Shown: positions 1 through 64,000 of the stretch, piece after piece
Position numbering within the stretch: position 1 is the first letter of the stretch
Layout of the letters: each line of letters begins with the position of its first letter
NCBI RefSeq assembly: GCF_030268205.1
Contig: NZ_BSQF01000002.1
Location: 558,001 to 622,000, forward strand
Direction: 5' to 3'
Length of the DNA stretch: 64,000 nucleotides
Source of the DNA: Allomuricauda sp. NBRC 101325
GTDB taxonomy: Bacteria > Bacteroidota > Bacteroidia > Flavobacteriales > Flavobacteriaceae
Made by a program: the position numbers and the translations under genes
The notes under the pieces: generated by a model
The model's input: only the letters and a program-made list of their open reading frames with translations
Database searches by the model: none
Told to the model about the DNA's origin: nothing

Positions 1-1391
1 CGCTTTGGAAAAGTAAAGACCCAACCACCGATAATTGGGAAATCGCTGTGGACTCCCTTAAAGTAGGAGCATGGGATCCTGGATTTCTGTACGAAGAAGA
101 AACGGATGAGCTGTACCTCTATTGGGGATCCAGTAATTTATTTCCGCTTTTGGGAACCGAAATCAATACCAAAACAATGCAGTCCGAAGGGTATGTGAAA
201 CCTTTGATGGCGCTCGCACCTGAGGACCATGGCTGGGAACGTTTCGGGGAGCATAATGATAATACTTTTCTTCAACCTTTTATGGAAGGAGCTTGGGTAA
301 CCAAAAACAATGGAAAATACTATTTGCAGTATGGTGCCCCAGGAACGGAATTCAGTGGCTATGCCGATGGGGTTTACGTAAGTGATAATCCCTTGGAAGG
401 TTTTGCCTATCAAAAACACAATCCATTTTCCTATAAACCAGGAGGGTTTGCAAGAGGAGCGGGCCATGGAGCCACCTATCAGGACAATTATGGCCATTGG
501 TGGCATATTTCCACCGTTATCCTCAATAACAAAAACAGTTTTGAGCGCAGATTGGGCATTTGGCCAGCAGGTTTTGACCAAGACGATGTGATGTATTGCA
601 ACACCGCTTATGGGGATTATCCAACTTATTTACCCAAAAGTGAAGCGAATCATGTTGAGGGACTTTTTACAGGTTGGATGCTGCTCAATTATAACAAACC
701 GGTTACGGTTTCCTCGACCTTGGGTGGGTATAGTCCCAATAATGCTGTGGACGAAAACATGCGAACCTATTGGAGTGCCGAAACTGGAGACAAAGGTGAA
801 TTTTTTCAAACAGATTTGGGCGAAGTTTCGACCATCAACGCCATTCAAATCAACTATGCTGATCAAGATGCCGAATTTTTGGGCAAATCCGAAGGTGTGT
901 TTCATCAATATAAGATCTATAGCTCCAACGATGGGAAAAAGTGGTCTGTTCTGGTGGATAAGAGCAAGAACAAGACCGATGTTCCCCATGATTACATTGA
1001 ATTCGACAAGCCAGCAAAAGCTCGATTCCTAAAATTGGAAAACATAAAAATGCCCACAGGGAAATTTGCCTTGAGCGGTTTTCGGGTTTTCGGAAAAGGA
1101 AGCGGTGCAAAACCAAAGGCAGTGGAACAATTCGTGGTGCTGCGTGCCCAACCCGACAAATTTGGTGAACGCCGAAACTCGTGGTTAAAATGGCAGCGAA
1201 ACGACCTCGCCGATGGGTATGTCATTTATTTTGGAAAGGATAAGGACAAGCTCTACGGCAGCATCATGGTGTACGGAGCCAACGAATACTACTTTTCAGG
1301 GATGGACCGAACAGATGCCTATTACTTTCAAATTGAAGCATTTAACAATAATGGTATTTCCGAAAGGACACCTGTTGTTAAAGTAGAATAG
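1..1391 (+). CDS. Glycoside hydrolase family 43-like protein with discoidin domain, 5' end cut by window
   Basis: The reading frame is open from base 3 leftwards off the window, so the N-terminus is missing; a GTG at 48 is internal. The visible first half resembles the five-bladed propeller of GH43-type enzymes (WDPGF, YWGSS, EGAW and GHG segments), which usually act on arabinose- or xylose-containing glycans. From about residue 220 after the GTG an F5/8 type C (discoidin) carbohydrate-binding module follows (SSTLGGYSPNNAVDEN, YWSAETGDKGEF), and the last 85 residues look like a fibronectin type III domain ending EAFNNNGISE. It lies 23 bases upstream of a GH3 gene on the same strand, so the two probably form a glycan-utilisation unit. 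Substrate cannot be fixed from sequence alone. Confidence 0.8.
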   Translation, partial: LWKSKDPTTDNWEIAVDSLKVGAWDPGFLYEEETDELYLYWGSSNLFPLLGTEINTKTMQSEGYVKPLMALAPEDHGWERFGEHNDNTFLQPFMEGAWVTKNNGKYYLQYGAPGTEFSGYADGVYVSDNPLEGFAYQKHNPFSYKPGGFARGAGHGATYQDNYGHWWHISTVILNNKNSFERRLGIWPAGFDQDDVMYCNTAYGDYPTYLPKSEANHVEGLFTGWMLLNYNKPVTVSSTLGGYSPNNAVDENMRTYWSAETGDKGEFFQTDLGEVSTINAIQINYADQDAEFLGKSEGVFHQYKIYSSNDGKKWSVLVDKSKNKTDVPHDYIEFDKPAKARFLKLENIKMPTGKFALSGFRVFGKGSGAKPKAVEQFVVLRAQPDKFGERRNSWLKWQRNDLADGYVIYFGKDKDKLYGSIMVYGANEYYFSGMDRTDAYYFQIEAFNNNGISERTPVVKVE

Positions 1392-1414
1392 TCAGATCAT
1401 AACAACTTAATATC

Positions 1415-3682
1415 ATGCACTATAAAAAATTACTTTTAGTCGGTATTGCGCTTTCTTTTTGGGGTGTACAAGCCCAAAAAAGAGTTCCAGAAGTAGAAGC
1501 GCTTTTAAACAAAATGACCATTGAAGAAAAAATAGGTCAGTTGAACTTATTGACACCAGGTGGCGGAGTTGCCACAGGTGAGGTAGTCAGTAAAGATGTG
1601 GAATCCAAGATCAAGAATGGCCAGGTAGGCGGACTTTTTGGGGTAACTGGGCCGAATAAAGTTCGAATCGCCCAAGAAATTGCCGTTAAAGAAAGCCGAT
1701 TGGGAATTCCTTTGCTCATTGGTTCAGACGTGATTCACGGATACAAAACCACTTATCCCATTCCGTTGGGACTTTCAGCAAGTTGGGATATGGATTTGGT
1801 TAAACAAGCGGCCCAATTGGCTGCCAAAGAAGCTACGGCAGATGGTATCAACTGGAACTTTTCACCTATGGTTGACGTTGCCCGTGATCCTCGATGGGGT
1901 CGAATTTCGGAAGGGGCAGGAGAGGATCCATATTTAGGTTCAAAAATTGCCGAAGCCATGGTTAAAGGCTATCAAGGTGATGATTTGGCTGCTTCCCACA
2001 CCATGCTGGCCTGTGTAAAACACTTTGCACTTTATGGCGCATCGGAGGCCGGACGAGATTACAATTCGGTGGATATGAGCAAAATCAAAATGTTCAATCA
2101 ATACTTTCCGCCTTACGAAGCCGCTATTAAAGCTGGGGCAGCAAGTGTAATGAGCTCTTTTAATGATGTGGATGGAGTTCCTGCTTCAGGAAATAAATGG
2201 TTATTGACCGATTTGCTGCGTGATCGTTGGGGATTTGATGGATTTGTTGTTTCAGACTATACTTCTGTGAATGAAATGATTGCCCATGGTTTGGGTGATT
2301 TGCAAGCGGTATCTGCACTGGCATTAAAAGCTGGTTTGGATATGGACATGGTGGGCGAAGGCTTTTTGACCACCTTGAAAAAATCATTGGACGAAGGAAA
2401 GGTAACCGAGGCCGATATTACCAATGCTTGTCGTAGGGTTTTGGAAGCAAAATATATTTCAGGATTGTTCGAGGATCCTTACAGATATTTGGATTCCAAA
2501 CGTCCTAAAAAGGATATTTTAACGGATGAGAACAGGGCATTGTCCCGCAAATTGGCCACACATTCCTTTGTGTTGTTGAAAAATCATAACAACATACTTC
2601 CTTTGAAAAAAACAGGTAAAATTGCCTTGGTGGGGCCATTGGCCGATAGTCGTGAGAACATGCTGGGAACTTGGGCACCCACAGGCGATTTTAATCTAGC
2701 TGTTACAATTTTTGAAGGATTTAACAATGTAGCCTCAGGTGCAACCATTCAATATGCAAAGGGAGCCAATATTTCTGATGATGCCATTTTTTCCAAAAAT
2801 GTGAACTCGTTGGGCGAAAGAATCATAATCGATGCCCGTTATCCAGAAGCGATGTTGAAAGAAGCTGTGGATTTGGCCAAAACTTCGGATGTTGTAGTAG
2901 CCGTTGTGGGTGAAGCCACCGAAATGAGTGGGGAATCTTCAAGCCGAACAGATATTTCAATTCCAGAGAGTCAAAAGAAATTGATCAGGGCCTTGGTGGC
3001 CACTGGAAAACCTGTTGCATTGGTGTTGATGAGTGGTAGACCTTTGACCATTCCCGAAGAATTTGATTTGCCTGTATCCATTTTGCAAGTTTGGCATCCC
3101 GGAGTTGAGGCAGGAAATGCAATTGCCGATGTGGTGTTCGGGGATTATAATCCATCAGGAAAGTTAACTGCTTCATGGCCTGTGAATGTAGGGCAGATTC
3201 CAGTGTATTACAGTGCAAAGGTTACGGGTAGACCCGCACCGGAAAGTGGTGAATTCCAAAAATTCAGATCCAATTATTTGGATGTGCCAAACGCACCACT
3301 TTTGCCATTTGGTTATGGGTTGAGCTATACCACATTTGAATATTCCAACCTAAAATTGAACAAAAAGGAATTTGGTCAAGGAGAATCAGTTTCAGTTTCG
3401 GTTACTGTAAAAAACACAGGTAATTATGATGGAGAAGAAGTGGTACAATTGTATTTGAGGGATGTGGTACGAAGCATTACTCCGCCCAAGCGTCAATTGA
3501 AAGGTTTCCAAAAAGTAATGTTGAAAAAGGGAGAGAGCAAAGAGGTGACCATTACCTTGTCTCCCGATGATTTGAAATTCTATAATGCCCAATTGGAATT
3601 TGTTTCCGAACCAGGTGATTTTGAACTATTTGTTGGAACCAATTCCGATGCCGATTTGACGGAATCCTTTATACTAAAATAG
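1415..3682 (+). CDS. bglX: Beta-glucosidase, glycoside hydrolase family 3 (BglX-like)
   Basis: A 755-residue exported GH3 enzyme that removes terminal beta-linked glucose or xylose from oligosaccharides. A signal peptide ends near residue 20 (WGVQAQ). The GH3 N-terminal barrel carries GSDVIHG, the RWGRISEGAGEDP substrate-binding segment (about 160-172), KHFALYG (about 202) and GFVVSDYTSV, in which Asp281 is the expected nucleophile. The C-terminal GH3 domain and a fibronectin III-like domain (about 660-740) follow. Length matches periplasmic BglX. It follows the GH43-like gene by 23 bases, suggesting co-transcription and sequential attack on a hemicellulose-type oligosaccharide. The substrate is inferred only. 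Confidence 0.93.
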   Translation: MHYKKLLLVGIALSFWGVQAQKRVPEVEALLNKMTIEEKIGQLNLLTPGGGVATGEVVSKDVESKIKNGQVGGLFGVTGPNKVRIAQEIAVKESRLGIPLLIGSDVIHGYKTTYPIPLGLSASWDMDLVKQAAQLAAKEATADGINWNFSPMVDVARDPRWGRISEGAGEDPYLGSKIAEAMVKGYQGDDLAASHTMLACVKHFALYGASEAGRDYNSVDMSKIKMFNQYFPPYEAAIKAGAASVMSSFNDVDGVPASGNKWLLTDLLRDRWGFDGFVVSDYTSVNEMIAHGLGDLQAVSALALKAGLDMDMVGEGFLTTLKKSLDEGKVTEADITNACRRVLEAKYISGLFEDPYRYLDSKRPKKDILTDENRALSRKLATHSFVLLKNHNNILPLKKTGKIALVGPLADSRENMLGTWAPTGDFNLAVTIFEGFNNVASGATIQYAKGANISDDAIFSKNVNSLGERIIIDARYPEAMLKEAVDLAKTSDVVVAVVGEATEMSGESSSRTDISIPESQKKLIRALVATGKPVALVLMSGRPLTIPEEFDLPVSILQVWHPGVEAGNAIADVVFGDYNPSGKLTASWPVNVGQIPVYYSAKVTGRPAPESGEFQKFRSNYLDVPNAPLLPFGYGLSYTTFEYSNLKLNKKEFGQGESVSVSVTVKNTGNYDGEEVVQLYLRDVVRSITPPKRQLKGFQKVMLKKGESKEVTITLSPDDLKFYNAQLEFVSEPGDFELFVGTNSDADLTESFILK

Positions 3683-3707
3683 GATTTCAAACATATAGAA
3701 TGGTGGT

Positions 3708-3764
3708 TGTTGGGTCAACTTTTTTGATGGTTTGTCAAAAGAGAAGGCCCAACACTTCTTTTTT
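3708..3764 (+). terminator. Probable terminator after bglX
   Basis: TGTTGGG at 3708-3714 pairs with CCCAACA at 3748-3754 and is followed by a pyrimidine run with six T. The loop is long (33 bases), so efficiency is uncertain. Confidence 0.5.
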
Positions 3765-3880
3765 AAGGATGCTCTGTAGAGACCATGGAAAACAACATAA
3801 AATAAAGATATAGTAACATCCTTGCTCCAAAAATTCGATAGTTTGCAGGTTCATTTTAAAGTTTGAGAAATACAATCCTG

Positions 3881-4711
3881 ATGAAAAAAATACTATTTCT
3901 TTTGTGTGCCTTGGTAACCGTTTTAAATGCGAAAAGCCAAACCATTGACATTATTTCCTATAATATCCGATACGATAACCCTAATGATGCACCCAACAAT
4001 TGGGACAACAGAAAGGAGTTTCTCATTTCACAACTCAATTTTTACAATCCCGATGTATTCGGCATCCAAGAAGGGTTGATTCATCAGGTAAAACAAATTG
4101 ATGAAGGGTTGACGGATTACTCATATTTTGGGATTGGTCGTGATCATGGCGATGAACGAGGTGAACACACTGCTGTTTTTTACAACACTACTCGAGTTGA
4201 GCTTTTGGAGCAATCCACTTTTTGGTTGTCGCCTACACCTGAAAAACCATCCAAAGGATGGGACGCTGCACTTCCAAGAACATGCACGTATGGTATTTTT
4301 CAAGATAAAAGTGATGGCCAAAAATTCATGGTTTTTAACACCCATTTTGATCATGTTGGCGTCCAGGCCAGAGCGGAAAGTTCAAAACTCATTCTTCAAA
4401 AAATAAAAGAGTTGAACACCGAAAATTATCCAGTGGTGGTCACAGGGGATTTCAATTTGGAAAGCGATAGCAAAGGCGTTCAGGTAATATTGACCCAAAT
4501 GAAGGATACCCACATCGCTGCTGGCAAAAACGCTTTTGGCCCTGATGGCACCTTTAATGGTTTTCAATTTGACCAACCAGTGGAACGACGCATCGATTAT
4601 ATCTTTGTTTCAGATGAATTCGAAGTGCAAAAAAGTGCCATTTTAAGTGACTCCAAAGACACTCGATATCCTTCCGACCACTTGCCTGTTTTTGCCAGAT
4701 TAAAGTACTAG
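3881..4711 (+). CDS. Secreted endonuclease/exonuclease/phosphatase family hydrolase
   Basis: A 276-residue protein of the EEP (DNase I-like) superfamily, with phosphodiesterase or phosphomonoesterase chemistry on an unknown substrate. I start it at the ATG at 3881 and not the TTG at 3863, because the ATG gives a clean signal peptide (MKKILFLLCALVTVLNAKSQ). Family landmarks are SYNIRYDN near the N-terminus, FGIQEG (metal-binding Glu), NTHFDH, VVTGDFNLES, RIDYIFVS and the terminal PSDHLPVFARL with the catalytic His. It stands alone after the GH3 gene, with its own leader. Flavobacterial homologues of this size often sit beside glycan genes, but the sequence does not prove a glycan role. Confidence 0.85.
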   Translation: MKKILFLLCALVTVLNAKSQTIDIISYNIRYDNPNDAPNNWDNRKEFLISQLNFYNPDVFGIQEGLIHQVKQIDEGLTDYSYFGIGRDHGDERGEHTAVFYNTTRVELLEQSTFWLSPTPEKPSKGWDAALPRTCTYGIFQDKSDGQKFMVFNTHFDHVGVQARAESSKLILQKIKELNTENYPVVVTGDFNLESDSKGVQVILTQMKDTHIAAGKNAFGPDGTFNGFQFDQPVERRIDYIFVSDEFEVQKSAILSDSKDTRYPSDHLPVFARLKY

Positions 4712-4923
4712 ACTTAACTAAATCCAAGTAATGGCTTCGTGATGAAGTGTCTTTTTGACTACTATTTTCATGCTATAGCTTAATGGTATACTCCTGCTAT
4801 TTATAATCAGTTTATTTAATGGGGGTAAATCTTAAAATTTTTGTTAATATTTTCAAGAGGTTTGATTTATGTGGTTACCTTAAAGGGTAATTTTCTGTAA
4901 ATTGGAACAACTTAATTAACAAC

Positions 4924-5379
4924 ATGGCAATATTTACACTAAACATCAATGGAAAAAAACAAGAGGTAGATGTAGACCCGTCTACACCTATGCTTTGGGT
5001 ATTACGAGACCATTTAAATTTGGTCGGAACAAAATATGGATGTGGAATTGCACAATGTGGTGCCTGTACCATTCACATGGATGGAACAGCAACCAGGGCA
5101 TGTATGCTTACCGTTTCATCTGTGGGCAACTCTGAGATCACCACAATCGAAGGCTTGTCCGAAGAAGGTGATCACCCAGTGCAACAAGCATGGTTGGAAG
5201 TGGACGTACCCCAATGTGGGTATTGTCAGGCAGGTCAGATTATGACCGCCTCTGCACTTTTGGCGAAAAACCCCAACCCATCCGATGAGGAAATTGAAAT
5301 GGCCATGAATGGCAATATCTGCCGTTGTGGAACATATACCAGAATCAAAAAGGCCGTAAAACTGGCTGCGAATTCATAA
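4924..5379 (+). CDS. iorA: [2Fe-2S] subunit of a molybdenum hydroxylase (isoquinoline 1-oxidoreductase alpha type)
   Basis: A 151-residue small subunit that passes electrons from the molybdenum site through two [2Fe-2S] clusters. The plant-type ferredoxin half holds C40, C45, C48 and C60; the C-terminal helical half holds C98, C101, C133 and C135 (CGYC and CRC motifs), the complete set for the xanthine-oxidase family. There is no signal peptide; such subunits are normally carried out of the cell with the Tat-tagged large subunit. The large-subunit gene starts 16 bases downstream. The arrangement is the two-subunit isoquinoline 1-oxidoreductase/aldehyde dehydrogenase type without an FAD subunit, so the partner is probably a cytochrome. 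The real substrate is unknown. Confidence 0.9.
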
Positions 5380-5395
5380 TCCAAAAACAACTATC

Positions 5396-7600
5396 ATGAC
5401 ACTTGTAAAGACTAAAATAGGACGACGTGCCTTTATTCGCAATACAGGACTGGCCAGCGGTGGACTTGTTATTGGATTCAGTTGGTTGGCATCTTGTAAA
5501 ATGACCCCTGAGCAGGTTAGTAGCTTGCCCAAAGAGTGGTTCGAACTCAATGGCTTCCTTAAAGTTGGGGATAATGGAATGGTGACCATTATGTCTCCCA
5601 ATCCAGAAATAGGTCAGAATATAAAAACGGCCATGCCAATGATTGTGGCAGAAGAGCTTGATGTGGCTTGGAAAAATGTGATTGTTGAACAGGCCCCATT
5701 GAACACTGATATCTTTACCCGACAATTGGCGGGTGGTAGCCAATCCATTCGACAAGGATGGGAGAGTCTTCGTATGGCCGGTGCCACAGCAAAACAAATG
5801 CTCAAAGAAGCCGCGGCCCAAGCTTGGGGTGTTTCTGCAAATGAAATCACTACCAAAGAAGGAATCTTGTCACATGAGGCAAGTGGGAATTCTGCAGGAT
5901 ATGGCGAAATGGCATCTGCAGCCGCTTCCATTGAAGTTCCTGAAGAGGTACAGTTAAAAGAAACCAAGGATTTCTCCATTATTGGGACGGAGACCAAAAA
6001 TGTGGATGGTAAGAAAATCGTAACGGGTCAACCATTATATGGGTTGGATGTTTATAAGGAAGGCATGCTGACTGCCATGATCGTACATCCACCTGCATTT
6101 GGTATGACCTATAAAGGTATGAATGCAGATACGGTTAAATCCATGCCTGGAATAAAGGATGTTTTCCATTTTGAAGTATATCCCGAAGGCATTGAAAAAC
6201 AATGGTCCGACCAAGGCGGAATTCCAGAATTGGTTGCGATTGTTGGTGACAGCACTTGGGAATGTATGCAAGCCAAGAAGGCCTTGGAAGTGGAGTGGGA
6301 GCAAACCTCTAAAGCGGAGAGCACAGCATACCACGAGGAAGAGCTATTGGCATTATTGGAGAAACCCACCGAAACACCTGCCCGAAAGGATGGAGATGTG
6401 GAAGCAGCCTTTAAAAATGCTGCCAAGATTGTGGAAAGCACCTATTCCGCGCCGTATTTGGCACACAATACCATGGAGCCCATGAACTTCTTTGCCCATG
6501 TTACTCCAGAAAAGGCTGAATTGTTAGGTCCTATCCAAACTCCTGAGTTTGCGGAGAAAACAGTTGCAGCCCGTTTGGGAATGCCAGTGGAGAAAATAGA
6601 TATTATGATGACCCGTATGGGCGGAGGATTTGGTCGTCGTTTGTACGGTCCTTTTGTGATTGAGGCAGCAGTGATTTCGCAAAAAATGAATGCACCGATA
6701 AAATTGGTGTATACCCGTGAGGACGATATGACCCAAGGAACCTACCGTCCATCTTACAAAGTAAAATATAAAGCAGGTTTGGATGCCGATGGTAATTTGA
6801 TTGCTTGGCATGTGCGTGGTGCGGGAACCAATGATTCATTGATTTTTGAAGATCGATTCCCAGCGGGCGCAGTGGATAATTATTTGGCAGAAAAACACTC
6901 GTTGAACACCAATGTGACCACAGGAGCATGGCGTGCACCCCGTTCCAATTTTATTGCGGGAGCAGAGCAGGCTTTTATGGATGAGGTGGCAGAAGCATCA
7001 GGAAAAGATCCTATCGAATTTAGATTGGAGCTTTTCGATCGTGCCATTAATAACCCAGTGGGTGATCCCAAGAAAAACGATTATGACCCTGAGCGTTATG
7101 CCGGTGTGCTTAAATTGGTCAAGGAAAAATCCGATTGGGCCAACAGTAACGGTAAGGCGAGGGGAGTTTCCGCTTATTTTTGCCATGATTCGTACGTAGC
7201 CCAGGTATTGGATTTGGAAGATGGAGGCGGAGATATGCCACGCGTGGAAAAAGTATTTTGTGCCGTGGATTGCGGAATCGTAATCAATCCACTTGGAGCC
7301 AAAAACCAAATTGAAGGAGGTATTATTGATGGTGTTGGACACTCAACCTTTAGTGCCATGTCTTTTAACGATGGGAAGCCAGAACAAAGCAATTTTGACA
7401 GATATCGTTTGATTCGTCATTCCGAGGCACCAAAAAATATTGAGGTACATTTTGTGGACAATGGCATAGACCCAACAGGTTTGGGAGAGCCATCTTTGCC
7501 ACCTGTTGTTGCAGCACTTTCCAATGCACTATATAAAGCAACGGGAAGACGTTATTACAACCAGCCTTTCATAAATGAAAGACCACCATTGGTCGGTTAA
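5396..7600 (+). CDS. iorB: Molybdopterin-binding large subunit of a molybdenum hydroxylase (isoquinoline 1-oxidoreductase beta type)
   Basis: A 734-residue catalytic subunit that binds molybdenum cofactor and hydroxylates N-heterocycles or oxidises aldehydes. The N-terminus carries a Tat motif (GRRAFIR, Arg10-Arg11) and a hydrophobic stretch ending LASCK, so folded export is expected; the Cys could make it a Tat lipoprotein. Further in are the family segments TRMGGGFGRR, APRSNFIAG and CAVDCGIVINP, and the C-terminal GLGEPSLPP, whose Glu matches the active-site Glu of xanthine dehydrogenases. It follows iorA by 16 bases and a terminator closes the pair. No cofactor-insertion (XdhC-like) gene is seen beside it. 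Substrate is not predictable here. Confidence 0.9.
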   Translation: MTLVKTKIGRRAFIRNTGLASGGLVIGFSWLASCKMTPEQVSSLPKEWFELNGFLKVGDNGMVTIMSPNPEIGQNIKTAMPMIVAEELDVAWKNVIVEQAPLNTDIFTRQLAGGSQSIRQGWESLRMAGATAKQMLKEAAAQAWGVSANEITTKEGILSHEASGNSAGYGEMASAAASIEVPEEVQLKETKDFSIIGTETKNVDGKKIVTGQPLYGLDVYKEGMLTAMIVHPPAFGMTYKGMNADTVKSMPGIKDVFHFEVYPEGIEKQWSDQGGIPELVAIVGDSTWECMQAKKALEVEWEQTSKAESTAYHEEELLALLEKPTETPARKDGDVEAAFKNAAKIVESTYSAPYLAHNTMEPMNFFAHVTPEKAELLGPIQTPEFAEKTVAARLGMPVEKIDIMMTRMGGGFGRRLYGPFVIEAAVISQKMNAPIKLVYTREDDMTQGTYRPSYKVKYKAGLDADGNLIAWHVRGAGTNDSLIFEDRFPAGAVDNYLAEKHSLNTNVTTGAWRAPRSNFIAGAEQAFMDEVAEASGKDPIEFRLELFDRAINNPVGDPKKNDYDPERYAGVLKLVKEKSDWANSNGKARGVSAYFCHDSYVAQVLDLEDGGGDMPRVEKVFCAVDCGIVINPLGAKNQIEGGIIDGVGHSTFSAMSFNDGKPEQSNFDRYRLIRHSEAPKNIEVHFVDNGIDPTGLGEPSLPPVVAALSNALYKATGRRYYNQPFINERPPLVG

Positions 7601-7633
7601 AGCGAAGGGGTTGAAAAAAAGGAATTAAAAAAG

Positions 7634-7668
7634 ATGGTCGTTAGGAGTTTTCCAGCGACCATTTTTAA
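7634..7668 (+). terminator. Terminator after the molybdenum hydroxylase genes
   Basis: ATGGTCG at 7634-7640 pairs with CGACCAT at 7656-7662, followed by TTTTTAATTT. Upstream A residues extend the pairing, so it could work in both directions. Confidence 0.75.
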
Positions 7669-7754
7669 TTTATAGCGTGAAATTTTAAAATTTATTAATT
7701 GTAAAGCATTGAATAACAGTTTTTTGTGGTATTGAAATTTTTATCTAAAAAAAG

Positions 7755-7783
7755 TTGTTGTATTTGTTTTTTATTTATGTTTG
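7755..7783 (+). promoter_or_regulatory. Bacteroidota-type promoter for the polyamine operon
   Basis: TTG at 7755-7757 and TATGTTTG at 7776-7783 match the Bacteroidota -33/-7 consensus (TTG and TAnnTTTG) with an 18-base spacer. Transcription would start near 7790, giving a leader of about 270 bases before the arginine decarboxylase start. Confidence 0.6.
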
Positions 7784-7843
7784 CCCCATAAATGAGTCCA
7801 ATATAACTGGGCGCATTGCCTATTAGCTTTGAAATCTTTTTTC

Positions 7844-7924
7844 ATATTCGGGCTTTTGGGGATAAGGAAGTCTACCCAAAAAGCCGCCTTAAGGATAAGG
7901 CACCGAATATTAGGGCTGACTTCC
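7844..7924 (+). ncRNA. Structured leader RNA: three-way junction with pseudoknot (candidate riboswitch aptamer)
   Basis: Within the leader of the arginine decarboxylase gene the sequence forms an outer helix P1 (ATATTCGG 7844-7851 with CCGAATAT 7903-7910). Inside it are hairpin P2 (7852-7860 with 7875-7884, one bulged A, 14-base loop) and hairpin P3 (GCCTTA 7886-7891 with TAAGGC 7896-7901, AGGA loop). Seven bases of the P2 loop, GGAAGTC 7866-7872, are perfectly complementary to GACTTCC 7918-7924 just outside P1, giving a pseudoknot. All helices are mutually compatible. I could not match it to a riboswitch class I know. Function as an arginine, agmatine or polyamine sensor is inference from position. 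Confidence 0.6.
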
Positions 7925-7942
7925 GAAAAACAACACTTTTTT

Positions 7943-8064
7943 TACCGTGATTTCTCACGGACCCCTTTCTTTGTACCCAATACGGTATTTGAATTTCGTA
8001 TCTGAAAAAACTGTAATTCCAGAACATTTTTTTAGTTATTAATTACATTTTTCGAAATTCAAAT
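7943..8064 (+). promoter_or_regulatory. Expression platform candidate: alternative hairpins and start-codon-masking helix
   Basis: ATTTGAATTTCG at 7987-7998 is the exact reverse complement of CGAAATTCAAAT at 8053-8064, which contains the A-rich initiation region and the first two bases of the ATG at 8063. Two competitors exist: a local hairpin ATACG 7980-7984 with CGTAT 7997-8001, and TACCGT 7943-7948 with ACGGTA 7982-7987. The latter itself competes with CCGTGA 7945-7950 pairing TCACGG 7955-7960. This is the layout of a translational switch. Which state forms, and in response to what, cannot be decided by eye. Confidence 0.55.
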
Positions 8065-9517
8065 GAAGACAAAATATATCGATTTAATCGAGCAAACGTA
8101 TGATTTTCCACAAGAGGAATTTCAATTGGAAGACAATAAATTGCAGTTTCACGGTGTAGACCTTTATGGTTTGATTCAGCAATATGGAGCGCCTTTGAAG
8201 TTTACCTATTTGCCAAAGATTTCCGATAATATTCAAAGGGCAAAAGGCTGGTTCAAATCCGCGATTAAAAAGCATAAATACGCAGGAAAGTACCACTATT
8301 GCTATTGTACCAAAAGTTCCCATTTTGAGCATGTGCTAAACGAAGCCCTCAAGAACGATATCCATATTGAGACCTCATCAGCTTTTGATATTGACATTGT
8401 GAAGCACCTTAAAAAGAGTGGGAAAATTACCAAGGATACTTTTGTGATCTGTAATGGATTCAAAAGAGACCAATACATTCAAAATATTGCAAGTTTGATC
8501 AATGGGGGACACAAAAACTGTATTCCGATTATTGACAACTATGAAGAAATAAACCTTTTGGGACAATCCATTGAAGGTAAGTTTAAGGTGGGAATCCGGA
8601 TTGCATCAGAGGAAGAACCAAAGTTTGAATTCTATACCTCTAGATTGGGAATTGGATATAAGAATATTGTTCCATTTTACAATCAATCCATAAAAACCAA
8701 TCCTCAGGTGGAACTGAAGATGCTTCATTTCTTCATCAATACTGGGATTAGGGATACGGCTTATTATTGGAACGAACTTTTAAAATGTTTGAAGGTGTAC
8801 ATCAGCCTAAAAAAGATATGTCCAACCTTGGACAGCTTAAATATCGGTGGTGGATTCCCGATTAAAAACTCCTTGGCCTTCGATTATGACTATGAATATA
8901 TGGTTGAAGAAATCATCAACCAAATAGGACAAGCATGTGATGAGGCCGGTGTGGATGTACCTAACATTTTTACCGAATTTGGAAGTTTTACCGTTGGAGA
9001 AAGTGGAGGAACCATTTATGAAATCCTTTATCAAAAACAGCAGAACGACCGTGAAAAGTGGAACATGATCAATTCTTCCTTTATTACTACCATGCCCGAT
9101 TCTTGGGCCATTAGTAAAAGGTTTATTATGTTGCCCATTAACCGTTGGAACGAAGAGTATGAGCGTGTGTTGTTGGGGGGACTTACTTGCGACAGTGACG
9201 ATTACTACAACTCGGAGCAGCATATGAATGCCATTCACTTGCCTAAATTTAAAAAGGACAAGACTCTTTACATTGGATTTTTTAATACTGGTGCCTATCA
9301 AGAAAGTATTGGAGGTTTCGGTGGTCTGCAACACTGTTTAATTCCGCATCCAAAGCATATTTTGATCAATAAGGACGAGGAAGGTAATATTGTGACTTCA
9401 GTTTTTGCCAACCAACAAACTGCTGGAGAGTTTATGTCCATTTTAGGGTATGGAACCGAAAAAAATCCAACCACCATTCTTAAATCAAACGAGTTGCCTG
9501 CACACAGCAAGAACTGA
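8063..9517 (+). CDS. speA: Arginine decarboxylase, PLP-dependent, alanine-racemase fold
   Basis: A 484-residue cytosolic enzyme that decarboxylates arginine to agmatine, the first step of polyamine synthesis. Lys84 in the segment CYCTKSSHFEH is the expected PLP-binding lysine. SLNIGGGFP contributes to phosphate binding, and the segment GGLTCDSDD holds the CDxD motif of group IV decarboxylases, with its catalytic Cys. It is shorter than the 658-residue E. coli SpeA, as is usual for Bacteroidota members of the family. It is the first gene of a chain with agmatinase 20 bases downstream and a deoxyhypusine-synthase homologue overlapping that, so the pathway runs arginine, agmatine, putrescine and then a larger polyamine. 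Expression is probably controlled by the structured leader. Confidence 0.88.
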   Translation: MKTKYIDLIEQTYDFPQEEFQLEDNKLQFHGVDLYGLIQQYGAPLKFTYLPKISDNIQRAKGWFKSAIKKHKYAGKYHYCYCTKSSHFEHVLNEALKNDIHIETSSAFDIDIVKHLKKSGKITKDTFVICNGFKRDQYIQNIASLINGGHKNCIPIIDNYEEINLLGQSIEGKFKVGIRIASEEEPKFEFYTSRLGIGYKNIVPFYNQSIKTNPQVELKMLHFFINTGIRDTAYYWNELLKCLKVYISLKKICPTLDSLNIGGGFPIKNSLAFDYDYEYMVEEIINQIGQACDEAGVDVPNIFTEFGSFTVGESGGTIYEILYQKQQNDREKWNMINSSFITTMPDSWAISKRFIMLPINRWNEEYERVLLGGLTCDSDDYYNSEQHMNAIHLPKFKKDKTLYIGFFNTGAYQESIGGFGGLQHCLIPHPKHILINKDEEGNIVTSVFANQQTAGEFMSILGYGTEKNPTTILKSNELPAHSKN

Positions 9518-9537
9518 TTGCATATTTTAACTTAAAA

Positions 9538-10476
9538 ATGAAAACAACCAAAACATATGGCGGTATTCCAAAGGAATACGGCTCGGCCGAGAAGGCCAAA
9601 ATTGTGCTATTGCCCGTTCCCTATGATGAAACAAGTACATGGGGGAAAGGAGCCGATAAAGGTCCGGATGCTTTTTTGGAGGCCACGGACAATATGGAGA
9701 CCTACGATATTGAGACTGATAGCGAGGTGTACAAAGAAGGTATTTATTTGGCAGATGCCATTGAAGACTTTGCTACTCCGGAAACTATGGTAAATGCCGT
9801 GCACAAAACGGTAAAGGAATACATCAAACGCAACAAATTGGTAACCTTGGTAGGTGGGGAACATTCCATTTCCATTGGAGCTATCCGTGCATTTAACGAG
9901 TGTTTTGATGACTTGACCGTGCTGCAATTGGATGCGCACACCGACCTGAGAAAGGAGTACAATGGTTCAAGATTCAATCATGCCTGCGCCATGTATGAAG
10001 CCAATGAAACCACAAACTTGGTACAAGTAGGTATCCGAAGTATGGACCATACCGAGACCTTGGTAATGGATAAGGACAAGGTTTTCTTTGCCCATGAAAT
10101 GGTTTCCGATGATTTTTGGATGGACTCTGCCTTGGAATTAATGACCGACAATGTCTATATTACATTTGATTTGGATGCATTGGATCCTTCAATAATGCCT
10201 TCAACAGGTACTCCAGAGCCTGGAGGATTGTTTTGGTATGAGACCCTGGACTTTTTAAAAAGGGTTTTTGAAGAAAAAAATGTAGTAGGTTTTGATATTG
10301 TGGAACTGTGCCCCAACGATTTGGATAAATCATCCAACTTTTTAGCAGCAAAACTCTACTACAAAATGTTGAGCTATAAATTTTTAAAAGAAACCGAATA
10401 CGGTGAAGAAGGATTCAATAGCGGAAAATCCGACTATAAGAAATCTGTAAACCAATTAGACGACTTCGATGAGTAA
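9538..10476 (+). CDS. speB: Agmatinase (arginase/ureohydrolase family)
   Basis: A 312-residue binuclear manganese hydrolase that should split agmatine to putrescine and urea. The metal-binding signatures are all present: GGEHSIS with His109, LDAHTDLR with Asp132, His134 and Asp136, and FDLDALDPS near residue 215. Its place directly after arginine decarboxylase favours agmatinase over arginase. The last residues overlap the start of the next gene by 8 bases, implying translational coupling. An arginase or a different guanidino-substrate hydrolase is the alternative, but the context makes agmatine the natural substrate. Confidence 0.9.
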   Translation: MKTTKTYGGIPKEYGSAEKAKIVLLPVPYDETSTWGKGADKGPDAFLEATDNMETYDIETDSEVYKEGIYLADAIEDFATPETMVNAVHKTVKEYIKRNKLVTLVGGEHSISIGAIRAFNECFDDLTVLQLDAHTDLRKEYNGSRFNHACAMYEANETTNLVQVGIRSMDHTETLVMDKDKVFFAHEMVSDDFWMDSALELMTDNVYITFDLDALDPSIMPSTGTPEPGGLFWYETLDFLKRVFEEKNVVGFDIVELCPNDLDKSSNFLAAKLYYKMLSYKFLKETEYGEEGFNSGKSDYKKSVNQLDDFDE

Positions 10477-11443
10477 CAAAGGAGAAATATCACAATTTAT
10501 TCAAAAGTATTTTTTACACTTCAACTCCGCGGCATTGGTAGATGCGGCCAAGGGGTATGAGGCACAACTGGAGCAGGGCTCCAAAATGTTGGTATCATTG
10601 GCTGGAGCCATGAGTACTGCGGAATTGGGCAAAATTTTTGCCGAAATCATCCGTACCGATAAAGTACACATCATTTCTTGTACAGGTGCCAACCTTGAGG
10701 AAGATTTAATGAACTTGGTAGCGCATTCACATTATAAAAGAGTGCCAAATTATAGGGATTTGACCCCACAAGAAGAATGGGATTTGTTGGAAAAAGGGTT
10801 AAATCGTGTTACCGATACCTGTATTCCTGAAGAAGAGGCATTCCGACGTTTGCAAAAACATATTTATGATATCTGGAAAGATGCCGAAGAAAAAGGGGAG
10901 CGCTACTTTCCGCATGAATTCATGTACAAATTGTTGTTGAGCGGCGTATTGGAGCAATACTACGAAATCGACATCAAGGATTCTTGGATGTATGCTGCTG
11001 CTGAGAAAAACTTACCTATAGTAGTTCCTGGCTGGGAAGACAGCACCATGGGTAACATTTTTGCCAGCTATGTGATCAAAGGTGAGCTAAAGGCCAGCAC
11101 CATGAAATCTGGAATCGAGTACATGGCCTTCTTGGCGGATTGGTACATGAAAAACTCAGAAAAAGGAATTGGATTCTTCCAAATTGGAGGTGGTATCGCT
11201 GGGGATTTCCCAATTTGCGTAGTGCCGATGTTGTACCAAGATTTGGAACAGACCGAAACACCTTTCTGGAGTTATTTCTGCCAAATCAGTGATTCGACCA
11301 CAAGTTATGGATCTTATTCGGGTGCGGTGCCCAATGAAAAAATTACCTGGGGCAAGTTGGACATTGATACCCCGAAATTTATTGTAGAATCGGATGCTAC
11401 CATCGTGGCACCGTTGATTTTTGCTTACCTATTAAACATGTAG
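10469..11443 (+). CDS. Deoxyhypusine synthase homologue, probable homospermidine/polyamine aminobutyltransferase
   Basis: A 324-residue member of the deoxyhypusine synthase family. In eukaryotes and archaea these NAD-dependent enzymes transfer the aminobutyl group of spermidine to a lysine of eIF5A; bacteria have no eIF5A, so a small amine acceptor is likely. The catalytic lysine is kept at Lys296 in ITWGKLDID, and the NAD-binding elements SCTGANLEEDL and GGGIAGDF are present. Translation is coupled to agmatinase (8-base overlap). Flavobacteria are known to contain homospermidine, and plant homospermidine synthases arose from this family, so condensation of two putrescines to homospermidine is my preferred role. 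That assignment is inference. Confidence 0.85.
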   Translation: MSNKGEISQFIQKYFLHFNSAALVDAAKGYEAQLEQGSKMLVSLAGAMSTAELGKIFAEIIRTDKVHIISCTGANLEEDLMNLVAHSHYKRVPNYRDLTPQEEWDLLEKGLNRVTDTCIPEEEAFRRLQKHIYDIWKDAEEKGERYFPHEFMYKLLLSGVLEQYYEIDIKDSWMYAAAEKNLPIVVPGWEDSTMGNIFASYVIKGELKASTMKSGIEYMAFLADWYMKNSEKGIGFFQIGGGIAGDFPICVVPMLYQDLEQTETPFWSYFCQISDSTTSYGSYSGAVPNEKITWGKLDIDTPKFIVESDATIVAPLIFAYLLNM

Positions 11444-11446
11444 ATC

Positions 11447-11761
11447 ATGGGAAACAGACAAAAAATTGCATTGAAAAGAGTAATCGTGGATTACAAAAAG
11501 TTGGATAACCGCATGCTCAACCTATTGGTGGAAAAGTTTCCCGATGGCTACGATGACGACGATATCGTAACCTTCCGAAATGCCAATAACGAGGTGGTAG
11601 AATGTGTGGAAGTGCGCACCGAGGATACTGCTTATTTGGTAAAAGTGAGCAAACGTTTGGTAATGGCCATGGAGGATTTTGATGATTCCGACAGCGAATC
11701 AGGTTCAGATGAAGAGTCTTCATTGGATACCGATGAATTGGAAAGCTCCGAAGAGGAGTAA
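11447..11761 (+). CDS. Small conserved-looking protein with long acidic tail, function unknown
   Basis: A 104-residue protein starting 3 bases after the polyamine-synthase stop. The first 70 residues form a compact mixed alpha/beta-like sequence beginning NRQKIALKRVIVDYKKLD with DGYDDDDIVTF and EVRTEDTAYLVKVSK. The last 30 are almost only Asp, Glu and Ser (DDSDSESGSDEESSLDTDELESSEEE region). No catalytic motif or signal peptide is seen. Acidic tails of this kind can bind metal ions, basic proteins or polyamines; given the operon, the last idea is attractive but untested. I recognise no named family. Confidence 0.75.
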   Translation: MGNRQKIALKRVIVDYKKLDNRMLNLLVEKFPDGYDDDDIVTFRNANNEVVECVEVRTEDTAYLVKVSKRLVMAMEDFDDSDSESGSDEESSLDTDELESSEEE

Positions 11762-11772
11762 CAATCTGATTC

Positions 11773-12576
11773 GTGGAAACTCAATCACATACAGAAACTA
11801 AGGCCATTGCTTTGCATTTGGCTTCCAATATTTACATCCCTGGGGTTAGAAAATCGATTCAAAAGGAGTTGGTTTTTGGCGACAGGGATGAACTTTTCTA
11901 TGCTGAAGGAGGTAGTTACCTCTATATATTCAAGTATGGAATCGTATCGTTTTTCGGATATGATGATGCGACCATCAATCAAATCTTGATGGAATTGAAA
12001 CCTTTTTGTGAAGATTGGCATGAATCGGATTTAACCGATGATCTGTTGGTGGAATTGGTGTCCGATGAGACCAAAACTACTGCTACGGGTAACCACGTTA
12101 CATTGCATAACTCGGATAAGGAAAGCATGCGTTTAACCCTTTTACATTTGTCTCAATCCGTTGCGCTCGACTATTTCGCAGGACTATCGGAACAGATCAT
12201 GAAGGAAACAAGGGCACATACTTCTTATTTGGAGCAAAATGGAAAACTTGATTTGGGCGGTAAGGCATTGAAAAAATATATTGCCAAGGTCTTGAACATT
12301 AATAACCAAATCTCGGAGAACCTTTATATTTTTGATTCCCATGAAGTAACTTGGGAAGATGGAGAGCTCGACCGATTGGATAGGGGCTTAAAGCAAATCT
12401 TTGATTTAAAGGAACGGTACAGAACCATAAAGGAGCAAGGGAACATAATTAAGGAAAACCTGAGCTTGTTCAAGGATATTATGGATCATAGGGAAAGCAG
12501 TAGACTGGAATGGATCATAATTATCTTAATTTTGGTCGAAGTGGTAGATTTGTTTATCATGCGGATTATAACTTAA
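11773..12576 (+). CDS. RMD1/DUF155 family protein with C-terminal membrane anchor
   Basis: A 267-residue protein with the RMD1 (DUF155) pattern: an N-terminal globular part with YLYIFKYGIVSFFGYDD, a helical middle with LSQSVALDYF, and a C-terminal hydrophobic helix (WIIIILILVEVVDLFIM, about 246-262). Yeast relatives are mitochondrial membrane proteins of poorly defined function. The start is a GTG at 11773, chosen because no in-frame ATG gives the full conserved N-terminus. It is 11 bases after the acidic-protein gene and 12 bases before the RimK-like gene, so it belongs to the same transcription unit. Confidence 0.8.
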   Translation: METQSHTETKAIALHLASNIYIPGVRKSIQKELVFGDRDELFYAEGGSYLYIFKYGIVSFFGYDDATINQILMELKPFCEDWHESDLTDDLLVELVSDETKTTATGNHVTLHNSDKESMRLTLLHLSQSVALDYFAGLSEQIMKETRAHTSYLEQNGKLDLGGKALKKYIAKVLNINNQISENLYIFDSHEVTWEDGELDRLDRGLKQIFDLKERYRTIKEQGNIIKENLSLFKDIMDHRESSRLEWIIIILILVEVVDLFIMRIIT

Positions 12577-12588
12577 AAAGAATACATT

Positions 12589-13959
12589 TTGGAGAACTTA
12601 AAGATTTTGGGTACGGAAGAATGGTGCCGTTTTGAGGATATGGGTATACCTGCTATAAAGGCACGTGTAGATTCTGGAGCAAAAACATCATCCATTCAAG
12701 CCAATAAAATTAAGATCTTCAGCAAAGGGTTGGAGCAATGGGTACGGTTTGAAGTAAACCCGTTACAAGATAACCGAAGCATTTCCATTTTATGTCAGGC
12801 CAAATTGGTCGATACGCGAAATGTGAAAAGTTCACAGGGAATTTCCGAAGAACGCCCTGTTGTAAAAACCCATGTAAATATTGGTGGGGACATTCATGAA
12901 ATTGAATTGACCCTGGCCAATAGGGATACCATGGAGTATCGAATGTTGTTGGGCCGAGAAGCCATTAATGAAAGGTATTTGGTTGACCCTTCAAAAAGTT
13001 TTTGTCAAGGTGATATATCCGATGAAGACCTTGATAAAAAATACAAACCCTACATGCCAGAAAAATCGGGGTTGACCATTGGTTTGTTGGCAAGTAACCC
13101 TGAGCTTTACAGCAACAAAAGAATTGTGGAAGCTGGTGAAATGCGTGGTCATAAAGTGGTGTTCCTGAATGTGGAGCACGCTTACATGAAGTTGGATGCC
13201 AGTACGCCCGAAATTCGATATAGGGGAGGGAACATTTTGGATCAGTTCGATGCGGTAATTCCCCGAATTAAACCTGCGGTTACCTTTTATGGCTGCGCCC
13301 TTTTGCGTCAGTTTGATACCCTTGGGGTCTATTGTTTAAATTCAGCGGATTCCATCAGTAAATCAAGGGATAAATTATTTGCGTCCCAATTGTTTTCCAA
13401 AAACGACATCCACATTCCCATAACAGGTTTCGCCAAATCGCCCATGGACACCAAGGACCTTATAAGAATGGTAAATGGTGCCCCTTTGATCATCAAATTA
13501 TTGGAAAGTACCCAAGGAAAAGGAGTGGTTTTGGCAGAAACAAACAAAGCTGCCGAGAGTGTGATCAATGCTTTTAAAAGTGTTCAGACCAACATTTTGG
13601 TGCAAGAATTCATCAAGGAGGCGAATGGACAGGATATTCGCTGTTTTGTGGTGAACGGAAAGGTGGTGGCATCCATGCAACGACAGGCACAAAAAGGGGA
13701 GTTCAGGGCCAATATCCATCAAGGAGGGGCGGCATCCAAAATTAAGATCACCGCAGAGGAACGCAAGTTGGCCATTAAGGCGGCAAAGGTGTTCAATTTG
13801 GCAGTGGCAGGGGTAGATATCATTCGTTCCAATAAAGGGCCTTTGTTGTTGGAGGTGAACTCGTCTCCAGGTTTGGAAGGTATCGAAAATACCACGGGCA
13901 AGGATATTGCCAACATCATGATCGAAACCATCGAAAGGAAATTAAAATACAGTTTGTAG
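12589..13959 (+). CDS. rimK: RimK-family ATP-grasp ligase fused to N-terminal retropepsin-like (RimB) domain
   Basis: A 456-residue fusion. Residues 5-140 are the ATP-dependent zinc-protease/RimB-like retropepsin domain with the signature Asp28-Ser-Gly-Ala followed by KTSS. Residues about 160-456 are a RimK-type ATP-grasp ligase with [34 protein letters not shown] and [14 protein letters not shown]. RimK adds glutamates to the C-terminus of ribosomal protein S6 in enterobacteria, while RimB is thought to trim or regulate this; a fusion puts both on one chain. The start is a TTG at 12589, the only sensible codon in the 12-base gap after the RMD1 gene. The target in this organism is not shown by the sequence. 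Confidence 0.87.
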
Positions 13960-14055
13960 CCAAAAAACTGTTGTTCAAATAGATAGCTGTCTTTCGATGG
14001 AAAATTGTAATATTTTCCTACACAACACTTCAATTTTACAAATATAAATTGAAAA

Positions 14056-14081
14056 GGGGCATCCGTTAACGGAGAAGCCCC
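14056..14081 (+). other. Strong hairpin after rimK
   Basis: GGGGC 14056-14060 pairs with GCCCC 14077-14081 around an inner CCGTTAACGG palindrome. It lacks a T tract, so it may be a processing or RNA structural element and not a simple terminator. The hairpin begins the 521-base gap between rimK and trxB. Confidence 0.45.
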
Positions 14082-14103
14082 ATTGGTTAATTTGCCTACT
14101 TTC

Positions 14104-14277
14104 TTTTGGTGTAACCATAGTATGTTTGTTACCAGTTAACGCTAAGCAAAAGAAAAACCTCTGAATAGGATGGGGTGATTATAGGGTACTATGTGTTCTT
14201 TACCTAATATCTTATTTAAAAATAGAGGTTCCGTTACGCCAAGGGATTTTTGAGGTTGAGTCTCTTGGTGGTAACGG
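14104..14277 (+). ncRNA. Candidate structured RNA in the rimK-trxB gap
   Basis: There is no convincing coding frame here, but several long complementary pairs exist. TTGGTGTAAC 14106-14115 pairs with GTTACGCCAA 14233-14242. CATAGTA 14116-14122 pairs with TACTATG 14187-14193. AACCTCT 14156-14162 pairs with AGAGGTT 14224-14230, crossing the previous helix. A two-part hairpin joins CCGTTAC 14231-14237 to GTAACGG 14271-14277 and CCAAGGGA 14239-14246 to TCTCTTGG 14261-14268. The first and last sets are mutually exclusive. A strong terminator lies 50 bases further on. It could be a small RNA (a 6S-like RNA was considered) or a trxB leader; the family is not identified. Confidence 0.45.
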
Positions 14278-14330
14278 TTTTACAAAACTCAAATCTAAGT
14301 TCCCTTAAATTTGACCTACTTTTTTTCGGA

Positions 14331-14360
14331 AAGGAGCCATTGCAATGGCTCCTTTTTATT
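14331..14360 (+). terminator. Rho-independent terminator upstream of trxB
   Basis: AAGGAGCCAT 14331-14340 and ATGGCTCCTT 14345-14354 form a 10-bp stem with a TGCA loop, followed by TTTATTTTTT. It ends whatever is transcribed from the rimK-trxB gap before the trxB promoter. Confidence 0.85.
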
Positions 14361-14447
14361 TTTTCAGCCTTTCTGGTTTATCCCCAATTGTTTACAACTT
14401 TTAAAGCCTACATATGGGCACCACTGTAAGTTTTTGTGCAAAAAAAC

Positions 14448-14455
14448 TACTTTTG
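14448..14455 (+). promoter_or_regulatory. Possible -7 element of the trxB promoter
   Basis: TACTTTTG matches TAnnTTTG and lies 26 bases before the trxB ATG. No TTG is present at the ideal distance upstream, so the call is weak. Confidence 0.35.
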
Positions 14456-14480
14456 TAAGGTAACAGTAGAGTAGAATTTT

Positions 14481-15449
14481 ATGTCAGAACAAGTGGAAAG
14501 AATTAAGACGTTGATCATTGGGTCTGGACCAGCAGGGTATACGGCAGCCATTTATGCCGCAAGAGCAGATTTAAAACCTGTAATGTACACAGGAATGGAA
14601 CCAGGTGGCCAGTTGACCACCACCACAGAAGTAGATAACTTTCCAGGATATCCAGAAGGAATCGATGGGCCAACGATGATGATGCAGTTACAACAACAAG
14701 CAGAACGTTTTGGCACCGAAGTTCGTATCGGAATGATCACTGCGGTTGATTTTAGTGATGAATTGGGAGGTATTCACAAAGTTACAGTGGACGATTCCAA
14801 AGAGATAGAAGCAGAGACCGTGATTATTTCTACGGGAGCTTCCGCCAAATATTTGAATCTTCCAAGCGAGCAGCGTTTAAGGGGAGGTGGTGTGTCCGCT
14901 TGTGCCGTATGTGATGGCTTCTTTTATAGAGGACAGGAAGTGGCCATTGTTGGAGCAGGAGATACTGCTGCAGAAGAAGCGTCATACTTGGCCAATATCT
15001 GTAAAAAAGTGACCATGTTGGTACGAAAAGACCACATGAGGGCATCCAAAGCAATGCAGCACCGTGTAAACAGCATTGAAAATATTGAAATAAAATATAA
15101 CACTGAGATTGATGAAGTGTTGGGAGATCAGGTGGTGGAAGGATTACGAATGGTAAACAACCAAACTGGTGAAAAAGAAGAAATAGCCATAACAGGATTG
15201 TTCATCGCCATCGGTCACAAACCCAATACTGATATTTTTAAGGGACAATTGGATATGGATGAAACAGGCTACATTATTACCCAACCTAAATCCACCAAGA
15301 CCAATAAACCTGGGGTATTTGCCAGTGGTGATGCCCAGGACAAAATCTACAGACAGGCTGTTACTGCAGCAGGCACAGGCTGTATGGCCGCTTTAGATGC
15401 AGAAAGATACCTTGCAGCTGTAGAAAGCAAAGAAGTAATGGCTTCCTAA
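14481..15449 (+). CDS. trxB: Thioredoxin-disulfide reductase
   Basis: A 322-residue cytosolic flavoenzyme that uses NADPH to reduce thioredoxin. The FAD-binding GSGPAGYTAA segment is at 14-23, the redox-active pair is Cys141-Ala-Val-Cys144 in SACAVCDGFF, the NADPH-binding GAGDTAAEEA is near 158-167, and the C-terminal GVFASGDAQD is the second FAD motif. Length equals that of typical bacterial low-molecular-weight TrxB. It is monocistronic, between terminators at 14331-14360 and 15472-15501. Confidence 0.96.
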   Translation: MSEQVERIKTLIIGSGPAGYTAAIYAARADLKPVMYTGMEPGGQLTTTTEVDNFPGYPEGIDGPTMMMQLQQQAERFGTEVRIGMITAVDFSDELGGIHKVTVDDSKEIEAETVIISTGASAKYLNLPSEQRLRGGGVSACAVCDGFFYRGQEVAIVGAGDTAAEEASYLANICKKVTMLVRKDHMRASKAMQHRVNSIENIEIKYNTEIDEVLGDQVVEGLRMVNNQTGEKEEIAITGLFIAIGHKPNTDIFKGQLDMDETGYIITQPKSTKTNKPGVFASGDAQDKIYRQAVTAAGTGCMAALDAERYLAAVESKEVMAS

Positions 15450-15471
15450 AAGGAATTAAACGATTTAAATA

Positions 15472-15501
15472 AAAAAGGCACTGAAATTTCAGTGCCTTTT
15501 T
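15472..15501. terminator. Bidirectional terminator between trxB and the lipocalin-like gene
   Basis: A fully symmetric stem, GGCACTGAAATTTCAGTGCC, is flanked by A and T tracts. It lies between convergent genes and can serve both. Confidence 0.9.
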
Positions 15502-15515
15502 AGTTGAATGTCAAC

Positions 15516-15959
15516 TCAATCAATCCGCTTGTAATTCTCTGAAAAAGTTCGGTTACCCTCCCCATCAATGGTTATTTGGCTAAATGCATCTTTGGAAATA
15601 ACGAGTTCAAAAGTGAAATTTCGCATGGTATCCAAGGCCTTCATCATGTCGTCATCCCCATATTCAATAACCTCGATCAAGGAGTCGTTGGCAACTTTGT
15701 AAGACCCGTATCCAAATCGCCCATTGGGGTCGTCCGGCACGTATCTGGTCCACATAATTTTATTTTTTGAATACATTTTGACTTGACGGTATCCGTCAGA
15801 TTTTGTGATAGTATCCGTAATGTTCACGCCGTCGTAGTTGTAAAAACTTTGGAGCTCCCAGGTTCCCTCAATGGATGGACGGTTGGATTCTAAAGTCTTA
15901 AAACTTCCGGTCATTAAGAAAACGAAAACAATTGCTAGTAATAAAACAGATTTTTTCAT
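15516..15959 (-). CDS. Secreted lipocalin-like protein of unknown function
   Basis: A 147-residue protein with a signal peptide (MKKSVLLLAIVFVFLMTGSF). The mature part starts with SIEGTWELQSFYNYDG, the G-T-W opening of a lipocalin-like barrel, and continues as short predicted strands to YKRID. No catalytic residues are evident. Such small exported barrel proteins are common in Bacteroidota and usually have unknown ligands. It is transcribed alone, towards trxB. Confidence 0.75.
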   Translation of the reverse strand: MKKSVLLLAIVFVFLMTGSFKTLESNRPSIEGTWELQSFYNYDGVNITDTITKSDGYRQVKMYSKNKIMWTRYVPDDPNGRFGYGSYKVANDSLIEVIEYGDDDMMKALDTMRNFTFELVISKDAFSQITIDGEGNRTFSENYKRID

Positions 15960-16156
15960 AATGCCCTACTTTTTTATTCTGGATTAGATTACTAAAAAGT
16001 TAAGAATAAATTTTAACATTTTTGAAAATAAGCACTTAAATATTGAGCATGTCGTATTTTTTGTGTATGAAAATTGTATAAACATTAATCATTGCACTGA
16101 ATTATGAACCTAAAGGGCGACAATTGAATGGATTTTAATTAAAAGAGTACTAAAAA

Positions 16157-17197
16157 TTAAACCAAGGAGTTGATACAATTGACCAGTTTAAGGATGTCTT
16201 CCTTTTGATGATAGGCACTCAATACGATTCTGCTGACCAGTGGGCCTGATTCATCGGGGTACCTAAAATTGGTAAAAAGAAACCCTTCTGTCTCCAAAGA
16301 TTTGGCCATTGCGTCATCGGTAAACTCAAAAGTGGGGTGCCCATCCAAATGATCGAAAAATTGTGGATGCTTTAATAGGTTTTTGAAAGTAAAATAATTT
16401 TCTCTCAATTTTTCCAATTGTTCTGAATAAATATCTTGGGCATTCAATAGTGTTCCCAAAAATGATGGCATGGCAGGACTTGCCCCACCATAAAAAGCAG
16501 TGCTTTTTAAGGCCTGAATATCCTCTTCATTCCCAAAAATAGCTCCAGCTTGAATTCCCATTGCTTTGCCCAAAGAGCAGCATACCAAAAGTTTGGCAGG
16601 ATTCAGTGCTTTTAAAGATTGAAAAGCTCCATTTCCAGATGCGCCAACTACGCCAATTCCATGGGAATCATCCCCAATCAAAATTACTTTATCCAAGGGA
16701 AGTTGTTGCAATGCTTCAAAATTTGGAAACATAGCTTCCTCAAAATCAATGGTGTCAAAAAGAACAACAGGAGTTTTGTCCATCGTAATTTCAGATTGTA
16801 CACTTTCTTTTAATGATACAATTGAATTTACTTTTGTGACGCCTTGGGTATGTAAGGCAACGTGGGAGTTTGGAGTAGCAAATAATGCAAGGCCTTGTTT
16901 TAAATAGGTTTGAATAAGCAATTGTGCTGCCAAATATCCAGAAGACATGGTCAAGCAGGCTTCACTGCCCACCCATTGGGCCATATAATTTTCCGCTTTT
17001 GAATACACCTCCAAGGATACATTGGATTTTCTGGATGCTCCGTATTGCAATCCGTACAGTTCCATCTGTTGGACAAACAAAGTTTTAAAAGGCGGGTAAT
17101 CCTGAACACCCAAATAGGCTGTACCTCCAAAATAGAGATAGGGTTTGCCGTCAACAATTACTTCCCGATTTGGTATGTGGGGTAAATTGTGGGCCAT
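16157..17197 (-). CDS. PLP-dependent aminotransferase/acyltransferase of the 8-amino-7-oxononanoate synthase type
   Basis: A 346-residue fold-type I PLP enzyme. DDSHGIGVVG (about 176-185) matches the D-D-x-H-G-x-G signature of alpha-oxoamine synthases, and Lys211 in SLGKAMG should bind PLP. It is shorter than true BioF or KBL enzymes (about 390) and begins directly at the glycine-rich strand. Its ATG overlaps the stop of the dipeptide epimerase gene by one base (TAATG), so the two are translationally coupled. That pairing suggests a role with amino acids or peptides released from the wall and not biotin synthesis, which is inference. The substrate is unknown. Confidence 0.82.
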   Translation of the reverse strand: MAHNLPHIPNREVIVDGKPYLYFGGTAYLGVQDYPPFKTLFVQQMELYGLQYGASRKSNVSLEVYSKAENYMAQWVGSEACLTMSSGYLAAQLLIQTYLKQGLALFATPNSHVALHTQGVTKVNSIVSLKESVQSEITMDKTPVVLFDTIDFEEAMFPNFEALQQLPLDKVILIGDDSHGIGVVGASGNGAFQSLKALNPAKLLVCCSLGKAMGIQAGAIFGNEEDIQALKSTAFYGGASPAMPSFLGTLLNAQDIYSEQLEKLRENYFTFKNLLKHPQFFDHLDGHPTFEFTDDAMAKSLETEGFLFTNFRYPDESGPLVSRIVLSAYHQKEDILKLVNCINSLV

Positions 17198-18207
17198 TAC
17201 AATAATTGAATACCACTACCGGGTAATTCTGGAAAAATGACTTCGCCGTTTTCCAAAATGGACACACCACTGGCAATATCTTCCTTTAAAAGCATGGCAC
17301 CATCCATATCCACGTAATCCAATTGTGGAAGAAGTTGCGCTATGGCCGAAATACCTACCGAAGATTCGGTCATGCAACCCACCATCAATTGAAGTCCCAA
17401 TTCGCGCCCTTTTTTGATCATGCGTCGAGCAGGGGTAAGGCCACCGCATTTGGTCAATTTAATATTGATGCCATGAAAATAGGGGCCACATTTTTCTACA
17501 TCCGATTCAACAATACAACTTTCATCAGCGATTACTGGCAAAACAGATTGCGCACGAACCAATTTCATGCCTTCCCAATCATCGGCCTTTAAGGGTTGTT
17601 CCAAAAACTCCACCCCAAGTTCCTTCAGGATTGGCGCATTTTTAATGGTTTCTTCAGCCGTCCAAGCGGTGTTGGCATCTATTCTGAAAATCGCATCTGT
17701 ATGTTTTCGAAGTTCTTTTACAATGGCAACATCTTCTTTGGTGCCCAATTTAATTTTGTAAACGGGCCACGGTTTCTCTTTGAGTTTCTCCACCATTTTA
17801 TCAATGCTGGCAATACCGATGGTGTAATTGGTGGTAGGGTAGTGGCTGTTATCTGTGCCCCAGATTTCGTATAAGGGTTTCCCATGTAGTTTGCCATAAA
17901 GGTCATTTGCTGCCAAATCCAAAGCGCAAAGGGTAAACTTATGAAGACCCATGGTCTCCAAATGAGCATAAAAGTTCTCTGGCGAGTCCAACTCATAATT
18001 TTCAATGGCAGCTCGATTTGATTCAATTTCTGCCATCATTTTTTCGATGGTAATACCGTAATACGGATTCGAAGTTGCCTCTCCGTATCCCGTTTTTCCA
18101 TCATGGGATAAACAAACAATTAAAGTGTCCTGTTCATCACGCGATTCTCTGGAAATGGTAAAAGTATGGGCCAGTTTTAAGGTGTATTTTTTTAAGGCTA
18201 TCTGCAT
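17197..18207 (-). CDS. Dipeptide epimerase (L-Ala-D/L-Glu epimerase type, enolase superfamily)
   Basis: A 336-residue member of the mandelate racemase/muconate lactonising branch of the enolase superfamily. The acid/base pair K151-x-K153 (VYKIKLG), metal ligands Asp177 (FRIDANTAW), Glu203 (FLEQPL) and Asp228 (VIADES), and the second base Lys250 (NIKLTKCGG) are all present. In E. coli the related YcjG epimerises L-Ala-D-Glu from murein tripeptide so the amino acids can be reused. The gene opens a two-gene unit with the AONS-like enzyme. Other dipeptides are possible, since specificity in this family varies. Confidence 0.88.
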   Translation of the reverse strand: MQIALKKYTLKLAHTFTISRESRDEQDTLIVCLSHDGKTGYGEATSNPYYGITIEKMMAEIESNRAAIENYELDSPENFYAHLETMGLHKFTLCALDLAANDLYGKLHGKPLYEIWGTDNSHYPTTNYTIGIASIDKMVEKLKEKPWPVYKIKLGTKEDVAIVKELRKHTDAIFRIDANTAWTAEETIKNAPILKELGVEFLEQPLKADDWEGMKLVRAQSVLPVIADESCIVESDVEKCGPYFHGINIKLTKCGGLTPARRMIKKGRELGLQLMVGCMTESSVGISAIAQLLPQLDYVDMDGAMLLKEDIASGVSILENGEVIFPELPGSGIQLL

Positions 18208-18314
18208 GGGTCAAATTAAATTGAGTCCAGCTAAGATAGGATATCGGACAAACATAGTAAAGACAAAAGCCCACTGAAAATTCAGCGGGCCATTGCATAT
18301 TAAAGGGAATTGGA

Positions 18315-19037
18315 TTAGTATTTGCTAACGCTTCCTGATACCGATTTTTTGGTTTGTACGCTAGGATCTCCTGAGTACTTAATATCGGCTCCACTGCTTG
18401 CATCAGCCACCAAAGATTCGGAAACATTTACCGAAATATCGGCACCGCTACTGGCGTCGGCGTTACATCTTTTTACCATTAAATCTCTAGCCTTGATGTC
18501 GGAACCGCTGCTGGCATCGGCATAAAGCACCTCAGCTCTACCGGAAACCCGAATATCGGCCCCGCTGCTACAGTCTGCAGAAACCTCTCCGGCAACAAGC
18601 TCTACCTGAAGGTCTGCACCGCTACTGGCATCAAGATCTATTCTTTCAGATTCAATTACATTTTGTGCGATAAGGTCTGCTCCACTGGAACTTTCCAAAC
18701 CTGAAACATCAGGTAGGGTCACGTAGACGTTCTTGGTGGCACGGCCAATGTTTTCAATGGCATGGATTTTCAATTTTCCATCCCTAACATCCGTTCCAAT
18801 AAGGTCGATGATGTTTTCATCGGCCTCCACCGAAATTTTGTATTCGGAACCTTGGGTCACAAATACGTCGATACCTTCAGAGGCGGAAACAACAGTGAAG
18901 TTGCCATCCACGTTTCGGGTTTCTTCAACCACCTGTCCGTTTCCGGTTTTGCCGTTACCAAAATTCATGTCCATCATACATGAGGAGGCAAATAAAGATA
19001 ATAGAACTGTGATGGCTAATCTTGCTAGTGTTGTCAT
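18315..19037 (-). CDS. DUF2807 (GIN domain) lipoprotein with SSGAD repeats
   Basis: A 240-residue putative lipoprotein: the N-terminal stretch ends LFASSCMMD with a lipobox Cys at about residue 20. The rest is the DUF2807 adhesin-like beta-helix, with VDGNFTVVSASEGIDVFVTQG at its start. Six turns carry a near-identical Ser-Ser-Gly-Ala/Ser-Asp motif (ESSSGADL, DASSGADL, DCSSGADI, DASSGSDI and two DASSGADI), which should stack as one ladder face. It is the last gene of a padR-pspC-DUF2807 group. The family often accompanies PspC proteins in Bacteroidota and may sense or bind at the envelope; the function is unproven. Confidence 0.85.
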   Translation of the reverse strand: MTTLARLAITVLLSLFASSCMMDMNFGNGKTGNGQVVEETRNVDGNFTVVSASEGIDVFVTQGSEYKISVEADENIIDLIGTDVRDGKLKIHAIENIGRATKNVYVTLPDVSGLESSSGADLIAQNVIESERIDLDASSGADLQVELVAGEVSADCSSGADIRVSGRAEVLYADASSGSDIKARDLMVKRCNADASSGADISVNVSESLVADASSGADIKYSGDPSVQTKKSVSGSVSKY

Positions 19038-19058
19038 GATTGTTGTTTTTTGTGCTCG

Positions 19059-19086
19059 GCTTGGCTGGGTTTCTTTACAGCCAAGC
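19059..19086. other. Hairpin in the leader of the DUF2807 gene
   Basis: GCTTGGCTG 19059-19067 pairs with CAGCCAAGC 19078-19086, a perfect 9-bp stem with a 10-base loop. It lies 22 bases ahead of the DUF2807 start and behind pspC on the minus strand. There is no T run, so attenuation or mRNA stabilisation is more likely than termination. Confidence 0.5.
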
Positions 19087-19220
19087 AGGGCGATTGTTTT
19101 TGATTGATATAGTTGTTTTTAGATTGATACTGAACATAAATTCAGTGTAAATGTCTAATGTTATAATTGTTTTAGGTAGTAAAAGCGACCGAATTGATGA
19201 ATTTCGTTACCCAGTTGTAA

Positions 19221-20948
19221 TTAATCCTTTGCTTTTACCTTAATTCCGTCTTCATTGATTTTCATTTGAAACGAATCGGTCTCATCCTTAAGGTCGATAT
19301 CGATACCATCTTCATTAATGATGATCTTGTTCTTGCCGTGAGTGTCTTCTTCATCGTCATTTTCTGGACAGTTTTGACATTTTAATTCGCCATCTCTATC
19401 CATTTTCCAAGTATGACCGATGATGCTGCTACGGTAATAATCTTTGTCGTTGCTAATTCCTCGTCCAATATGACCCCTGGTTGATTCCTCAAAGCGAACC
19501 ACAGTTCCTTCGGGAATGTGAATGGTGGTGGTCACTTCTTGGTGTCTTGCCTTATTGGAAACATCAGTGATCAGATATTCATCCAAGATAATTTGGTTGC
19601 CAACCACCTCATAACCATAAACAATGTTCTTGGCCCTGTCACGAGCAGCCAAGGAAGTGCTTCCATTGGCATCTTTTCGCACGGTAATGATTACCAAACT
19701 GTCCTCTGACTTTTTCATTTTGATTTCAACGTCATCAGAAATAAGGATTCTTTTGTCGTTTTCATCATAGGTAAAGGTCATTCTACCAAAATGTACATCC
19801 TCTCTGCTGTAGATGTATCCATTATCCTTCATTTTAATGACCAAGGTATCCGTTGGATTTTCAAAAGTTACTTGTTCTTGCTCGTGGATGCTTCCCGTAT
19901 TGGAAAACTCGGCTGCCTGACGGACTCCAAAGGCAATCAACAGTCCTACAGAGATCAGCCAGAGTCCCAATAGAGAGAATTTGGCAATGTTTCCTATTGA
20001 TTTTAAATTGGTTACCAAAATCTTCAACCCTAAATACAAAAGGAAGAAGAATGGAATGCCGACTGCGAAGAACAACAGAACGGAAACCAACCAAACCGGT
20101 GCTCCGGTGGTGTTCACAATTTCATAGAAATCCACTCCCGGAAAATGAACCAGGTCGAACATTCCTACTGTGAACAGTCCAAAGAACAACCCCACTAAAG
20201 TGGCCGCACCAATAATGATCAACAATATGCCAACGAACTTGCCGATAATCTTGAACAGAAACATGATAATGTCCCCGATGGTATCAAAAAAGGTCTTGGA
20301 GCCGCTTTTTACTTTGTCGCCCACTTTTTCATAGTCGACACTTTTAACCTTGTCTGCAACATCATCAAACCCCTCTTTGACCTTGCGTTCTATATTGCTG
20401 ATGTTGATAGGCTCTCCCCGCATGTCCAATTTTTGCGAGGTGGTAATGGCTTCGGGTACCAATATCCAAAGTAGGATATAGGCAATTAACCCAAAACCAC
20501 TGGTAAATACGGCCAACAGGATAAAGATCAATCGAATCCAAAGCGCGTCGATACCTAAATAATGTTCCAAACCGGCACAAACACCACCGATATATTTGTG
20601 TTCGATATCCCGGTACAGTTTTTTACCTTTTGGTGCACTGCTTTGGGTGTGTGATTTTTTGGGTTCGTCCTCAAAAATATCTTCATCTACCATATAATCT
20701 TCTGGCTGCCCCATAACGTTTATCACTTGATCTACTTCTTTATGGGTGATCACTTGGCGCTCGTTTTCCATTTTTTCAAGGAAGAGCTCTGCGATCCTGG
20801 CCTCTATATCGGCAATGATCTCGTCGCTGCCCGCAGTACCCGCAAAGGATCGTTTTATGGACTCGAGGTACCGTCTCAGCTTGTTATACGCGTCGTCGTC
20901 TATGTGAAAGAGCGTATTGGCTAAATTTATATTTACTGTCTTGTTCAT
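19221..20948 (-). CDS. PspC domain membrane protein
   Basis: A 575-residue membrane protein. Residues 1-110 include a cytosolic helical region with EIIADIEARIAELFLEKM, typical of large flavobacterial PspC proteins. The PspC domain itself (about 114-175) reads KKLYRDIEHKYIGGVCAGLEHYLG and contains one hydrophobic hairpin. Three further membrane segments follow around residues 235-345, then an exported beta-rich C-terminus with a CxxC pair (LKCQNCPEND). PspC proteins respond to envelope stress in enterobacteria. The gene starts 10 bases after padR, so PadR probably controls it, and the DUF2807 gene follows. The C-terminal half resembles DUF4097/GIN-like sheet repeats only loosely. Confidence 0.88.
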   Translation of the reverse strand: MNKTVNINLANTLFHIDDDAYNKLRRYLESIKRSFAGTAGSDEIIADIEARIAELFLEKMENERQVITHKEVDQVINVMGQPEDYMVDEDIFEDEPKKSHTQSSAPKGKKLYRDIEHKYIGGVCAGLEHYLGIDALWIRLIFILLAVFTSGFGLIAYILLWILVPEAITTSQKLDMRGEPINISNIERKVKEGFDDVADKVKSVDYEKVGDKVKSGSKTFFDTIGDIIMFLFKIIGKFVGILLIIIGAATLVGLFFGLFTVGMFDLVHFPGVDFYEIVNTTGAPVWLVSVLLFFAVGIPFFFLLYLGLKILVTNLKSIGNIAKFSLLGLWLISVGLLIAFGVRQAAEFSNTGSIHEQEQVTFENPTDTLVIKMKDNGYIYSREDVHFGRMTFTYDENDKRILISDDVEIKMKKSEDSLVIITVRKDANGSTSLAARDRAKNIVYGYEVVGNQIILDEYLITDVSNKARHQEVTTTIHIPEGTVVRFEESTRGHIGRGISNDKDYYRSSIIGHTWKMDRDGELKCQNCPENDDEEDTHGKNKIIINEDGIDIDLKDETDSFQMKINEDGIKVKAKD

Positions 20949-20957
20949 TTTTTGATT

Positions 20958-21287
20958 TTATATGGTGTTGGTTACCAGATTAACTGCATTTCTAAGTTCA
21001 TCCCAAGTGCCGTTGAGTTCTTTTAGGAACAAACGGCCTGTTTCCGTCAACGCGTAGTATTTACGTGGAGGCCCAGAGGTGGATTCTTCCCAACGGTAGT
21101 TGAGCAATCCCGCATTCTTTAGCCTTGTGAGCAATGGGTATATGGTACCTTCCACTACTAGCATCTTTGCGTCTTTTAGGGCATCAAGAATTTCAGAGGC
21201 ATACTTGTCGTCATCCTTTAGGATAGACAAGATGCAGTACTCTAGAACCCCCTTGCGCATTTGTGCTTTTGTGTTTTCTATGTTCAT
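20958..21287 (-). CDS. PadR family transcriptional regulator
   Basis: A 109-residue winged-helix repressor of the PadR-s1 type: an N-terminal GVLEYCILSILKDDDKYASEIL helix, VVEGTIYPLLTRLKNAGLL as recognition helix and wing, then PRKYYALTETGRLFL. It leads the unit padR-pspC-DUF2807 and probably represses it until an envelope signal arrives. A perfect 6-3-6 inverted repeat lies 22 bases upstream of its start and is a natural candidate operator. Confidence 0.92.
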   Translation of the reverse strand: MNIENTKAQMRKGVLEYCILSILKDDDKYASEILDALKDAKMLVVEGTIYPLLTRLKNAGLLNYRWEESTSGPPRKYYALTETGRLFLKELNGTWDELRNAVNLVTNTI

Positions 21288-21308
21288 AATTTCATGGTTC
21301 TAATTTTG

Positions 21309-21323
21309 CCGAACAAGGTTCGG
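21309..21323. promoter_or_regulatory. Inverted repeat upstream of padR (possible operator)
   Basis: CCGAAC-AAG-GTTCGG is a perfect palindrome with a 3-base spacer at a position where it could overlap the padR promoter or the transcript start. Binding by PadR is inferred; the repeat does not match the ATGT-N8-ACAT form known for some PadR proteins. Confidence 0.4.
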
Positions 21324-21350
21324 ATTCTGATTTACTGTTCGTTTTTGATT

Positions 21351-21394
21351 CGCCTCCACTCCATTCCCCTGAATTGGGCAGGGGAGTGGAAGCG
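21351..21394. other. Large imperfect hairpin between padR and the DUF4440 gene
   Basis: TCCACT 21355-21360 and CCCCTG 21366-21371 pair with CAGGGG 21379-21384 and AGTGGA 21385-21390, with a 5-base bulge and three more outer pairs. It probably ends the upstream minus-strand unit, though the following T run is weak. The adjoining 21395-21518 is low-complexity TGATTGAT-rich sequence. Confidence 0.45.
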
Positions 21395-21518
21395 GCTTTT
21401 TGATTGATGATGTTTGATTGTTTTTTTTCGTTTTTTGATTGTTGATTAAACTCCAGTTCTTTTGATTGATAATGGTTGTGGAGGTGATGAATCTCCTATA
21501 ATGATTGATGATAAATAT

Positions 21519-22313
21519 TTATTCTTTTTGGGCTTCGTCTACAACTTTATAGTTTTCAATAATCTGCATTTTTTCTATGTTACCATTTTCTGAGGCTACA
21601 AACTTGAATTCAACGGGTCTTTCTTTCATAAAGAATGTGTCTTCTGTTTTTGGGTAAATGGTCGCCTGCATTTTTTTCGTTATCAGTAATAATGCCCCAC
21701 TTTCTTTTTTAATTTCAACGGTTCCCACTTGAGGTGAGCAATAATTTCCTTCGTACCTGTTCAATATATCATCGGCTACCGCAATTGCCTTGGTGGTTTC
21801 GCCATCCACCATTAAATGGTGATCATAACTCAATTCCCGTTTTATTTTCCAAGTTCCATCTACAAGCACCCAAACGTGGGTAAACTTTGCGATATCTCCT
21901 TTTTGGTACTCTTTTTTGTCGTTCAAAAATTCAAACCTATGAACTCCATGCTGAACAGCTCCGTAGATTACCCCGTCTTTTTTAAGTGGATAAACCTCAA
22001 GACTACCCTCAATTAATATTCTTTTTGAATATTGCGGTGCTAAAGGGTCTCTTTTAGCACAGTCTTCGCGGGTTGGATTTAAAAACTCATCCCTTCCTTC
22101 TGTGAATCCACCTTTGTCATGATAAAATTCGAAGTCTTCTGTGAACAAAGATTCCATGGTCGCTACATCACATCTGTTAAAAGCGGCATCGAACAACAAA
22201 CTATCCTTGGATTTCAGGGTCAAATAAAGGGCTGATGTTTCTGGCTCTTGTGCATTCACAGAGAAAGACAGTAACAGTGCGAAGCATCCAAATATGTAAA
22301 CAAATTGCTTCAT
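21519..22313 (-). CDS. Exported NTF2-like (DUF4440/SnoaL-type) protein
   Basis: A 264-residue protein with a signal peptide (MKQFVYIFGCFALLLSFSVNA). Residues about 30-155 resemble a DUF4440/SnoaL NTF2-like cone: LLFDAAFNRCDVATMESLFTED is the usual opening and KFTHVWVLVDGTWKIKRELSYDHH the usual closing strand. The remaining 90 residues (YEGNYCSPQVGTVEIKKE onward) form a separate beta-rich domain. The start overlaps the stop of the DUF4870 gene by one base (TAATG), so the two are coupled. Enzymatic activity is not evident. Confidence 0.82.
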   Translation of the reverse strand: MKQFVYIFGCFALLLSFSVNAQEPETSALYLTLKSKDSLLFDAAFNRCDVATMESLFTEDFEFYHDKGGFTEGRDEFLNPTREDCAKRDPLAPQYSKRILIEGSLEVYPLKKDGVIYGAVQHGVHRFEFLNDKKEYQKGDIAKFTHVWVLVDGTWKIKRELSYDHHLMVDGETTKAIAVADDILNRYEGNYCSPQVGTVEIKKESGALLLITKKMQATIYPKTEDTFFMKERPVEFKFVASENGNIEKMQIIENYKVVDEAQKE

Positions 22314-22795
22314 TATTTAATGAATTTGATGGAGAATGGATATTTGAAATATTCGCCTTCGTTGGTTTTAATAGTGGCCAAAATGGTGAAAACAATGTTC
22401 ACAACGGCCAATCCTACCTGAAACACTCCCGAAATACCTACGGGCCAGAACAAACGTCCAAATCTAAAGTCGTCACTGTCTATATGGATGTTCAAATTGT
22501 TGATGTCGCTCAATCTGTGAAACCCAAACAGGTCCCAATCGAACAAATCGGGCCAAAACCCAATAAAGAATGGAATAGTGATCAAGCCCGCAATGATGGA
22601 ATACAGCAACATACTTATTTGAAAGTTTAGGGCTTGCTTTCCATTGTAATCCACAAAGCCATGTTCCTTTTTATTGGCGGTCCACAAGATCAAGGGAAGT
22701 ATAAAATTTCCGAAGGGCATAAAATACTTCGAGAAGGTAGACGCGTGTATGATCGCGGATAAATTTCTTTCGTGTTTGGTTAATGTTGATTCCAT
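22313..22795 (-). CDS. DUF4870 family membrane protein
   Basis: A 160-residue membrane protein with the DUF4870 pattern: ERNLSAIIHASTFSKYFMPFGNFILPLILW as first segment, then the conserved FVDYNGKQALNFQISMLLYSIIAG, and a last hydrophobic helix VGLAVVNIVFTILATIKTNEGE. The central insertion with WPDLFDWDLFGFHRLSD is unusually long and acidic. Upstream on its strand are two A-rich CAATCAAAAA stretches directly before the ATG, typical of Bacteroidota initiation regions. Function is unknown; it is coupled to the secreted NTF2-like gene. Confidence 0.85.
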   Translation of the reverse strand: MESTLTKHERNLSAIIHASTFSKYFMPFGNFILPLILWTANKKEHGFVDYNGKQALNFQISMLLYSIIAGLITIPFFIGFWPDLFDWDLFGFHRLSDINNLNIHIDSDDFRFGRLFWPVGISGVFQVGLAVVNIVFTILATIKTNEGEYFKYPFSIKFIK

Positions 22796-22962
22796 TTTTG
22801 ATTGCTGTTTTTTGATTGTAAAAGGGTTTACCTATTAGCTTACCATGCAAATATATATCCAAAAGATGGTACTATGCAAAACAAAGTACTATAAATTAAC
22901 ATATCATTAACAATTATAAATCACTTCATTTTGACTATTTTTAAGCCAATTAAACAAACGAT

Positions 22963-23418
22963 ATGGCACTCACACCCAGTAAAATCAACATATTTACCTT
23001 TTTAAAGTTACCATCTGCTTGGTGGACGGGTATTCGATTGAAATATATTGATGAACAAAAGGCGATTACCACAGTGAAGCATCGCTGGGTGAATCAAAAT
23101 CCATTTAAATCCATGTTTTGGGCCGTTCAAGGAATGGCGGCTGAGCTAAGTACAGGAGCTTTGGTAATGAACGAAATCCAAAAAAGCGGCAAAAAAGTGT
23201 CCATGTTAGTGGCCAACAACAAAGCCACCTTTACCAAAAAGGCGACCGGAAGAATCAATTTTACTTGTGAGGATGGCGAACAAATAGCCGTCGCAATTCA
23301 AAAAACAGTAGATACAGGAGAAGGGCAAACCTGTTGGATGAAATCTGTTGGTGTTAATAAAGATGGCGTTGAGGTTTCCACTTTTCATTTTGAGTGGACG
23401 GTGAAGGTTAAAGGATAA
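22963..23418 (+). CDS. DUF4442 hotdog-fold protein (PaaI-like thioesterase relative)
   Basis: A 151-residue cytosolic protein of DUF4442, a hotdog-fold family related to acyl-CoA thioesterases. Typical features are the basic N-terminus, KLPSAWWTGIRLKYIDE, HRWVNQNPFKSMFWAVQGMAAELSTGALV (helix of the hotdog) and FHFEWTVKVKG at the end. No firm substrate can be given. It is followed by an AIM24-family gene 100 bases downstream, with its own leader. Confidence 0.82.
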   Translation: MALTPSKINIFTFLKLPSAWWTGIRLKYIDEQKAITTVKHRWVNQNPFKSMFWAVQGMAAELSTGALVMNEIQKSGKKVSMLVANNKATFTKKATGRINFTCEDGEQIAVAIQKTVDTGEGQTCWMKSVGVNKDGVEVSTFHFEWTVKVKG

Positions 23419-23518
23419 AGGTTTTGGGTAAAGGGTAAAAGTTAGGCTGGATTCAATTCAAGTGTAACAAAACCATACTTCTTTCTACTTATAATAGAAA
23501 TCAAAAAACATCTAAAAA

Positions 23519-24319
23519 ATGAACGCACACGAAATAGATTACCACATTTACGGCGAAGAAATGCAATATGTGGAAATAGAACTGGATCCACAAGAAGCTG
23601 TTGTTGCCGAGGCTGGCAGTTTTATGATGATGGATTCCGATATAAAAATGGATACCATTTTTGGGGATGGTTCCAATCAAGATACTGGAGTATTGGGCAA
23701 GTTGTTTTCTGCAGGTAAACGTTTGCTTACAGGTGAAAGCCTTTTTATGACCGCTTTTTTGAATATTGGTCATGGGAAAAAACAGGTAAGCTTTGCTTCG
23801 CCCTATCCCGGGAAAATTGTTCCGATTGATCTTTCAGAGAAAGGGGGTAAGTTCATTTGTCAAAAAGATGCCTTTTTATGTGCTGCCAAAGGCGTTTCCG
23901 TTGGGATAGAATTCTCCAGACGGTTAGGTCGCGGTTTTTTCGGTGGAGAAGGTTTCATAATGCAAAAGTTGGAAGGTGATGGAATGGCCTTTGTACATGC
24001 AGGGGGTACCATGGCGAAAAAAGTATTGGGCCCAGGAGAGGTGTTGAAAGTTGACACCGGTTGTATTGTGGGTTTTTCCCAAACCGTGGATTACGATATT
24101 GAATTTATCGGTGGTATCCGCAACACTGTTTTTGGAGGAGAGGGACTTTTCTTTGCAACACTTCGCGGCCCTGGAACCGTTTATATTCAATCCTTGCCGT
24201 TTAGTAGATTGGCCAGCCGTGTTTGGGCCGCTGCACCTCGTGGTGGCGGAAAAGACAAGGGCGAAGGCAGCATCTTGGGCGGTCTTGGCGACTTGTTGGA
24301 TGGTGATAATAGATTTTAA
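23519..24319 (+). CDS. AIM24/TIGR00266 family protein
   Basis: A 266-residue beta-rich protein of the AIM24 (TIGR00266) family: [29 protein letters not shown] at the start, [11 protein letters not shown] and GKIVPIDLS in the middle, and [36 protein letters not shown] at the end. It has no signal peptide. The fold is a double-stranded helix like the tryptophan attenuator-binding protein TRAP. The Gly-rich tail [21 protein letters not shown] is typical. Cellular role is not established. Confidence 0.9.
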
Positions 24320-24358
24320 TATTTTAGGGGTTAGTAGTCAGGAGAGCCGAGGCTCAAA

Positions 24359-24417
24359 GTCATTCTGAACGAAGTGAAGAATCTCTATAGGTAAAGCCTT
24401 GACTTCGCTCAGAATCA
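24359..24417. repeat. Intergenic inverted repeat of the CATTCTGA-CGAAGT type
   Basis: GTCATTCTGAACGAAGTGAAGAATC at its left arm faces GACTTCGCTCAGAATCA (24401-24417); the arms agree at 14 of 17 positions when one is reversed. The word TTCTGAGCGAAG followed by AAGAATC is a common dispersed intergenic sequence in flavobacteria. Only one copy is present in this window. Confidence 0.5.
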
Positions 24418-24505
24418 GTATGAGTAAAAAACGCCGAACTCCAAGAATCTAACCATCCAAAAATCCGACATCTGAATTCTGAAAAAATTCATTTCTTTTG
24501 TGGGT

Positions 24506-25159
24506 ATGAATTTCAACGACCTGTTCCAATTTCTGGAAGAATTACAGCAAAACAACAATAAAGAGTGGATGGATGCCAACCGTAAATGGTACAAATCCCT
24601 TCGCAATGATTTTATTTCTTGGTTGGATGATTTGGATTTGACCGTGGGCCAACTCCATGACGATTATTATCCAACCCCTGGTAAAAAGGGCATCAACCGC
24701 ATCAACAACAATTTGGTGTTTCATCCCAACAAACCTATTTATAAAGATCACTTTGGTGCAGGACTGGACAAAGCACCCAATTCGGCCGATTTTTATATTG
24801 AAATTGGTCTAAAACAATGTTTATTGGCAGGTGGTCGCTGGCGCCCAGATTCCAATACACTTCGTAGCATTCGAGACGCCATTGATTATAATGGTGAGGA
24901 ATTACAGGCAATTCTTGATAAACCCTCATTTAAAAAAATGTTCGGAGGATTGTATGAGGATGAAAAATTGGTGTCATCACCCAAAGGATATTCCAATGAT
25001 CATCCTCATATAGATGTATTGCGAAACAAGACCTTTGCCGTAGAGCTGCAATTGAGCAAAGCCGAAGTACTTCAATCCGATTTCAAAGAAAGAATTATCG
25101 AAGTCTACAAAGAAATGCTACCGTTTCGTCAGTACCTAAACCAAGCGGTTACCGTTTAA
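24506..25159 (+). CDS. DUF2461 family protein
   Basis: A 217-residue cytosolic protein with the DUF2461 pattern: FNDLFQFLEELQQNNNKEWMDANRKWY at the start, INRINNNLVFHPNKPIYKDHFG, DFYIEIGLKQCLLAGGRWRPDSN and HIDVLRNKTFAVE. I use the ATG at 24506 instead of a GTG at 24500 since the protein then starts MNFNDLF as relatives do. The stop shares the TTAA with the stop of the convergent M81 peptidase gene (4-base overlap). Function unknown. Confidence 0.88.
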   Translation: MNFNDLFQFLEELQQNNNKEWMDANRKWYKSLRNDFISWLDDLDLTVGQLHDDYYPTPGKKGINRINNNLVFHPNKPIYKDHFGAGLDKAPNSADFYIEIGLKQCLLAGGRWRPDSNTLRSIRDAIDYNGEELQAILDKPSFKKMFGGLYEDEKLVSSPKGYSNDHPHIDVLRNKTFAVELQLSKAEVLQSDFKERIIEVYKEMLPFRQYLNQAVTV

Positions 25160-26712
25160 TCCATTTCATCTGAAGCAGGAATAAGCTTGGCAGAAAGGTC
25201 AGGGTGCTCCATGTCTTTGTCGTAAGGAAACATGGGACGTATGATTCTTTTGTGGCCCAAACGTTCCAAATCTTGGTCCACACCACCTGGGGTCAATGCC
25301 ATAATCCAATCCCCTCGCATATTGTACAGTTCTGGGACCAAATATCCGATTTTGACCACGATGATATCCGTTTCACTTGGAGTTAGACCCAAATTGGTAA
25401 AGTCAGATTTGTTGTGGTACGGCTTTCTTTTCTTGGTCACAATTACACTGGCGTTATCAACTTGAACCACAACCTCGGTTTCGGCGTGCAAGTCTCCCTC
25501 TTTTATGGCGGTAACAGTTCCGGTAAGCATTAAAGGTGGGGCATATCTATCGTCGATTGCTGCGCCAACAGGAGCACTAACTTCTCCGCCAACGCCCACT
25601 TTAAGAGCTTCTTCAATCAATTTTGGCCCCGGAATAGAGGCATAAATCAAGGTTTTACCACCTTTTCTATGGAATTCCTCTCTTTTCAATAGTTCTGTCA
25701 AGGTCCAAGTCACATCCCCAGCACCACCTGCTGTTGGATTGTCTCCCATATCACTCAACATAAAAGGTTTTTTATCACTCGCCAAGGCAAGTTCCAAGGC
25801 TTCTTCGTACGATTTTGTGGGAGCCACAAATTCAAACTCGTTACGTACTTCCCAAAAGCTTTCGGCCAATTTTTGAGCCCCTTGGATCACTTGTGTTTCA
25901 TCGTCCCCTGTTACCACCACAGCAGCATGGTTTCTTGGCTCATCTGCCCAAGCGTAACCAATCCAAATGGCGGCATCAATAACCCCATCTTGTTGTTCCA
26001 CTTCGGGGACTTTGGCATACAGGCTTTTTCCGGGTTCCACACGGGTACTGGTTTTTTCGCCAGGTAAAAGTATTGGCACATTGACCAAAGCCTTGTATCT
26101 GGGTTTACCTTTTCCATTTTCTAGACGCGTTACCAAGTTTTCCACGGCACGCTTTTTGGATTCTAAAGCGTCTTCATGAGGTGCCATTCGGTAACAGGTA
26201 ATCAAGTCTGAATGATGGGCCAGTCTTTCGGATACGTTGCCGTGCAAATCCATGGACGTGGAAATAAGAACATCGGTACCTACCACTTCACGAATTCTTT
26301 TGATAAGGTCGCCTTCTGGGTCATCCAAACCCACAACGCTCATAGCTCCGTGAATATCAAAGAAAAGCCCATCGTAAGGCATATTTTCCTCCAACATTTT
26401 CAAGGTTTTGTTCACTAAAGATTCATAGGCTTCTCGGGTAACCGTACCTCCGGGCAACGATTTTCCCACTAAAGTGGGAACCCATTCAGCACGTTTGCGC
26501 AAAGAAGAATCAGCATCCATAAAAGGATATCTGGTCAATATAGAGTCGCCAATTCGGGGATGAAAAGCTTCTTCATGTGTGAGTGCGGGAGAAAATGTAC
26601 TGGATTCAATTCCCAATCCTGCAATCGCGATTCGAGGGAGTTTAGTTTCGGTTTTTTCTTCACAGCTGATGAAAAGTGTTAAAAGGATAAGGGGGAGTAG
26701 AAGCTTTCGCAT
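25156..26712 (-). CDS. M81 family metallopeptidase (MlrC-like) lipoprotein
   Basis: A 518-residue protein of the M81/MlrC family, named for microcystin-degrading metallopeptidases but probably acting on various cyclic or linear peptides. The start at 26712 gives MRKLLLPLILLTLFISCEE, a lipoprotein signal with Cys at 17; an upstream in-frame codon at 26766 adds an unlikely extension. Expected features are GLGIESSTFSP, FFDIHGAMSV (metal-binding region), the STSMDLHGNVS segment and DMGDNPTAGGAGD. The C-terminal MlrC domain ends near DQDLERLGHKRIIRPMFPYD. It stands alone between convergent and divergent neighbours. Confidence 0.87.
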   Translation of the reverse strand: MRKLLLPLILLTLFISCEEKTETKLPRIAIAGLGIESSTFSPALTHEEAFHPRIGDSILTRYPFMDADSSLRKRAEWVPTLVGKSLPGGTVTREAYESLVNKTLKMLEENMPYDGLFFDIHGAMSVVGLDDPEGDLIKRIREVVGTDVLISTSMDLHGNVSERLAHHSDLITCYRMAPHEDALESKKRAVENLVTRLENGKGKPRYKALVNVPILLPGEKTSTRVEPGKSLYAKVPEVEQQDGVIDAAIWIGYAWADEPRNHAAVVVTGDDETQVIQGAQKLAESFWEVRNEFEFVAPTKSYEEALELALASDKKPFMLSDMGDNPTAGGAGDVTWTLTELLKREEFHRKGGKTLIYASIPGPKLIEEALKVGVGGEVSAPVGAAIDDRYAPPLMLTGTVTAIKEGDLHAETEVVVQVDNASVIVTKKRKPYHNKSDFTNLGLTPSETDIIVVKIGYLVPELYNMRGDWIMALTPGGVDQDLERLGHKRIIRPMFPYDKDMEHPDLSAKLIPASDEMD

Positions 26713-26840
26713 GTTATTGGGTTTGGTTGGTTGAATTAATGCCCTAAATATCGTCATAATTGTCATGGTCTCAAAAAGGATTCAAGTTATTCAGGTTTGG
26801 TTTTTGAATAACCTTTATATTTAGTTCAAACTTCAATATT

Positions 26841-27428
26841 TTGAAAAACAACAGAATCAGAAATATGCAGCGAGAGCTGCTTTCCGACAATTGGTACAAA
26901 CTGGAAAAAATAAGTTTTGAATACCTTCGTGATGATGGTGTTTGGGAAAAACAGGTTCGGGAAGCCTATGATCGCGGCAATGGGGCCGCTATTCTACTGT
27001 ATAATATTGAAAAAGGGAAAGTGGTGCTAACCAAACAGTTCCGCATGCCAACTTTTGTAAATGGGAACGAGGATGGAATGATGATCGAAGTCTGTGCTGG
27101 ACTTTTGGAAAAAGGAAATGCGGAACAGACCATTAAAATGGAAGTGGAGGAAGAGACAGGCTACAAAATTGATAAGGTAAAAAAGGTATTCGAAGCCTAC
27201 ATGTCCCCTGGTTCTGTGACCGAAGTGTTACATTTTTTTATTGGTGCTTACGAAGATGCCATGAAAGTAAGCGAAGGAGGGGGGGCTGATGATGAAACTG
27301 AAAATATCGAGGTACTGGAACTTGACTTTAGTGAAGCGCTGGATTTGATAAAGACGGGCGAAATTAAAGATGCCAAGACCATAATGCTGTTACAATATGC
27401 CCAGGTGCAAGGCATTTTTAATCAATAA
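26841..27428 (+). CDS. nudK: NUDIX hydrolase, GDP-mannose pyrophosphatase type
   Basis: A 195-residue relative of E. coli NudK across its full length. It shares LLSDNWYKLEKISFEYLR, YDRGNGAAILLYN, the Nudix box AGLLEKG-E-VEEETGY (about 85-105, with Met in place of the usual Arg or Lys before the EVEEETG part), YMSPGSVTEVLHFFIG and LIKTGEIKDAKT. NudK hydrolyses GDP-mannose to GMP and mannose-1-phosphate. The TTG at 26841 gives the length and N-terminus of NudK; an ATG at 26865 is the alternative. The 3' end overlaps the convergent PBP4 gene by 7 bases. Confidence 0.88.
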   Translation: MKNNRIRNMQRELLSDNWYKLEKISFEYLRDDGVWEKQVREAYDRGNGAAILLYNIEKGKVVLTKQFRMPTFVNGNEDGMMIEVCAGLLEKGNAEQTIKMEVEEETGYKIDKVKKVFEAYMSPGSVTEVLHFFIGAYEDAMKVSEGGGADDETENIEVLELDFSEALDLIKTGEIKDAKTIMLLQYAQVQGIFNQ

Positions 27429-28711
27429 TTTTCATAAAGGACTTTTAAGGTTTCGTATATGTTTCTTCTGATTTCGATGGAAGGCACCCTAAAATGATTG
27501 TTCATAAAGCTAAAAATGAGCAATTTTCCCGATCTGGTTTTTACATATCCGCTCAAATTGTAATTGTTCCCGACCGAACCCGATTTGGCAAATAAAAAGG
27601 GTTCTGTAGTGGCATCTTCCCAAGATTCAACTGTACTATCGGGCCCCCACATCGGAATAAGATTGAAAAGTCGTTCTTCTGGTACTTCGGCATATAATTT
27701 TTGTAGAATTTGCACAAAAGAACGGGGCGTGAACAAATTGTAACGGGAAAGCCCGGAGCCATCTACCCATCTAGGTTGTTGCTCCAAATCATTCAGGTGG
27801 TTTTCCATCATGTAATCGATGGCCGATTTGGTGCTCAAGGTATCTGAAAGGGTGGAAGAAGCTGTCAACAATAATTGTTCTGCCAAAAAATTATCACTTT
27901 TTAAAAGCATTAGCTTTACTATGGAATCCGTTTCCATACCATATAAGGTATGTTGGTCTCCTTTCGGAAAGTGGTTGGTCAGCCTAACCTCATTATTCAA
28001 AACCTCGGACAATAAGTGTATTGTTAAGCTATCACTGGTTATAAATGGAACTTCCAAAGTGTCTTTTTCCGTTGGGTCCATATAGAGATGATTCCTTAAC
28101 TCATCCCTTTTAAAAGGAGCTTCCTTTAGTTCTGTTTGATTTAAAAAGTAAGCAGGAGATACATCCAACCCCAATGAATCGGAATTGGAAATGGTCACTA
28201 CGTTTCCGTAAAGCGGCAAGGTACTTTTCTCTGGGGAAAAGTAGGCATCATAATCTTCCCAGGCCCAACCGGGACCAAAACGGTCTTCGTTGTGATTTTT
28301 AGTGTATAGTGTAATGTTATTTTGATTTTTCAACCATTGAATGGCCGTACTATCTTTTAAATAGGGATGCAACCATGATGGATCTCCGGTTCCTTTAATA
28401 AAAAGGGTATCATTTTGAACGGTATAGGTCAGCGTGGGAACTTTTTCTGGAAGCAACTTTAGGACTGAGTACAGCGTAACAATTTTGATGTTACTGGCTG
28501 GAGTAAAATACTTATCGCCATTAAGGTCAAACACATCTTTTTGGGTTTTGGCATCAACCACCACAAGACCGTGAAAAGAGTTGAGCAGCGTTCCTTTCGT
28601 TAAATTGGAATTCAGTGTTTTTTTGGTGGAAACACAACTTGTAAGTGTAAATATTAACACTAATAAACTGATAGTTAGATTATTGTGTTTTGGTTTGTTT
28701 TTACTGCTCAT
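27422..28711 (-). CDS. dacB: D-alanyl-D-alanine carboxypeptidase/endopeptidase, PBP4 (class C) lipoprotein
   Basis: A 429-residue serine peptidase that trims or cleaves peptidoglycan cross-links. All three active-site motifs are visible: Ser73-x-x-Lys76 (PASNIKIVT), S-x-N in LKSDNFLAEQ and K-S-G in FAKSGSVGNNYNLSG near residue 385. The N-terminus ends LTLTSCVST, so it is probably a lipoprotein anchored by Cys26. The family domain I insertion between the first two motifs is present. It is monocistronic, convergent with nudK. Confidence 0.92.
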   Translation of the reverse strand: MSSKNKPKHNNLTISLLVLIFTLTSCVSTKKTLNSNLTKGTLLNSFHGLVVVDAKTQKDVFDLNGDKYFTPASNIKIVTLYSVLKLLPEKVPTLTYTVQNDTLFIKGTGDPSWLHPYLKDSTAIQWLKNQNNITLYTKNHNEDRFGPGWAWEDYDAYFSPEKSTLPLYGNVVTISNSDSLGLDVSPAYFLNQTELKEAPFKRDELRNHLYMDPTEKDTLEVPFITSDSLTIHLLSEVLNNEVRLTNHFPKGDQHTLYGMETDSIVKLMLLKSDNFLAEQLLLTASSTLSDTLSTKSAIDYMMENHLNDLEQQPRWVDGSGLSRYNLFTPRSFVQILQKLYAEVPEERLFNLIPMWGPDSTVESWEDATTEPFLFAKSGSVGNNYNLSGYVKTRSGKLLIFSFMNNHFRVPSIEIRRNIYETLKVLYENY

Positions 28712-28830
28712 TTAGGTAATTGGTCGATTTTAACAACAATTTATTTAATTTTTCACAAGATTTTGAGTTATTCAAACTGGTTTTTTCCTAATTTAGAACA
28801 CAACCAATTTCCCAATTTAAATAAAACACT

Positions 28831-29028
28831 ATGCCAAGAGCTATGTTAGATTACACCAAAACAATCCTTCAAAAGGTAAGTTTTGATGTTAAACTTTTCA
28901 CGCGGGAACTTCAAAAAGCCATTAAAACATTGTTGCCAAGTGAAGTTGAGGAACTTAAAATCTGGTTACACTTTTACATTTTAGACAAACCAGAATTACA
29001 ACCTACATTATTAGTCTTAAAATCTTGA
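28831..29028 (+). CDS. Small hypothetical protein
   Basis: A 65-residue basic protein beginning MPRAMLDYTKTILQKVSFD and rich in Leu, Lys and Glu, predicted to be mostly helical (LFTRELQKAIKTLLPSEVEELKIWLHFYI). It has its own leader of A-rich sequence directly before the ATG and a perfect terminator 8 bases after the stop, which together support a real gene. No family recognised. It is convergent with oxyR. Confidence 0.7.
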   Translation: MPRAMLDYTKTILQKVSFDVKLFTRELQKAIKTLLPSEVEELKIWLHFYILDKPELQPTLLVLKS

Positions 29029-29035
29029 AAACCAT

Positions 29036-29065
29036 GAGCCGCTTTTAGCGGCTCTTTTAATTTTT
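29036..29065 (+). terminator. Terminator after the small hypothetical gene
   Basis: GAGCCGC 29036-29042 and GCGGCTC 29048-29054 with loop TTTTA, followed by TTTTAATTTTT. The T run overlaps the 3' end of the convergent oxyR gene. Confidence 0.85.
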
Positions 29066-29998
29066 GGCCAAGGGACTTATAATGTTCACATCCTGAAACG
29101 CGATGGCACCTCGGACAATGCTGGAGATCACATCGCGTAAAGCATCCGTTATCTGAATTTTTAGTTCGCTTTTATGGTAAATCAAGCTTATTTCTCTTGC
29201 GGGTGGTGGACTTTTAAAGGTTTTTAGGTTTTTCTTTTTCGATGTCTCCAAATGTAGGGTGTTCAAGTAAGGGAGTAAGGTCATTCCCATTCCCTCATCG
29301 GACAAACTTACCAAAGTTTCAAAGGAGCCACTTTCAATTTTAAACTGTTCTCCATTTATATTTTTGGTGTTTTTGCAAAGGTTGATAACTCCCTCTCTAA
29401 AACAATGTCCATCCTGTAGCAACAAAATATCGCTCACATCCAAATGGCTCGTTGTTAATTCTTTTTCATTGCTCAATCTGTGATTTTCAGGGACATAGCC
29501 AACGAAAGGCTCGTAATATAAAGGACGTTCCTTAATAAACTCAATTTCCAAAGGCGTGGCAGCGATACCGGCATCCAAATGACCATCCAAAATATTTTTA
29601 ATCAAGGTATTTGTGGATTGTTCCTTAATTATAAGATTAACCTTTGGGTATTTTTTAATGAAGGTGTTCAGAAACATGGGCAATAAGGTGGGCATTACCG
29701 TGGGAATGATTCCCAAAGTGTAATCGCCACCGATAAAACCTTTGTCTTGATCTACAATATCCTTGATTCGATCAGCTTCCGCCACAATGTTTTTGGCCTG
29801 TGCCACTATTTTTTTGCCCACTTCTGTAATGGTTATGGGTTTTTTGCTGCGGTCAAAAATCAAAACATCCAATTCGTCTTCCAATTTTTGTACCTGCATA
29901 CTCAAGGTAGGCTGGGTCACAAAACTTTTTTCGGCCGCAAGCGTGAAGTTTTTATGCTCGGCCACCGCAAGTACGTACTGCAATTGGGTAATGGTCAT
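29057..29998 (-). CDS. oxyR: LysR-type hydrogen peroxide sensor OxyR
   Basis: A 313-residue LysR regulator. Residues 1-60 form the winged helix (TITQLQYVLAVAEHKNFTLAAE). The effector domain holds Cys199 and Cys208 in DGHCFREGVINLC, the same numbers as the peroxide-sensing disulfide of E. coli OxyR. It should activate antioxidant genes when oxidised. It is divergent from the sigma-54 activator gene 30160-32004 and about 2 kb from osmC, so a shared oxidative-stress theme is plausible. Confidence 0.93.
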   Translation of the reverse strand: MTITQLQYVLAVAEHKNFTLAAEKSFVTQPTLSMQVQKLEDELDVLIFDRSKKPITITEVGKKIVAQAKNIVAEADRIKDIVDQDKGFIGGDYTLGIIPTVMPTLLPMFLNTFIKKYPKVNLIIKEQSTNTLIKNILDGHLDAGIAATPLEIEFIKERPLYYEPFVGYVPENHRLSNEKELTTSHLDVSDILLLQDGHCFREGVINLCKNTKNINGEQFKIESGSFETLVSLSDEGMGMTLLPYLNTLHLETSKKKNLKTFKSPPPAREISLIYHKSELKIQITDALRDVISSIVRGAIAFQDVNIISPLAKN

Positions 29999-30159
29999 TC
30001 TCGATAAGTTTAGGGAATAAAGGTATTAAAAACCATCGATTGAATCTATGATAGATGTTTGCTTTGTTTCCTTGATTTCCATCTGCCCGAAGTAAAAAGA
30101 ACAACCTTTCCGAGGGTTTTGGTGTCAAATTTTTATATTTAGTTGTTCAATCGCTGACC

Positions 30160-32004
30160 ATGTCCAATTCACAGTTGCTCGATGTAGTGAATTTTTTAAA
30201 AGAGATTCCATTTTTTTCTGAAGTGGATAAGGTATCCCTTTTGCAATTGTGCAAAGAGTCCGAGGAGCAACTCTTTGGAAACAATCACCGTATTATTGAG
30301 AAAGGCGAGATAGGAGATGGGATGTACGCTATCTTAAAAGGAAAGGTAAAGATTCATGATAAGGACCATGAATTTGGCACCCTTTCCCAAGGCGAATGTT
30401 TTGGGGAATATGCATTGTTGGATTCCAATCCAAGGTCGGTTTCGGTTACCGCATTGGAAGAGACCCGAGTTTTAAAGATTGCTTCCTCCAATTTTAAACA
30501 TCTGATCGAGACCGAACCAGGTTTTGTTACCGGTATTTTATCTGTTTTGATCAAACGAAACCGAGAACTGGATATCACGCAAGAAAAATTGGCGGTTTCT
30601 AAAAAAGAAATTGAAATTACCCATGCCAAAATGAGTGGCTTGATTGATGGAGCCCTGGATGCCATTCTCATGTTCGATGCCAATTTTAGGGTTATCCTTG
30701 CCAATGGTTCGGCCAAGGATATTTTGGAAAACAAAGATGTGCTGCAACGCAATGTGTTGTACTTTTTTGATGATGAAGGTGGGGATTTGATTGAATCTTT
30801 GATTCAAGAGCATGGGAATGCAACAAAAATGAGCAGATACCTGCCCAAGCCAGTCAAGGTTATCGGTTCTCAAGGAATGGAAACGGTAAATGAAGGCACA
30901 TTGGGAAGTTATGGAACTGGGGAAGATGCATTTTATACCCTTATATTAAGGAGTATAGATGATCGCTTGAAGGCGGAGCATCAAATTTCATCATTACAAC
31001 ATAAAGCAGCGTATTTACAAGAAGAAATAAAGGAACTTACCGAGGACCACGGTATCATTGCCCAGCATGCTTCCATGAAAAATGTACTCGATATGGTACA
31101 ACAAGTGGCGCATACTACGGCGACTGTTTTGGTGTATGGCGAAACGGGAACTGGAAAGGAACTTGTGGCAAGGGCCATACATCAAGCCAGCAACCGAAAA
31201 GACGGGCCGCTGATTCGTGTGAACTGTGGCGCGATTCCGGCCAACTTAATCGAAAGTGAGCTTTTTGGGCACGAAAAAGGAGCTTTTACTGGCGCTACCA
31301 ACAGTAGAAAAGGGCGTTTTTTGTTGGCGGACAAGGGAACCATATTCTTGGATGAGATAGGGGAGCTTCCGTTAGATCTACAGCCAAAGCTTTTACGGGT
31401 AATTCAGGAAGGGGAGTTTGACCCAGTGGGCAGTTCCACCACACAAAAGGTAGATGTGCGTATTGTTGCCGCCACCCACCGTAATTTATTGGAGCTTTCC
31501 AGTGAAGGTAAATTCAGGGAGGATTTGTTTTACAGGCTCAATGTGTTTCCTATTATAGTGCCTCCGCTTAGAAATCGTGGTAACGATGTTTGTTTGATCG
31601 CCGAAAACATGGTGGAACGTTTTAGCTTAAAGATGAACAGGCCTGTACATCCACTTACTGCCAAACAAAAGAAATTATTATTGGAATATCCTTGGCCAGG
31701 CAATGTTCGTGAACTTCAAAATTTGGTGGAACGTGCTGTGATCGTTTCCAAAGATGGTAGCATTGATTGGGAAGAAATCATCCCGCATGCCCATGCTCCC
31801 AAGGCGACTTCTGTTGAAATTGAAGTGGATCATATTCTTACCGCCGAAGAACTCAATCAATTGGAGCGCAATAATATAGTAAAGGCCCTAAAGCAAACCC
31901 ATTGGAAAATATCTGGTGAAAAAGGGGCGGCCGCACTTCTGGGCATGCCACCGACCACACTTTCTTCAAAAATCAAGGCACTTGGCATAGCCAGACCTGT
32001 TTAA
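30160..32004 (+). CDS. Sigma-54-dependent activator with cyclic-nucleotide-binding and PAS domains
   Basis: A 614-residue enhancer-binding protein. Residues about 15-130 are a CRP-like cyclic-nucleotide-binding domain ([38 protein letters not shown]), and 155-285 look like a PAS domain. Residues 295-535 are the AAA+ domain with Walker A GETGTGKE (327-334) and the sigma-54 contact loop GAFTGA (374-379). The C-terminus is a Fis-type helix-turn-helix. The canonical receiver domain is absent, so input is probably a bound ligand. A sigma-54 promoter and an inverted repeat lie just downstream in front of osmC, making that the evident target. The ligand (cNMP or other) is unknown. Confidence 0.92.
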
Positions 32005-32037
32005 ATTCACGAAATCCCGTAATTAAATTAACTAAAA

Positions 32038-32061
32038 ATCGTTAATCAACGATATTTCGTT
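32038..32061. promoter_or_regulatory. Candidate upstream activator site: overlapping inverted repeats
   Basis: ATCGTT 32038-32043 and AACGAT 32048-32053 form a 6-4-6 inverted repeat; AACGA 32048-32052 and TCGTT 32057-32061 form a second, sharing the middle arm. The cluster is 60-85 bases upstream of the sigma-54 -24 element, a normal enhancer distance for the activator encoded just before it. Confidence 0.55.
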
Positions 32062-32118
32062 AGTATTTTTGTATTGTAATATCATTGTAAGTAATTGATA
32101 ATAAGTTTATTATGTTTT

Positions 32119-32135
32119 TTGGCACGCCAAATGCA
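32119..32135 (+). promoter_or_regulatory. Sigma-54 promoter of osmC
   Basis: TTGGCACGCCAAATGCA carries GG at 32121-32122 and GC at 32133-32134 with exactly 10 bases between, matching the -24/-12 consensus. Transcription should begin near 32146, 36 bases before the osmC ATG. Confidence 0.85.
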
Positions 32136-32181
32136 TATAATCTGGAAAATGTTAATCAATTAATCTTAAAAACAAATAACA

Positions 32182-32733
32182 ATGATTACAACAGCAAACA
32201 TTAAAAACGGAGTAAACGTAGATCAGTTAGTAGGAACTATTAACGCAGTACAAGAAAACCCATCTTTGGCAAACTTTGAGTTCAGAGCCAAAAACAATTG
32301 GATCGAAGGTGGACATTGTGTGACCAGCATCAAAGATTATTACGGTGTAGGTGAAGAACACCCATCCAGAGAAGGTGATTTTACCATGGAAGCCGACCAC
32401 GTAGAAGTACTTTTAGGTAAAGATCAAGCACCTAACCCTGCAGAGATCGTATTGCACGCTTTGGGTTCTTGTTTAACTGGAGCTATGGCTTACCATGCTG
32501 CTGCCAACGGTATCGAAATTGAAGGTATGGAGTCCAGATTGACAGGAGATGTTGACCTTCACGGTTTTTTGGGTCTGGACCCAGAAGTAAGAAAAGGATT
32601 CAACGGAATCACAGTGAAGTTCAAAGTAAAGAGCGACGCTTCCGAGGACCAATTGAGAACTTTGTCTCAATTCTCCCCAGTATTCGATATGTTGACCAAT
32701 CCAACACCTGTAACCATCGAGTTCGAAAAATAA
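32182..32733 (+). CDS. OsmC family protein
   Basis: A 183-residue OsmC/Ohr-fold protein, a family that reduces organic and hydrogen peroxides through cysteines. Cys97 sits in LHALGSCLTGAM, the position of the conserved helix cysteine; Cys46 (GGHCVTS) could be the partner, though it falls earlier than in classical OsmC. Its length includes an extra 30-residue N-terminus typical of the YhfA-like subgroup. It follows a sigma-54 promoter and ends in a strong terminator before nifJ, so it can be transcribed alone. It may protect oxygen-sensitive PFOR nearby; that is inference. Confidence 0.88.
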   Translation: MITTANIKNGVNVDQLVGTINAVQENPSLANFEFRAKNNWIEGGHCVTSIKDYYGVGEEHPSREGDFTMEADHVEVLLGKDQAPNPAEIVLHALGSCLTGAMAYHAAANGIEIEGMESRLTGDVDLHGFLGLDPEVRKGFNGITVKFKVKSDASEDQLRTLSQFSPVFDMLTNPTPVTIEFEK

Positions 32734-32742
32734 TTGAATTCC

Positions 32743-32781
32743 AAAGGCCGCCTTGTAACTCATGTGCGAGGCGGCCTTTTT
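32743..32781 (+). terminator. Terminator between osmC and nifJ
   Basis: AAAGGCCGCCT 32743-32753 pairs with AGGCGGCCTTT 32769-32779 and T residues follow. An upstream in-frame ATG for nifJ at 32762 falls in the loop, which argues against that start. Confidence 0.85.
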
Positions 32782-32812
32782 ATGTTTTATCACTACACTT
32801 AAGTTTAATCCC

Positions 32813-35800
32813 ATGAAAAACAAAGAGCACATCATTGTCAATGCCAACCAGGCTGTTGCTCATGTCGCGTACATGACCAATGAGGTTTTTCCCATTTATC
32901 CGATTACACCTGCTTCCGAAATGGCAGAATTGGTGGAGGAGTGGAGTGCTCACAATCAAAAAAATATTTTCGGTAATGTACCCACCACTTTCGAAATGCA
33001 GAGTGAGGCCGGTGTAGCGGGAGCCATGCACGGCGCCCTACAAACAGGGTCATTATCGAGCACTTTTACAGCATCACAAGGTTTATTGCTGATGTTGCCC
33101 AACATGCACAAAATTGCTGGGGAATTAACCCCAAATGTAATCCATGTTGCAACAAGGGCCGTAGCTTCGCATGCATTGTCCGTTTTCGGGGATCATAGCG
33201 ATGTGATGTCGGCCCGAAATACAGGCTATGCCTTCTTGGCCTCCGCCTCTGTGCAGGAAGCTATGGATTTTGCATTGATTGCACAGGCTGCCACTTTGGA
33301 ATCCCGTGTGCCTTTTCTTCACTTTTTTGATGGATTTAGAACTTCCCATGAAGGATCAACCATTGAAAAGGTCAATAATGAAGTGATCAAGGCCATGATC
33401 AAGGAGGATTTGGTTCAGGAACACCAACATAGAGGATTGAATCCAAATAATCCACATATTTCCGGAACTTCACAAGGGCCAGATGTATTCTTTCAAAGTA
33501 GAGAGGCAGTGAACCCATATTACAACAACTGCCCCTGGATAGTTCAGCGAAAAATGGATGAATTTTACCATTTAACGGGGCGTGCCTATAAGGTATTTGA
33601 ATATGTGGGCCATCCTGAAGCAGAGCAGGTAATTATTGCAATGGCTTCATCCACCCATACCATTGAAGAAACTATCAAGGCCCAAAATGCCGATGGTGAA
33701 AAGATAGGACTGGTCAAGGTGCGATTGTTTAGACCTTTCAGTGCCGATATGTTGATTGAAAGTATTCCTTCAACATGCATAAATATTGCTGTGCTCGACC
33801 GTACCAAAGAAGCAGGTTCCAATGGGGAGCCATTGTATTTGGATGTGGTGCATTCGGTGTTTAAGTCCAGTAAATTCAAGCAGCTGCCCAAAGTTTTTGG
33901 CGGACGCTATGGATTGGCCTCCAAGGAGTTTGATCCATCCATGGTAAAAAGTATTGTGGATAACCTTAATAAAGGAACCCTAAAATCATCTTTTACGGTA
34001 GGAATATTGGACGATGTGACCCAGCTAAGTCTGTCAAATGCTGATTTTAATCTGGAATTTGAAGGATTGGAACTGCTATTTTTTGAAACCAAATCCAGAC
34101 AGACCAAGCAGGTCTTTGACAATTTTCTGCAGTATCTGGGGGATATCAATGGTCAATTTGTGCAGGGGTATATGGAAATCGATTATAAAAAATCCAATTC
34201 CAAGGCCGTTACCAATTTTAGGGCTGCCTACGAACCCATAAAAGCACCTTATGTTATATCGGAAGCCCATTTTGTTGGTTTTGAAGATGCCACCTTATTG
34301 AGAGAAGAGGGTGGGAAGATGAGAGTGAAGCAGGGAGGTACCGTTTTGGTACAGACCAACCTTGATGCAGCAACTTTTTGGATGAATTTACCTCAGGTAA
34401 CACAAAGAGCATTATTGACCAAACAGGTTGAATTGTTCATTGTAGATGCTAAGAATTTGGTTGATAATGGGCAAAGTCAAATTTCGTTGATGCAAAATTG
34501 TTTCTTGGCTTTGGCCCTTGGCTTCAATGATTTAATGCCAAATAAAGAACTATTAAAAAGGATTCAAAAGGTAGAGATGAAAACATGGAAACACGATAAT
34601 ATAGACAAAGATGGAGTTGCTCCATTTTCGAAGACATTGTTGGGTCAATTATTGGAGGGCAATGGTGATCAAGTTTCTGTTGGTCAATTACCGGTTGATG
34701 GGGTGTACCCAACAGGAACTTCCATTTTCAATAAAAGAAAAGAGGAAGGAAGATTGCCCGTTTGGAATACCGATTCTTGTATTCAATGCGGTGCCTGTAG
34801 TATGGCGTGTCCATCAGGGGCGATTCGTATGAAAGTGTATGGTTCCGCCATAAAAGAAGCAGCTCCATCGCAATGGAAAGATGTCGAAGCTAAAATTGAC
34901 CTTCCTACTATGAATTTGAACTATTTATCGATTCAAATAAATCCTGATCAATGTACGGCCTGTGAAATCTGTGTGGATGTTTGTGCAGATAATGCTTTGG
35001 AAATGCAACCACGGGAACAGCATGAGCATACAAGTCGGGAAAATTGGGACTTTTTTGCTCGAATTTCAGAAGTGGACAGAGGCTTGATCAACGTTCAAAA
35101 CCTTGCCCTACAACAATTGCAAGAACCTTTGTTCAAATATCCAATGGGGGTAGATGGCTGTGGGGAGGCACCTTATTTAAAATTGATGTCGCAACTGTTC
35201 GGTGATCGTATGTTAGTGGCCAATGCCACAGGCGCAAGTTCCATTTTCGGGGGAGCATTGCCCACTACGCCTTGGGGTAAGAATATATATGGTCAAGGCC
35301 CAGCATGGTCCAACTCATTGTTCGAAGATAATGCCGAATATGGCCTAGGTTTCAGACTGTCTTTAGATCAGCAACAGGAACAAGCCATGGTTTTGCTCCA
35401 AAATTTGTCCGAATTGTTGGGTAAGGAATTCGTAAGCGAAATATTAACTGCTGAACAATCTTCAGAAGCTGAAATTGCTTTGCAACGCAATCGTATTGCA
35501 CGTTTGAAAGCATTGCTAAAGGAAATTCCATCGCCAAAGGCAGATAAATTGCTTTCCATAGCAGATAGTTTGGTAAAGAAAAGCGTTTGGGTCGTTGGTG
35601 GTGATGGCTGGGCCTATGACATTGGTTTTGGTGGACTGGATCATGTGTTGGCTTCTGGAAAAAACGTCAATATTTTGGTGTTGGACAATGAAGTGTATTC
35701 CAATACGGGAGGTCAAAAATCCAAGTCAACACCTTTTGGGGCCAAAGCAAAGTTTGCGGCAAAAGGACAACTAAAACATAAGAAGGATTTGGGCCAGTTG

Positions 35801-36238
35801 GCCATGCAATATCCTGATGTGTATGTAGCTTCTGTTGCCATGGGAGCCGATCAGCAACAGACCTTGAATGTTTTTTTGGAAGCGGAACAACATGATGGGC
35901 CTTCGTTGATCATTGCCTATTGCCACAGTCCGGAGCATGGTGTGGATATGAAACGACCATCAAAATATCATAAAGCAGCGGTAAATTCTGGCCAATGGTT
36001 GCTGTATCGCAATAGACCCAATGCAAATGGTTTGGATGTGGATACTTTTATATTGGATTCAAAACCACCAAGCATTCCAATTGAAGCCTATTTACAAATG
36101 GAGGGAAGATTCGATACGTTTATTCGGAACGATTCCGAGTTTCTTCAACAGGCGCAGTTGTTTGTGGACAGACGTTTTCTGAGATATCAAAAGATGGCAT
36201 CCGTCGGGATTGATGAGTTTTTCCTCTCGATCAATTGA
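32813..36238 (+). CDS. nifJ: Pyruvate:ferredoxin (flavodoxin) oxidoreductase
   Basis: A 1141-residue single-chain PFOR that oxidises pyruvate to acetyl-CoA and CO2 while reducing ferredoxin or flavodoxin. The start at 32813 (MKNKEHIIVNANQAVAHVAY) is chosen because the ATG at 32762 lies within the osmC terminator. The N-terminal PFOR domain reads FPIYPITPASEM. Two 4Fe-4S motifs occur (CIQCGACSMACP near 656 and CTACEICVDVC near 714), then the TPP domain (GGDGWAYDIGFGG near 929, LDNEVYSNTGGQ). The enzyme is oxygen-sensitive and usual in anaerobic or microaerobic metabolism. Its position after a sigma-54-controlled osmC suggests readthrough or shared control. Confidence 0.95.
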   Translation: MKNKEHIIVNANQAVAHVAYMTNEVFPIYPITPASEMAELVEEWSAHNQKNIFGNVPTTFEMQSEAGVAGAMHGALQTGSLSSTFTASQGLLLMLPNMHKIAGELTPNVIHVATRAVASHALSVFGDHSDVMSARNTGYAFLASASVQEAMDFALIAQAATLESRVPFLHFFDGFRTSHEGSTIEKVNNEVIKAMIKEDLVQEHQHRGLNPNNPHISGTSQGPDVFFQSREAVNPYYNNCPWIVQRKMDEFYHLTGRAYKVFEYVGHPEAEQVIIAMASSTHTIEETIKAQNADGEKIGLVKVRLFRPFSADMLIESIPSTCINIAVLDRTKEAGSNGEPLYLDVVHSVFKSSKFKQLPKVFGGRYGLASKEFDPSMVKSIVDNLNKGTLKSSFTVGILDDVTQLSLSNADFNLEFEGLELLFFETKSRQTKQVFDNFLQYLGDINGQFVQGYMEIDYKKSNSKAVTNFRAAYEPIKAPYVISEAHFVGFEDATLLREEGGKMRVKQGGTVLVQTNLDAATFWMNLPQVTQRALLTKQVELFIVDAKNLVDNGQSQISLMQNCFLALALGFNDLMPNKELLKRIQKVEMKTWKHDNIDKDGVAPFSKTLLGQLLEGNGDQVSVGQLPVDGVYPTGTSIFNKRKEEGRLPVWNTDSCIQCGACSMACPSGAIRMKVYGSAIKEAAPSQWKDVEAKIDLPTMNLNYLSIQINPDQCTACEICVDVCADNALEMQPREQHEHTSRENWDFFARISEVDRGLINVQNLALQQLQEPLFKYPMGVDGCGEAPYLKLMSQLFGDRMLVANATGASSIFGGALPTTPWGKNIYGQGPAWSNSLFEDNAEYGLGFRLSLDQQQEQAMVLLQNLSELLGKEFVSEILTAEQSSEAEIALQRNRIARLKALLKEIPSPKADKLLSIADSLVKKSVWVVGGDGWAYDIGFGGLDHVLASGKNVNILVLDNEVYSNTGGQKSKSTPFGAKAKFAAKGQLKHKKDLGQLAMQYPDVYVASVAMGADQQQTLNVFLEAEQHDGPSLIIAYCHSPEHGVDMKRPSKYHKAAVNSGQWLLYRNRPNANGLDVDTFILDSKPPSIPIEAYLQMEGRFDTFIRNDSEFLQQAQLFVDRRFLRYQKMASVGIDEFFLSIN

Positions 36239-36245
36239 TACATGA

Positions 36246-39200
36246 TCAAATCAGGACAGAACCCGAAGTCCAATCTTCCGGTGGCCCAAGAACAGCATAT
36301 TTTTTTGCACGTTCGTTAAAATAATGGGCCACCGTATCCCCAGGGTTTTTGTACAATACCCATTGGAAAGCCGTTGCGGCTTCATCGAATTGACCTTCGT
36401 AATATAGGGCAATGCCTTTGTCGTAATGCGATTTGGTTTCCAGTTTCAATGAGATTTTTTGAATGGAATCCCCGTCGATGCACTCATAAATTTCAATGGA
36501 TTTGTGTTTGCCCTTGACCCGAACCCTGCCCAAATACCTAAAATTAAAATCGGTAGGGTGCTGTATTTGGTTCAAGGTATCTCCGCTGATAATGATGTTG
36601 GATCCGAAATGTTTGGTAACCCCTTCAACACGTGAGGCACAATTAACGGTATCGGAAATAACGGCAGGGTCATTACGCTTGGTATCGCCAATAATTCCCA
36701 TGATCAGTGGGCCGGTATGTAAACCGATGCCAATGGAAAGTGGTCGATATCCTTTTTCTTCCACCCTTCTTTTATTGTAAAGGGCCAAAGCTCGTTGCAT
36801 TTCAATGGCTGCATCCAAAGCTCCTTCCGGACTATCGGGAAACAAGGCCATGATGCCATCTCCCAAATATTGGTTCACAAAACCTTGATTTTCTTTGATA
36901 ATGGGCCCCATTCTGCCCACGTAGGCATTCACGAACTTAAAGTTTTGATGCGGCGTCATGCTTTCTGAAAGGGTGGTGTAATCCCGAATATCGGAAAACA
37001 GTACCGTAACCTCTTTCTCGGAAAAATCCCCCAATTGCACATCGGTAATAGATTCTTTTCCAATGGATTTCACAAATTCTAAGGGCACAAATCTTGAAGT
37101 GGCCCTGTGGATGATGTTTAGGTTCAAGTGGGTTTTGATTCGACTCAAAAGTTCGCCTTTGGAAAATGGTTTGGTAAGGTAATCGTTAGCGCCGGCATTA
37201 AATCCGCTTACGAGGTCGGAAACCGTATTTTTGGCCGTCAATAAAATCACAGGTAATTCACTGGACAGGTATTTCTCCCTTATTTTTTCGCAGACTTCAT
37301 AGCCAGAAGTTCCAGGCATCATCACATCAAGCAATACTAAACTAATTGGTGTGCCTTCGGCAATAATTTTAAGTGCCTCTTTACCTGAACCAACCTCAAT
37401 AATTTGATAACCCGCCATTCGGAGGTGATTTTCCAACACTCTTCGGTTCACAGGTTCATCATCCACTATTAAAATGGTTGGCACATCTTGAGCAGAAGGA
37501 GCTTTTACGAATGAATTTGTGGTATCGGTTTCGTTGAAATCCTGTATAGTATTGATAACTTCAGGCTTGTCTATTTGAAGTTCTTCGTGTTCATCACGTT
37601 TGATTTGACTCAACGGCATGGTAAAGGTGAAAATGGAACCCTTTCCTTTTTCGGAATCAACTGTAATGGTTCCACCATGGAGTTCCACCAATTTTTTGGT
37701 CACTGAAAGTCCAAGTCCAGTTCCGCCGTATTCCCGTTCCGTGGAACCGTCAACTTGCTCAAAAGAATCAAAAATGCTATCCATTTTATCTTTGGGGATT
37801 CCAATACCAGTATCGGAAATGGAGATGGTCAACTTGTCTTTTTTTACTGCTGCATGCAGGGAGATAACACCTTTCTCTGTGAATTTTATAGCATTGCCGA
37901 TAAGGTTGTGCATGATCTGTTGCAATCGATTTTCATCGGCATTGATTAGCGGAATATCCTTGGGAATGGCATTGATGAGTTTTAATTTTTTATCCTGAAG
38001 CAACGGGCGGGAAAGTCGTAGCACAATATTTGAAACGGCATAAATATCGACAGGTTTAAGGGAAAGGTTGAGGTCTTTGTTTTTGAGCTTGGAAAAATCC
38101 AAAATATCGTTTACCAGATGGGAAAGCCGTTTTCCACTATTGATGATCATCTCTAAATTTTGAAGGGCAGTTTTCGACATTTTTCCTGCTACACCATCCT
38201 TTAATCCTTCACTCAAACCAATAATTCCAACCAAGGGAGTGCGCAATTCATGGGAGGTATTGGCCAAAAACTCATCCTTCAATTTATTGACCTTTTCAAG
38301 TTCCAGCACCCGTTGTTTTTCAATTTCAGTACGTTTTTTTTCCACTTCAATGGCTCGCTTTTTCTCATCCAGCAACTGTTTTTCTCGCTGCTTTTGTTTG
38401 AATCGCCTAAAAGAAAACAAAAAAGCCAACATAGTACCCAAGGCTATCGCAATGATGAAGTTTCGCAATGTTTTTTGCCGTTCGAGTTTTAAATCGTTGA
38501 TTTCTACATCTTTTTGAAGGGATGCAATGGCATTTTGTTGCTTTTCAGTATCATATCGAACCTGGAGCTCTTCAATCTGTTTGGACTTGGCCTCGTTGAA
38601 CAGGCTGTCCTTTAAGGTGATCGCCTTGTTTTTAAAGGCTAAAGCTTTTTCAAACTCGCCAGAGGCTTCATGGATTTTTGAAAGCAATTCATAATTATCC
38701 TGAAGTTGATTTTTTGCCCCCATTGCTTCAGAAATGGAAATGGCTTTTTCAATGTTTTCTTGGGCAAGTGGGTAGTTTTTCAGCTCCAAATAAATCAATG
38801 CGATTTGGTTATGGCTCATGGCCAGTTCCAACTTCATGCCCAGTTTTTCACGAAGATCAAGTGCTCTTTGGTGGTAATCCAAGGATTGGGAATAATTTTT
38901 TTGGTATCCGTAAACTTTCCCGATCGCTTCGTAGTCAAAAGCCTTTCCCCAGTCGCTGTCCATTTCCTCATCCAACTGTAAAGCCCGGAAAAAGTAGGAT
39001 CGTGCCTCAACATAATTCTGTTGTTGCAAATAGGTATCCCCGATATTGAACAGGCAATTGGCCATTTCAATTTTGTCTTCCAATCCAGTAAAGATTTCGA
39101 GGGCACTTTGGTAGTTCTCCATGGCTTCGTCCATCTTGCCCGTAGTTTTCAGGATTTCTCCAATGGCATTTTGTGTGGTGGCTATACTGAAGGGATCATT

Positions 39201-39650
39201 ATGATCTTGGTAGATCTTTAAAATTTCGTAATAGATTGCCAAGCTTTTTTCCATATCCCCTTGATTGTCGAGGATAACAGCCTTTTGATAAAGTCCGTTG
39301 GCTACGGAAAATGGTTTATTCGTCTGTCTGGAATAGTCCAAATAGGCTTCGATGTGCTCAAGTGCCGAGGTGTAATTTCCCTTTTGCCTATCTAAAACAG
39401 CGTATTGATAATGGGCAATGGAAGTGCCCCAAGGCAATTTTTTGTGTTCACTGATCGTATAAAAACTGTCTATGTATTTTTTGGCCGTCTCTAGATCGCC
39501 ACGATTATTGAGGTATTCCCACGAAATATTTTTTAAAACACTGATGCGACTGGAATCGGATTGAGCCTGGTTGAGTTGGTTTTGCAAAGAATCTAGGCGT
39601 GAGGTTTGTCCGAACGCAAATGGGCTCCACGTTAAAATTAGAATGGACAA
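36246..39650 (-). CDS. TPR/hybrid histidine kinase/receiver/class III nucleotide cyclase fusion
   Basis: A 1134-residue signalling protein. An export signal ends near residue 15, TPR repeats fill about 20-370 (periplasmic), a membrane helix follows at about 397-415 and then a coiled coil. HisKA has the phospho-accepting His near 467 in TSHELRTPL, the ATPase domain NLIGNAIKFTEKG and GTGLGLSVTKK, a receiver has LLDVMMPG (Asp near 774), and a class III cyclase domain occupies about 875-1060. The cyclase keeps both metal aspartates (LFSDIRDYT, YLGDGIMALF) and the Asn/Arg pair (TVNCASRVE), but the usual substrate-selecting Lys is Gln (NQYLGDG). The TTG start at 39650 gives a short signal; an ATT 21 bases upstream would give MKQVGHILSIL. 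Product nucleotide is uncertain. Confidence 0.88.
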   Translation of the reverse strand: MSILILTWSPFAFGQTSRLDSLQNQLNQAQSDSSRISVLKNISWEYLNNRGDLETAKKYIDSFYTISEHKKLPWGTSIAHYQYAVLDRQKGNYTSALEHIEAYLDYSRQTNKPFSVANGLYQKAVILDNQGDMEKSLAIYYEILKIYQDHNDPFSIATTQNAIGEILKTTGKMDEAMENYQSALEIFTGLEDKIEMANCLFNIGDTYLQQQNYVEARSYFFRALQLDEEMDSDWGKAFDYEAIGKVYGYQKNYSQSLDYHQRALDLREKLGMKLELAMSHNQIALIYLELKNYPLAQENIEKAISISEAMGAKNQLQDNYELLSKIHEASGEFEKALAFKNKAITLKDSLFNEAKSKQIEELQVRYDTEKQQNAIASLQKDVEINDLKLERQKTLRNFIIAIALGTMLAFLFSFRRFKQKQREKQLLDEKKRAIEVEKKRTEIEKQRVLELEKVNKLKDEFLANTSHELRTPLVGIIGLSEGLKDGVAGKMSKTALQNLEMIINSGKRLSHLVNDILDFSKLKNKDLNLSLKPVDIYAVSNIVLRLSRPLLQDKKLKLINAIPKDIPLINADENRLQQIMHNLIGNAIKFTEKGVISLHAAVKKDKLTISISDTGIGIPKDKMDSIFDSFEQVDGSTEREYGGTGLGLSVTKKLVELHGGTITVDSEKGKGSIFTFTMPLSQIKRDEHEELQIDKPEVINTIQDFNETDTTNSFVKAPSAQDVPTILIVDDEPVNRRVLENHLRMAGYQIIEVGSGKEALKIIAEGTPISLVLLDVMMPGTSGYEVCEKIREKYLSSELPVILLTAKNTVSDLVSGFNAGANDYLTKPFSKGELLSRIKTHLNLNIIHRATSRFVPLEFVKSIGKESITDVQLGDFSEKEVTVLFSDIRDYTTLSESMTPHQNFKFVNAYVGRMGPIIKENQGFVNQYLGDGIMALFPDSPEGALDAAIEMQRALALYNKRRVEEKGYRPLSIGIGLHTGPLIMGIIGDTKRNDPAVISDTVNCASRVEGVTKHFGSNIIISGDTLNQIQHPTDFNFRYLGRVRVKGKHKSIEIYECIDGDSIQKISLKLETKSHYDKGIALYYEGQFDEAATAFQWVLYKNPGDTVAHYFNERAKKYAVLGPPEDWTSGSVLI

Positions 39651-39736
39651 TATGTGGCCAACTTGTTTAATAGCTCGCTATTTAAGGTTGATTGTCAGTT
39701 GATTAAATGTAGTGTTTAAAACTTTAGGCACCAAAA

Positions 39737-39762
39737 AAAGCCCCGACTTTGGTCGGGGCTTT
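39737..39762 (-). terminator. Terminator of the DUF2141 gene
   Basis: AAAGCCCCGAC 39737-39747 and GTCGGGGCTTT 39752-39762 form an 11-bp stem with a TTTG loop; on the minus strand it is followed by a run of T. Confidence 0.9.
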
Positions 39763-39784
39763 CAAGACTGTTTTTAAGGTTGAA

Positions 39785-40204
39785 TTAGAAACGAATGTTC
39801 AATTCTAGGTCTTCGTTGCCTACTTCAAATTTTGCGCTGCCGAAGTTTGGTGGGCCAATGGACATATCGTTGCCAGACATACCATAGCTTTCCGCAGGCA
39901 TCCCATTGGATTGGTAATCCATTCTATTGTTGCTGTTTTCATCGTGCAAGGTTAAAATGGCGTAGGAGCCTGGTGCTACATTGGTAAAGGTCAAAACCAC
40001 TTTTCCGTTTTCAATGGTACTTTCCAAATTTTGGATTCCAGGGCCTGCCATAAAGGTCTCTTGGGTGTGCAAACCCGCTACAACCTTTCCTTCGTTGCTG
40101 TTGATGTTGTCGATGGTCACTTTAATATTGACTCCCTTGGTTTCTTGAGCCATGGAAATGATGCTCACAAAGAATAAACTTAATGCTAGTGTTACAGTTT
40201 TCAT
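39785..40204 (-). CDS. DUF2141 family exported protein
   Basis: A 139-residue protein with a signal peptide (MKTVTLALSLFFVSIISMAQE). The body matches DUF2141: NINSNEGKVVAGLHTQETFM, FTNVAPGSYAILTLHDENSNNRMD and the C-terminal ESYGMSGNDMSIGPPNFGSAKFEV. The fold is an immunoglobulin-like sandwich. It is divergent from a TonB-dependent receptor gene, a frequent arrangement. A role at the outer membrane, possibly with the receptor, is likely but unproven. Confidence 0.9.
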   Translation of the reverse strand: MKTVTLALSLFFVSIISMAQETKGVNIKVTIDNINSNEGKVVAGLHTQETFMAGPGIQNLESTIENGKVVLTFTNVAPGSYAILTLHDENSNNRMDYQSNGMPAESYGMSGNDMSIGPPNFGSAKFEVGNEDLELNIRF

Positions 40205-40416
40205 AGATGTTGTTTTGATGTTTTTGATGCTTCAAATGTCTGAAGCTGAACCAATTTTTAAAAGTTCAATGGACTGAAGTGTCGGATTTTGGGAGTGAAT
40301 TGTAAAGTCATTATTCCCGTTTCAATTCAGTTTGAAAAATCTACAATTGGGTATTTCCTTTTGGCTTGGCTGTGTTTGTTGGGGCAATTTTGACCCATCA
40401 ATCAAAACAAACAGTC

Positions 40417-42579
40417 ATGAAAAACGTATTTACATTCTTCTTATTCATCTTGGGTTCAAGTTTTGTATTCGCCCAACGAACCATAACAGGAACCGTTACC
40501 GATGCCAAAAACAATCCCATTGAAGGGGCCAATATTTATTTGGAAGGCACCTATGATGGGGCTTCCTCCGATAGAGAAGGACATTTTACTTTTGAAACGG
40601 AAGAAACGGGAACACAAACGCTTGTGATTTCCATGTTGTCGTTTGATCCGCATTATGAAATTGGCGAAGTAACCTATTTTAAGGATTTAAAAATCAAATT
40701 AACGGAAGCCATCAACTCCTTAACAGGGGTCACCTTGACCGCAGGAACGTTTGAAGCAGGGGATAATTCCAAAGTTTCGGTATTAAAACCGTTGGATATT
40801 GTAACTACTGCAGGCGCAACTGGGGATTTTGTGGCTGCTTTGCAAACGTTACCGGGGACTTCCACTGTAAATGAGGATGGTAGATTGTTTGTGAGAGGTG
40901 GAACTGCAGAGGAAACCCAAGTTTTTATCGACGGACTTCGCGTGTTTCAACCCTTTAATGCCACAGCCAATAATATGCCGACCCGCGGACGGTTTTCCCC
41001 CTTCCTTTTTAAAGGAATATCGTTTAGTACGGGAGGGTACTCAGCGGAGTATGGACAGGCTTTGTCCAGTGTGTTGTTGCTGAACACCATTGATGAGCCC
41101 GATCAAGAGAAAACAGAAATATCCGTAATGTCCGTCGGTGGAGGTTTGGGTCATACCAAAATTTGGGGCGATCAATCCTTGAGCATCAATACGTCCTATT
41201 TGAATTTGGCTCCTTATGAAGCTTTGCTTCCGAGCACTCAAGGTGTACGTTGGAACAGTCCATACGAGTCCATTTCTGGAGAGGCTGTTTTTAGAAGTAA
41301 GGGAGATAAGAGTATGTTCAAACTGTACACAGGATTTAACCATTCCAATTTGGACATTGAACAAGAGGACATCAATTTTGAGGATTATGTTCGCTTTAGA
41401 TTGAAGAACAACAATTTGTACTTTAATGCTTCGTACAAATACTATTTGGAGAATGATTGGAGCCTGACTTCGGGTGCATCCATTGCTTGGGACACCAACG
41501 ACATCCACATTGAATCCGATAGGGTTGATGCCAAAGAAACCGCTTACCACCTTAAGGTAAAAGCAAGAAAAAACTTCAGCAGCCGATTCGATTTAAGTTT
41601 TGGGGCGGAATATTTTAATACGGATTACGATGAAACGTACACCGATTTTGAAGCCAATGAGTTTGAAAGTGGCTATTCGGAAGGTCTTGCGTCCCTATTT
41701 GCCGAGTCGGATATTTTTTTGAGCAACCGTTTTGCCCTAAAATTGGGAGTTAGGGGAGAGCAAAACTTTTTGATGGATGCTTTTCAGGTGTCGCCAAGAG
41801 TTTCATTGGCCTACAAACCCAAAGAGAACGGACAGTTTTCCTTTGCCTACGGAGATTTTTACCAACGTCCGTTGGGTAAGGTGGTAAAGTTTGACAAAGA
41901 CCTTCAAATGGAAAAAGCCAGTCATTACATTCTCAACTATCAACACATCAATAACGGCAGGACTTTTAGGGTCGAAGCCTATTTTAAGGATTACGACAAT
42001 TTGGTAAAGTTTGATACGGAACAACCTCAGTTCAACTCCATGTACAACAATTCCGGGGATGGTTATGCCAATGGACTGGATGTATTTTGGAGGGATAACA
42101 AGAGTGTGGGCAATTTGGATTATTGGGTTTCGTATTCGTATTTGGACACCAAAAGGGATTACCGCAACTTTATCGAGCGTGCCACACCCAACTTTGCGGC
42201 CCAACATAACTTATCGGTAGTTACCAAATATTGGGTGGAGAAATTACGGTCTCAAATAGGATTTTCATATTCCTACGGTTCGGGAAGACCTTACGATAAT
42301 CCAAATACGGTAGAATTTATGGCCGAGAAGACCAAATCGTACAATAATTTGAGTTTCAATTGGGCTTATTTGATTGATCAACAGAAAATCTTGTATTTCT
42401 CCGTGAACAATTTATTGAGCATCAATAATGTCAGCAATTACCAATATGCCGACACCCCAAATATGGATGGGGTTTTTGATAGAAGGGCGATTACGCCTCC
42501 TGCGGATAGCTTTTTCTTTGTTGGCTTTTTCTGGACGATCAGTACGGATAAAAAGAGCAATCAATTGGATAACCTATAG
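40417..42579 (+). CDS. TonB-dependent receptor with carboxypeptidase-like regulatory domain
   Basis: A 720-residue outer-membrane receptor. The ATG at 40417 gives the signal MKNVFTFFLFILGSSFVFAQ; the TTG at 40366 adds a leader that is unlikely. Residues 22-105 form the carboxypeptidase D regulatory-like domain (TITGTVTDAKNNPIEGANIYLEG), 110-220 the plug (FVRGGTAEETQVFIDGLRV) and the rest a beta-barrel ending FFVGFFWTISTDKKSNQ. It is shorter than SusC-type receptors and has no SusD partner nearby, so uptake of a metal-siderophore or small nutrient is possible. The nearby DUF2141 gene is divergent. The substrate is unknown. Confidence 0.9.
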   Translation: MKNVFTFFLFILGSSFVFAQRTITGTVTDAKNNPIEGANIYLEGTYDGASSDREGHFTFETEETGTQTLVISMLSFDPHYEIGEVTYFKDLKIKLTEAINSLTGVTLTAGTFEAGDNSKVSVLKPLDIVTTAGATGDFVAALQTLPGTSTVNEDGRLFVRGGTAEETQVFIDGLRVFQPFNATANNMPTRGRFSPFLFKGISFSTGGYSAEYGQALSSVLLLNTIDEPDQEKTEISVMSVGGGLGHTKIWGDQSLSINTSYLNLAPYEALLPSTQGVRWNSPYESISGEAVFRSKGDKSMFKLYTGFNHSNLDIEQEDINFEDYVRFRLKNNNLYFNASYKYYLENDWSLTSGASIAWDTNDIHIESDRVDAKETAYHLKVKARKNFSSRFDLSFGAEYFNTDYDETYTDFEANEFESGYSEGLASLFAESDIFLSNRFALKLGVRGEQNFLMDAFQVSPRVSLAYKPKENGQFSFAYGDFYQRPLGKVVKFDKDLQMEKASHYILNYQHINNGRTFRVEAYFKDYDNLVKFDTEQPQFNSMYNNSGDGYANGLDVFWRDNKSVGNLDYWVSYSYLDTKRDYRNFIERATPNFAAQHNLSVVTKYWVEKLRSQIGFSYSYGSGRPYDNPNTVEFMAEKTKSYNNLSFNWAYLIDQQKILYFSVNNLLSINNVSNYQYADTPNMDGVFDRRAITPPADSFFFVGFFWTISTDKKSNQLDNL

Positions 42580-42580
42580 G

Positions 42581-43003
42581 TTATTGCTGCATTTTAAGGT
42601 AATAATCCACTGAATGCTTGCCAGAGCCATACACCACAAAAAATAGGCACAACAATAAAATGAATACAGCCACCACCAAGTTGGTCGTGTTCATTGTACC
42701 CAAGAAATTGGTAAGAACGGCACCAAACAGAATAGGAAGCTGTGCAATGGCCGCCCAACGTGTCAATAATCCTGCAACGATCAATATACCTCCAACAAAA
42801 TGGGCAGGGGCAATGTAATGCAGAATGATCATACCGCCTGGTAGGTCTTGGAATGGACGCGCCATTTCTGCCATAAGTTGGTAATTGGACATCACTTCAA
42901 TCCCCTTGATGAACAAAAAAGTTCCGAGGGCGACACGAATCAAATCAATAAATAAATAGGTGTGGGCATTGGCCCATTTGTTTAGTTTTTTTACCGAATC
43001 CAT
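42581..43003 (-). CDS. DoxX family membrane protein
   Basis: A 140-residue membrane protein with four hydrophobic segments. The DoxX pattern shows in FIDLIRVALGTFLFIKGIEVMSN, HYIAPAHFVGGILIVAGLLTRWAAIAQLPI and VVAVFILLLCLFFVVYGSGKHSVDYYL. Family members are linked to quinol oxidases and stress resistance in some bacteria, without a clear single activity. Its stop is 1 base after that of the convergent TonB receptor gene. Confidence 0.88.
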   Translation of the reverse strand: MDSVKKLNKWANAHTYLFIDLIRVALGTFLFIKGIEVMSNYQLMAEMARPFQDLPGGMIILHYIAPAHFVGGILIVAGLLTRWAAIAQLPILFGAVLTNFLGTMNTTNLVVAVFILLLCLFFVVYGSGKHSVDYYLKMQQ

Positions 43004-43103
43004 GACTTATATCTTTTTTATGTACACTATAAGGTACTCATTTTTAAAGATATAATGTGTTTTTGATAGGTTAAAAGTGGTTGGCGCTTTTAAAAAGTAT
43101 GTG

Positions 43104-43580
43104 CTATTTGGTCAATAAAAGTTCCATTTTAATGTCACTTCTGGCGTATGGGGATTTGATTCCAAAAACCTCTTGGAAGCCCAATTTTTTATACAACGCA
43201 ATGGCCGGTGCCAAAACTCGGTTGCTTTCCAGAAAAATAGCGGTCGCTCCCATTTCCGAAGCTTTTTGGATGATATGCTGTCCCAACAGTTTTCCAATGC
43301 CCTTGTCCTGGGCTTTTGGAGAAACCCCCATTTTAACCAGTTCAAGATCATAACCTTCATAGGAACAGGGGACAAGTGCGCAAACGCCTACGGGTTCATC
43401 GTTCAAAAGGGCCACTGCGATGTACCCGCCTTTATCCAAAATGTATTCCTTAGGATGGTCCAAGGATTTATAATCCATTTCCTCCATTGCAAAATATGTG
43501 GTGATCCACTCTTCGTTAAGCGCCTTAAAAGCGGCGGCATAGGAATCGGAATAGGGGATAATGCGTATTTCTTGGTTCAT
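43104..43580 (-). CDS. GNAT family N-acetyltransferase
   Basis: A 158-residue GNAT-fold enzyme. The start at 43580 (MNQEIRIIPYSD) is favoured over an upstream codon at 43619, which would add 13 residues without homology-like character. The fold landmarks are AVALLNDEPVGVCALVP, VKMGVSPKAQDKGIGKLLGQHII (acetyl-CoA loop Q-x-x-G-x-G/A) and LGFQEVFG near the end. The acceptor amine is unknown. Confidence 0.87.
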   Translation of the reverse strand: MNQEIRIIPYSDSYAAAFKALNEEWITTYFAMEEMDYKSLDHPKEYILDKGGYIAVALLNDEPVGVCALVPCSYEGYDLELVKMGVSPKAQDKGIGKLLGQHIIQKASEMGATAIFLESNRVLAPAIALYKKLGFQEVFGIKSPYARSDIKMELLLTK

Positions 43581-43853
43581 AAATGAATAAAATTGGCCTT
43601 TAAGCTTCAAAATTAGCATCTTATCACATACAATTCCATGAACTGAAAACTATTTTTCATCAATTCAAACCGTATATCTATCAACCGCATGCGCAGTTCA
43701 ACGAATAAATTGGTTGATTACCGTTATAATCTTTAATATTACGATTGATTTAGTCCTAAAACTCTTACAAGTCCCAAATCTTGCTAATGAGACCAAATAA
43801 CCAAATACCATCTGGCGTGTCCAGAACCAATAACCTACAAATCCCATTCGGCT

Positions 43854-45641
43854 ATGGAGATAAAACTACCCCCGCTCTTATATTTATCCCCACATCTCCC
43901 AGTTAGGCAATTCGTTTTTGCCCTATTTACCGTAGTTCTGCTGAGCAATTCCCTTAATGCACAGGAGAGCAATCCCTATGTGAGTTACGATGTCCCATTC
44001 CAAAATTTGTTGAAATTCAATAGGTTTTTGATCAACCCCACCTTTTCTGCCGTTCGAGAAGATAAATCGTATATCAACTTGTTCCACAGAAGTCAAAGTG
44101 CGGACTTTGATAATAATGCCCAAAACTATTTTTTAAGCTATAGCGGTCGAATCAATGAAATGGTCGGCCTTGGGTTTAGCTTGTACAACCAGCAAGAAGG
44201 TGTCATCTCCAATTTGGGGGTGATGGCCAATTATTCCCATGGTATTCGATTGGGAAAGGAAAGTAGTTTGACCTTTGGTGTGAATATTCCCTATTATGTG
44301 AGCAATTACGATCCGAGCCGATCTACGGCCTTGCAACAAGATGATCCTTTATTGAGTGATACCCCAGAAAGTTCCATTATTTCGCTGCAGCCAGGAATCA
44401 ATTTGAGTTTGGGGAAATTTGATGTGGGAGTTTTTGCCCAAAATTTGGTGGATTACAATATTAAATCGGGAAAGTCGCTGACCACCTTAGATCAGAAAAC
44501 CTTTTCAGGGCATTTGCAGTACACCCATACCTTGGAAAATGGAAGGGGTATTTTTGAAGATGGCAGATTAATGCCCTTGGCTCGAGCTCGCTTCAATGGT
44601 GCTGAAGACCCTATTTTTGGTGGTGGCGTTATTTTGGACTTGCCCAAATTGGGTTGGATTCAAGGTGGTTACGACCAATTTTATGGTGTTTCAGCCGGTA
44701 CGGGTTTTAATTTGAACCGCAGACTATCCTTCGGTTACAATTTTGAAAAAAATATCGGCAATAGCATTGCCAATTTGGGTGTGACCCATGAGATTTCAAT
44801 ATCTTATTCCTTTGTGCCCAATATGTCCAAAAACGTTTTTATTGCCGAAGATGGGGAGGAGAAATTAAAAGACAGATCTTCATCAGAATCAGCTGTGGCA
44901 GCTAATGAAAGTGCAGCGGAAAAAGAGGCAAAAACTGATGCGGAAAAGAATGGGACATCCTTAAATGATGAAGAAAGAGCCTATTTGGAAGGCCGTATTT
45001 CGCAATTACAGCAGGAACAAGAAGATAGTTATGCGGTAATAGACGAGTTGCTTTTTCGAATGGATTCCTTGGAGCAGAGTAGGGAAGAGGATATGGAAAA
45101 ACGTTTTGAAATGGTAATGCGATTGGTGCAACGCAACAACGGAGACCAAATTCCGGACATTGAGGAAAACGCCCAAAAATTGTATTTGGCGGATAAGGAA
45201 GTTTTGGATTCAGTTTATAATTCTGTGCAATTGCGATATAGTGTGGCAGAACAGTTAAATTCCAAAACCGCGCCCAAACAAAAGCAATGGGCTTCAAAAG
45301 GAACCTACAATGGAGGTGCCTACAAACCAATTGAGAAATTTATAAGCTTGGATGGTGTGGGACAAGGCCATTATATTGTCGCCAATGTGTTTAAAAATGA
45401 GGCCAATCTTAAAAACTTCATGGAAGATTTGAAAAGTAAAGGCTTGCAGGCCCAATACTTTAAAAATCCCGAGAATGGGTTGAATTATGTGTACTTAGCC
45501 AAGTATGATGAGAATGAAGAGGCATTTAGGGCTTATCAGACACAAATGAAAGGGAAGTATATGGACGACCTATGGATCATGCATGTGGAAAATCCAAAAT
45601 ATTCCAAATGGGCCGACACCATTTTTCAGGATATCGAATAA
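43854..45641 (+). CDS. PorP/SprF-type outer-membrane protein with coiled-coil and SPOR-like C-terminus
   Basis: A 595-residue protein. A signal peptide ends near residue 36 (SLNAQES), longer than usual because of a 15-residue polar start. Residues about 40-325 match PorP/SprF beta-barrels of the type IX secretion/gliding machinery (PTFSAVREDKSYINLFHRSQ, ANYSHGIRLGKESSLTFG). The C-terminal 270 residues are extra: an Ala/Glu-rich linker, a coiled coil (about 375-425, LQQEQEDSYAVIDELLFRMDSLEQ) and a final SPOR-like domain (GHYIVANVFKNEANLKNFMEDLKSKGLQAQYF). Typical PorP/SprF proteins have only the barrel (about 300 residues). SPOR domains bind denuded peptidoglycan, so this may tie the barrel to the wall. 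Confidence 0.83.
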   Translation: MEIKLPPLLYLSPHLPVRQFVFALFTVVLLSNSLNAQESNPYVSYDVPFQNLLKFNRFLINPTFSAVREDKSYINLFHRSQSADFDNNAQNYFLSYSGRINEMVGLGFSLYNQQEGVISNLGVMANYSHGIRLGKESSLTFGVNIPYYVSNYDPSRSTALQQDDPLLSDTPESSIISLQPGINLSLGKFDVGVFAQNLVDYNIKSGKSLTTLDQKTFSGHLQYTHTLENGRGIFEDGRLMPLARARFNGAEDPIFGGGVILDLPKLGWIQGGYDQFYGVSAGTGFNLNRRLSFGYNFEKNIGNSIANLGVTHEISISYSFVPNMSKNVFIAEDGEEKLKDRSSSESAVAANESAAEKEAKTDAEKNGTSLNDEERAYLEGRISQLQQEQEDSYAVIDELLFRMDSLEQSREEDMEKRFEMVMRLVQRNNGDQIPDIEENAQKLYLADKEVLDSVYNSVQLRYSVAEQLNSKTAPKQKQWASKGTYNGGAYKPIEKFISLDGVGQGHYIVANVFKNEANLKNFMEDLKSKGLQAQYFKNPENGLNYVYLAKYDENEEAFRAYQTQMKGKYMDDLWIMHVENPKYSKWADTIFQDIE

Positions 45642-45644
45642 CGA

Positions 45645-46256
45645 TTATTCGTAACGGTTTTTCATTTCTTGAGCGATGGCTTTACTGCCTGCATCCTTCT
45701 GTTCTTGAAGCTCCGAAATGATTGTTGCGTGATCCTCCTTGCGGGTCTGTGATAGCTTATAGGTGGCTTGTATATCCGAAATTTGGATGGAAAATCCCAC
45801 AACACCCTTCACTTGTCGCATGGTTTTGGGCGACATATCATCCAAAGAGATGGGATTTTTAGCCACTTTCTCGTATTTATCCACCAATCGATACATGGAC
45901 TGTAGCGTTTCTTCCTCGCTCAATATTTTTAATTTTCCATAAATGTGAACGGCAATATAGTTCCATGTTGGAACTTCTTCTTCTCTGTACCACGATGAGG
46001 ACACATAGGAGTGGGGGCCATTGAAAATACACAACACCTCTGCGTTTTCACTAAAGTTTTTCCATTGTGGGTTCGCTTTGGCAATATGGCCGATCAAAAC
46101 ATCATTTCCCTCTATGTCTTTCTCCAATTCCAAAGGAATATGGGTTCCCCAAGGTTTTTGGTCCACAATATTGATCAAGATGCCAAAACTGTTCTGTTGG
46201 ACGAAGTCCTTGACTTCTTCAAGGTTTTCATTTTTATAATGATTTGGAATGTACAT
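45645..46256 (-). CDS. FMN-binding protein of the PaiB family
   Basis: A 203-residue protein with a split-barrel flavin-binding fold: MYIPNHYKNENLEEVKDFVQQNSFGILIN, THIPLELEK, IFNGPHSYVSSSWYREEEVPTWNYIAVHIYG and the closing VKGVVGFSIQISDIQATYKLSQTR. PaiB of Bacillus was described as a negative transcriptional regulator, but the family has no DNA-binding motif and more probably acts as a flavoenzyme. Its 3' end is 3 bases from the convergent PorP/SprF-type gene. Confidence 0.88.
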   Translation of the reverse strand: MYIPNHYKNENLEEVKDFVQQNSFGILINIVDQKPWGTHIPLELEKDIEGNDVLIGHIAKANPQWKNFSENAEVLCIFNGPHSYVSSSWYREEEVPTWNYIAVHIYGKLKILSEEETLQSMYRLVDKYEKVAKNPISLDDMSPKTMRQVKGVVGFSIQISDIQATYKLSQTRKEDHATIISELQEQKDAGSKAIAQEMKNRYE

Positions 46257-46345
46257 AGGGCAAGAAGAATGCTTTCAAGTTTGAATTTGGAGGTTTAAAG
46301 ATATTGAAGCTTGCAAAACATTCGGATACTTTGTTGTTAAAAAAG

Positions 46346-46368
46346 AAAAGGCCCAATTTGGGCCTTTT
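46346..46368 (-). terminator. Terminator after the 46388-47146 gene
   Basis: AAAAGGCCCAA and TTGGGCCTTTT form a compact stem; on the minus strand a T-rich stretch follows. Confidence 0.8.
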
Positions 46369-46387
46369 TAACCTGGAATAAGCAAAC

Positions 46388-47146
46388 TTAATTCGAGACT
46401 TCAACTTTACCGTCAGAACCGCTCAGGTCTTTTCGGAAAACCCAGATCTCCTGCATGTCCCAACCTGTGGAATGCTCAAATTCCTTTAAAAATTGGGCAA
46501 AACTTCCAGCGCCATGTACTTCTTCATACCATTCAGCGAATCTATCCTCCCTGCCCATCCAAGAAGTATTGTCAAAAAAATCGACCCAAACAAAATCCCC
46601 GTCGCCTGTATTGGCCAGTTCATTAAAGTATACGCCCCATTGTTGGTTGGGATCTTTCGTCTTGAATACTTTGTAGACTTTATCCAAAACTGCTAGGAAT
46701 TCCTGATATTTAAATCGTTCAATGTCCAACATAAAAATGGAAAGGTTTTTCAATTCAAAATCCCGGGTAAAATTGGAATGCAACGGATTGTTTTTCCAAT
46801 AGGTAAATTGCATATCGGGCATGGCATTGGCCGCAACATTGTTGTTCCAGTCTTTGGTATGCTCTTCGGAATAGTTGTTGGTTTCTTCCATGGCAGCCCA
46901 AGATGTGGGCCCAAGACTCCATACATATTTGCCTGAATTTTTCCCGCTTGTGACCCAAAAGACGCTGACCTGCTGGTTGCCTTGGGTATGGTATTTTTTG
47001 TTGTGCGATGCCAATCCTGCTTCAAAAGCGTCAATTTTATCGGGTTGAGCGGTCATCATCACATTCATGTACATAGGAGGTTGTTGGTTTCCTTGTGCAC
47101 ATATTATGAATGGAATCAATAATAATGTTAAGAGTATTTTTTTCAT
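46388..47146 (-). CDS. Exported protein of unknown function, possible tandem ferredoxin-like domains
   Basis: A 252-residue protein with signal peptide MKKILLTLLLIPFIICAQG; this ATG is used rather than one at 47170, which lies in the leader. Two halves look alike in arrangement: MYMNVMMTAQPDKIDAFEAGLASHNKKYH and LSIFMLDIERFKYQEFLAVLDKVYKVF each start a beta-alpha unit, as in dimeric alpha/beta-barrel proteins. Many Trp and Asn residues are present. It follows the NTF2-like lipoprotein gene by 26 bases, so they probably form a unit. I do not recognise a named family. Confidence 0.75.
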   Translation of the reverse strand: MKKILLTLLLIPFIICAQGNQQPPMYMNVMMTAQPDKIDAFEAGLASHNKKYHTQGNQQVSVFWVTSGKNSGKYVWSLGPTSWAAMEETNNYSEEHTKDWNNNVAANAMPDMQFTYWKNNPLHSNFTRDFELKNLSIFMLDIERFKYQEFLAVLDKVYKVFKTKDPNQQWGVYFNELANTGDGDFVWVDFFDNTSWMGREDRFAEWYEEVHGAGSFAQFLKEFEHSTGWDMQEIWVFRKDLSGSDGKVEVSN

Positions 47147-47172
47147 TGTGTTTGTGATTTGTGTGTTCAATT

Positions 47173-47703
47173 TTATTCCATGGGCTCTGTTTCTTCTTTG
47201 GCCATGTTTGCTTCAGCTTCTAATTTCTGCAGTGTCAACATAATTTCAGAAGGATCCCAATAGCCATATTCCCTCACAATTTTTCCATCGACAAATTGAT
47301 AGGTCAAATGCACTGGGATTTCCACCGCCTGATCATTGGCGGCCAAGGTGCCTTGCCATTGCAACCAACAGTTTACCCAAGTTTCTCCATCATCGGTTAC
47401 CACCATTTCGTATTCTTGGTTGTCTTTAGCGAATCCTCGATTGGAATAATTAATGTCGGTGTTTCTGTGATAGTCCATAGCCTCACTGGGCGACATGGGA
47501 TTTTTGTTGGTGTTGTAATACGTTTTTGAGGTGTCGGCATACACGGCCGTATCAAAAAGTTTACTGTTGTAGTTGGCGATCAGGTTCTTTACCGTGTCAA
47601 TTTCTGGGGAATCCTGAGTATACCTTACGGGAGCGTTTTGGCAACCACTGAATAATAGTGCAGCCACTGTGCAGAGCAGAATGATTTTTTTCATTGTCTT
47701 CAT
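47173..47703 (-). CDS. NTF2-like lipoprotein
   Basis: A 176-residue protein with a lipoprotein signal (MKKIILLCTVAALLFSGCQNAP; Cys near 20). Residues 33-150 resemble an NTF2-like cone: VKNLIANYNSKLFDTAVYADTSKTYYNT, ETWVNCWLQWQGTL, VHLTYQFVDGKIVREYGYWDP. No catalytic residue set can be assigned. It is upstream of the exported unknown protein on the same strand and faces an untranscribed-looking 560-base gap. Confidence 0.8.
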   Translation of the reverse strand: MKTMKKIILLCTVAALLFSGCQNAPVRYTQDSPEIDTVKNLIANYNSKLFDTAVYADTSKTYYNTNKNPMSPSEAMDYHRNTDINYSNRGFAKDNQEYEMVVTDDGETWVNCWLQWQGTLAANDQAVEIPVHLTYQFVDGKIVREYGYWDPSEIMLTLQKLEAEANMAKEETEPME

Positions 47704-48267
47704 TTTTGTTGATTATATATTGGTTAACCATACCTAAGAAAAGGTGCAGTTTTGGTAAAGAAAAAGGAATCACTTAGGGCAATGACCAAGACTATTTTTC
47801 ATAGGATCAACATGAAAAACATTGGTTTGGAAATTTGGGAGTTCAACTTGCTATTTAACCATGTAAAAGAATCTATGGTGCAAGTAAGGTTCTATCCTAA
47901 AAAAAGAATAAAGTCGAAATGATGTAGGGTGTTATCATTGTTAATGCGACTCTATTAAATATACTAAAAATCTGTTAATGAGTCACTTAAAATGTTAAAT
48001 TATTTTTATTTCTGTAAGAAATTGAAGTATTGTAAAGTTGCTTTCTTACAGTTTTGGGGCCGATTTGTGCTATTCAAACCATTAAAGTTTAAATTCCATC
48101 TTGGGAATGACCTGTAGATATGAATATTTCAAGTTTCAACTTCAATTTTACAATCCATCCCCTAATACATACAGTTCGGTTATTCTTCTTTTCGAACACA
48201 ACCCTTTCGATTCATATTTGTGGCATCAATAATCAACGCTAGGGTACTAGCCATTAAAGCGACAGTC
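47704..48267. other. Long intergenic region with a 10-bp inverted repeat
   Basis: There is no convincing gene in these 564 bases. A perfect inverted repeat CTGTAAGAAA (48012-48021) and TTTCTTACAG (48042-48051) with a 20-base spacer lies in AT-rich sequence about 215 bases ahead of the TPR gene. A 46-codon frame at 47782-47922 begins with ATG but has no initiation context beyond AT-richness. The region probably holds the promoters of both divergent genes. Confidence 0.45.
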
Positions 48268-48888
48268 ATGAAAAAACTATTTGTATTACTTATGTGTTTG
48301 GGAACAACCGCAATATTTGCCCAAGATCGATATACTAAAGGAATGGAAAAGGCCTTTGAACTTTGGAAAGAGCAAAAGTTTGTGGATGCATCCAACCTGT
48401 TTGAGCGTATTGCTACAGCCGAACCAGATAATTGGTTGCCCTATTATTATGTTTCACAAATTAACACCGTAATTTCCTTTGGGGAGAAAGATGAGGAGAA
48501 ATTGAGCAAGCAATTGGCCAAGGCCAAGGAGTTTATCGATGTGGCCCATGCCATTTCACCGAACAATCCCGAAATCCTGATTCAGGAAGCTTTGATCAAC
48601 ACGGCATGGATAGCCTTTGATGGGGCAACCTACGGAATGACCATGTCCATGAAAAACACCCAATTGTACCAAAAAGCTTTGGAATTGGCCCCTGATAATC
48701 CAAGGGTTATATTTTCGAAGGCAGAGTGGGATATGGGGTCAGCCAGATACTTTGGAAAGGATACCGCTCCCTACTGCAAAGATGTGGAAAAGGCCTTGGA
48801 ACTTTTTGCTACCTTTAAATCCGATACTCCCTTTTATCCAAGTTGGGGAAAAGAACGTGCTGAACAAGTATTGGCCAGCTGTAAATAA
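48268..48888 (+). CDS. Exported TPR-like protein
   Basis: A 206-residue protein; the ATG at 48268 gives the signal peptide MKKLFVLLMCLGTTAIFAQ, better than the codon at 48220. The mature chain has TPR-type helices: GMEKAFELWKEQKFVDASNLFERIATAEPDNWLPYYYVSQI, LAKAKEFIDVAHAISPNNPEILIQEALI and LYQKALELAPDNPRVIFSKAEWD. Such proteins scaffold envelope complexes. The histidine kinase gene follows by 6 bases, so it may be a co-expressed accessory protein for signalling. Confidence 0.85.
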   Translation: MKKLFVLLMCLGTTAIFAQDRYTKGMEKAFELWKEQKFVDASNLFERIATAEPDNWLPYYYVSQINTVISFGEKDEEKLSKQLAKAKEFIDVAHAISPNNPEILIQEALINTAWIAFDGATYGMTMSMKNTQLYQKALELAPDNPRVIFSKAEWDMGSARYFGKDTAPYCKDVEKALELFATFKSDTPFYPSWGKERAEQVLASCK

Positions 48889-48894
48889 GTCTAC

Positions 48895-50223
48895 ATGAAA
48901 ACATTTTTTAAAGAACTTATAAAGGCATTTTTAGTGGGGATCGCTATTTATATAGTGTTCCTCATTATTTTCTATGTTAAGGGCTGGAACCTTACCATGA
49001 ACGAGCTTTTGACGGAGTTCTGGGAAAGCATGGTGTATTCTGTGGTCATTTATTTATGCAACGCGGTCATATTTATTGTGTTGATGGGTAAATATAAAAA
49101 GCAGCTCTTTACCAAAAAGTATTTGCTTTATGGGATTTTGGGCAATATTGGCGCGTCCCTCATTGGTATTTTTATTGCCCGTGTAATTTCAAAAGTTTTC
49201 TTGGAGGGCATCTCCTTTACCGATTTCTTGCTTCAAGAACATCCCCAATATTATGTGAGTGCATTTTTGATTTCAATGGCGGTCACTGTTCTTTTTTATG
49301 CGGGATATTATTATAAATACTACAAAGAGAAACAGGTCAAGGAGCAAAAAATCATTGCAGGATCCGCTTCTGCCCGTTTTGATGCCTTAAAAAACCAGCT
49401 CGACCCCCATTTTTTGTTCAACAGCCTTAATGTCTTGACCAGTTTAATTGACGAAGACCCGCATCAAGCACAAAATTTCACTACATCGCTTTCCAAAGTC
49501 TATCGGTATGTGTTGGAGCAAAAGAATAAGGACTTGGTTACCGTGGATGAAGAATTGAAGTTCGCCCGAACCTATGTGCGATTATTGAAAATGCGATTTG
49601 AGGACAGCATTATTTTTGAAATTCCTGAGAATTGTTCGCAGCCTGAAGCAAAAATAGTCCCCCTATCACTTCAATTACTTTTGGAAAATGCCGTGAAGCA
49701 CAATGTGGTAACTTCATCCCGACCATTGCACATAAAAGTGTTTGAAAACGGTTCCAACTTGGTGGTAAGTAATAATCTTCAAGAAAAACAGGTGGTTAAA
49801 AAGAGTAGTGGAGTGGGATTGCAAAATATTAAACAACGCTATCAAATTTTGACCGACCGCGAAGTCATCATAAACAAAACAACTACTGATTTTAGTGTCA
49901 CGTTGCCCATGCTAACCCAGCAATACTCCATTGTGGAAACCCAGGAGACACACATCGAAGAAAAACGATACGCCAAGGCTAAAGAGCGTGTAAAGGGCAT
50001 CAAGGACTTCTATGGCAATTTAATGGCCTATTGTATCGTAATTCCATTTTTATGGTGGTTAAACTTTAGGACCACCGATTTTCTCTGGGCATTTTTTCCA
50101 ACATTGGGCTGGGGCTTTGGATTATTGGCGCACGGAATGGAGGCCTTTGGCTATAATCCTTTGTGGGGCAAACGATGGGAGGAGCGCAAAATCCGGGAAC
50201 TCATGGAAAAGGAAGACTTTTAA
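48895..50223 (+). CDS. LytS/YehU-type sensor histidine kinase with C-terminal 2TM domain
   Basis: A 442-residue kinase. Four N-terminal membrane segments (about 10-30, 45-65, 78-100, 120-140) precede the His_kinase domain, with His172 in QLDPHFLFNSLN; the ATP-binding half has LLLENAVKHN and SGVGLQNIKQRY. The last 90 residues are a 2TM domain (RYAKAKERVKGIKDFYGNLMAY...GMEAFGYNPLWGKRWEERKIRELME), the same domain as in the four small genes downstream. The LytTR response regulator at 52114 is the obvious partner. Combining kinase and 2TM on one chain links the small 2TM proteins to this kinase. Confidence 0.92.
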   Translation: MKTFFKELIKAFLVGIAIYIVFLIIFYVKGWNLTMNELLTEFWESMVYSVVIYLCNAVIFIVLMGKYKKQLFTKKYLLYGILGNIGASLIGIFIARVISKVFLEGISFTDFLLQEHPQYYVSAFLISMAVTVLFYAGYYYKYYKEKQVKEQKIIAGSASARFDALKNQLDPHFLFNSLNVLTSLIDEDPHQAQNFTTSLSKVYRYVLEQKNKDLVTVDEELKFARTYVRLLKMRFEDSIIFEIPENCSQPEAKIVPLSLQLLLENAVKHNVVTSSRPLHIKVFENGSNLVVSNNLQEKQVVKKSSGVGLQNIKQRYQILTDREVIINKTTTDFSVTLPMLTQQYSIVETQETHIEEKRYAKAKERVKGIKDFYGNLMAYCIVIPFLWWLNFRTTDFLWAFFPTLGWGFGLLAHGMEAFGYNPLWGKRWEERKIRELMEKEDF

Positions 50224-50267
50224 GTTCAGTTATCAGTTGTCAGATTTTTGACTTCCTCATCCTTCAA

Positions 50268-50670
50268 TGATTGTCTAGTGTCTTGACTCATGACTCTTGA
50301 TTATTTACACCCAATCCACTTATATTTTACCCTTAACCACCCCTCAATTATCAATAAACAATAATCAATTACCAGTCACTTCTCAACAAATGTCTTGTCT
50401 CTTGATTCTGTTTATCTAATCCATTTATTTTTCTCCTCCACCACCCCTCAATTATCAATAAACAATAATCAATTACCAGTCACTTCTCAACAATCGTCTT
50501 GTCTCTTGACTCTTGATTCTGGTTATCCAATCCACTTATTTTTCACCCTCAACCACCCCTCAATTATTAATAAACAATAATCAATTACCAGTCACTTCTC
50601 AACAAATGTCTTGTCTCTTGACTCTTGATTCTGGTTATCCAATCCATTTATTTTTTACCCTCAACCCTTA
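50268..50670. repeat. Tandem repeat, about 104-112-base unit, three copies and a partial
   Basis: The unit contains CCACCCCTCAATTAT, CAATAAACAATAATC, TTACCAGTCACTTCTC and a TCTTGTCTCTTGACTC block. Anchors at 50337, 50441 and 50553 give periods of 104 and 112, the shorter lacking a GACTCTT block; a partial fourth starts near 50637. Copies are over 90% alike by eye. It occupies most of the 556-base gap between the kinase gene and the first small 2TM gene. Frames inside it are not genes. Confidence 0.9.
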
Positions 50671-50779
50671 ACCCCCAACAACTCATCCATCAAAATCAAC
50701 AGTTCGCGAATCTACTTTTCATTTCTTGCCTGCATCTGTCGACATTTGGATTATAATTAAAATCTAAAAACGAACAGTC

Positions 50780-51058
50780 ATGGAAAACTTAGACAACAAC
50801 CGATACCAAAGAGCCAAAGAACGTATGGAATGCATGAAATCTTTTTACATGAACTTAACTGCCTATGTGCTGGTGATTTCACTTTTGGCCTTCATCAACT
50901 ACAGAACCACAAGCTTTGCTTGGGTATTGTTCCCGGCATTGGGGTGGGGACTGGGCCTTATTGGTCATTGGATGACTGCTTTTGGAGCCAATCCAATTTT
51001 AGGAAAGGATTGGGAAAGAAGAAAAATCGAAGAATTGATGAACAATAAAGAATTTTAA
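50780..51058 (+). CDS. Small 2TM domain protein
   Basis: A 92-residue protein made almost entirely of a 2TM domain: RYQRAKERMECMKSFYMNLTAYVLVISLLAFINY (first helix), AWVLFPALGWGLGLIGHWMTAFG (second helix) and the Trp/Arg-rich end LGKDWERRKIEELMNNKEF. It matches the C-terminal module of the kinase at 48895. It is the first of four adjacent copies. Confidence 0.9.
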   Translation: MENLDNNRYQRAKERMECMKSFYMNLTAYVLVISLLAFINYRTTSFAWVLFPALGWGLGLIGHWMTAFGANPILGKDWERRKIEELMNNKEF

Positions 51059-51102
51059 TAATGAGTATTTTTAACTATACCACACAACCATTACCAAGAG
51101 CC

Positions 51103-51405
51103 ATGGAAAATTTTAATAAAGAAAGCAAGTACCTAAGGGCAAAAGAACGGGTAGATGAACTTAAAAAGTTCTATGGGAACCTAACTTCCTATGTGTTGGT
51201 TATCTCTGCCTTGGCCTTTATCAATTATTACAGTAACCAATTCGATTATATGTGGTTTTTATGGGCTGCATTCGGTTGGGGCATCGGTTTGTTTTTTCAT
51301 GCGATGCGCACCTTTGATCTAATCCCGTTTTTCGGAAAACAATGGGAAAAGCGAAAAATAAGGGAGTTTATGGATGAGGACGAGAACAACAATAAATGGA
51401 AATAA
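51103..51405 (+). CDS. Small 2TM domain protein
   Basis: A 100-residue second copy of the 2TM module (KYLRAKERVDELKKFYGNLTSYVLVISALAFINYY...FFGKQWEKRKIREFMDED). An ATG at 51061 immediately after the previous stop adds 14 residues that lack domain character; I prefer 51103 because the protein then starts like its neighbours. The two membrane segments and the charged end are retained. Copy number expansion is discussed with the cluster. Confidence 0.82.
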   Translation: MENFNKESKYLRAKERVDELKKFYGNLTSYVLVISALAFINYYSNQFDYMWFLWAAFGWGIGLFFHAMRTFDLIPFFGKQWEKRKIREFMDEDENNNKWK

Positions 51406-51407
51406 TC

Positions 51408-51713
51408 ATGGAAGAGTCTACAAACACAAAATACCAAAGAGCAAAAAAGCGCGTGGAAGAGATCAAAGGGTTTTACATCCATGCAGCTGTTTATACCGTA
51501 ATCAACGCATTTATTTTACTCAATATCTATCTGCAAACGGATAATTTTTGGAACTGGCCCCACTTTATTACCTTATTTGCATGGGGAATAGGTTTGTTCT
51601 TTCATGGATCCAAAGTTTTTGGATTCAACCCTTTTTTAAGTAAGGATTGGGAAGAAAAGCAAATCAAAAAGTTTATGGAAGAGGATAAGGAAGAAATGAA
51701 AAAGTACAAATAA
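51408..51713 (+). CDS. Small 2TM domain protein
   Basis: A 101-residue third copy: KYQRAKKRVEEIKGFYIHAAVYTVINAFILLNIYLQ, then FITLFAWGIGLFFHGSKVFGFNPFLSKDWEEKQIKKFMEED. The ATG at 51408 lies 2 bases after the preceding stop; an in-frame ATG at 51396 would overlap that gene and adds four residues. The end of the chain is unusually acidic/lysine-rich. Confidence 0.85.
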   Translation: MEESTNTKYQRAKKRVEEIKGFYIHAAVYTVINAFILLNIYLQTDNFWNWPHFITLFAWGIGLFFHGSKVFGFNPFLSKDWEEKQIKKFMEEDKEEMKKYK

Positions 51714-51714
51714 G

Positions 51715-52038
51715 ATGAGCACTCAAAACAAGAATTTGGAAGCAGCCAAAAAACGGGTCAAAGAACTGCAAGGCTATTATAGGCACATTTTAATATTTGT
51801 ACTCGTCAATGGTTTTTTATTGCTTTTACAGAGCGGTGTACTTTTTAAGGTTATGCCAGATTGGTTTCCCACCGAGACTTACTACTTTGATTGGGTCAAT
51901 AGCAATATTCTTTTTTGGGGATTGATATTGGTAGTGCATACCTTGGTGGTTTTTCGTCATAAATTTCCATTTTTGAAGAAATGGGAGGAAAGGCAGATCC
52001 AAAAATATATGCAAGAAGATGAGGAGAAGTGGAGATGA
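51715..52038 (+). CDS. Small 2TM domain protein, divergent copy
   Basis: A 107-residue fourth copy, with only 1 base between the previous stop and its ATG. The N-terminal helix (NLEAAKKRVKELQGYYRHILIFVLVNGFLLLLQ) and the closing WEERQIQKYMQEDEEKWR keep the family pattern, but the second hydrophobic segment (WVNSNILFWGLILVVHTLVVF) is preceded by an insertion with FPTETYYFDW. The LytTR regulator gene follows 75 bases later. Confidence 0.85.
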   Translation: MSTQNKNLEAAKKRVKELQGYYRHILIFVLVNGFLLLLQSGVLFKVMPDWFPTETYYFDWVNSNILFWGLILVVHTLVVFRHKFPFLKKWEERQIQKYMQEDEEKWR

Positions 52039-52113
52039 AAAGGTCAAGTTTGGAGAAAAACAGAATGCCCATTTTTAAAATAAAATCAACCAAAAACATT
52101 TAATCGAAAACCT

Positions 52114-52869
52114 ATGAACGTACTCATCATCGAAGATGAAAAACCAGCCGCCAGAAGGTTGGGAAGATTGCTCTCCGATCAAGAAATTGAGGTGTCCAAA
52201 ATGTTGCATTCGGTAGAGGAATCCATTGAGTGGTTTCGGAACAATCCGCACCCTGATCTTATCTTTTTGGACATCCAATTATCGGATGGACTTTCGTTCG
52301 AAATTTTTGATGCAGTAGAGGTAAAAAGCGCCATCATTTTCACCACCGCTTATGATGAATATGCCCTCCAGGCATTCAAGCTAAATAGCATCGATTATTT
52401 GTTAAAACCAATCGATGAGGACGAGCTGGAAAGTGCCGTTAAAAAGTACCGAAATTTTAAGCCCGAAAACGGTAAAATCCCAATTGATTTTAACGACATA
52501 AAAAACCTTTTGGTAAACCCTTTGGAAAGGGAGTATAAAAAACGATTTACCGCCAAGGTGGGGCAACACATTAAAATTATAAATGCCGACGAGGTCGAGT
52601 GTTTTTATAGTGAGAACAAAGGCACGTATGCGGCAACTTCCGACGGAAGAAATTATTTATTGGAAACCACTTTGGAACAGTTGGAGGAAGAACTCTCGCC
52701 CCAAACATTTTTTAGGGTAAGTCGTAAGTTTTATGTGAACATCAATCACATAGCGGACATCATTTCATACACTAATTCAAGGCTTCAGATTAAATTGGGA
52801 CACTTTAAAGAACAGGATGTTATCGTTAGCAGGGAACGGGTAAAGGACTTTAAGTTGTGGTTGGAGTAG
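52114..52869 (+). CDS. LytTR family response regulator
   Basis: A 251-residue regulator: receiver domain residues 1-120 with acidic pocket EDE (7-9) and phospho-acceptor Asp53 in LIFLDIQLSDG, and Lys in LLKPIDEDEL; LytTR DNA-binding domain at about 150-250 (FTAKVGQHIKIINADEVECFYSENKGTY, FFRVSRKFYVNINHIADI). It should take phosphate from the kinase encoded at 48895. The unit from kinase to regulator is uninterrupted on the plus strand except for the tandem repeat. Targets likely include the 2TM genes. Confidence 0.93.
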   Translation: MNVLIIEDEKPAARRLGRLLSDQEIEVSKMLHSVEESIEWFRNNPHPDLIFLDIQLSDGLSFEIFDAVEVKSAIIFTTAYDEYALQAFKLNSIDYLLKPIDEDELESAVKKYRNFKPENGKIPIDFNDIKNLLVNPLEREYKKRFTAKVGQHIKIINADEVECFYSENKGTYAATSDGRNYLLETTLEQLEEELSPQTFFRVSRKFYVNINHIADIISYTNSRLQIKLGHFKEQDVIVSRERVKDFKLWLE

Positions 52870-52910
52870 TGTATTTTAATATTCTGATTACCAAATATTA
52901 ATATAAATTA

Positions 52911-52947
52911 AAAAAGCCACTATAAATAAAACTTATAGTGGCTTTTT
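52911..52947. terminator. Bidirectional terminator between the LytTR and LETM1-related genes
   Basis: AAAAAGCCACTATAA 52911-52925 pairs with TTATAGTGGCTTTTT 52933-52947; A and T tracts serve both strands. Confidence 0.9.
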
Positions 52948-52959
52948 TTGGTAGTTTTA

Positions 52960-54150
52960 TTACTTTTCGTCTATTCTGTTGTCATCAAAAGCCGAGGGTA
53001 GTAACTTTGGAATCAATTTAATGAAAATGGGTAAAAGAACAGCTCCTCCAGGTAACATAAAAATGGCCAAAGAAGGAATGCTTTTAAAAATATCCAGCAA
53101 TTGGTTCTGTACTTTTTTACGCTCTTCAATGCTCAAATCCTTGACGGTAGACTTGGATAAAAGGGCGACCAACTCCCTGCTTTCTGCCAACTCTTTTTTA
53201 AGTCTTTTGCTATTTCTAAGGATAAGTTTGCTTACATTTTTTGACATGCCATCGTAGAATTGGGCAGCCAAATTTTTGTTGTCTAGATAGGCAATTTTAT
53301 CCTTGTTTTCTTCAAAGAAATCCTTTACAAAATTCAACTCGAATTCGACCTCTTTTTTGGTCTTTCCAAGACTGTTTCCAAGGGTGAAAATATAGTCCAT
53401 TTCGGAGTAATCGAACACCTTGTCTTCCCATAAAGTGAGACAGGCCATATCCAAAAAATATTGTCGTTCAAAAGCAGTGAAATTTTCGTTCAAAAGTTCT
53501 GAATAATTCCCGTCCAAATTCTCTAAATCTAGATCCACATAAGTTAACGAAGAAGCCAAAAGTTGGATGAGTTTTGCATCCGTTTCGTGGGTCTCTTTTG
53601 CATTGAGTGCATGGTACACAATGTTGATGGTAACATACTCCAAAAGTTGTGCATGCGACATCATATTTTTGTTGTCCCGCAGGTACATCATAAAGATGAG
53701 AACATCCACATAAAGAAGGGAATTCGTCAAGCTATTTCCGAAAGCTCTACTAAAAGTATTGTCGCTTAAATAGATCCTGGAATCAATCAATTTTTCAAGT
53801 TGCGATTCCGTTTTGCTGCCACTCAAAATTTTGCTCAAGAACGAAATTCTTCCAACTTCCAAAGATTGGTAGTAGGCAAAAACAGTCTTCAAAAATTTAT
53901 CGAATTCAGTTTTTCCTGTCTCAAAAGTATAGGTAAAATAGAGTGCGGTCAGCAGGTTGATTTTGGCAATTTCATCTTCGCTCAGGGTAATGTCAACTTC
54001 CAAAAATGATGGAATGCTGAGATGCACTCCATAGATAAAACCACTCTTTTTAAGTTGTTGGTACAGGCTATTAAAGTCTTCAATTTTTGAAGACTCTTGC
54101 ATGGCAAGATGACCAAATTTATTGATCCAACCGGAAGCGGAAGGGTTCAT
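52960..54150 (-). CDS. LETM1-related protein (biofilm-associated family in flavobacteria)
   Basis: A 396-residue, mostly helical protein. The final 60 residues carry the LETM1-like segment (RKKVQNQLLDIFKSIPSLAIFMLPGGAVLLPIFIKLIPKLLPSAFDD), a membrane-associated motif known from mitochondrial LETM1 cation exchangers. The first 330 residues have no export signal and resemble TerB-like helical bundles only vaguely (YFLDMACLTLWEDKVFDYSEMDYIFTLGNSLG). Homologues in Flavobacteriaceae are annotated as LETM1-related biofilm-associated proteins. Monocistronic, sharing a terminator with the LytTR gene. Confidence 0.85.
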   Translation of the reverse strand: MNPSASGWINKFGHLAMQESSKIEDFNSLYQQLKKSGFIYGVHLSIPSFLEVDITLSEDEIAKINLLTALYFTYTFETGKTEFDKFLKTVFAYYQSLEVGRISFLSKILSGSKTESQLEKLIDSRIYLSDNTFSRAFGNSLTNSLLYVDVLIFMMYLRDNKNMMSHAQLLEYVTINIVYHALNAKETHETDAKLIQLLASSLTYVDLDLENLDGNYSELLNENFTAFERQYFLDMACLTLWEDKVFDYSEMDYIFTLGNSLGKTKKEVEFELNFVKDFFEENKDKIAYLDNKNLAAQFYDGMSKNVSKLILRNSKRLKKELAESRELVALLSKSTVKDLSIEERKKVQNQLLDIFKSIPSLAIFMLPGGAVLLPIFIKLIPKLLPSAFDDNRIDEK

Positions 54151-54317
54151 TTATCACATTTAGAACATCAAAGTAAAACAAATTACATGACTTAATCAGA
54201 ATTAAATTGTTGTCACTTCTTCATCGAATTGTTAAGATAATTTTAACATTTAAAAACCAAACCCTCTCTTAAAAGGTTCCGTAGGTAGGGGTGAAGCAAA
54301 CTTTAAAAACAAGTAAA

Positions 54318-55010
54318 ATGAAAAAAACAAGAAACTATTTATTAGCTGTAAGCAGTATGGTGATCGGAGCTTTGGTTTTTGTATCTGCCGACCATATAGA
54401 TGCGCCTTCTTCTGCTGGAACCACAGCCGATATAGCCGATTTCTATGCGTTTGAACCCAGTGAAGGTTCCGACAATACGGTCTTTGTGGTCGATCTGCAA
54501 TCCAGTGTGTTGCCCGATTTAGCTTATGGAACGTTTGATGAGGATGTGTTAACGGAAATCAATATTGATCTGGATGGAGATTTGGTAGAAGATCAGGTTA
54601 TACAGGCAATTGCCAAAGATGGCAGAATGTACTTTTTTGGCCCGGTCGCACCAACTCAAACAGGGTTGAGCAGTCAAGTTTACACAGATGCCGTCTTGGG
54701 TGATGTGGAAATTTCAGGTAGTTCTGCAATTGTAGAGACCACAACAAGCGGTATATCGTTGTTTGCAGGACCACGACAGGATCCATTCTTCTTCGATTTT
54801 TTCCAGTTCAATGCGGTGATCTCGCCAGAGTTGGATTCAGCTCCAGGTGGATTTTTGCCACCTGAAGAGGCCGCGGACACCTTCGATGGCGCCAACACCA
54901 TGTCCATTGTAATTGAAATCCCGAACAGTTTGTTGGGAACACCTACGGCAACAAATGCCTTGGGACTTTCGGTGTACAAAACTTGGGTGACCACAAATAA
55001 AAAACAATAA
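54318..55010 (+). CDS. DUF4331 family exported protein
   Basis: A 230-residue protein. The ATG at 54318 gives the signal MKKTRNYLLAVSSMVIGALVFVSA; a GTG at 54291 is discarded. The mature protein starts with DHIDAPSSAGTTADIADFYAFEP, the signature of DUF4331, and continues with FFFDFFQFNAVI, DTFDGANTMSIVIEIPNSLLG and a C-terminal TWVTTN. It is probably an extracytoplasmic beta-sandwich. It is followed by a second, lipidated DUF4331 gene and a TPR lipoprotein gene, giving a three-gene envelope unit of unknown purpose. Confidence 0.88.
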   Translation: MKKTRNYLLAVSSMVIGALVFVSADHIDAPSSAGTTADIADFYAFEPSEGSDNTVFVVDLQSSVLPDLAYGTFDEDVLTEINIDLDGDLVEDQVIQAIAKDGRMYFFGPVAPTQTGLSSQVYTDAVLGDVEISGSSAIVETTTSGISLFAGPRQDPFFFDFFQFNAVISPELDSAPGGFLPPEEAADTFDGANTMSIVIEIPNSLLGTPTATNALGLSVYKTWVTTNKKQ

Positions 55011-55030
55011 GCAATTAAAATAACAATACG

Positions 55031-55741
55031 ATGAAACTAAGACAATCAATATACTTTACAGCTTCGATTCTAGCTTTTGCAATGGCAATAAGCTGTAACA
55101 ATGACGATGATGGTGGTTATTCTTATATGGACGATATGATGAATGACGATATGGCCGTGGATTTTTCAGGAACTTTTATACAAGTAGATCATTTGGGTCG
55201 CCCAGGCATCAATACCACTTTAAGTGTGGATATGGATGGTGCGGCAAGTATAAAAGATGCCCATAACACCACAATTCCTTCTGAAATGGTGGCCACTTTT
55301 CAAGCTGGATTTCAGGCACGGTTGGAGCAATACCATGATGTTTATGCCCTGAAATTGGGTTTGGACCCGGCCGATGTGAATTATGAAAACAATATTTTAG
55401 GATTGGATGCCGCAACATTGACCACAGTTTTGGCAGCAGACGTGTTGGAGGTTGCCCCAGATGTACCTACTACATATTTTAATCCAGGAACCGACTTCGA
55501 CAATGATGGACGCATTTTAGTGCCAGATGGAGATGAGGTGGCCCTTACTGGCAGACATCCCAATGATGACATTATTGATGTTTCCCTGATTTTATTTTTT
55601 GGTGGAATGGAAGGTACCCGCTTTAGCGGTCAAGATTTGGATGATGATGGAATGGCCGATTTACCTAGGCTGACATCCGATGGTGTTGCGGTAACAGCAG
55701 ATATTTCTGCAATGTTCCCCTATTTGGGAGCTCCCGAGTAA
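55031..55741 (+). CDS. DUF4331-like lipoprotein
   Basis: A 236-residue lipoprotein: signal MKLRQSIYFTASILAFAMAISCNNDD with lipobox Cys near 22 and an Asp-rich stretch after it. The body shows DUF4331 C-terminal-type sequence (FSGTFIQVDHLGRPGINTTL, PDVPTTYFNPGTDFDNDGRILVPDGDEVALTGRHPNDDIIDVSL), which is the half missing from the preceding gene. The two genes may thus be a split pair whose products act together. Starts 20 bases after the previous stop. Confidence 0.83.
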   Translation: MKLRQSIYFTASILAFAMAISCNNDDDGGYSYMDDMMNDDMAVDFSGTFIQVDHLGRPGINTTLSVDMDGAASIKDAHNTTIPSEMVATFQAGFQARLEQYHDVYALKLGLDPADVNYENNILGLDAATLTTVLAADVLEVAPDVPTTYFNPGTDFDNDGRILVPDGDEVALTGRHPNDDIIDVSLILFFGGMEGTRFSGQDLDDDGMADLPRLTSDGVAVTADISAMFPYLGAPE

Positions 55742-55757
55742 TTGCTATGAAAGGGAA

Positions 55758-55790
55758 GAGGGGGAGGAAACCTTCCTTCCCCTTTTTTTA
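55758..55790 (+). terminator. Terminator after the DUF4331 pair
   Basis: A purine-rich arm 55758-55769 pairs with TTCCTTCCCCTT 55773-55784 (with a GU pair), then T residues. Some transcription may continue into the TPR gene 18 bases later. Confidence 0.6.
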
Positions 55791-55807
55791 TCTAAAACAA
55801 CAATAAC

Positions 55808-57097
55808 ATGAAAACAACTTTGTCATATCTAATTCCTATTTGTCTCACCTTGATTTTAGGTGCGTGTAAAACTGAGGAATCAACATTTGAAACAAACAAA
55901 CAGGATTATGAATCGTATTTGGATTCGGGCCCGGTTAAAACGACTTCAAAGTATTTTGAGCTTTGGAACAATAAGATTAAACCCGACAGTCTACAATTGC
56001 TCAGTTTGGGTAATGTTGCCAGTGAATACAGCAGGTTTTTTAAATCCACTGGGGATATTCAATATTTAAAAAAGGCGGAGGCGTGCCTTAAAAGAGCCGT
56101 TGAAATAGCTGCGGTGGGCAAATCTGCTTACTTACGTGCATTGGCAAGAAACTATATTTCCCAACATCGATTTAAAGAAGCGTTGGTCCTAGCGCAGGAA
56201 GCTAAGGAATTGGGGAGTGGGCTCAATGAAACCCAAAGTTTACTTTTTGACCTGCATATGGAGTTGGGCAATTATACACTTGCCAACCAATATTTGGATA
56301 GCATCAAGAACATTTCAGATTTTGGATATCTGATTCGAGTTGCCAAATGGAACGATCACAGGGGAGACTTGGATACGGCCATCCATTTTATGGAAAAGGC
56401 CAAACAAAAGGCTGAATCATCAAACAACCGAAACCTTAAACTGTGGTCATATACCAACTTGGCCGATTTTTATGGTCATGCAGGACGCATTTCAGATGCT
56501 TATCAAATGTATCTTCGATCCTTAAAAATTGACCCTCAAAATGCCTATGCAAAAAAAGGTATTACGTGGATTGTATACTCCCATGAAAGAAATGGAGAGG
56601 AAGCGCTACGAATATTGGACGCGGTAATGCAAAGGAATCAAGCACCTGAAAATTACCTACTCAAAGCGGAAATAGCATCTTATTTGGATGATAACATCCT
56701 TCAACTTAAAGCATTGGACAGCTATTTTAAGGTAATGAACAACACCAAGGACTATGGAGCCATGTACAATGCCTATAATGTGGATTTTTATTTAAGTGCC
56801 GATGTGAAAAATAGGGCCTACCAATTAGCGATTGAAGAGGTGCGAAACAGGCCAACACCTGAATCGTTCGGTTTATTGGCGTATAGTTTATTGCATTTAG
56901 GGCAACAGAAAAAAGCCATGGAACTAATAGATAAACACGTGATCAATGCCACTTTTGAACCTGCCTTGCTACAAATGTCCGCAGAAATCTATAAGGCAAA
57001 CGGTAAAATGGAAAAGGTGGGGAAATTGAAAAAGGAATTAATACAGGCATCATATGAGCTCGGTCCCGTTAAGGAAGCTGTGATAGCGGCGCTTTAA
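55808..57097 (+). CDS. TPR-repeat lipoprotein
   Basis: A 429-residue lipoprotein (signal MKTTLSYLIPICLTLILGACKTEE, Cys near 20) made of TPR-like helix pairs, for example YLKKAEACLKRAVEIAAVGKSAYLRALARNYISQHRFKEALVLAQEAKELGSG, WSYTNLADFYGHAGRISDAYQMYLRSLKIDPQNAYAKKGI and the last AMELIDKHVINATFEPALLQMSAEIYKANGK. It should serve as a periplasmic or surface scaffold. It follows the DUF4331 genes on the same strand with a weak terminator between; similar trios suggest it works with them. Confidence 0.85.
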   Translation: MKTTLSYLIPICLTLILGACKTEESTFETNKQDYESYLDSGPVKTTSKYFELWNNKIKPDSLQLLSLGNVASEYSRFFKSTGDIQYLKKAEACLKRAVEIAAVGKSAYLRALARNYISQHRFKEALVLAQEAKELGSGLNETQSLLFDLHMELGNYTLANQYLDSIKNISDFGYLIRVAKWNDHRGDLDTAIHFMEKAKQKAESSNNRNLKLWSYTNLADFYGHAGRISDAYQMYLRSLKIDPQNAYAKKGITWIVYSHERNGEEALRILDAVMQRNQAPENYLLKAEIASYLDDNILQLKALDSYFKVMNNTKDYGAMYNAYNVDFYLSADVKNRAYQLAIEEVRNRPTPESFGLLAYSLLHLGQQKKAMELIDKHVINATFEPALLQMSAEIYKANGKMEKVGKLKKELIQASYELGPVKEAVIAAL

Positions 57098-57152
57098 ACA
57101 AAGTAAACAAGTGTTGAGGTTTGTGTGACCTCGGGTTGGTTGTTGTTTAGGT

Positions 57153-57180
57153 ACGCCATGGTGGTGAGCCATGGCGTTTT
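57153..57180 (+). terminator. Terminator after the TPR lipoprotein gene
   Basis: ACGCCATGG 57153-57161 pairs with CCATGGCGT 57169-57177, followed by TTTT. It sits between convergent genes. Confidence 0.8.
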
Positions 57181-57192
57181 TATGTTTTTGCT

Positions 57193-57720
57193 TTAAGGAT
57201 TTTCTATTTCTGGTTGTTCCTCCTTTAAGATTTCGATGCCTTTTTGAATCACCAAGTTCGTAGGAATGGTAATGCGTCTTCCATCATCGGTGCGCATAAA
57301 CAGATAAAATCCACTGATGTCCTCCACTTTTCCGGTCCAATCAAAATCTTTGTCCATCACACGGATTCTGTCGCCCAAACGTAAGGGATGACTAAAAAAT
57401 AGAATCACACTTGCCGTTAAATTGGACAAAAGGGACCATTGTGCTACAAAACCGACCCCTAAAATAGCGAGCACTGAAGATAGGAACAGTGAGAATTCCT
57501 TTAGGTTCACTCCCCAAATCAAGCTAATTCCCACAAAAGCCAAAATGTAATACAGCAAGTTGCTCAGGTAGAAAATTATCTTTCGGCTGTTCATGTCAAT
57601 AGCACTGGTCTTGCCGAATTTCCGAATGGCTCTTTTGCTTAAAGAGCTAAAGGTGAAAATCACGACGAGCATAATTACGGTAAGTAATAGCTCAGTTTTA
57701 AAAGACATTGGGTCTATCAT
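57193..57720 (-). CDS. Small MscS-family mechanosensitive channel protein
   Basis: A 175-residue membrane protein with three hydrophobic helices (about 8-28, 48-68, 73-95). The third is the Gly/Ala-rich pore helix (LSSVLAILGVGFVAQWSLLSNLTASVILFFSHP), followed by the MscS beta domain (LRLGDRIRVMDKDFDWTGKVEDISGFYLFMRTDDGRRITIPTNLV). It is shorter than MscS (286) because the C-terminal alpha/beta cage is nearly absent. It should still form a channel protecting against osmotic downshock, or a regulator of one. Its start region overlaps the presumed corA promoter on the other strand. Confidence 0.87.
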   Translation of the reverse strand: MIDPMSFKTELLLTVIMLVVIFTFSSLSKRAIRKFGKTSAIDMNSRKIIFYLSNLLYYILAFVGISLIWGVNLKEFSLFLSSVLAILGVGFVAQWSLLSNLTASVILFFSHPLRLGDRIRVMDKDFDWTGKVEDISGFYLFMRTDDGRRITIPTNLVIQKGIEILKEEQPEIENP

Positions 57721-57741
57721 CGAATTGTTCTTGTAAATTTG
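57708..57741 (+). promoter_or_regulatory. Promoter for the CorA-like gene
   Basis: TTG at 57708-57710 and TAAATTTG at 57734-57741 match the Bacteroidota consensus with a 23-base spacer, placing transcription start near 57748 and agreeing with the ATG at 57792. It overlaps the first codons of the divergent MscS-like gene. Confidence 0.5.
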
Positions 57742-57791
57742 ATTTATCTTATAGTTCGAAACTACGAATAAAGCACTTCATATATTTAACA

Positions 57792-58772
57792 ATGAATACA
57801 GATTTTGAAGAAAATTCATGGGCAATAAACTATTCGCCTGACAACTATTATAATAGAAAGTTTTCGCTCCAAGACGACCTTATACTTTCCAAAGGGGACA
57901 AATCGGTGACATGGGTAAACACCTATGGATTGGATTATATGGAGGAGTTCCGCCAGATGGTTAATGGCAACGAGTTGGACGATTTTTTACTTCGATTGTT
58001 GCTCAACCAAAAATTGGGGAACAAGGTGATTCATTTGGAAGAGCAGTTGTTTGTGGCAGCCCGAATCTTAAAGACCGAGCATGACAGCATGGAATCCGAA
58101 CAAATGTATTTTGTGGTGGCCAAGGATTTTATTTGGTGCATTCAGGAAAAGCGAGGCGACCATTTTGATTGGATCCGTGAGCGCATTTTTGAAAACAAAG
58201 GAATCATCCGGAAAAAGCGGGCGGATTACTTGCTCTTTTTTATTCTGGAAACCTTGATCAATAATTACAAGGACAAATATGAGGATAGCATTGAAATGGA
58301 AAATGCCTTGGAAGCCATTGTAAAGAAAGAACCCACTCCTGAGTTTATGTTCGAGGTGGAGCAGAAAAAAGCAATCCTACAGGATTTTAAGAAGGCTTCA
58401 CAAGGGTTAAGGGACATTGTTGTAAAATTGGAAAGAGTACAGGTCAAGGGATTTCACAACGCATATTTTAGCGAATTGCGGGAGCAAATCAATGGGCTGA
58501 TTACGGACATCGATTCCGATATTATGGAATTGGAAAGTCAAATCAATCTGTTTTTTAGTGTTCAGGGCCATCGCTTGAACGAGGTGATGAAAACCTTGAC
58601 CATTTTTTCCGTTGTGTTTATTCCACTTACTTTTTTGGCCGGAATTTATGGCATGAACTTCGAAAACATGCCTGAGCTCAAAACACAGTATGGTTATTTT
58701 GTGCTTCTCGGTGCCATGTTCGTGGTAACCATAGTTTCCATAATCATTTTTAAACGAAAGAAGTGGTTTTAG
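57792..58772 (+). CDS. corA: CorA-family divalent cation transporter
   Basis: A 326-residue protein with the CorA layout: a long helical cytoplasmic funnel (for example QQDDLILSKGDKS..., LQDFKKASQGLRDIVVKLERVQVKG and LMELESQINLFFSVQGHRLNEVMKTL segments), then two C-terminal membrane helices with the signature YGMNFENMPEL between them and the basic end FKRKKWF. The GMN motif is the selectivity loop for Mg2+ or Co2+/Ni2+. The ATG at 57792 is preferred over an upstream codon at 57708, which would place the promoter inside the gene. Could instead be a ZntB-type Zn transporter. Confidence 0.9.
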   Translation: MNTDFEENSWAINYSPDNYYNRKFSLQDDLILSKGDKSVTWVNTYGLDYMEEFRQMVNGNELDDFLLRLLLNQKLGNKVIHLEEQLFVAARILKTEHDSMESEQMYFVVAKDFIWCIQEKRGDHFDWIRERIFENKGIIRKKRADYLLFFILETLINNYKDKYEDSIEMENALEAIVKKEPTPEFMFEVEQKKAILQDFKKASQGLRDIVVKLERVQVKGFHNAYFSELREQINGLITDIDSDIMELESQINLFFSVQGHRLNEVMKTLTIFSVVFIPLTFLAGIYGMNFENMPELKTQYGYFVLLGAMFVVTIVSIIIFKRKKWF

Positions 58773-58830
58773 GCTGCTTAGTTTGAATTATTGGCCCAAA
58801 ATATTGACGGGTTAGGCCATTGCGAACCCA

Positions 58831-58880
58831 TTTCCAATGATAAACATCATAATATTGGAAATAGCGGGAGTTTAGATTTG
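58831..58880. promoter_or_regulatory. ompW promoter with overlapping inverted repeat
   Basis: TTTCCAAT 58831-58838 and ATTGGAAA 58854-58861 form a perfect 8-bp inverted repeat with a 15-base spacer. A TTG inside its right arm (58855-58857) and TAGATTTG at 58873-58880 fit the Bacteroidota promoter elements, though with a short 15-base spacer. A regulator bound to the repeat would cover the -33 element. Confidence 0.45.
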
Positions 58881-58908
58881 TCTCATCATTTTAAAAATAT
58901 CATAAAGG

Positions 58909-59556
58909 ATGAGAAAACAAATACTAGTAGCGGTAATGGCTTTAATGGGATTGTCCAATTTTGCAATAGCGCAAGATGCACCCGCGGACAACGGAAACAA
59001 ATGGCAATTTAGATTGCGTGGAATTGTGGTTACACCCGACGAAAGTGCCGATATCGAAGCCATTGGTGGCGATGTGGATATTTCAACTGCGGTGGTTCCA
59101 GAGTTTGACATTACCTACTTTTTTGATGATAATTGGTCCATGGAACTGATTTTAGCAACCACCAAGCACGATGTGAAAGCTGTGGGGACTGCCGCTGGCG
59201 ATATTGATTTGGGACACGTTTGGTTATTGCCCCCAACATTAACTGGACAATATCATTTTACAGGAGGAAATTTTGTTCCTTACGTGGGAGCAGGGGTGAA
59301 CCTGACCTTGTTTTATGGGGTTGATGAGGGTCCTGTTGCCGATGATGTGGATTACGATACTGCAGTGGGTTTTGCCCTTCAAGGTGGGTTTGATTATATG
59401 TTGAACGATAAATGGTTCATCAACTTTGATGTGAAAAAGTTGTTTTTGAACACTACGGCTACCGTAGATGCAACATCAGCTTTAGGAGCAACCGTTGATG
59501 CAGATGTCGACATTAATCCTTGGGTTTTTGGATTTGGGGTAGGATTAAAATTGTAA
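58909..59556 (+). CDS. ompW: OmpW family outer-membrane protein
   Basis: A 215-residue eight-stranded barrel. Signal peptide MRKQILVAVMALMGLSNFAIAQ; mature start WQFRLRGIVVTPDESADIEAIGGDVDIS, as in OmpW, then VPEFDITYFFDDNWSMELILATTKHDVK, HVWLLPPTLTGQYHF, VPYVGAGVNLTLFYG and the C-terminal FGFGVGLKL. OmpW proteins carry small hydrophobic molecules across the outer membrane. It is a single gene with its own promoter, convergent with the anti-sigma gene. Confidence 0.93.
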   Translation: MRKQILVAVMALMGLSNFAIAQDAPADNGNKWQFRLRGIVVTPDESADIEAIGGDVDISTAVVPEFDITYFFDDNWSMELILATTKHDVKAVGTAAGDIDLGHVWLLPPTLTGQYHFTGGNFVPYVGAGVNLTLFYGVDEGPVADDVDYDTAVGFALQGGFDYMLNDKWFINFDVKKLFLNTTATVDATSALGATVDADVDINPWVFGFGVGLKL

Positions 59557-59587
59557 TGTTAAGATTGTTCATGGTTATTTAAGTTTG

Positions 59588-59622
59588 AAAAAGCGGTCAG
59601 GATATTCTTGGCTGCTTTTTTC
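59588..59622. terminator. Terminator between ompW and the anti-sigma gene
   Basis: AAAAAGC 59588-59594 and GCTTTTT 59614-59620 close a stem with several GU pairs inside. Orientation allows both strands. Confidence 0.7.
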
Positions 59623-59626
59623 GTTT

Positions 59627-60427
59627 TTAGGATCCAACGGCACCTAAGGTATACAATTGTTCCAAAGTTGGACTCTCACTACCACCTTCGGGCTCCAAAG
59701 TAATACCAAAGGCTTCCGATTCGTTGACATTATCCAAAGTAAATAATTTGGTGTCTATCGATGTAAAATCCGATAACAATCCAATGCTGGTCGGTGTCAG
59801 CGGATCTAATTTCAACGACCAAACTTGATAGGTAAACCCATCAGGGGGTTCGGGCAATCCTTGAGCGTCAATGATAACTTTGTTCTCATCCTTGTTCCAA
59901 TAGGCCTTTGCATACGAGGTAGGGGATACGGCCTGTCCGCCCAGGGCTATCACGGTTACATTTTTATCCCGAATTTGTTGCAATAGATTTTCTTTAAAGG
60001 TAATTTCCTCTTGAGTATTGGTTAAGATTTCTTGAAGTCCCTGATTTTCCTGATTGCTCAATTCAATTTCCGATTTTAACTTGGAGTTTTCCGTATACAT
60101 CCAGAACAATCCGACCGCCAATAAAATCGATGCCGCCCATCCCAAATAGGAACTCCATGGTGTTGGGCCTTTTTTTGGAGCAGCTTCGGGAGTAAATGGG
60201 ATAACATCTTCAATTTCTGCCTTTATTTTAGAAAAACCGTTTTCAGGAAGTTTCGGCGATGCTGTTTTTGTGAGTTCCATAACAGCCTTTTCAATCGCCT
60301 CTATCTCGTCCTGTATTTCAGGATATTGTAGGGCAAAGTGTTGAACTTCCAGGTTTTCTTCAGGGGAAAGCACCCCCGCAACGTAGAGTTCCAATATTCC
60401 AGACGCTATGTATTCTTTCACATCCAT
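59627..60427 (-). CDS. Anti-sigma factor, RskA type
   Basis: A 266-residue single-pass membrane protein. Residues 1-75 form the sigma-binding helical domain (MDVKEYIASGILELYVAGVLSPEENLEVQHFA), a membrane helix follows at about 93-108 (YLGWAASILLAVGLFWMY), then a coiled coil and the RskA-type exported domain (VIALGGQAVSPTSYAKAYWNKDENKVIIDAQGLPEPPDGFTYQVWSL). It should hold the sigma factor encoded 2 bases upstream. The canonical zinc-binding HxxxCxxC is absent. Confidence 0.92.
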   Translation of the reverse strand: MDVKEYIASGILELYVAGVLSPEENLEVQHFALQYPEIQDEIEAIEKAVMELTKTASPKLPENGFSKIKAEIEDVIPFTPEAAPKKGPTPWSSYLGWAASILLAVGLFWMYTENSKLKSEIELSNQENQGLQEILTNTQEEITFKENLLQQIRDKNVTVIALGGQAVSPTSYAKAYWNKDENKVIIDAQGLPEPPDGFTYQVWSLKLDPLTPTSIGLLSDFTSIDTKLFTLDNVNESEAFGITLEPEGGSESPTLEQLYTLGAVGS

Positions 60428-60429
60428 GT

Positions 60430-60957
60430 TTATGCCATATTTTTTCTTAGAGTTGAAATACAGCTTCTTAATCTTGTTTTAATTGTACCAACAGGTGAAT
60501 TCAATTCTTTGGCGGCCTCTTTTTGGGTGTATCCTTTAAAATAAAGTAGGTCGATTAGCTGTAGACACTTGTCCTTAAGTCCCTTTAAAAGGGATTGCAG
60601 GCCAATGGTGTCTATTTTGCCATTAAAATCTTCACTATTTTCATAGATACCTACGAGAGAATCCACGGAGAGGTTCTTTTTTTGATTTTTATGCGATTTG
60701 GAGCGCACTTCATCTATGGCCGCATTTCTGGCAATATTCAATATCCAAGTAAAAAATCGTCCTTTTGAAGTGTCATATTGGTCGGACTTTTCCCAAATCT
60801 TCACAAAAACATCATGACAAAGTTCTTGGGAACGCTCTGTATCTTTCACAATCACATTGATTACCCCACAAATATTTTCAGCATACATATGGTATAGGGT
60901 CTCGAAGGCGGCCTTATCCTTTTGTTGAAATTTAATAATGAGGTTGTCCAATTGCAT
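60430..60957 (-). CDS. ECF-type RNA polymerase sigma factor
   Basis: A 175-residue sigma-70 family factor with region 2 (FETLYHMYAENICGVINVIVKDTERSQELCHDVFVKIWEK, WILNIARNAAIDEVRSK) and region 4 (LLKGLKDKCLQLIDLLYFKGYTQKEAAKELNSPVGTIKTRLR). Length and linkage fit the RskA-partner (SigK-like) group. It is cotranscribed with the anti-sigma gene (2-base gap). The regulon cannot be predicted here; no obvious cognate promoter is recognisable. Confidence 0.94.
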   Translation of the reverse strand: MQLDNLIIKFQQKDKAAFETLYHMYAENICGVINVIVKDTERSQELCHDVFVKIWEKSDQYDTSKGRFFTWILNIARNAAIDEVRSKSHKNQKKNLSVDSLVGIYENSEDFNGKIDTIGLQSLLKGLKDKCLQLIDLLYFKGYTQKEAAKELNSPVGTIKTRLRSCISTLRKNMA

Positions 60958-60997
60958 AAGCTATTGGTTTAAAGATATAAAAGTTGAACTAGAAAAA

Positions 60998-61288
60998 TTA
61001 CCCTATGTTGATACCTTTTAAAACCAATGCTTTCCATTCCGGATTTCGTTTGATGTACATGGCCACAAACGGACAGAGTGGGACAAGGGTCAAATCCTGT
61101 TCTTTGATGTATTCCAAGGTTTGTTTGATCAAGCTGGAACCTATGCCTTTTCCTTCATATGAGGGCGGAACTTCGGTATGGGTAAGATAAATTCTATCTT
61201 GGGCCAAGATATACTCGATTTTAGCAATAGCATCTTCTAATAGAAATTGAAATTGTTTGGCTTCTTTGTTGTTGATCAGTTGGTACAT
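60998..61288 (-). CDS. yjdJ: YjdJ-like GNAT acetyltransferase
   Basis: A 96-residue small GNAT protein (Acetyltransf_CG type): INNKEAKQFQFLLEDAIAKIEYIL, THTEVPPSYEGKGIGSSLIKQTLEYIKEQ with the acetyl-CoA loop, and LVPLCPFVAMYIKRNPEWKALV. It is placed 4 bases after the Fe-S protein gene, the same order as yjdI-yjdJ in E. coli. Activity on a defined amine is unknown. Confidence 0.9.
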   Translation of the reverse strand: MYQLINNKEAKQFQFLLEDAIAKIEYILAQDRIYLTHTEVPPSYEGKGIGSSLIKQTLEYIKEQDLTLVPLCPFVAMYIKRNPEWKALVLKGINIG

Positions 61289-61292
61289 TTTT

Positions 61293-61517
61293 TTATTGTT
61301 GGTTTTCTGAGTAGCTAAGTGCTCCTGAAGGACACTTGGAAATTTGGTCTTTCAAAGCTTCGGAGGATGCATTTTCCGCTTTGATCCATGGCTTTTCTTT
61401 TGGGTTGTACACCTGCGGCAACATTTTCACACAGATTCCTGCATGCTGGCACAATTCAGGTTTCCAAATTACCGTGATTTCTCCGTTCGAATAGGTTTTT
61501 GTTGTCCCCATGATCAT
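61293..61517 (-). CDS. yjdI: YjdI-like iron-sulfur cluster protein
   Basis: A 74-residue mono-cluster protein: TVIWKPELCQHAGICVKMLPQVYNPKEKPW and DQISKCPSGALSYS. Three cysteines are visible (CQHAGIC and KCPSG), and the fourth ligand position is not a Cys, so a [3Fe-4S] or an atypical [4Fe-4S] cluster is possible. Start could be the first or third codon (61517 or 61511). Pairing with the YjdJ-type acetyltransferase is conserved across bacteria. Confidence 0.9.
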   Translation of the reverse strand: MIMGTTKTYSNGEITVIWKPELCQHAGICVKMLPQVYNPKEKPWIKAENASSEALKDQISKCPSGALSYSENQQ

Positions 61518-61543
61518 TTAATTTTAATAGGTATAAGATAAAA

Positions 61544-61569
61544 AAAAGAGCTGCATAAACAGCTCTTTT
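61544..61569 (-). terminator. Terminator of the YceI gene
   Basis: AAAAGAGCTG 61544-61553 and CAGCTCTTTT 61560-61569 with loop CATAAA; on the minus strand a T run follows. Confidence 0.85.
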
Positions 61570-61604
61570 CAATTCTTAAATTAAGTTGATGTTGAGTGCT
61601 CAAT

Positions 61605-62234
61605 TTATTTTTGCTCCAGAAGTACAGTACCTGCAATGGCAACGTCTTCCCAAGTTTTGCTAACACCATCGGCACCTGTATGCAAGATTTCGCAAGCTTT
61701 GTTCAATGAAGCCAAAGCTTCCAATGCATCCCATTGCTTCAAATCCATAACCCCAGAAAAGTTCACGTGGTTATCTGCAGTGATTTCGTAATCCATAGGT
61801 AAATCGGTAGAAACCCCGTTCATGGTCAATTTTACGGTGCTCTTATTGTTGCCTGTTATTGAAAAGGTCCCTGTAATGGTTTGGGTCTCGGCCATTTTTT
61901 GGAAAAAGAACTCAAGAATCTTAGGATCCCTAGTACCAGTGGCGTCGTTGGTAAAAAGACTGCTCACGGGAATGGTAAATTGAAGCCCGTCCAAAGTTTC
62001 TTCTGGAGTGGCTCCAGCCGTATACTTTAGGTTTACTTCTTGAAAAGTACCGCCAACGGGAACTTTGTCGGATGTTTTGTAGGCCGTGAATTTCACACTG
62101 GTGGAATCTTCCACAATGCTATAGGTTGCAGCCGCAACGGTTTCTTCTTTCTTTTCTTCTTCTTTTTTAGCCTGTTTGCAACTAAAGGCGGTAACCATTA
62201 CCAACCCTAGTGCAACTATTGTTATTTTTTTCAT
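61605..62234 (-). CDS. YceI family lipoprotein
   Basis: A 209-residue protein; the ATG at 62234 gives MKKITIVALGLVMVTAFSCKQAK, a lipoprotein signal with Cys near 19, whereas the codon at 62291 adds a leader that does not fit. After a Lys/Glu-rich linker the YceI lipocalin-like barrel follows (TYSIVEDSTSVKFTAYKTSDKVPVGGTFQEVNL, FTIPVSSLFTNDATGTRDPKILEFFF, VMDLKQWDALEALASLN). YceI barrels bind polyisoprenoid chains in the periplasm. Monocistronic. Confidence 0.92.
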   Translation of the reverse strand: MKKITIVALGLVMVTAFSCKQAKKEEEKKEETVAAATYSIVEDSTSVKFTAYKTSDKVPVGGTFQEVNLKYTAGATPEETLDGLQFTIPVSSLFTNDATGTRDPKILEFFFQKMAETQTITGTFSITGNNKSTVKLTMNGVSTDLPMDYEITADNHVNFSGVMDLKQWDALEALASLNKACEILHTGADGVSKTWEDVAIAGTVLLEQK

Positions 62235-62308
62235 TAAAAATATCTTTTTTAGATTGACCACTAAGTTAGGTATTATACCAACTGCGGTCAATTATTTGCC
62301 CCTGTATT

Positions 62309-63001
62309 TTAAGGTTTCTTCTTTTTGAACCATCCAGTTAAATCGGGATTGTAAAAAACAGCAAATTGTAAGCGGTCGTAAACGGCATTGGAAAATTGGT
62401 TTCGCAAATATCCCACCTGCAAACTGCTATTATTCGTGATGTTTACTCCAACTGCTCCATATAATCGATTTTGCCCGAATAGATCATCTTGGAGATTGAT
62501 GAACAATTCATCATAAAAATTCAAGAAAAAAGTATCGGTTAGTGGCAAGGTCATTTGAAGGCGATAGCGAGCTCGATGCTGGGTGTCCTTAACCCCATCA
62601 AAATCTAAAAACCGCTGTTCCAGGCGATAGCGATGCTCAAACAGGAACTCCCAGACGTTATTCTTTAGAATAAACTGTTCAAAAATTCGGTGTTCTATTA
62701 GATTGATATCAAAAACACCATCATAAAAGGTGTTGTCGGTGTCAATGTAACCGTAACCCGCTGTTGCAATCGCTTCTGGATTAATATGATAATTAAGTCC
62801 GGTACGTAACAACAATTGGTTGAAATTATTTGTGGTTTCATACAATCTCAATTGTGCTTCAGTGTGCACACTGAAGCGTTCCGAAACCTTGTTGGTACCA
62901 AAATACATGTACCAAGCTCCCAATTCGTCTTCACCAGGTTGTTGGGCATTGATGGTTAGTAAACCAAATAAAAGAAATAAGGCTGTTAGGTTTTTGATCA
63001 T
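62309..63001 (-). CDS. DUF2490 family outer-membrane barrel protein
   Basis: A 230-residue protein with signal peptide MIKNLTALFLLFGLLTINAQ and the DUF2490 pattern: ELGAWYMYFGTNKVSERFSVHTEAQLRLYE, GLNYHINPEAIATAGYGYI, EHRIFEQFILKNNVWEFLFEHRYRLEQRF and a C-terminal aromatic end. Probably an outer-membrane beta-barrel with unknown cargo. Its start overlaps the stop of the S9 peptidase by 4 bases (ATGA). Confidence 0.88.
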   Translation of the reverse strand: MIKNLTALFLLFGLLTINAQQPGEDELGAWYMYFGTNKVSERFSVHTEAQLRLYETTNNFNQLLLRTGLNYHINPEAIATAGYGYIDTDNTFYDGVFDINLIEHRIFEQFILKNNVWEFLFEHRYRLEQRFLDFDGVKDTQHRARYRLQMTLPLTDTFFLNFYDELFINLQDDLFGQNRLYGAVGVNITNNSSLQVGYLRNQFSNAVYDRLQFAVFYNPDLTGWFKKKKP

Positions 63002-64000
63002 TTACTCTCCTCTTTAATTGGCGTACTTTTTTCTTCTTTTAAGTACTCGTCCAAAAATTCCAATATCTTGCTGTATGCAGTAATTTGATTCTCCTTTTTC
63101 ACGAAACCGTGTCCTTCGTCCTCGAAAAGCACATACTCCACAGGAACACCATTTTTACGAACACCGGCCACGATTTCATCGGATTCTGCCTGTAAAACAC
63201 GAGGGTCTTGCGAACCTTGCAGAACAATCAAAGGTTTGGTGACTTTGTCCGTATGGAATAGTGGGGAAATTTGCTTTAAACGAACGGAATCGGCACTATA
63301 GGGATCTCCCAATTCTTTATAAAGGGCATCCTTAAAGGATTCCCACCATGGTGGGATGCTTTTTAGTGTTCGCATCCAGTTGGTCACACCAAAAAGGTTT
63401 ACGCCCACGTCAAATTCTTCAGGTGCATAGGTTAATGCTGCCATGGTCATATAGCCCCCATAGGATCCACCAATAATTCCGATTTTCTCCCCATCGATTT
63501 CAGGTTGTTGCGCCAACCAGTTTTTACCTTCTACGCAATCTTTTAGATCTTTGTCCCCATGGTTGAGGTCATCCATTTGGTAGAAAGTTTTTCCATAACC
63601 ACTACTTCCGCGATTGTTTACCGCTAAAACAGCATAACCATGGTTTACCAAATATTGGATAAAGGAACTAAAGTTCTGACGGGATTGTCCGCCTGGTCCA
63701 CCGTGCACCCAAACCAAAGCTGGAACTGGATTTTCTACACTTGCCTGATGTGGTGTGTAGTAAATGGCAGGAATTTCCAATCCATCAAAGGATTTATAAC
63801 GAACCACCTCTGCTTTTACCAAATCCTGACCTTGAATTTCTGGATTCAATACATCGGTTAGTTGTTTTTGTTCTTTGGTCTCCAGGTTGTACACAAATAG
63901 GTTTGAGGGGGAGTGGGAACCACCCGCGTAAAAACGCATCATAGTCTCATCATCCGAAAAGCTGACACTCGTGATCTCCATGTTTTCCACGGTTGGTAAA
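62998..64000 (-). CDS. S9 family prolyl oligopeptidase-type peptidase, 5' end cut by window
   Basis: The frame stays open to base 64000, so the N-terminal propeller is missing; the codon at 63990 is internal. The catalytic domain is complete: LVWVHGGPGGQSRQNFSSFIQY, AVNNRGSSGYGKTFYQ, IGIIGGSYGGYMTMAALT with the nucleophile Ser, GSQDPRVLQAESDE and DEGHGFVKKEN with the catalytic His. It belongs with acylaminoacyl-peptidase-like S9C enzymes that degrade peptides. Its stop overlaps the DUF2490 start, so the two are coupled. Confidence 0.92.
   Translation of the reverse strand, partial: LPTVENMEITSVSFSDDETMMRFYAGGSHSPSNLFVYNLETKEQKQLTDVLNPEIQGQDLVKAEVVRYKSFDGLEIPAIYYTPHQASVENPVPALVWVHGGPGGQSRQNFSSFIQYLVNHGYAVLAVNNRGSSGYGKTFYQMDDLNHGDKDLKDCVEGKNWLAQQPEIDGEKIGIIGGSYGGYMTMAALTYAPEEFDVGVNLFGVTNWMRTLKSIPPWWESFKDALYKELGDPYSADSVRLKQISPLFHTDKVTKPLIVLQGSQDPRVLQAESDEIVAGVRKNGVPVEYVLFEDEGHGFVKKENQITAYSKILEFLDEYLKEEKSTPIKEESK

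Follow-up and report, generated by a model that had tools for sequence, protein, structure and literature searches.

Does the leader of the arginine decarboxylase gene speA in Allomuricauda sp. NBRC 101325 hold a ligand-binding RNA, a regulatory peptide, or both in the same bases? An earlier note on this DNA proposed a compact, aptamer-like RNA with a pseudoknot between a promoter and speA, probably responding to arginine, agmatine or a polyamine. We examined this leader together with its homologues in other genomes. Positions refer to the window, the whole stretch of 64,000 nucleotides that was analysed, and the leader elements and operon genes described lie on its plus strand.

Genomic setting of the leader

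The leader precedes a set of genes for polyamine synthesis. The first gene of the operon encodes a speA-like arginine decarboxylase (8063–9517), which matches PF02784 above its cut-off (7e-15); among the NCBIfam models, those for arginine decarboxylase score best, yet stay below cut-off. It is followed by genes for an agmatinase (9538–10476; TIGR01230 above cut-off) and a deoxyhypusine-synthase-like protein (10469–11443; PF01916, 4e-43), possibly a homospermidine synthase, for which the best NCBIfam model, "homospermidine biosynthesis protein", scores below cut-off. ORF104 (11447–11761), also part of the operon, encodes a protein of about 100 residues with no assigned function. The operon leads from arginine via agmatine to putrescine and perhaps on to homospermidine, the last step being read from the NCBIfam match below cut-off. 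Downstream of the speA genes we also observed a DUF155 (RMND1-like) protein at 11773–12576 and, 3' of it, a RimK-type ligase fused to a RimB/Zn-protease-like domain at 12589–13959.

On the 5' side, TATGTTTG at 7776–7783 is what we take to be a Bacteroidetes-type −7 promoter element. Among 143 homologues, 84 carry the pattern TAnnTT[TC]G in the 88 nt that precede the leader ORF, where mononucleotide shuffling predicts 13.4. Leaders of lineages A and B further carry, by eye, a 5' hairpin (7792–7816 in the window) formed by AUGAGUCC and GGGCGCAU, with changes from GUCC/GGAC to GUUC/GAAC between leaders, a reading for which one early locus alignment lacked L012 and misplaced L017. By eye, the hairpin is absent from most lineage-C leaders.

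The leader folds into a conserved pseudoknotted three-way junction

The four helices of the earlier note are found where it had placed them, and all 30 of their pairs are standard. P1 (8 bp; 7844–7851/7903–7910) encloses P2 (9 bp with one bulged A; 7852–7860/7875–7884) and P3 (6 bp; 7886–7891/7896–7901), while a 7-bp pseudoknot joins the P2 loop to the 3' flank (7866–7872/7918–7924). The element ends 138 nt before the speA ATG at 8063, in agreement with the distance of about 140 given before. A further helix of 3–5 bp, P0, pairs 7818–7820 with 7914–7916, immediately 5' of the 3' strand of the pseudoknot; it reads GCC/GGC in lineages A and B, UAGCU/AGCUA in lineage C and UAGUC/GGCUA in L027 and L030, with a few lineage-C rows and L038 misread by the pattern matching used for it. 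P0 seems to enclose the whole fold, mainly on the evidence of one compensatory column. For a small GAA/UUC hairpin between the ORF start and P1, variation was insufficient for a verdict.

Folding energy of the element alone is unexceptional (z −1.85; 7 of 200 shuffles as stable), and that of the 286-nt leader has a z of −3.96, with 0 of 200 shuffles as stable. Among the 20 closest relatives just two pairs are changed on both sides, which 117 of 500 shuffles reach. The case for the fold rests on wider comparison.

Two sets of homologues were used for this comparison. At least 118 loci were picked for the first set by a DNA pattern in which some bases of P1, the pseudoknot and P0 are prescribed; the fixed positions, codons and pairing levels of this set are therefore partly forced. 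Because of this, the tests were repeated on a pattern-free set of loci found through SpeA, covariance models or DNA similarity, with 60 further stretches added; it consists mostly of covariance-model matches and has the rows of A3 in common with the first set. Three duplicates were dropped, and L037, L238 and L239 stand outside the fixed-length tests. The conclusions held in this repeat, with stronger support for pairing and a weaker coding signal within the fold.

The earlier note had called for a search for compensatory changes in homologous speA leaders of Flavobacteriaceae, and many were found. In 30 distinct rows, 19 of the 30 pairs are changed on both sides, compared with 10.5 after shuffling and 5–9 with slid partners. 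The 92 pattern-free rows raise this to 26 of 30 (15.3 shuffled, 13–19 slid), with 184 double-changed cells against 39.6 shuffled and 41–68 slid; all nine pairs of P2, all six of P3 and four of the seven pseudoknot pairs are changed on both sides in these rows. Parsimony on a SpeA tree of 103 tips, which takes in loci chosen by the DNA pattern, counts 46 double changes (P1 4, P2 15, P3 23, pseudoknot 4), compared with 3, 6, 5 and 5 when partners are slid by −2, −1, +1 and +2. In an alignment of pattern-chosen loci, 14 of 30 pairs are changed on both sides (8.8 shuffled, 2–7 slid), and further pair types do not exceed shuffles (60 of 500). Pseudoknot pairs among homologues include AGG/TCC, AAG/TCT and AGA/TTC. 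The leader of this metabolic operon thus carries a conserved, covarying RNA structure.

Conservation is uneven across the fold. The inner pairs of P1 are conserved, and the pattern-free rows contain near-invariant pairs: an A-U (92/92) and a G-C (91/92) in the pseudoknot, and a G-C in P1 (91/92). Conservation is poor in the outer part of P1, where columns 5 and 6 fail to pair in 78/92 and 34/92 rows, and the last pseudoknot pair fails in 84/92 rows of the pattern-free alignment; the outer P1 pairs and this last pair are not general to the element. In lineage C, the largest with 105 of 137 cores, the pseudoknot has 6 bp and P2 has no bulge.

The earlier note could not match this RNA to the guanidine, purine, preQ1, SAM, TPP, FMN or cobalamin consensus. 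Using Rfam 15 at gathering score, we likewise obtained no matches in the window or in seven homologous loci, and known riboswitch classes were rejected on this ground; with E up to 10, the leader gave four sub-threshold matches, to three eukaryotic RNA models and PrrB_RsmZ. An explanation by tRNA-like false positives was set aside, as no tRNA was found in 18 loci. Both findings that would have counted against the proposal, a lack of compensatory changes or a match to a known non-riboswitch family, thus failed to appear.

The fold lies within a conserved leader ORF

Where the proposal needs revision is in its non-coding character. The fold sits inside an ORF of 58 codons with a TTG start and a TGA stop (7829–8005; working name speAL; LKSFFIFGLLGIRKSTQKAALRIRHRILGLTSEKQHFFYRDFSRTPFFVPNTVFEFRI), whose first 33 residues it would in part specify. 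This ORF ends in FEFRI-UGA, 57 nt 5' of speA in the window. The conserved pseudoknotted junction therefore stands, on the strength of its compensatory changes, while the non-coding part of the claim is not supported, and a purely non-coding aptamer was rejected because of the conserved leader ORF.

The ORF is conserved in start, length and end. In the pattern-free set, 139 of 140 non-redundant homologues start in frame (TTG 91, ATG 38, GTG 10). Only L238 departs from this, its TTG lying one base upstream and opening a 55-codon frame. Of these 139 frames, 130 close after 50–60 codons and nine after 63–80, and stops occur in frame +1 of 139/139 and frame +2 of 138/139 leaders. The leader stop is UGA in 125/139, compared with 15 of 75 speA genes. 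The last residue is I or V in 129/139, the final pair being RI, QI, QV or RV in 103/139, and residues frequent among 137 leaders are F7 (130), G8 (133), K14 (133), S15 (127), R26 (130) and L30 (130). Among the 143 non-redundant members of the first set, the frame beginning 12 nt 5' of the modelled core starts with TTG in 86, ATG in 53 and GTG in 4; two frames run off the locus, and 140 of the other 141 close after 52–60 codons and one after 76. Pfam and NCBIfam gave no match for three leader peptides. A conserved short ORF precedes speA, as in leader-peptide attenuators.

Substitution patterns separate the two halves of the leader. Beyond the fold, pN/pS in five classes of at least 6 members each is 0.43 in lineage A, 0.62 in B and 0.62, 0.54 and 0.49 in C divided by length, against 0.90–1.28 in the other frames, and 39–43% of changes fall at third codon positions (first set, pN/pS 0.29–0.54). 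Within the fold, where the coding signal is weak, the in-frame value is 0.56 in lineage A (other frames 1.68 and 0.84) and 0.60 in B (1.16 and 0.86); lineage C shows no coding signal there by this test (0.79 in frame, 0.79 and 0.77 in the others). The second half of the leader is held as protein and the first half largely as RNA. For lineage C, selection on the first half may act chiefly on the RNA, and as far as the pN/pS test shows solely on it.

Codon choice within the fold goes beyond what the peptide demands. Random synonymous recoding that follows the codon usage of the cores themselves leaves 70, 61 and 64% of pairing in lineages A, B and C, compared with the observed 94, 85 and 93% (mean z 3.9, 3.5 and 4.1); slid partners give z of −0.7 to 1.8. 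Lineage-specific pairing registers were used here and for the SpeA tree. In the window, none of 20,000 synonymous recodings reaches 30 pairs (mean 20.2). Permuting synonymous codons within columns gave values as high as observed in 0/500 runs for all four helices in lineage C (pattern-free set), for P2 and P3 in lineage B and for the pseudoknot in lineage A, where P3 had 5/500; P1 and P2 in lineage A, and P1 (63/500) and the pseudoknot (166/500) in lineage B, were not significant. These synonymous nulls rule out that the RNA is a mere by-product of coding. We also considered a programmed −1 frameshift, as many A and B leaders have an in-frame U UUU UUC before P1; the lineage-C leaders examined lack this heptamer, so frameshifting is not general.

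As far as sampled, the element is confined to Flavobacteriaceae and mostly precedes speA

By DNA similarity, the element was found in 20 of 59 genomes, its own included, all of the same genus. With a first covariance model, 151 of 397 family genomes gave a match (E up to 0.1). A second model matched 10 of 296 genomes of the order, all ten in Flavobacteriaceae, and 2 of 395 of the class, namely the window's own and L059, a weak match outside the family (27.6 bits, without a start codon) that we took as chance and dropped from later counts. Because the order and class searches add only family members besides L059, the element is a family-level one as far as sampled. When seven operon proteins were looked for downstream, SpeA came first in 141 of the 151 matches; of the remaining ten, four run off the locus, one is the weak L059 and five have another context.

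In one sample of 120 family genomes, 79 encode SpeA. The first model matches 46 of these and the second matches 8 of the 33 others, a total of 54 of 79, leaving 25 without an element match in the standard searches. An exhaustive scan of 9 of the 33 loci returned G073, also matched by the second model, and faint matches in G082 (25.6 bits) and G088 (23.9 bits).

Predicted outputs differ between lineages

How could the leader act on speA? In the window, the prediction is that a strand within the last leader codons (7986–7998) pairs with the bases around the speA start, AUG included (8053–8065), through 12 Watson–Crick pairs (7987–7998/8053–8064) and U7986–G8065. To compare leaders, speA starts were assigned by ATG search in 118 of 134 cases (first set) and 120 of 135 (pattern-free); the leader ORF ends a median of 74 nt (46–188) before the assigned start, and leaders with more than 130 nt here were left out of the pairing tests (13/118 and 5/119). 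Predicted pairing of the speA start with the last 48 nt of the ORF is 0.71 in lineage A (20 leaders; 0.25 shuffled) and 0.55 in B (9 leaders; 0.20 shuffled), and hardly above shuffled in C (0.21 against 0.15; 85 leaders). The corresponding first-set predictions for A, B and C are 0.68, 0.51 and 0.15, against 0.22, 0.20 and 0.12.

Terminator-like hairpins between the ORF and speA are distributed differently. In the pattern-free set they occur in 2/20 lineage-A leaders (0.7 expected), 2/11 of B (0.9) and 16/88 of C (3.7), and in the first set in 1/22 (0.6), 8/38 (2.6) and 19/58 (1.8), respectively. An intrinsic terminator was rejected as the general output; in lineage C such hairpins are in excess. 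Many lineage-C leaders have neither start pairing nor a terminator-like hairpin by these tests. Start pairing in A and B together with the terminator excess in C suggests that a common front end may serve more than one output, hiding of the start in A and B and terminators in part of C.

The stretch between the ORF stop and speA shows further local features. Aquimarina leaders, including L070, L109, L146 and L177, have 141–149 nt here that look alike by eye, which suggests an extra element in this stretch. In L134, from an Aquimarina genome, a 42-nt stretch with a long hairpin stands right after the leader ORF stop.

A proposed dual-coded attenuator and its alternatives

We propose, as the most economical reading and at a probability of roughly 0.7, that this cis-acting leader of the polyamine operon is a dual-coded translational attenuator of arginine decarboxylase. 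Translation would begin within the RNA domain, at the TTG of 7829, and ribosomes would have to melt P1–P3 and the pseudoknot to make the 58-codon peptide. In the window's lineage, pairing of 7986–7998 with 8053–8065 would hide the speA AUG. A ribosome held at or near the leader UGA would cover the anti-start strand and expose the speA start, whereas with no ribosome at the UGA, or with its quick release, speA would stay closed. The 5' pseudoknotted RNA would govern the frequency or speed at which ribosomes load onto the leader and traverse it. Arginine or a polyamine is the probable signal, acting through the arginine codons, the nascent chain or the RNA. The sequences themselves show the conserved ORF, a fold that exceeds coding need and the position before speA, with start pairing in lineages A and B as a prediction, whereas translation, stalling, the direction of control and the signal are inferred. 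Support for sensing by the ribosome, through arginine codons or the nascent chain, is about equal to that for an aptamer. Several findings speak against the proposal: start pairing hardly exceeds shuffles in lineage C, the largest; the coding signal within the fold is weak, and absent in C; 25 of the 79 sampled genomes with SpeA gave no match in standard searches; and some copies retain the core without the usual C-terminus.

The strongest alternative is a candidate riboswitch in which P0–P3 and the pseudoknot form an aptamer for arginine, agmatine, putrescine or homospermidine that controls the ORF, the peptide being secondary. The compact junction with its nearly fixed parts in the pattern-free rows fits this, as does the lineage-C core, which lacks a coding signal. 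So do copies of the element away from speA, found before ORF104 in five loci (L026, L080, L111, L212 and L213) from Kordia, Flavivirga, Aquimarina and genus g39. Kordia algicida has one copy before speA and another before ORF104 and a RimK-like gene; the Aquimarina pacifica copy precedes a short DHS-like match and ORF104, that of Flavivirga algicola precedes ORF104, and so do the copies in two g39 genomes, one of which, G077, has no SpeA match while the other falls outside the 120-genome SpeA sample. Divergent second copies in the genus Kordia (L036, 1128–1214, minus strand; L061, 5947–6033, plus strand) lie opposite the speA copy and precede a protein of 100 residues with no assigned function, to which the genome of L036 (L179) adds a 475-residue protein without a Pfam match, a GSH-S-type ATP-grasp ligase and an AstE/AspA-type hydrolase. 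In six copies (L026, L036, L061, L080, L212 and L213) the 5' core persists while the peptide lacks its usual C-terminus. That this holds for most copies away from speA favours an RNA role of its own. The part beyond the fold, however, evolves as protein, which an aptamer leaves to be explained, and we hold this reading to be possible, with the odds somewhat against it.

By analogy with speFL, the leader might instead encode a metabolite-sensing arrest peptide whose C-terminus would stall the ribosome at the UGA, with the 5' RNA merely tuning translation speed. The UGA bias, the final I or V and the purifying selection in the second half of the leader are consistent with such a peptide. So is G082 (L204), upstream of speA, which keeps the C-terminus SQHSNGFVPTTHTQIRI while its N-terminal half and its RNA core, faintly matched in the exhaustive scan but not in the standard search with the second model, have diverged; this suggests that the two halves of the leader are separable modules. 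The same copies that retain the core without the usual C-terminus speak against it, and an arrest peptide of this kind appears rather unlikely.

Two overlapping sensors might also be combined, with a putative aptamer inside the ORF of an arrest or attenuation peptide. Such a leader would join a polyamine input through the RNA to an arginine or nascent-chain input through the ribosome, would drive start hiding in A and B and terminators in part of C, and would govern a regulon of speA, ORF104 and the Kordia ATP-grasp operons; in this full form we consider it unlikely.

Arginine attenuation, modelled on Salmonella orf34, would require no direct ligand binding: low arginine would cause pausing at arginine codons and thereby refolding. 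The leader peptides are richer in arginine (8.1% of residues for the pattern-free leaders, 8.9% for those of the first set) than SpeA, which has 2.5%, and AGG and CGA codons are commoner in the leader than in speA. Yet the RNA fold may itself account for the skewed codons and the basic residues may serve the exit tunnel, which makes this explanation decidedly unlikely. That the ORF is an untranslated by-product of RNA conservation, to which the lineage-C core without a coding signal might point, is most improbable: the start codons, the place of the stop, its bias towards UGA and the codon signature of the part beyond the fold all speak against it.

Comparison with known leaders

As a dual-coded attenuator, the speA leader would resemble several described systems. 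The closest in principle is Salmonella orf34, or speFL in E. coli, a leader ORF of 34 codons. It stands before speF in enterobacteria, whereas here the ORFs lie before speA and span 50–80 codons, mostly 50–60. Both are leader ORFs with arginine codons before a polyamine decarboxylase gene (PMC6386406, PMC7815308), while the orf34/speFL passages describe no pseudoknotted three-way junction in the coding part (PMC7815308). In Salmonella, translation of orf34 is reported to counter Rho and to assist in opening a structure that masks the ribosome-binding site of speF, with its arginine codons mediating regulation by arginine (PMC6386406). Judged by length, gene and host, and set apart on these rather than by peptide sequence, the speA leader would be akin to orf34/speFL in principle without being a member.

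The nearest published pairing of a pseudoknot with a uORF before a polyamine decarboxylase gene that we found is, from the passages describing it, the odc1 (uORF-25-1) motif, which likewise has a conserved UUG-start uORF (PMC8632094). It differs in fold, peptide and host, as described there: it occurs in Alphaproteobacteria and has one hairpin and an 11-residue peptide, the main UUG coming just after the uORF start (PMC8632094). An 11-residue uORF whose UUG stands two bases before the main UUG is not what we see here, with 50–80 codons. The uORFC-6-1 motif of hflX, in the same source's description, shares a covarying RNA wholly 3' of the uORF start codon, but is found mostly in Bacillales and with another peptide (PMC8632094).

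Other likenesses are partial, again as far as the passages in question describe them. The spermidine riboswitch, a SAM-I variant, also precedes polyamine biosynthesis genes, but has SAM-I architecture and acts by transcription termination (PMC10853860); the architecture here differs, and SAM-I matched neither the window at gathering score nor the leader when E was allowed to reach 10. In the M. tuberculosis metE and ppe2 B12 riboswitches, a translated short ORF in or next to the aptamer modulates expression, although these sense B12 and control genes other than polyamine genes (PMC11260477). In E. coli mdtU-mdtJI, which is linked to spermidine, RNA that overlaps the conserved C-terminal end of the uORF is predicted to pair with the ribosome-binding site downstream, much as is predicted here for lineages A and B, but the genes (mdtJI) and the host are different (PMC7815308).

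Implications for polyamine control in Flavobacteriaceae

In open-licence PMC full text we recognised no report of this leader element. If the dual-coded attenuator holds true, it would be an unrelated counterpart of speFL for polyamine control in a widespread bacterial family. The leader also illustrates with unusual clarity how a single sequence can be under constraint as a pseudoknotted RNA and, at the same time, within a leader ORF, which suits it well to testing whether sensing lies with the RNA, with the peptide or with both. The element also links the uncharacterised protein ORF104 to polyamine metabolism.
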